Shown here: piece by piece, positions 1 through 10,664 of the stretch
Layout: every line of letters starts with the position of its first letter
Numbering within the stretch: position 1 is the stretch's first letter
NCBI GenBank assembly: GCA_002729275.1
Contig: PBTP01000003.1
Coordinates: 1-10,664 of the forward strand
From: Roseibacillus sp.
GTDB taxonomy: Bacteria > Verrucomicrobiota > Verrucomicrobiia > Verrucomicrobiales > Akkermansiaceae
Reading direction: 5' to 3'
DNA length: 10,664 nucleotides
Notes under the pieces: model-generated
The model's database searches: none
Told to the model about the DNA's origin: nothing
Seen by the model: only the letters and a program-made list of their open reading frames with translations
Position numbers and translations under genes: made by a program

Positions 1-1
1 A

Positions 2-1036
2 TCCCACACAGACCGAGTCATACGTAACGCCGTACGTCGAATCAATAAAGAAATCAAGATCCGCCGGAAAAAAAAATTATACCGCCGGTTAAATCGATAT
101 TGTAAACGAGTCAGGTTAGATATACCATCACTGGTAAGAGCTATACAATCCTCCAACGACACCTTGACCCAACCACCCTCCAACTCATCATTCAATAATG
201 TATCTAATACACGCCAACTGATATCATATATAATGACAAAATATAACTCAAGTAACCGAGGTAACGATGCATTAAACAATACTCTCAATAAATACCCTTT
301 AAAGCCGGAAGCAGAACGACTTTTTCGCATAATAATGGAGAAGAATAGGCGTGTGGACGCGTTGGCGAACGGTGAGGTTACGAGGACAGGCGGTGAGACT
401 AAGACCCGTCGAACAGCTCAAACAACAAACCCGCTCCTTACCACACCTGATTCTCCATCCGCTTCACCGAAAGGGAAGTCAAAAGCCTCATTAGGCAGTG
501 CACGGAGACAACTATTTGGTCTATCCAGGGGGGTTTCTGGAAACAACAAGTTTATTGACCTATCCTTTATAAAGATGCAAAAGGACCCAGAGGCAGTAGA
601 AGCCATGAAAAGGGACGACTCGTATACACAGGATTTTCAGAAGATTCAGGATACATATTTAAATCCTACAAACGACCGCGTGGACAAGATCGTGAAAAGT
701 GTCGTGCAAGAGTCTACCAACAAGGATCCCTACTTTTTGATGAGCCCTCCATTGAAAACCGCGGTCAAACAGTGCTGGATGGACGTCACTCGCAAACATC
801 CCGGTCCCGTCTTAAAATTATGGTTCAACCGAGATTACAGAGATCTCGCCACGCTCCCAAAGCACACCCAGGAAGCATTCTTCAACCTGGTGGCAGCGAA
901 ACTCAATTGTCCCAATGAAAACAGGCAATACACGTCAACGAACGGGGGCATGATGCTACAACAAGCCTACCGAAAAGCCCTCACAATGTTCTTTGACGCC
1001 TTGAGGAACCATCATAAACGCAGAAGAACCTATTAA
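2..1036 (+). CDS. Basic protein of unknown function, 5' end outside the window
   Basis: I do not recognise this protein. The frame is open from base 2 to the TAA at 1034-1036, and there is no ATG in frame before 233. It is therefore either a gene cut by the left edge or a 267-residue protein starting at ATG 233; a TTG at 164 is a less likely start. I favour the partial reading because the 54 codons before 164 contain no stop and encode a plausible Arg/Lys-rich helical segment (residues such as RINKEIKIRRKKK). A Ser/Thr/Pro/Asn-rich linker follows, then a more compact C-terminal part of about 100 residues with aromatic and Leu-rich helices and a basic end (HHKRRRTY). The charge suggests nucleic-acid or chromatin binding, but no motif proves it. 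The next gene starts 26 nt downstream. Confidence 0.6.
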   Translation, partial: SHTDRVIRNAVRRINKEIKIRRKKKLYRRLNRYCKRVRLDIPSLVRAIQSSNDTLTQPPSNSSFNNVSNTRQLISYIMTKYNSSNRGNDALNNTLNKYPLKPEAERLFRIIMEKNRRVDALANGEVTRTGGETKTRRTAQTTNPLLTTPDSPSASPKGKSKASLGSARRQLFGLSRGVSGNNKFIDLSFIKMQKDPEAVEAMKRDDSYTQDFQKIQDTYLNPTNDRVDKIVKSVVQESTNKDPYFLMSPPLKTAVKQCWMDVTRKHPGPVLKLWFNRDYRDLATLPKHTQEAFFNLVAAKLNCPNENRQYTSTNGGMMLQQAYRKALTMFFDALRNHHKRRRTY

Positions 1037-1037
1037 G

Positions 1038-1046
1038 TATAACCAT
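1038..1046 (+). promoter_or_regulatory. TATAACCAT box upstream of the gene at 1063
   Basis: TATAACCAT lies 16 nt before the ATG at 1063 and just after the previous stop codon. The same word, with the same spacing to a start, recurs elsewhere in the window (4929, and with small changes 5813, 6099 and 9516). I read it as a viral core promoter; no transcription data are available. Confidence 0.5.
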
Positions 1047-1062
1047 ACATACTGTATATTAA

Positions 1063-1536
1063 ATGGCGTATTATGTGGCAGCACTGCCCATCATCTACTA
1101 CGGTACCTCCTACACTGCCAACCAACTCCTTCACTCCACCAAAGAGTACTTTTGCGACAAAGTAGATCTCGTCGACGACTCCGAACCCGTACTCTCCGCC
1201 GCCAAACAAGTAGTACGCGTCTACCGTGACATGGAAGAGACACACCACGCCTACGAAGCCAAAACCTTTATCGAAGACGGAATCGAAATACTCGAGTACG
1301 AATCCAGATGTGCACAATCCAAATTCGCCAAATGGCGCGTACTCCGCAAAGACTTTAAACAGACCAACCAAAAACTCCGACGCCTCACACAAAACCTCGA
1401 ACAACGCATGCGACTGTTTCACCAAATCGTCAATCTTCCTTCGGTACCAACCCTTGCAAAAAAGCATACGCCTGATCCACCCAACCCTTCACCTCCGCAG
1501 GCGTTGGAGGCGACCGTGCCAACATCCAACCCGTAG
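1063..1536 (+). CDS. Hypothetical helical protein, 157 aa
   Basis: Unrecognised protein. The N-terminus (MAYYVAALPIIYYG) is hydrophobic and could be a weak membrane-associated or signal-like stretch. Residues 30-130 are rich in charged and hydrophobic residues with coiled-coil spacing (for example QTNQKLRRLTQNLEQRMRL). The last 30 residues are Pro/Thr-rich and probably disordered. The start is supported by a TATAACCAT box 16 nt upstream, and codons favour C in third position, as in neighbouring genes. Its 3' end overlaps a possible minus-strand gene (1430-1561) tail to tail. The reverse strand over this gene also has an open frame, but that reading looks like an antisense shadow. Confidence 0.65.
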   Translation: MAYYVAALPIIYYGTSYTANQLLHSTKEYFCDKVDLVDDSEPVLSAAKQVVRVYRDMEETHHAYEAKTFIEDGIEILEYESRCAQSKFAKWRVLRKDFKQTNQKLRRLTQNLEQRMRLFHQIVNLPSVPTLAKKHTPDPPNPSPPQALEATVPTSNP

Positions 1537-1561
1537 CGACACCCGTCAAAAAGCGGATCAT
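1430..1561 (-). CDS. Possible 43-aa single-span membrane protein
   Basis: A short minus-strand frame begins MIRFLTGVATGWMLARS: a hydrophobic glycine-containing helix, followed by an amphipathic helix (AEVKGWVDQAYAFLQGL) and a charged end. Short proteins of this type are frequent in large DNA viruses, but I cannot name a family. Support for this ATG comes from a TATTTAAC box (1580-1587 on this strand) 18 nt upstream, matching the window's promoter pattern. The frame is open further upstream to an ATG at 1618, but that start would ignore the box. It overlaps the Pro-rich tail of the convergent plus gene by 107 nt, so one of the two could be wrong at its end. Confidence 0.4.
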   Translation of the reverse strand: MIRFLTGVATGWMLARSPPTPAEVKGWVDQAYAFLQGLVPKED

Positions 1562-1579
1562 TTGTAGAATCAACCCCCT

Positions 1580-1587
1580 GTTAAATA
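1580..1587 (-). promoter_or_regulatory. TATTTAAC box for the minus-strand gene at 1561
   Basis: On the minus strand TATTTAAC is followed by 18 nt and the ATG at 1561. The TAA inside the box is the stop codon of the upstream minus-strand frame (1581-1583), so promoter and stop share bases. Confidence 0.4.
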
Positions 1588-1998
1588 GCAAGTCGCAGAT
1601 GCCAATAGTCTCTCCCACTGGTTGTCACCGTATTGCCAGCAACCGTATTGCCAGCAGCTGCAACAGCCTTCAACAGCATATCTATTTTAATTTCAATACG
1701 ATTTAGCCTATCATCCATGTTACGTTGATCATCAGACATTCCTGGTGTATTAATTCTGGACAAACTTGGAGACACGTGGTTTGGGCGACGATGTACTATG
1801 ATCCGCCTCCCGTGAGCTTTCATTTGGTAGATACATACTTGGTGAGCCATTTGGGCTGTTGGGTACTCTCTGTGGATTCACATTAATATCGAATCGCCCT
1901 TTTTGAATAGTTCGTCCCTGTTGTTGATCATATGCTCCTGGTTGCGGTGTTCGGGTTTTACTTGCACCACCCGGACTTGCACCACCCTGATGTGACAT
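1581..1998 (-). pseudogene. Ser/Pro/Asn-rich protein with C-terminal coiled coil, apparently frameshifted
   Basis: Two overlapping minus-strand frames look like halves of one gene. The first (1998 to 1750) starts MSHQGGASPGG and is a disordered Gln/Ser/Pro/Asn-rich protein of 82 residues. The second continues the same low-complexity style (SPSLSRINTPG) and then forms a short coiled coil (MDDRLNRIEIKIDMLLKAV), ending at 1581. Removing one base from the CCCAAA run near 1780 joins them into one protein of about 138 residues. The start at 1998 is favoured by a TATATAA box 14 nt upstream on this strand; an earlier ATG at 2016 lies on the edge of that box. Alternatives are two separate small genes (the second from ATG 1739, 52 aa) or a sequencing error. 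I recognise no family. Confidence 0.45.
1627..1656. repeat. Tandem 15-bp duplication (two copies)
   Basis: The 15-mer ACCGTATTGCCAGCA occurs twice head to tail (1627-1641 and 1642-1656). On the minus strand it encodes a duplicated AGNTV pentapeptide near the C-terminus of the coiled-coil frame. It is in frame (five codons), which argues that this part is or was coding. Confidence 0.85.
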
Positions 1999-2042
1999 TT
2001 TACACAACACTACCATTATATATACTACTCCATCGCACCTAA
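1999..2042. promoter_or_regulatory. Divergent 44-bp promoter region with a shared TATATATA
   Basis: This 44-bp gap separates the minus gene (ATG at 1998) from the plus gene (ATG at 2043). A run TATATATA at 2017-2024 can serve both directions. Toward the plus gene TATATACT ends 16 nt before the start; toward the minus gene TATATAATGG ends about 14 nt before it. No other element is visible. Confidence 0.45.
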
Positions 2043-2246
2043 ATGAAATTAGCTCAAATTGCGGATGTGTTTGCCATCGTAGGGTTTTCGTTTCTCGTGT
2101 GGTATTTTGCGTCTATCGAACACCCCTCCCCCACAGAATACGGATTGCTTGCCTTTTCTATCGCAGGGTTGGTCGCCGACACCTTTTTCACATTACAAAT
2201 TCTACTGAGTTGGTGTATATATTATAACATCCGATTGTTAGGATGA
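2043..2246 (+). CDS. Small two-helix membrane protein, 67 aa
   Basis: Unrecognised. Two hydrophobic segments are clear: about residues 6-24 (IADVFAIVGFSFLVWYF) and 33-57 (GLLAFSIAGLVADTFFTLQ), joined by a short polar turn with Pro residues. This suggests a hairpin membrane protein. The ATG follows a TATATATA region by 16 nt. Its TGA overlaps the start of the next gene in an ATGA arrangement (2243-2246), and the likely promoter of that next gene lies inside this coding sequence. Function unknown; a structural or membrane-modifying role is possible. Confidence 0.6.
   Translation: MKLAQIADVFAIVGFSFLVWYFASIEHPSPTEYGLLAFSIAGLVADTFFTLQILLSWCIYYNIRLLG
2223..2230 (+). promoter_or_regulatory. TATAACAT box upstream of the RING-CH gene
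   Basis: TATAACAT inside the 3' end of the preceding gene, 12 nt before the ATG at 2243. The spacing is shorter than at the other boxes (usually 16-21 nt), so the call is weaker. Confidence 0.35.
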
Positions 2247-2536
2247 TATGTCGCATCTGTTACGCACCTTGCACCACCACCTCCCACTGTCTGTGCAAGG
2301 GGTCCGTAGGCTTCGTCCACCGAAACTGCCTCCTGCAATGGCAACGAGTCTCGGGCACACAACGCTGCGAGATCTGCGGGTACCGCCCTCGACCACACTT
2401 CCCCGCACTGGTATGCATGGGCGTCGGGATGTTCCTCCACAAATATACCCACCTCTGTGCCATGACAGTCCTCCTGCCATTTCCATTCCACTACATCGCC
2501 GCGGGCGCATACGTCGCCAACTACTGGAGTATATGA
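2243..2536 (+). CDS. RING-CH (MARCH/viral K3-type) membrane E3 ubiquitin ligase, 97 aa
   Basis: Residues 3-45 form a complete RING-CH (RINGv, C4HC3) finger: C3-x2-C6, C16-x-C18, H26-x2-C29 and C42-x2-C45. It also has the family-typical Trp after the His/Cys pair (W33) and the CEICGY ending. Two hydrophobic segments follow (about 54-68 and 71-95), the usual MARCH and herpes/poxvirus MIR architecture: cytosolic finger, then a transmembrane hairpin. Known members ubiquitinate membrane proteins in the ER, endosomes or plasma membrane and cause their internalisation or degradation. The target here cannot be read from the sequence. The start is fixed because the finger begins at residue 3. The gene overlaps its neighbour by 4 nt. 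Identification of the domain is secure; host-receptor down-regulation is inference from relatives. Confidence 0.9.
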   Translation: MICRICYAPCTTTSHCLCKGSVGFVHRNCLLQWQRVSGTQRCEICGYRPRPHFPALVCMGVGMFLHKYTHLCAMTVLLPFPFHYIAAGAYVANYWSI

Positions 2537-2622
2537 CAACCGTAGGGCTCTGTTCCGTAGGTGCACTGCTGTCGTTTCCGCTGTTTAACCCTGAATATAC
2601 AGGGAATATGTTTATTCTGTAA
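2533..2622 (+). CDS. Possible 29-residue hydrophobic micro-ORF
   Basis: ATG 2533 overlaps the TGA of the RING-CH gene (ATGA) and opens a 29-codon frame with a hydrophobic first half (VGLCSVGALLSFPLF). The geometry is the same as at 2243. There is no promoter box and no recognisable similarity, so it may simply be trailer sequence. Confidence 0.15.
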   Translation: MTTVGLCSVGALLSFPLFNPEYTGNMFIL

Positions 2623-2642
2623 ACGTGGTGTTTTATTTCTAT

Positions 2643-3008
2643 ATGTGTACACAAATGTGTGGGCTCCTTATCGTATTATTCTTCACCCTTGCCTCCGCCA
2701 ATTGCCCATGTCCTTCGGATAGCCACCGTTGTTGTTCGGCAAATCCAGCCGTGTGTGCCTGGTCCGAACCGTCGAATTGTGTTTCCTTAAGCCCTGTAAC
2801 CTGTGCAGAGTTCACAGATCTTGGGGAGTGTGCCAGCTCTGCACACTGTAAATGGGTCGATTCCAAGTGTGTGTCAGACACCTGTGACAACTATAACGCA
2901 CAGGTGTCCTGTGAATCGAATCCAATAATGGGCTGCCTGTGGACGGGTGACCTGTGCACACATGCCCACCTGTTCCGCTACCCTAGTGGGGTTATCGAAC
3001 CATCGTAG
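2643..3008 (+). CDS. Secreted Cys-rich protein with three C-x-W modules, 121 aa
   Basis: The N-terminus from ATG 2643 is a signal peptide (GLLIVLFFTLASA then NCPCP); ATG 2655 would also leave a complete signal. The mature part carries three similar disulphide-type modules with a C-x5/7-C-x-W-x4/5-C core: CAW, CKW and CLW, the last two preceded by C-x8-C. The layout recalls small Cys-rich ectodomain repeats of protist surface proteins, but I cannot assign a Pfam family. The protein should be secreted or lumenal. It ends shortly after the third module and overlaps an open frame of the next gene by up to 62 nt, so a frameshifted fusion to that gene's membrane hairpin cannot be excluded. A GTGGTG motif follows the previous stop and also this gene's own stop. 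Confidence 0.65.
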   Translation: MCTQMCGLLIVLFFTLASANCPCPSDSHRCCSANPAVCAWSEPSNCVSLSPVTCAEFTDLGECASSAHCKWVDSKCVSDTCDNYNAQVSCESNPIMGCLWTGDLCTHAHLFRYPSGVIEPS

Positions 3009-3042
3009 TGGTGCAATATCCGCCCATGGATCTGCAAAAACG

Positions 3043-3486
3043 ATGCTAGCAGTTGCCCTAGGATTTCTTTGCGTCCTTGCAGGAACCATCCTTATACTCA
3101 ACGATATGATGTGGGGCGAATTCCTTTGCCTCTTCGGCGTGTTCGTAGTAGGTGTCCGCACATTGTACATCAAGAACGATAAAGTGGTGAAAGAAGTAGA
3201 CGATGTAGACATAGAAGCACCCATGGAGCAACAGGCAAAAAAGGATCTCAACGACGCCATCGCGTTCATTCGCACGCACCCCAAGAGCCAAGACATCGTG
3301 TCCATGTACAAGAAAGGTCCTCCGCCCGACACAGGGTTCATGTGGTGCCCACACGACTGGTTCAGCCCCGCCCAGCAAGAAGGCTTAAAGATCATGCGCG
3401 TGTGGGTCCTCGGGCGCGACTGGGACTCGTCAGGCTACGGATACATGCAGCGCATGATTCAGCAACAGGTACGCACCGCATGGTGA
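3043..3486 (+). CDS. Membrane-hairpin protein with soluble C-terminal domain, 147 aa
   Basis: Starting at ATG 3043, residues 1-42 form two transmembrane helices separated by the polar turn NDMMWGE. A charged linker (KVVKEVDDVDIEAPMEQQ) and a soluble domain of about 90 residues rich in Trp, Asp and Tyr (MWCPHDWFSPAQQ, GRDWDSSGYGYMQRM) follow. I recognise no family. The hairpin is clearly paralogous to the next gene (3520), which has the same LIL-x-D-(M/L)-M-W-G-E core. The start was chosen by aligning that paralogue; the frame is open upstream to ATG 2962, overlapping the Cys-rich gene, and no strong promoter box is visible. A joined product with the Cys-rich ectodomain is an alternative. Confidence 0.6.
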   Translation: MLAVALGFLCVLAGTILILNDMMWGEFLCLFGVFVVGVRTLYIKNDKVVKEVDDVDIEAPMEQQAKKDLNDAIAFIRTHPKSQDIVSMYKKGPPPDTGFMWCPHDWFSPAQQEGLKIMRVWVLGRDWDSSGYGYMQRMIQQQVRTAW

Positions 3487-3519
3487 CGTGGTTACATTTC
3501 GCCACACATATCCACACAC

Positions 3520-3714
3520 ATGTTGTGCACACCCTTGACGCGTGCAGGGGTTGCTTGTCTGGTCACAGGGATCATCTTAATATTATGCGATCTGATGTGG
3601 GGCGAATACATCGGTATACTGGGCGCCATCCTCGTAGGCATTGGCGCGTGTGAACGACCTAAACCACCACCTGACGTAAAACCCCCTAAGTTAGATATAG
3701 AAAATCCGAATTAA
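3520..3714 (+). CDS. Small membrane-hairpin protein, paralogue of the 3043 gene, 64 aa
   Basis: The protein has two hydrophobic helices around the turn CDLMWGEY (GVACLVTGIILIL before it, IGILGAILVGIGA after it) and a short Pro/Lys-rich cytosolic tail (PKPPPDVKPPKLD). The helix-turn-helix core matches the N-terminus of the preceding gene in order and spacing, and the DNA for MWGE is nearly the same, so the two arose by tandem duplication. This copy lacks the large C-terminal domain. Its TAA shares the palindrome TTAA (3711-3714) with the stop codon of the convergent minus gene. Function unknown; the topology suggests a viral membrane component or membrane-shaping protein. Confidence 0.6.
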   Translation: MLCTPLTRAGVACLVTGIILILCDLMWGEYIGILGAILVGIGACERPKPPPDVKPPKLDIENPN

Positions 3715-4052
3715 ATATTTATACACCAAAATCTCTCTCCCGCGCGCGAACGTACCGCACTCTGTACAATGTTAAAGCCATCCTTGAGCCCTTGACGACC
3801 CAGCGTCTGGTAATGAATCTGTAAATACGGCTCGTTCGGCTCTAGAATGTTCATGTAGTGTAACATGGTATCAAACGATGTCGGATACACACCCCCCAGC
3901 TCCCGGTTTAGATTGTAGTTCTTGTCGAAATCCGCCATATTCCACTCCCCGTACAAACGCAAAATACGCGTTTTCTCCTGGGGCGGCACATACAGTCTGG
4001 GCTTGTTCGGAATCGATCGCATGAGTTTATGGATAGGAATACGCGTAATCAT
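3711..4052 (-). CDS. Hypothetical protein, 113 aa
   Basis: Unrecognised minus-strand protein starting MITRIPIHKLM. The sequence is well mixed, with Tyr, Pro, Arg and Leu (for example RLYVPPQEKTRILRLYGEW and YNLNRELGGVYPTSFD) and no membrane segment or low complexity, so it looks like a compact soluble domain. The frame is open back to a TTG at 4178 inside the ARF gene; ATG 4052 is the first ATG and fits a divergent arrangement with the ARF start at 4121. ATG 4022 is another option. Its stop overlaps that of the convergent 64-aa gene. I can suggest no function. Confidence 0.6.
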   Translation of the reverse strand: MITRIPIHKLMRSIPNKPRLYVPPQEKTRILRLYGEWNMADFDKNYNLNRELGGVYPTSFDTMLHYMNILEPNEPYLQIHYQTLGRQGLKDGFNIVQSAVRSRAGERFWCINI

Positions 4053-4093
4053 CCTCTGGCACAAGAAGGGTGGTTTACACGCCACGACTTCAC

Positions 4094-4101
4094 TATTAAC
4101 C
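4094..4101 (+). promoter_or_regulatory. TATTAACC box upstream of the ARF-like gene
   Basis: TATTAACC is followed by 19 nt and the ATG at 4121, the same spacing as the TATAAC boxes before 5841, 6126 and 9545. It lies in the 68-bp gap between two divergent genes. Confidence 0.45.
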
Positions 4102-4120
4102 CTATGCGTCTCTGTACAAC

Positions 4121-4669
4121 ATGGGCGAATTATGGTCTCGCACCTACCAAACCGTGTACGGAATGATCTATGATCCAAAACTCATTCTAGTTTGCGGACT
4201 CGACAATGCTGGCAAAACATGTTTGCTGAACCGACTCCAAGGCATCGAACGCAACACAGTGCCCACCCTAGGGTTCAACGCAGAGACGCTGCAATTGGGG
4301 TACGCCACCGTACAAGTGTTCGACACCTGCGGACAACAAACACGACGCGACAGCTGGAGCATGTTCTTCCATCACGCCCACGCCCTGGTGTACGTCGTCG
4401 ACTCCAACGACATCGAACGTATCTACGAAGCAGGCACGGAACTGCAAAAAATCCTCAACCATGAAAACTTTCCGGACGTGCCGGTGCTAATTCTCGCCAA
4501 CAAACAGGACCACCCGCGCGCCGCTACACCAGCACAAGTCATGCGCGGGATGCGACTGCAGCGCGAGACACGTCCCTGGCGCGTGGCGGGCACGGTGGTG
4601 AAGACTGGGGAGGGGATTGACGAACCACTGAAATGGCTGGTCGACCAGATGTGGCAAACACGTACTTGA
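4121..4669 (+). CDS. ARF/ARL-family small GTPase, 182 aa, probably N-myristoylated
   Basis: The protein is collinear with ARF1 with a one-residue offset. Gly2 (MGELWS) fits N-myristoylation. The P-loop GLDNAGKT is at 26-33, switch I Thr at 49 (PTLGFN), switch II D68-T-C-G71-Q72 with the catalytic Gln kept, and NKQD at 127-130. ARF proteins recruit coats and lipid-modifying enzymes to Golgi, endosomal or plasma membranes when GTP-bound. Two deviations stand out. The usual WDVGGQ motif reads FDTCGQQ. The G5 motif (CAT in ARF1) reads VVK followed by TGEG, closer to the SAK of Ras. It should bind nucleotide, but exchange-factor and effector specificity may differ. An AATAAA lies 29 nt after the stop, antisense to the convergent transporter gene. 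Family assignment is firm; role in infection is inferred. Confidence 0.93.
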   Translation: MGELWSRTYQTVYGMIYDPKLILVCGLDNAGKTCLLNRLQGIERNTVPTLGFNAETLQLGYATVQVFDTCGQQTRRDSWSMFFHHAHALVYVVDSNDIERIYEAGTELQKILNHENFPDVPVLILANKQDHPRAATPAQVMRGMRLQRETRPWRVAGTVVKTGEGIDEPLKWLVDQMWQTRT

Positions 4670-4895
4670 GCACGCACAAACATACACATTGTATCATAAT
4701 AAAACTGCTCATCGCTGTCAACGGCAAGTCCTCTATCCATACGCCATGTAAAATATAAAAACATAACGATAGCATCCGCACCGCCAACGCCCACGCCGAA
4801 ATATCCTCGGCAGACTTACGACGATACACATGCCAGATCTGAGGAAAATTATGGGCGGCACTCAACCCTCCCGCCACCCAACCAAAGATACGCAT
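4539..4895 (-). CDS. PQ-loop / SemiSWEET-like three-helix membrane transporter subunit, 118 aa
   Basis: Residues 1-78 form one three-helix bundle of the MtN3/SWEET/PQ-loop superfamily. Helix 1 carries the hallmark FPQIW with P18-Q19, followed by a basic loop and the typical S-A-E-D-I-S entry to helix 2. Helices 2 (WALAVRMLSLCFYILHGVW) and 3 (MSSFIMIQCVCLCVLKY) follow. SemiSWEETs of this size dimerise to move sugars or other small solutes; the substrate here cannot be told. The last 40 residues are Ser/Pro/Arg-rich and lie entirely antisense to the 3' end of the ARF gene, a 131-bp convergent overlap. The core domain ends almost exactly at the ARF stop codon. A TATATATTA stretch lies about 13 nt before the ATG on this strand. 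Confidence 0.8.
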   Translation of the reverse strand: MRIFGWVAGGLSAAHNFPQIWHVYRRKSAEDISAWALAVRMLSLCFYILHGVWIEDLPLTAMSSFIMIQCVCLCVLKYVFATSGRPAISVVRQSPPQSSPPCPPRARDVSRAAVASRA

Positions 4896-4956
4896 TAAAC
4901 CATATTCACATAATATATATAATCAGACTATAACCATCTGTCATATGCCTTCAAAT
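4896..4956. promoter_or_regulatory. Divergent promoter region with TATATATA and TATAACCAT
   Basis: The region between the transporter (minus, ATG 4895) and the BspA-like gene (plus) contains TAATATATATAAT (4911-4923), facing the minus gene, and TATAACCAT (4929-4937). The second box ends 19 nt before ATG 4957 but only 7 nt before ATG 4945. By the spacing seen at other genes here, 4957 is the better start for the plus gene. Confidence 0.5.
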
Positions 4957-5577
4957 ATGCGGGTCGTCCTTGCATGTCTCATGCTCAGCAGTGCATACGG
5001 ATTCTCACCCGCGTCCAAGTCTGACTTGGAAGACGCCTTGGACGAATGTTGTCGAAACGGTGACAATGTAGACCTCATGGGTACCTTTAACAACGACTGC
5101 AGAGTCGACAGCCAAGGCACGTACGACACGGACGGGGACCACATAGGCGATTGGGACACATCGCTTGTCACCGACATGTCGTTCGTCTTCAAACGGGCAG
5201 AAGTGTGTTTTGAAACCATGAACGCCAACGTCACCTACTGGAACACGTCCAGCGTCACCACCATGGAAAGCACGTTCAAAGACGCAACACTGTTCAACCA
5301 ACCGCTCCAGTGGGACGTCTCCAAAGTCACGTCCATGGACTACATGTTCAACGGCGCCACGCTCTTCAACCAACCGCTGGACTGGAACACCAGTCATGTC
5401 ACCAACAAGGATTTCATGTTCAGCAAGTTTTCAAGTCGTGTGAACAGCATGGACGACTGGAACACGTTCGCCACCCAAGAATGCGACCTCACACGTTCCA
5501 GCCACGAAGCGCTGCGAGACGAAATCACCAAGTCTGGAAGAGCACCCGCCTACCAAATGGCTGGGTTGTGCGTATAA
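4957..5577 (+). CDS. Secreted BspA-like (DUF285-type) repeat protein, 206 aa
   Basis: From ATG 4957 the protein begins with a signal peptide (MRVVLACLMLSSAYG). A Cys-containing stretch follows, then about five units of a 24-25-residue repeat: W-(D/N)-T-S-x-V-T-x-M-x3-F-x2-A-x2-F-N-Q-P-L. This is the BspA-type leucine-rich-like repeat (PF03382/DUF285) found on surface proteins of bacteria and protists and often multiplied in giant viruses. Units begin near the Trp codons at 5152, 5239, 5311, 5383 and 5458. N-glycosylation sites (NVT, NTS) fit passage through the secretory pathway. No membrane anchor follows, so secretion or a loosely bound virion or surface role is likely; adhesion is inferred from relatives. 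An earlier in-frame ATG at 4945 would add four residues but sits too close to the promoter box. Confidence 0.82.
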   Translation: MRVVLACLMLSSAYGFSPASKSDLEDALDECCRNGDNVDLMGTFNNDCRVDSQGTYDTDGDHIGDWDTSLVTDMSFVFKRAEVCFETMNANVTYWNTSSVTTMESTFKDATLFNQPLQWDVSKVTSMDYMFNGATLFNQPLDWNTSHVTNKDFMFSKFSSRVNSMDDWNTFATQECDLTRSSHEALRDEITKSGRAPAYQMAGLCV

Positions 5578-5586
5578 ACGTGGTGC

Positions 5587-5817
5587 ATGTGGATACAACG
5601 CAAGTGCACCGCCATGTTCCGCAAACTGCTACGCAAACCCATCAAACTTGGCAGATGGAACCGTAAGCACGCTCCGCGGAAGGCTGAACTCGCCAACCAC
5701 GACCACTGTGGTGGCAGCACGTGTCAACGGGTGCCTGAAGCCTACAACAGCGACATGGAGGTCGCGTTATGCGCGATGCAGTCGTTCCACCTGTCCCCTC
5801 GTAAACGCAAAGTATAA
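5587..5817 (+). CDS. Small basic protein with NLS-like C-terminus, 76 aa
   Basis: Unrecognised. The protein is rich in Arg/Lys at the N-terminus (FRKLLRKPIKLGRWNRKHAPRK) and ends SPRKRKV, which resembles a monopartite nuclear localisation signal of the SV40 type. Four Cys residues are present but not in a clear zinc-finger pattern. It starts 9 nt after the preceding stop, whose TAA lies in a TATAAACG word; an internal ATG at 5614 is an alternative start. Its own TAA forms part of the TATAACCC box of the next gene. Codon third positions favour C as in neighbours. Coding is likely but not certain. Confidence 0.5.
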   Translation: MWIQRKCTAMFRKLLRKPIKLGRWNRKHAPRKAELANHDHCGGSTCQRVPEAYNSDMEVALCAMQSFHLSPRKRKV

Positions 5818-5822
5818 CCCAT
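5813..5822 (+). promoter_or_regulatory. TATAACCCAT box upstream of the thiol oxidase
   Basis: TATAACCC is followed by 20 nt, including an AT-rich tract, and the ATG at 5841. The TAA within the box (5815-5817) is also the stop codon of the preceding small gene. Confidence 0.5.
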
Positions 5823-5840
5823 CTATTTTTCTTTTTAAAA

Positions 5841-6122
5841 ATGTTGTACGCCACTCTCTTCACCTGGGCACATCTCCACAACATCTCTGACCCCGCCCTA
5901 CTCAAAACGACCGTGCAACAGTACGTGGAACACTTTCCCTGCGAAGAGTGCCGAGAACACTTTGCCACACTGGTCGAACACCACCCCATCCAACTTGAAC
6001 ACGTGCGCACGCCAGAAGACGTTCAGATTTGGTCGTGGCTCACCCACAACCTAGTCAACCAGAGACTTGGCAAGCCGTGGTATTCTGCAGGGGAAGAGTA
6101 TAACTTCCCCGACTGCCTCTAG
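5841..6122 (+). CDS. Erv1/Alr-family FAD-linked sulfhydryl oxidase, 93 aa
   Basis: Residues 9-13 (WAHLH) match the first helix of the family, CEEC (34-37) is the redox-active C-x-x-C next to FAD, and W64-S-W66-L-T-H69-N70-L-V-N73-x2-LGKP is the diagnostic FAD-binding block. These enzymes make disulphides with O2 as acceptor. In poxviruses (E10R), ASFV and other giant viruses they drive a virus-encoded disulphide pathway for virion proteins in the cytoplasm. At 93 residues it is a minimal domain with a short N-terminus and no shuttle-cysteine extension, apart from C92 near the end. The start follows TATAACCC by 20 nt. It sits beside several Cys-rich or secreted genes, but a direct link is only a suggestion. 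Confidence 0.9.
   Translation: MLYATLFTWAHLHNISDPALLKTTVQQYVEHFPCEECREHFATLVEHHPIQLEHVRTPEDVQIWSWLTHNLVNQRLGKPWYSAGEEYNFPDCL
6099..6106 (+). promoter_or_regulatory. TATAACTT box upstream of the FYVE-kinase gene
   Basis: TATAACTT lies inside the last codons of the thiol oxidase gene, 19 nt before ATG 6126. It matches the recurring box and spacing, which implies the kinase gene has its own promoter. Confidence 0.4.
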
Positions 6123-6125
6123 TAT

Positions 6126-7904
6126 ATGAATATAGCACCAAGATTGCCACACCCCTGGGTGAACGATCTGCACGTGGACACATGTTACGCGTGCCAAGCC
6201 ACCTTCACCCTCTGGAACCGCAAACACCACTGCCGCATGTGTGGACGCATCTTCTGCCACCTCTGCACACCCTACCAAGGCTCCATCCCCTCCTACATGC
6301 AGACCTACCCCTCCCACGACAACGTACGCTTATGCAAACACTGCCACACGCTGTGCTCCCAGTCCAAACAATCCGACACACTCATCCGCATCCTCTCTCT
6401 TGTTGGACTCGACCCACAAGACATGTGCCGCCTCGCCTGTCTCTCCCGCAGCTGGAAACACGCCACCAGCACCGTCATGAGCGTCTACAAAGGCATCCCC
6501 TACAAACTCTCCCACGCCCGCTACTCCTCGCTCGAACGCAATATCATGAAATCCAGACAACACACCTTCGCCGGACACACCTGCTGGGCGATCCAGTGCG
6601 CCCGCATCAACCTCCGCCTCCAAGGAAAACGCAGATACTCGTGCAGACAACTCATGTGCTCCCAAGACTGTTGTGAACAATTAGAACCAAGACATGTACT
6701 CCAACTGCTATGCACCTTTCCCGCCGTCCACATCCTCCAGAACCCACGCCTAAGAGACTGGATCCGTAACCGCTTCCGACGTCTCGACACGGACACACAC
6801 GTACTCTTCATGCCCTGGTGGACCATGCTCGCCAAAACCTCCAAAGTCTTCGCCACACAGTTCCTGCTGCCAGTGTGCTCCGACCACAAACGCATCGCCT
6901 ACGCACTCTACTTTGAGTGCGAGACCGAAATCTCGGACACACTCGTCAAACTGCAACGGCTGCTCGTCGCACGCATCTGCAAAGGCTGGGGCGCCGAACT
7001 ACGACAGACCAAACGACTCATCCAGTACGTTGACGAACTCATCCAAGGCACGCGCACCGAGTGCCCCGTACGACCACAGTACACCATCCCCATGCCCTAC
7101 AACCCAGAGATCCTGTGCACCGGCGTCGGCTCGCCGAAACAACTGACCAGTGCCACCAAACCCCATGTGGTTCCACTGCAGACCTCCAAAGGCAGCCTGC
7201 ACATTCTGGTCAAACACGAAGACGTTCGCAAAGACCGCTACGCCATGGTCGTCGCAAACATGCTGCACAAACTCTGCGGCGTACGTTGCGTTCACTACGA
7301 CGTCTTCTGCATGCGCAGGCGAGGCTGGGTCGTCATGCTGCCGGCGCTCACACTCCACTCGCTCGGAAACCGTCTCAGTGCACACATCTACAACACCTAC
7401 AGAGACGCCTGCGTCCAAGATATCCGCAACAAGTTCATCGCCTCCACCGTAGGCGCCTGCATCCTGTCCTTCATCCTCGGCGTAGGCGACCGCCACCTCC
7501 AAAACATCGTTGTGAGCCGCGGAGAAATCGCACACATCGACTTTAGCTATTTGTTGGGACACGACCCCAAACTCAGCATCGACATCCGCATCACACAAAG
7601 CATGATCGACATGATGGGAGGCAAAGAATCGCCCGACTACCAACGCTTCCTCACCCTCGTCCAAGACGCCTACAACCAAAGCCGCAAGTACACACAATTC
7701 TGGTTCACCTCCATGCAGTACATGTGCGACATCGAACTCTACACGCTCAAAGACATCAAAGAACACGTCTGCAGAAAACTCATGCCAGGGCAACTCGAAA
7801 GCACCGCAGCCACACGCATCGTAGAAGTCGTCAAACACGGCAGCGACTCCTGGAGACACACCGTCTCAGACGTTACACACAACCTATTCCATCTGGAACT
7901 GTAG
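6126..7904 (+). CDS. FYVE - F-box-like - PI3-kinase (Vps34-like) fusion protein, 592 aa
   Basis: Residues 11-73 are a complete FYVE finger: W11-V-N-D14, C20-x2-C23, the R-K-H-H-C-R block at 32-37, C39, C44, C47, then R68-L-C70-x2-C73. All eight zinc ligands and the PI3P-contacting basic block are kept. Residues 84-114 resemble an F-box (LIRILSLVGLDPQDMCRLAC then SRSW), a weaker call. A helical middle region follows. The C-terminal kinase domain has the ATP-site K363 (LVKHEDVRKD), catalytic loop GVGDRHLQN with D455, R456 and N460, and IDF with D472. The activation segment (LGHDPK, then MIDMMGG) is close to Vps34, the class III enzyme that makes PI3P. No Vps34 C2 domain is visible. The kinase therefore appears active and able to bind its own product on endosomes. 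TATAACTT precedes the start by 19 nt. Domain calls are firm; lipid specificity is inferred. Confidence 0.92.
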   Translation: MNIAPRLPHPWVNDLHVDTCYACQATFTLWNRKHHCRMCGRIFCHLCTPYQGSIPSYMQTYPSHDNVRLCKHCHTLCSQSKQSDTLIRILSLVGLDPQDMCRLACLSRSWKHATSTVMSVYKGIPYKLSHARYSSLERNIMKSRQHTFAGHTCWAIQCARINLRLQGKRRYSCRQLMCSQDCCEQLEPRHVLQLLCTFPAVHILQNPRLRDWIRNRFRRLDTDTHVLFMPWWTMLAKTSKVFATQFLLPVCSDHKRIAYALYFECETEISDTLVKLQRLLVARICKGWGAELRQTKRLIQYVDELIQGTRTECPVRPQYTIPMPYNPEILCTGVGSPKQLTSATKPHVVPLQTSKGSLHILVKHEDVRKDRYAMVVANMLHKLCGVRCVHYDVFCMRRRGWVVMLPALTLHSLGNRLSAHIYNTYRDACVQDIRNKFIASTVGACILSFILGVGDRHLQNIVVSRGEIAHIDFSYLLGHDPKLSIDIRITQSMIDMMGGKESPDYQRFLTLVQDAYNQSRKYTQFWFTSMQYMCDIELYTLKDIKEHVCRKLMPGQLESTAATRIVEVVKHGSDSWRHTVSDVTHNLFHLEL

Positions 7905-7925
7905 TGGTGCATGAACCACACCACT
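7903..7925 (+). terminator. Hairpin at the stop codon of the FYVE-kinase gene
   Basis: AGTGGTG (7903-7909) and CACCACT (7919-7925) form a perfect 7-bp stem with a 9-nt loop, starting within the TAG stop codon. Hairpins at gene ends mark transcript 3' ends in Mimivirus; whether this one does is unproven. It also lies directly before the next start codon (7939). Confidence 0.35.
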
Positions 7926-7938
7926 CCGTATACAAACC

Positions 7939-8415
7939 ATGGGTGCCAGCTCCTCCATCCTCAAATGTCCCAAGGGATACGACAAAGACAAATTCAAGGA
8001 AATCTGCTCACTCTTCGACAAACTCGACCAAGACTCTAACATGGGCGTCAGCTCCGGCGAGATGACTCAGATCGCAGCACTCCACGTGAAAAACTGTCAG
8101 ACACGGCTCCAAGCACGCGTGCACGCCATGACCCACAACAAAACACGCGCCCTAGAAGATCTCGCACGCCAACACCTGCACGAACAGAACACACTTAAGA
8201 GTGAACAAGCGGCAGAGATGCAAGGGGTGGCAGCACAGTGCGACCACGAGATCAAACACGTACAGCACACGCTGGACACCTACGCCTCGCTCGACGACGC
8301 GGGCAAGTCAGACACGTTCATGCGCGTCGTTGGCAAAGGCAGTCACATCGACTTTTGGACCTTCTTTGAATACATGAAGACGAGAACAGACGATATAAAA
8401 AATATTACATTGTAA
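7939..8415 (+). CDS. N-myristoylated EF-hand / coiled-coil protein, 158 aa
   Basis: The N-terminus MGASSSILK is a strong N-myristoylation signal, and C10 could be palmitoylated. Residues 19-45 form an EF-hand with loop D30-Q-D32-S-N34-M-G-V37-S-S-G-E41, keeping ligands 1, 3, 5 and 12 but with Met at position 6 where Gly is usual. Residues about 55-115 are a long charged helix or coiled coil (LARQHLHEQNTLKSEQAAEM). The end (SHIDFWTFFEYMK) resembles the exiting half of a second, degenerate EF-hand. It should be a membrane-attached, possibly calcium-responsive protein of host membranes or the virion. The start has a good eukaryotic context (ACCATGG). AATAAA overlaps the stop codon (8414-8419). 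The family is not otherwise recognised. Confidence 0.75.
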   Translation: MGASSSILKCPKGYDKDKFKEICSLFDKLDQDSNMGVSSGEMTQIAALHVKNCQTRLQARVHAMTHNKTRALEDLARQHLHEQNTLKSEQAAEMQGVAAQCDHEIKHVQHTLDTYASLDDAGKSDTFMRVVGKGSHIDFWTFFEYMKTRTDDIKNITL

Positions 8416-8608
8416 TAAAGGTATACACTAATTTTGGGTCCTTAAGCCGGTCTACGAATGTCCGCAACGCCGCCGCCCACGCCCAACCATAATCCCGTTG
8501 CGCCTGCCTTTTCACATTACGCGCAAACAGTCTACGCTCTCGTTCGTCACGAGGATGCAACTTTGGATGTCCAGCTAGTGCCAAATACGTCAACATGGCT
8601 GGCGTCAT
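8405..8608 (-). CDS. Small basic hypothetical protein, 67 aa
   Basis: Minus-strand frame starting MTPAMLTYLALAGHP, followed by a basic helical body (DERERRLFARNVKRQAQRD, then FVDRLKDPKL). No family is recognised; the charge pattern would suit a nucleic-acid-binding or packaging protein, but this is only composition. Support comes from a TATAAATA box (8627-8634 on this strand) 18 nt before the ATG. Its end overlaps the EF-hand gene by 11 nt, tail to tail. It contains one copy of a 19-nt direct repeat also found in the next plus-strand gene. Confidence 0.5.
   Translation of the reverse strand: MTPAMLTYLALAGHPKLHPRDERERRLFARNVKRQAQRDYGWAWAAALRTFVDRLKDPKLVYTFITM
8471..8489 (+). repeat. 19-nt direct repeat, copy 1 of 2
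   Basis: CGCCGCCCACGCCCAACCA occurs exactly here and again at 8739-8757, 268 nt away, in the same orientation but within genes read on opposite strands. Flanking bases differ. It may be a recombination scar or chance in a C-rich context. Confidence 0.6.
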
Positions 8609-8626
8609 TTAGGATCACATATCGGG

Positions 8627-8634
8627 TATTTATA
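8627..8634 (-). promoter_or_regulatory. TATAAATA box for the minus-strand gene at 8608
   Basis: On the minus strand TATAAATA is followed by 18 nt and the ATG at 8608, consistent with the other boxes. The rest of the region 8609-8703 holds the opposite promoter (TAATATTG near 8678) and a GTGGTG motif, but no gene. Confidence 0.45.
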
Positions 8635-8703
8635 CATACTTTAACCCTCATTTGATGTACATTATATCGTGGTGTCGTAATATTGTGGAGTTCTCCACAA
8701 CCC

Positions 8704-9487
8704 ATGGACGTCACCTCGAAAGAATGGAAATCGCTTTTCGCCGCCCACGCCCAACCACATATCACAAGAGGAGTGGGAGAAAATGTGCAACATTGACCCG
8801 TTTTTGGCGAAGAACGGCTTCCGCGAGACGCCCGACCCGGAAGCCTCTGAAAGACTACTGGACCTGTTGCACGTGTACAACGAGTACCACAATGATGTGT
8901 ACTTCCCCATGGTGCACCCGCTAGAATGCCAGTCCATCACGTTCTTAACGAGTCGTGAAGTCCCGTTCGACCTCAACGCGTACATTCTGGAAATGTTGGA
9001 CGCGGATCCAAGTACGATTCAGTATATCGATGTATGGAAAATCCCGAGGGAGTTTCGGAAAAAGATGGCACACGTGGTCCTTCGGCGCACATCGGACGCG
9101 TTCTCCGTCGTGCACGGTAAACCGTGGGAAATGGATGTGCAAGATTTGGACGAAGATGAAATGCGCAACCCGTTGTGCCATTTCAAGATGTTGCTCAACG
9201 ACAAGGATTTCGTGCTCAACGTAGAGGACGAGTACCACACGTTAGATGCCATCTTGGACCACTGCCCGCTGCTCTTCGACCCTGACGTGTGTGCAAAGTG
9301 GTTGGATTGCTGGGATGACGACGAGTTTTACCTTGTCGCAGGGTATTTGAATATTCAGAAGAAATGTCCACCCATGGACGCCGAAACCTGCAAGCATTAT
9401 TTGGAGGGATTGGAAGAGGGGCGCGACGGCTATGACTATACACACGCGAAGCAATTGCTGCGCGAACGACTTGCCGTGATCACCTAA
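8704..9487 (+). pseudogene. Acidic hypothetical protein with a probable frameshift near its start
   Basis: The main open part runs from ATG 8783 to TAA 9487 (234 aa). It is an acidic helical protein rich in Asp, Leu, His and Cys (LDEDEMRNPLCHFKMLLNDKD, DCWDDDEFYLVAGYL), not recognised; a loose likeness to DUF4116-type helical repeats is not convincing. In the same frame coding character extends upstream of 8783 (HISQEEWEKM) without an ATG. A better start, CCCATGG at 8704, lies 18 nt after an AT-rich TAATATTG but in another frame that stops at 8796. Removing one T from the TTTT at 8735-8738 joins both into about 260 residues. So either the gene is frameshifted (error or real mutation), or translation begins at 8783 without a clear promoter. 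The 19-nt repeat copy 2 lies in this 5' part. Confidence 0.6.
8739..8757 (+). repeat. 19-nt direct repeat, copy 2 of 2
   Basis: Second exact copy of CGCCGCCCACGCCCAACCA (first at 8471-8489), located in the disputed 5' part of the acidic gene, just after the TTTT run. Confidence 0.6.
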
Positions 9488-9497
9488 CTACTTCATA

Positions 9498-9513
9498 CAA
9501 AAATCATTTTTTG
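9498..9513. terminator. AT-rich hairpin between the acidic gene and the WD40 gene
   Basis: CAAAAA and TTTTTG form a 6-bp stem with the 4-nt loop TCAT, starting 10 nt after the stop at 9487. It may mark the transcript end; the stem is weak and could be chance in AT-rich sequence. Confidence 0.3.
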
Positions 9514-9515
9514 AC

Positions 9516-9524
9516 TATAACCTT
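9516..9524 (+). promoter_or_regulatory. TATAACCTT box upstream of the WD40 gene
   Basis: TATAACCT is followed by about 20 nt and the ATG at 9545; a second TATAAAA lies at 9536-9542 just before the start. The box matches those of typical viral genes here, although the downstream coding sequence has a very different base composition. Confidence 0.5.
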
Positions 9525-9544
9525 TGTGATATTCTTATAAAAGA

Positions 9545-10664
9545 ATGGCACTGCTAAAGCTATTGTATGGGCACACGGATCCCGTGAACTCGGTGTCGTT
9601 TTCTCCCGACGGCGCGCGCATCGTGTCCGGGTCGGACGACAAGACCGTACGGGTGTGGGACGCCGTGACGGGACAGTGCGTGCTGGGTCCGCTCGAGGAG
9701 CCGCAGCCCGTGATATCGGTGTCGTTTTCTCCCGACGGCGTGCGCATCGTGTCCGGGTCGTTCGACAACACCGTGCGGGTGTGGGACGCCGTGTCGGGGC
9801 AGTGCGTGCTGGGTCCGCTCGAGGGGCACACGGGTTTCGTGATGTCGGTGTTGTTTTCTCCCGACGGAAAGCGCATCGTGTCGGGATCGGAAGACGAGAC
9901 CGTGCGGGTGTGGAACGCCGTGTCGGGGCAGTGCGTGGTGCTCGAGGGGCACACGGGTCGCGTGTGGTCGGTGTCGTTTTCTCCCGACGGAAAGCGCATC
10001 GTGTCCGGGTCGGACGACAACACCGTGCGGGTGTGGGACACCGTGTCGGGGCGGTGCGCGGTGCTCGAGGGGCACACGGATTGGGTGCTGTCGGTGTCGT
10101 TTTCTCCCGACGGCGCGCACATCGTGTCCGGGTCGAGGGACAACACCGTGCGGGTGTGGGACGCCGTGTCGGGGCAGTGCGCGGTGCTCACGGGGCACAC
10201 GGGTCCCGTGAGGTCGGTGTCGTTTTTTCCCGACAGCGCGCGCATCATGTCCGGGTCGTCGGACAACACCGTGCGGGTGTGGGACGCCGTGCCGTGGCAG
10301 TGCGTGCTGGGTCCGCTCGAGGGGCACACGGGTTACGTGGAGTCGGTGTCGTTGTCTCCCGACGGAAAGCGCATCGTGTCGGGATCGGAAGACAACTCCG
10401 TGCGGGTGTGGGACGCCGTGTCGGGGCAGTGCGTGCTGGATCCGCTCGAGGGGCACACGGGTCGCGTGACCTCGGTGTCGTTTTCTCCCGACGGCGCGCG
10501 CATCGTGTCCGGGTCGTGGGACAAGACCGTGCGGGTGTGGGACGCCGTGTCGGGGCAGTGCGTGCTGGATCCGCTCGAGGGGCACACGAGAGACGTGACC
10601 TCGGTGTCGTTTTCTCCCGACGGAAAGCGCATCGTGTCCGGGTCGTGGGACAAGACCGTGCGGG
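9545..10664 (+). CDS. WD40 repeat protein, at least nine near-identical repeats, 3' end outside the window
   Basis: The frame is open from ATG 9545 to the right edge (373 codons, no stop). After eight residues (MALLKLLY) the protein is entirely WD40 units of 41-43 residues, beginning GHT, with the core SVSFSPDG, RIVSGS and TVRVWDAVSGQC. Units start at 9569, 9698, 9824, 9947, 10070, 10193, 10322, 10451 and 10580. Unit 2 begins EPQP in place of GHT and is one residue shorter. Differences between units concentrate at GHT-xx-V-x-S and SGS-x-D-x. WD40 propellers bind proteins or peptides; this style of nearly identical repeats is typical of fungal NLR (HET-E/HET-D) and bacterial NTPase-WD40 proteins. 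No NACHT, kinase or effector domain is present here, though one could follow outside the window. GC-rich codons (GTG, TCG, GGG, CGC) differ from the other genes, suggesting acquisition from another genome. Minus-strand open frames here are shadows. Confidence 0.93.
   Translation, partial: MALLKLLYGHTDPVNSVSFSPDGARIVSGSDDKTVRVWDAVTGQCVLGPLEEPQPVISVSFSPDGVRIVSGSFDNTVRVWDAVSGQCVLGPLEGHTGFVMSVLFSPDGKRIVSGSEDETVRVWNAVSGQCVVLEGHTGRVWSVSFSPDGKRIVSGSDDNTVRVWDTVSGRCAVLEGHTDWVLSVSFSPDGAHIVSGSRDNTVRVWDAVSGQCAVLTGHTGPVRSVSFFPDSARIMSGSSDNTVRVWDAVPWQCVLGPLEGHTGYVESVSLSPDGKRIVSGSEDNSVRVWDAVSGQCVLDPLEGHTGRVTSVSFSPDGARIVSGSWDKTVRVWDAVSGQCVLDPLEGHTRDVTSVSFSPDGKRIVSGSWDKTVR
9569..10664 (+). repeat. Tandem array of 123-129-bp WD40-coding repeats
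   Basis: Nine head-to-tail units, the last cut by the window edge. Two length classes alternate irregularly: 129 bp where the linker reads VLGPLE or VLDPLE (unit 2 is 126 bp), and 123 bp where it reads VVLE, AVLE or AVLT. Units 3 and 7 share synonymous bases not found in the others, and units 8 and 9 share both variable pairs, so the array has been shuffled by recombination. Confidence 0.9.

Follow-up and report, generated by a model that had tools for sequence, protein, structure and literature searches.

Hypervariable WD40 arrays in probable mirusvirus-like viruses as candidate recognition proteins

The DNA analysed here, a 10,664-bp stretch that we call the window, is the entire contig C136 of a prokaryote MAG (3.67 Mb, 143 contigs). 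It ends within an array of WD40 units that are nearly alike in framework and differ from each other at a few residues. An earlier note, made from the sequence alone, placed these residues at positions known from fungal NLRs and proposed that they form an evolving binding surface. The locus thus raises the questions of where the gene comes from, whether the residues were diversified by selection or have drifted, and what such a protein might bind. We consider it rather probable that the product of this gene serves a mirusvirus-like virus as an intracellular recognition protein under diversifying selection, in which WD40 propellers are followed by a BspA-type LRR domain.

The WD40 gene across two contigs

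The array is located in an ORF that begins at 9545 and runs open to the contig end. Nine stretches of this ORF match PF00400 (1.7e-117, above the curated cut-off), confirming the nine units that the earlier note had described at 9569..10664; the tandem repeat in the window has a period of 129 nt and 8.7 copies. The features of this region are listed below, with the hypervariable residues of each unit.

8783..9487, + strand: 234-aa ORF directly upstream of the WD40 gene, 93-94% identical to one of two tandem genes in viral record G002
9545..10664, + strand: 5' part of the WD40 gene (373 aa), running off the contig; the rest lies on C137 (L011, minus strand from 8201)
9569..9694, + strand: WD40 unit 1, D,P / N / D / K
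9695..9823, + strand: WD40 unit 2, QP / I / F / N; GHT lost
9824..9946, + strand: WD40 unit 3, GF / M / E / E
9947..10069, + strand: WD40 unit 4, GR / W / D / N
10070..10192, + strand: WD40 unit 5, DW / L / R / N
10193..10321, + strand: WD40 unit 6, GP / R / S / N
10322..10450, + strand: WD40 unit 7, GY / E / E / N
10451..10579, + strand: WD40 unit 8, GR / T / W / K
10580..10664, + strand: WD40 unit 9, 5' part, RD / T / W / K; remainder on C137
10609..10664, + strand: site where the assembly breaks within the array; the same 56 bases open reverse-complemented C137

Contig C137 (8,201 bp), when reverse-complemented, opens with the last 56 bases of the window and continues within unit 9. It adds four intact units, one unit that is degenerate by eye, and a BspA-type LRR domain; PF00400 matches five stretches (2.4e-63, above the curated cut-off), LRR_5 matches with 2.9e-25, and the protein ends in GQIKLRL. 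Over the two contigs the gene therefore has at least 13 intact units and one degenerate unit, if nothing collapsed at the break. We are unsure of the number and order of the units because the short-read assembly breaks within the array; according to the available part of PMC12222747, WD40 arrays of this kind are not reconstructed accurately in Illumina assemblies. The 120 listed relatives of the LRR part (of 6,176) are LRR proteins with 30-47% identity, none of them listed with a WD40 accession, so that no allele of the whole gene was found. RPB2 cluster P0121 (11 member sequences) is 100% identical to the RPB2 of C137, and its longest contig (17,442 bp, longer than C137) may hold the other end of the array.

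Unit 1 begins at residue 9 of the ORF, and the eight residues before it contain no signal-like or membrane segment. No NACHT (STAND) ATPase domain was found ahead of the array in the window, although an upstream exon may have escaped notice. Neither a catalytic domain nor a RING finger was recognised in the WD40 gene among the best 25 of 49 Pfam families listed for the window and the best 25 of 43 for C137. The sole PADLOC match, to the HEAT-ARM_XIII model, is to the WD40-like part of that model. The TATA-box-like string GTTCCTATAAATAGGC precedes two C137 genes (a 175-aa ORF and the patatin; L011 reverse complement near 4507 and 5088). Another TATA-like string, in front of the WD40 gene, was dropped, as it lies only 2 nt from the ATG.

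A single-sequence AlphaFold2 model of the nine-unit part (pLDDT 91.0, pTM 0.85) forms one ring, cut off by the contig end, that fits eight-bladed propellers best. The best Foldseek match by E-value is PDB 2ymu (4.0e-37), which we take to be a double propeller from Nostoc. Thirteen intact units and a degenerate one would be compatible with two seven-bladed propellers, barring collapsed or misordered units.

Origin of the contigs

Among the best 25 of 49 Pfam families listed, the genes of the window are not bacterial in kind.

2243-2536: RING-variant protein (Pfam)
4121-4669: ARF-family GTPase (Pfam)
4945-5577: DUF285 protein (Pfam)
5841-6122: Erv1/Alr protein (Pfam)
6126-7904: FYVE and PI3/PI4-kinase protein (Pfam)

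The last of these also reaches 22.7 bits with an F-box-like model, below the cut-off of 24.3, and a scan of the viral records confirmed none with a FYVE/PI3K gene. C137 carries, besides the end of the WD40 gene, an RPB2 of 1,009 aa (PF00562, 2e-104), a patatin-like protein and a DUF285 protein. The RPB2 is 60% identical to those of the IMG/VR records G001, G003 and G005, 43% to that of G004 and 34-35% to those of G006 and G007. In a tree of 27 RPB2 rows, C137 falls with G001, G003, G004 and G005 in a clade of 13 (support 100/100), apart from the eight cellular rows. G006 and G007 form a separate clade, nearer to the cellular rows under midpoint rooting, where the root is not fixed; the RPB2 tree alone therefore does not prove a single viral clade.

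The 234-aa ORF, with its 93-94% identity to a G002 gene, ties the window to the virus of G002. It has no Pfam match among the best 25 of 49 families listed. G002 contains two tandem copies of this gene (L110:8026-8865 and 8902-9843; 93-94% and 61-73% identical), as well as two tandem WD40 genes, which argues for local duplication in the gene family. The window copy seems shortened at its N-terminus when judged against the longer G002 homologues. An exact 19-base direct repeat lies at 8471-8489 and 8739-8757 of the window, the second copy directly preceding the ORF; at the site of this second copy the reading frame differs in the longer G002 homologues.

A terminase of the phage/herpesvirus type is encoded in G002 (L109:17640-19475) in two stretches, 44% and 47% identical to the terminase of G006. 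In the gap between them lie two GTAAGT and several YAG sites, which would fit spliceosomal introns; such signals were not seen in the window itself. The terminase of G006 is intact (589 aa) and matches PF03237 (1.8e-7), phrog_2 (1.8e-15), gp17 in the PDB (2.5e-5) and a herpesvirus terminase (0.0027). G006 thus carries both terminase and RPB2, and the terminase is absent from the fragments G001, G003, G004, G005 and G007. Neither the G006 terminase nor DNA polymerase B finds a match in the MAG, so that C136 and C137 probably strayed into it from a virus, although a negative result says little when only a few contigs are contaminants. In the same MAG, G000:C25 and G000:C81 have equal-scoring WD40 matches at matching spacing, in ORFs that are both 1,156 aa long, and are possibly duplicated contigs.

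The virus is one of microscopic eukaryotes and probably a mirusvirus; we call it mirusvirus-like. As far as the available text of PMC10132985 and PMC12768974 goes, Mirusviricota are described with a terminase, a eukaryotic-type RNA polymerase, patatin and Evr1/Alr. Our contigs resemble them in the RNApolB on C137 and in the patatin-like and Evr1/Alr proteins, and the related records in the terminase of G002, interrupted by GTAAGT...AG stretches, and in the combination of terminase and RPB2 in G006. They differ in that the MAG has no terminase or DNA polymerase B match.

Variation between units and in control arrays

We numbered the units from the G of GHT and scored 31 codons in 13 units; the nine units of the window were also scored alone. 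Counted from the invariant Val and Asp, the variable codons 4, 5, 7, 23 and 25 are HET-E positions 11, 12, 14, 30 and 32. Entropy across the 13 units is 2.87-2.93 bits at codons 5, 7 and 23, 1.88 at codon 4 and 1.61 at codon 25, and the five-residue combination differs in all 13 units. In 9/9 units of the structural model, codons 4, 5, 23 and 25 lie outside strands, and codon 7 lies in the strand that follows the first loop. In WD40 propellers the d-a and b-c loops of the blades lie together on the top face. The variable codons all fall in two loop regions that share one face in WD40 propellers; whether they do so was a check that the earlier note had proposed.

Both the residues listed by that note and their 42-residue HET-E numbering were right: they match the Podospora positions in the available part of PMC12222747, where units are classified by positions 10, 11, 12, 14, 30, 32 and 39. 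The sites are also those under positive selection in the accessible part of Paoletti et al. (PMC1805685), namely codons 7, 9, 25 and 27, each pair of which flanks an invariant site; in our numbering, codons 5, 7, 23 and 25 stand in the same way on either side of the invariant Val and Asp. HET-E positions 10 and 39 are near-constant here (T in 12/13 units and A in 11/12). Codon 16 (A/K/V), absent from the earlier note, has an entropy of 1.31 bits and alternates between K and A from unit 7 to unit 13, which suggests that the array grew by two-unit steps.

Mean framework nucleotide identity between units is 0.939 over 75 nt (the HET-E/HNWD criterion is >80%). To call the framework almost invariant was slightly generous, since unit 2 reads EEPQP for GHT and the 13 units show one or more amino-acid changes at 16 of the 26 framework codons within the first 31; these changes are mostly confined to a single unit. 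In units 4, 9 and 11 all 78 framework bases are identical, while 6-11 of the 15 hypervariable bases differ pairwise.

With all 13 units scored, the five codons have a pN of 0.568, against 0.059 for the framework, whose pS is 0.072. The closeness of the two framework values looks like a framework that is homogenised or young rather than strongly purified. The ratio of pN at the five codons to framework pS is 7.7 (bootstrap over units 5.3-14.4), 13.9 after Jukes-Cantor correction and 7.9 with the nine window units alone. The variation is thus non-synonymous at the named codons and not evenly spread, with 67% of all non-synonymous differences at these five codons. Only 3 of 169,911 sets of five among the 31 codons, the observed set included, reach the observed pN; the same holds for the nine window units alone, and the outcome is unchanged when the odd unit 2 is left out. 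By pN/pS and by this set test, the residues flanking the invariant Val and Asp show a pattern of diversifying selection, between units and not between alleles. Aromatic residues make up 10/39 of the residues at codons 5, 7 and 23, an excess over random codons (P 0.0033 against random NNS codons; 0.0009 under another model). Where two units share a residue at a variable site (Trp and Met left out), 64/65 pairs use one codon, which points to unit copying and argues against free third-base drift or blind hypermutation.

To place these values, we drew control arrays from a prokaryote collection in which 374/390 pattern-matched stretches encode relatives. Of the 80 loci taken from the 374 relatives, 70 have at least five units and give, with the window, G001 and G002, 73 scored arrays; 13 of 85 loci, ten of them among the 80 prokaryote loci, have fewer than five units and were left unscored. 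Control units were drawn from both strands of a locus, so that arrays may be mixed. The window ranks first of 73 in pN(five)/pS(framework), with 7.7 against a median of 1.1, followed by L084 (6.7), L058 (5.5), L046 (5.4), L050 (5.3) and the viral G002 (4.7, rank 6) and G001 (4.7, rank 7). A contrast near that of the window, with ratios of 4.2-6.7, is seen in L084 and L085 (Methanobrevibacter MAG), L058 and L050 (cyanobacteria) and L046 of the prokaryote collection. In the 65 arrays with at least six units (64 prokaryotic and G002), mean entropy is highest at codons 23, 5, 7, 4 and 25. The variable sites therefore mark the generic top face of WD40 propellers and not NLRs, and the earlier note's description of the positions as NLR-type did not hold. 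As the same codons vary in the control arrays, the pattern alone does not tell function. What distinguishes the window is the strength of the contrast between the codons and a framework with little difference; the kind of array is itself known.

An ordinary young repeat array, in which the top-face sites are least constrained and drift freely with no selection for diversity, would account for the same sites being most variable in the 65 scored arrays, and arrays of this kind are common, as the 374/390 stretches show. However, relaxed constraint alone cannot lift change above the neutral rate, and the five codons have a pN several times framework pS even at the lower bootstrap bound. Homogenisation without selection should also erase variants that lie one codon from the invariant Val and Asp, and the shared codons of same-residue pairs show no free third-base drift. 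We regard drift as rather unlikely, and diversifying selection remains our preferred reading.

The closest known parallel is found in HET-D/HET-E (HNWD/NWD) of Podospora anserina, here compared through the literature (PMC1805685, PMC12222747). The arrays are alike in their high internal unit conservation, in variation that flanks an invariant Val and Asp, in the many combinations (13/13 units here, 55 among 69 in Podospora), in a size that would suit a double propeller whose last blade diverges, and in the failure of short-read assembly. In a published model (PMC12222747), HET-E forms two seven-bladed propellers whose variable sites face HET-C. In contrast, the viral gene has no NACHT or HET domain and has a C-terminal LRR_5 (RING or other parts in relatives), and positions 10 and 39 hardly vary in its array. 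Prokaryotes, too, have highly repetitive WD40 proteins (e.g. the Gimesia gene at L016; 2ymu), which share the unit type and the variable codons; some have a high framework identity (ratios of 3.5 for L016 and 6.7 for L084). The Gimesia protein differs in being encoded by one 1,340-aa gene with a P-loop-like motif, seen by eye, before the array, whereas the viral gene has only a short start before its first unit and closes with LRR_5 and the [LF]R[LF] end.

Viral relatives, possible functions and C-terminal ends

PF00400 matches three of 14 viral records (G001, G002 and G005), many of the rest being fragments. G001 has one WD40 gene with 7 units, and in G002 a gene with 7 units and one with 4 lie side by side. 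Three are present in G005: one, truncated at the record end, retains two units followed by a RING finger (PF13639, 3e-9) and the C-terminus LRLRF; a 698-aa protein has about seven blades and a C-terminal part with His and Cys motifs (by eye), ending in NVSFRF; and the third protein is divergent (463 aa). The C-terminal part of the 698-aa protein matches NCBIfam NF047832 with an E of 0.036 (13.6 bits against a cut-off of 140), and has no match in Pfam (E up to 1) or the PDB (E up to 10). The His and Cys motifs were read against the motif shapes of CHAT/caspase proteins, and this part is perhaps caspase-like, which we treat as a lead. The relatives' arrays have similar units but different unit numbers, variable residues and C-terminal parts; related viruses thus carry different arrays, and the single fixed array that would have spoken against the earlier note was not observed.

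As no signal-like start is present and a relative carries a RING finger, the protein probably works in the cytosol or nucleus. In the intracellular recognition protein that we favour, recombination between units would keep the framework alike and add or remove units, while selection would keep the top-face residues diverse because they bind a changing partner, which could be a protein of the host, one of its immune sensors or a competing virus. The C-terminal part would decide the outcome: ubiquitin transfer with a RING finger, perhaps cleavage with a caspase-like part. Instead of the end domain, another protein bound to it could also act on the target. The LRR_5 of the window gene may be a second binding module, for which sequestering or scaffolding is the simplest guess. 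Unlike the WD40 substrate receptors of ubiquitin ligases (Fbw7, Cdc4), the window's WD40 gene has no RING or F-box.

Alternatively, the protein could mimic the sensor of NLR-like proteins of the host and act as a decoy or antagonist, soaking up the ligand or jamming non-self recognition. In a protein database, 7,941/7,994 scored candidates match the window units. The 120 matches listed reach identities of up to 61% and come from fungal, bacterial and unnamed metagenome sources, so that they point to no single origin of the array; megablast against phage records gave no match. A decoy would fit the resemblance of the units to fungal NLR-like proteins among these 120 (e.g. Serendipita, 61% over 65% of the query, and two Rhizoctonia proteins named HET-E-1) and the lack of a NACHT domain before the array. 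However, the listed matches are spread over fungi, bacteria and unnamed metagenome proteins. By framework similarity the nearest arrays are the other viral ones (G002 0.93, G001 0.90), then the Gimesia gene (0.88) and two unnamed proteins (0.86 and 0.85), and fusions to RING and LRR parts are unexpected for a plain decoy, which we judge unlikely.

Hypervariable binding surfaces are typical of viral receptor-binding and fibre proteins. A receptor-binding propeller, which the earlier note had suggested, could sit on the virion and set host range; this would also suit the LRR and DUF285 proteins that adjoin the gene. Nothing supports such a role, and it is quite improbable for a protein whose first unit begins at residue 9 with no signal-like or membrane segment before it, and in a relative of which a RING finger indicates an intracellular function.

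Targeted hypermutation, for example by a diversity-generating retroelement, would explain why change is limited to a few codons of an otherwise identical frame. Diversity-generating retroelements have an adenine bias, whereas here all three codon positions vary with no adenine-only pattern; same-residue pairs share their codons, and no second array that could be a template repeat was found within the window. We consider it highly improbable that the variable codons were written in this way. That the assembly stitched together units of several strains or loci is scarcely credible as the source of the variation: the contig does break in the array, the 63 nt of framework between the variable codons of neighbouring units exceed the 56-base overlap, and short reads do not resolve such arrays (PMC12222747, available part), but the variable codons of each unit lie within 66 nt, so that single units are mostly safe, and three other viral records show the same kind of array. 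The order and number of the window's units may still be wrong.

WD40 arrays of high internal conservation are known already in fungal NLRs and bacteria. As far as the papers show, their presence in mirusvirus-like viruses, with changing end domains and a common C-terminal end, is new in the literature searched. WD40 arrays are not mentioned in the available main text of PMC10132985 and PMC12768974, no paper found joins 'mirusvir' with 'WD40' or 'WD repeat', and searches for WD40 with giant viruses and for viral decoys returned nothing on the present system. Diversified top-face WD40 arrays read non-self in fungal NLRs. If our reading is true, viruses of protists would rely on the kind of rapidly evolving recognition device that the immune systems facing them also use, with a signature on the virus side at least as strong as in fungal NLRs and a sensor joined to different output domains. 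This would offer a testable way into the question of what mirusviruses recognise in hosts about which little is known.

The WD40 proteins that have a stop codon in the available DNA all end in [LF]R[LF] (7/7; LR[LF] in 6/7), although their last domains are unrelated. The LR[LF] end is found on 11 of 150 ORFs of at least 100 aa (window, C137, G001, G002 and G003), where the internal frequency predicts 0.10. By record the end occurs in 4/50 ORFs of G001, 6/61 of G002 (the overlap filter omits its second WD40 gene, which was counted separately by hand) and 6/115 of G005, and in 0/21 of G003, 0/54 of G004, 1/76 of G006 and 1/92 of G007. In 34 homologous pairs across G001, G002 and G005, the end is present in both members of 4 pairs, in neither of 30 and in only one of 0; all four double-end pairs are WD40 pairs, so that this evidence comes from one family. 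Other proteins with the end include a protein kinase, an LRR protein (ending VRL), a second kinase and a chromodomain protein. The ORFs with the end include the following, and others.

L011:6740-8200 (C137)
L009:9950-10948
L010:9959-11323
L010:11364-12215
L152:11663-12262
L141:34-2130
L147:10357-11748

The [LF]R[LF] end looks like a putative sorting or packaging signal of the lineage. One possible extension, which we offer tentatively, is that a lineage of mirusviruses maintains a rapidly evolving family of modular receptor-effector proteins, each an NLR-like sensor without NACHT, in which a hypervariable WD40 propeller reads a changing protein of the host or a rival virus, interchangeable RING, caspase-like or LRR parts act on that protein, and the common end directs every member to a single destination, for example the virion or a compartment made by the virus. 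The end itself may be an unrecorded sorting signal of this virus group.
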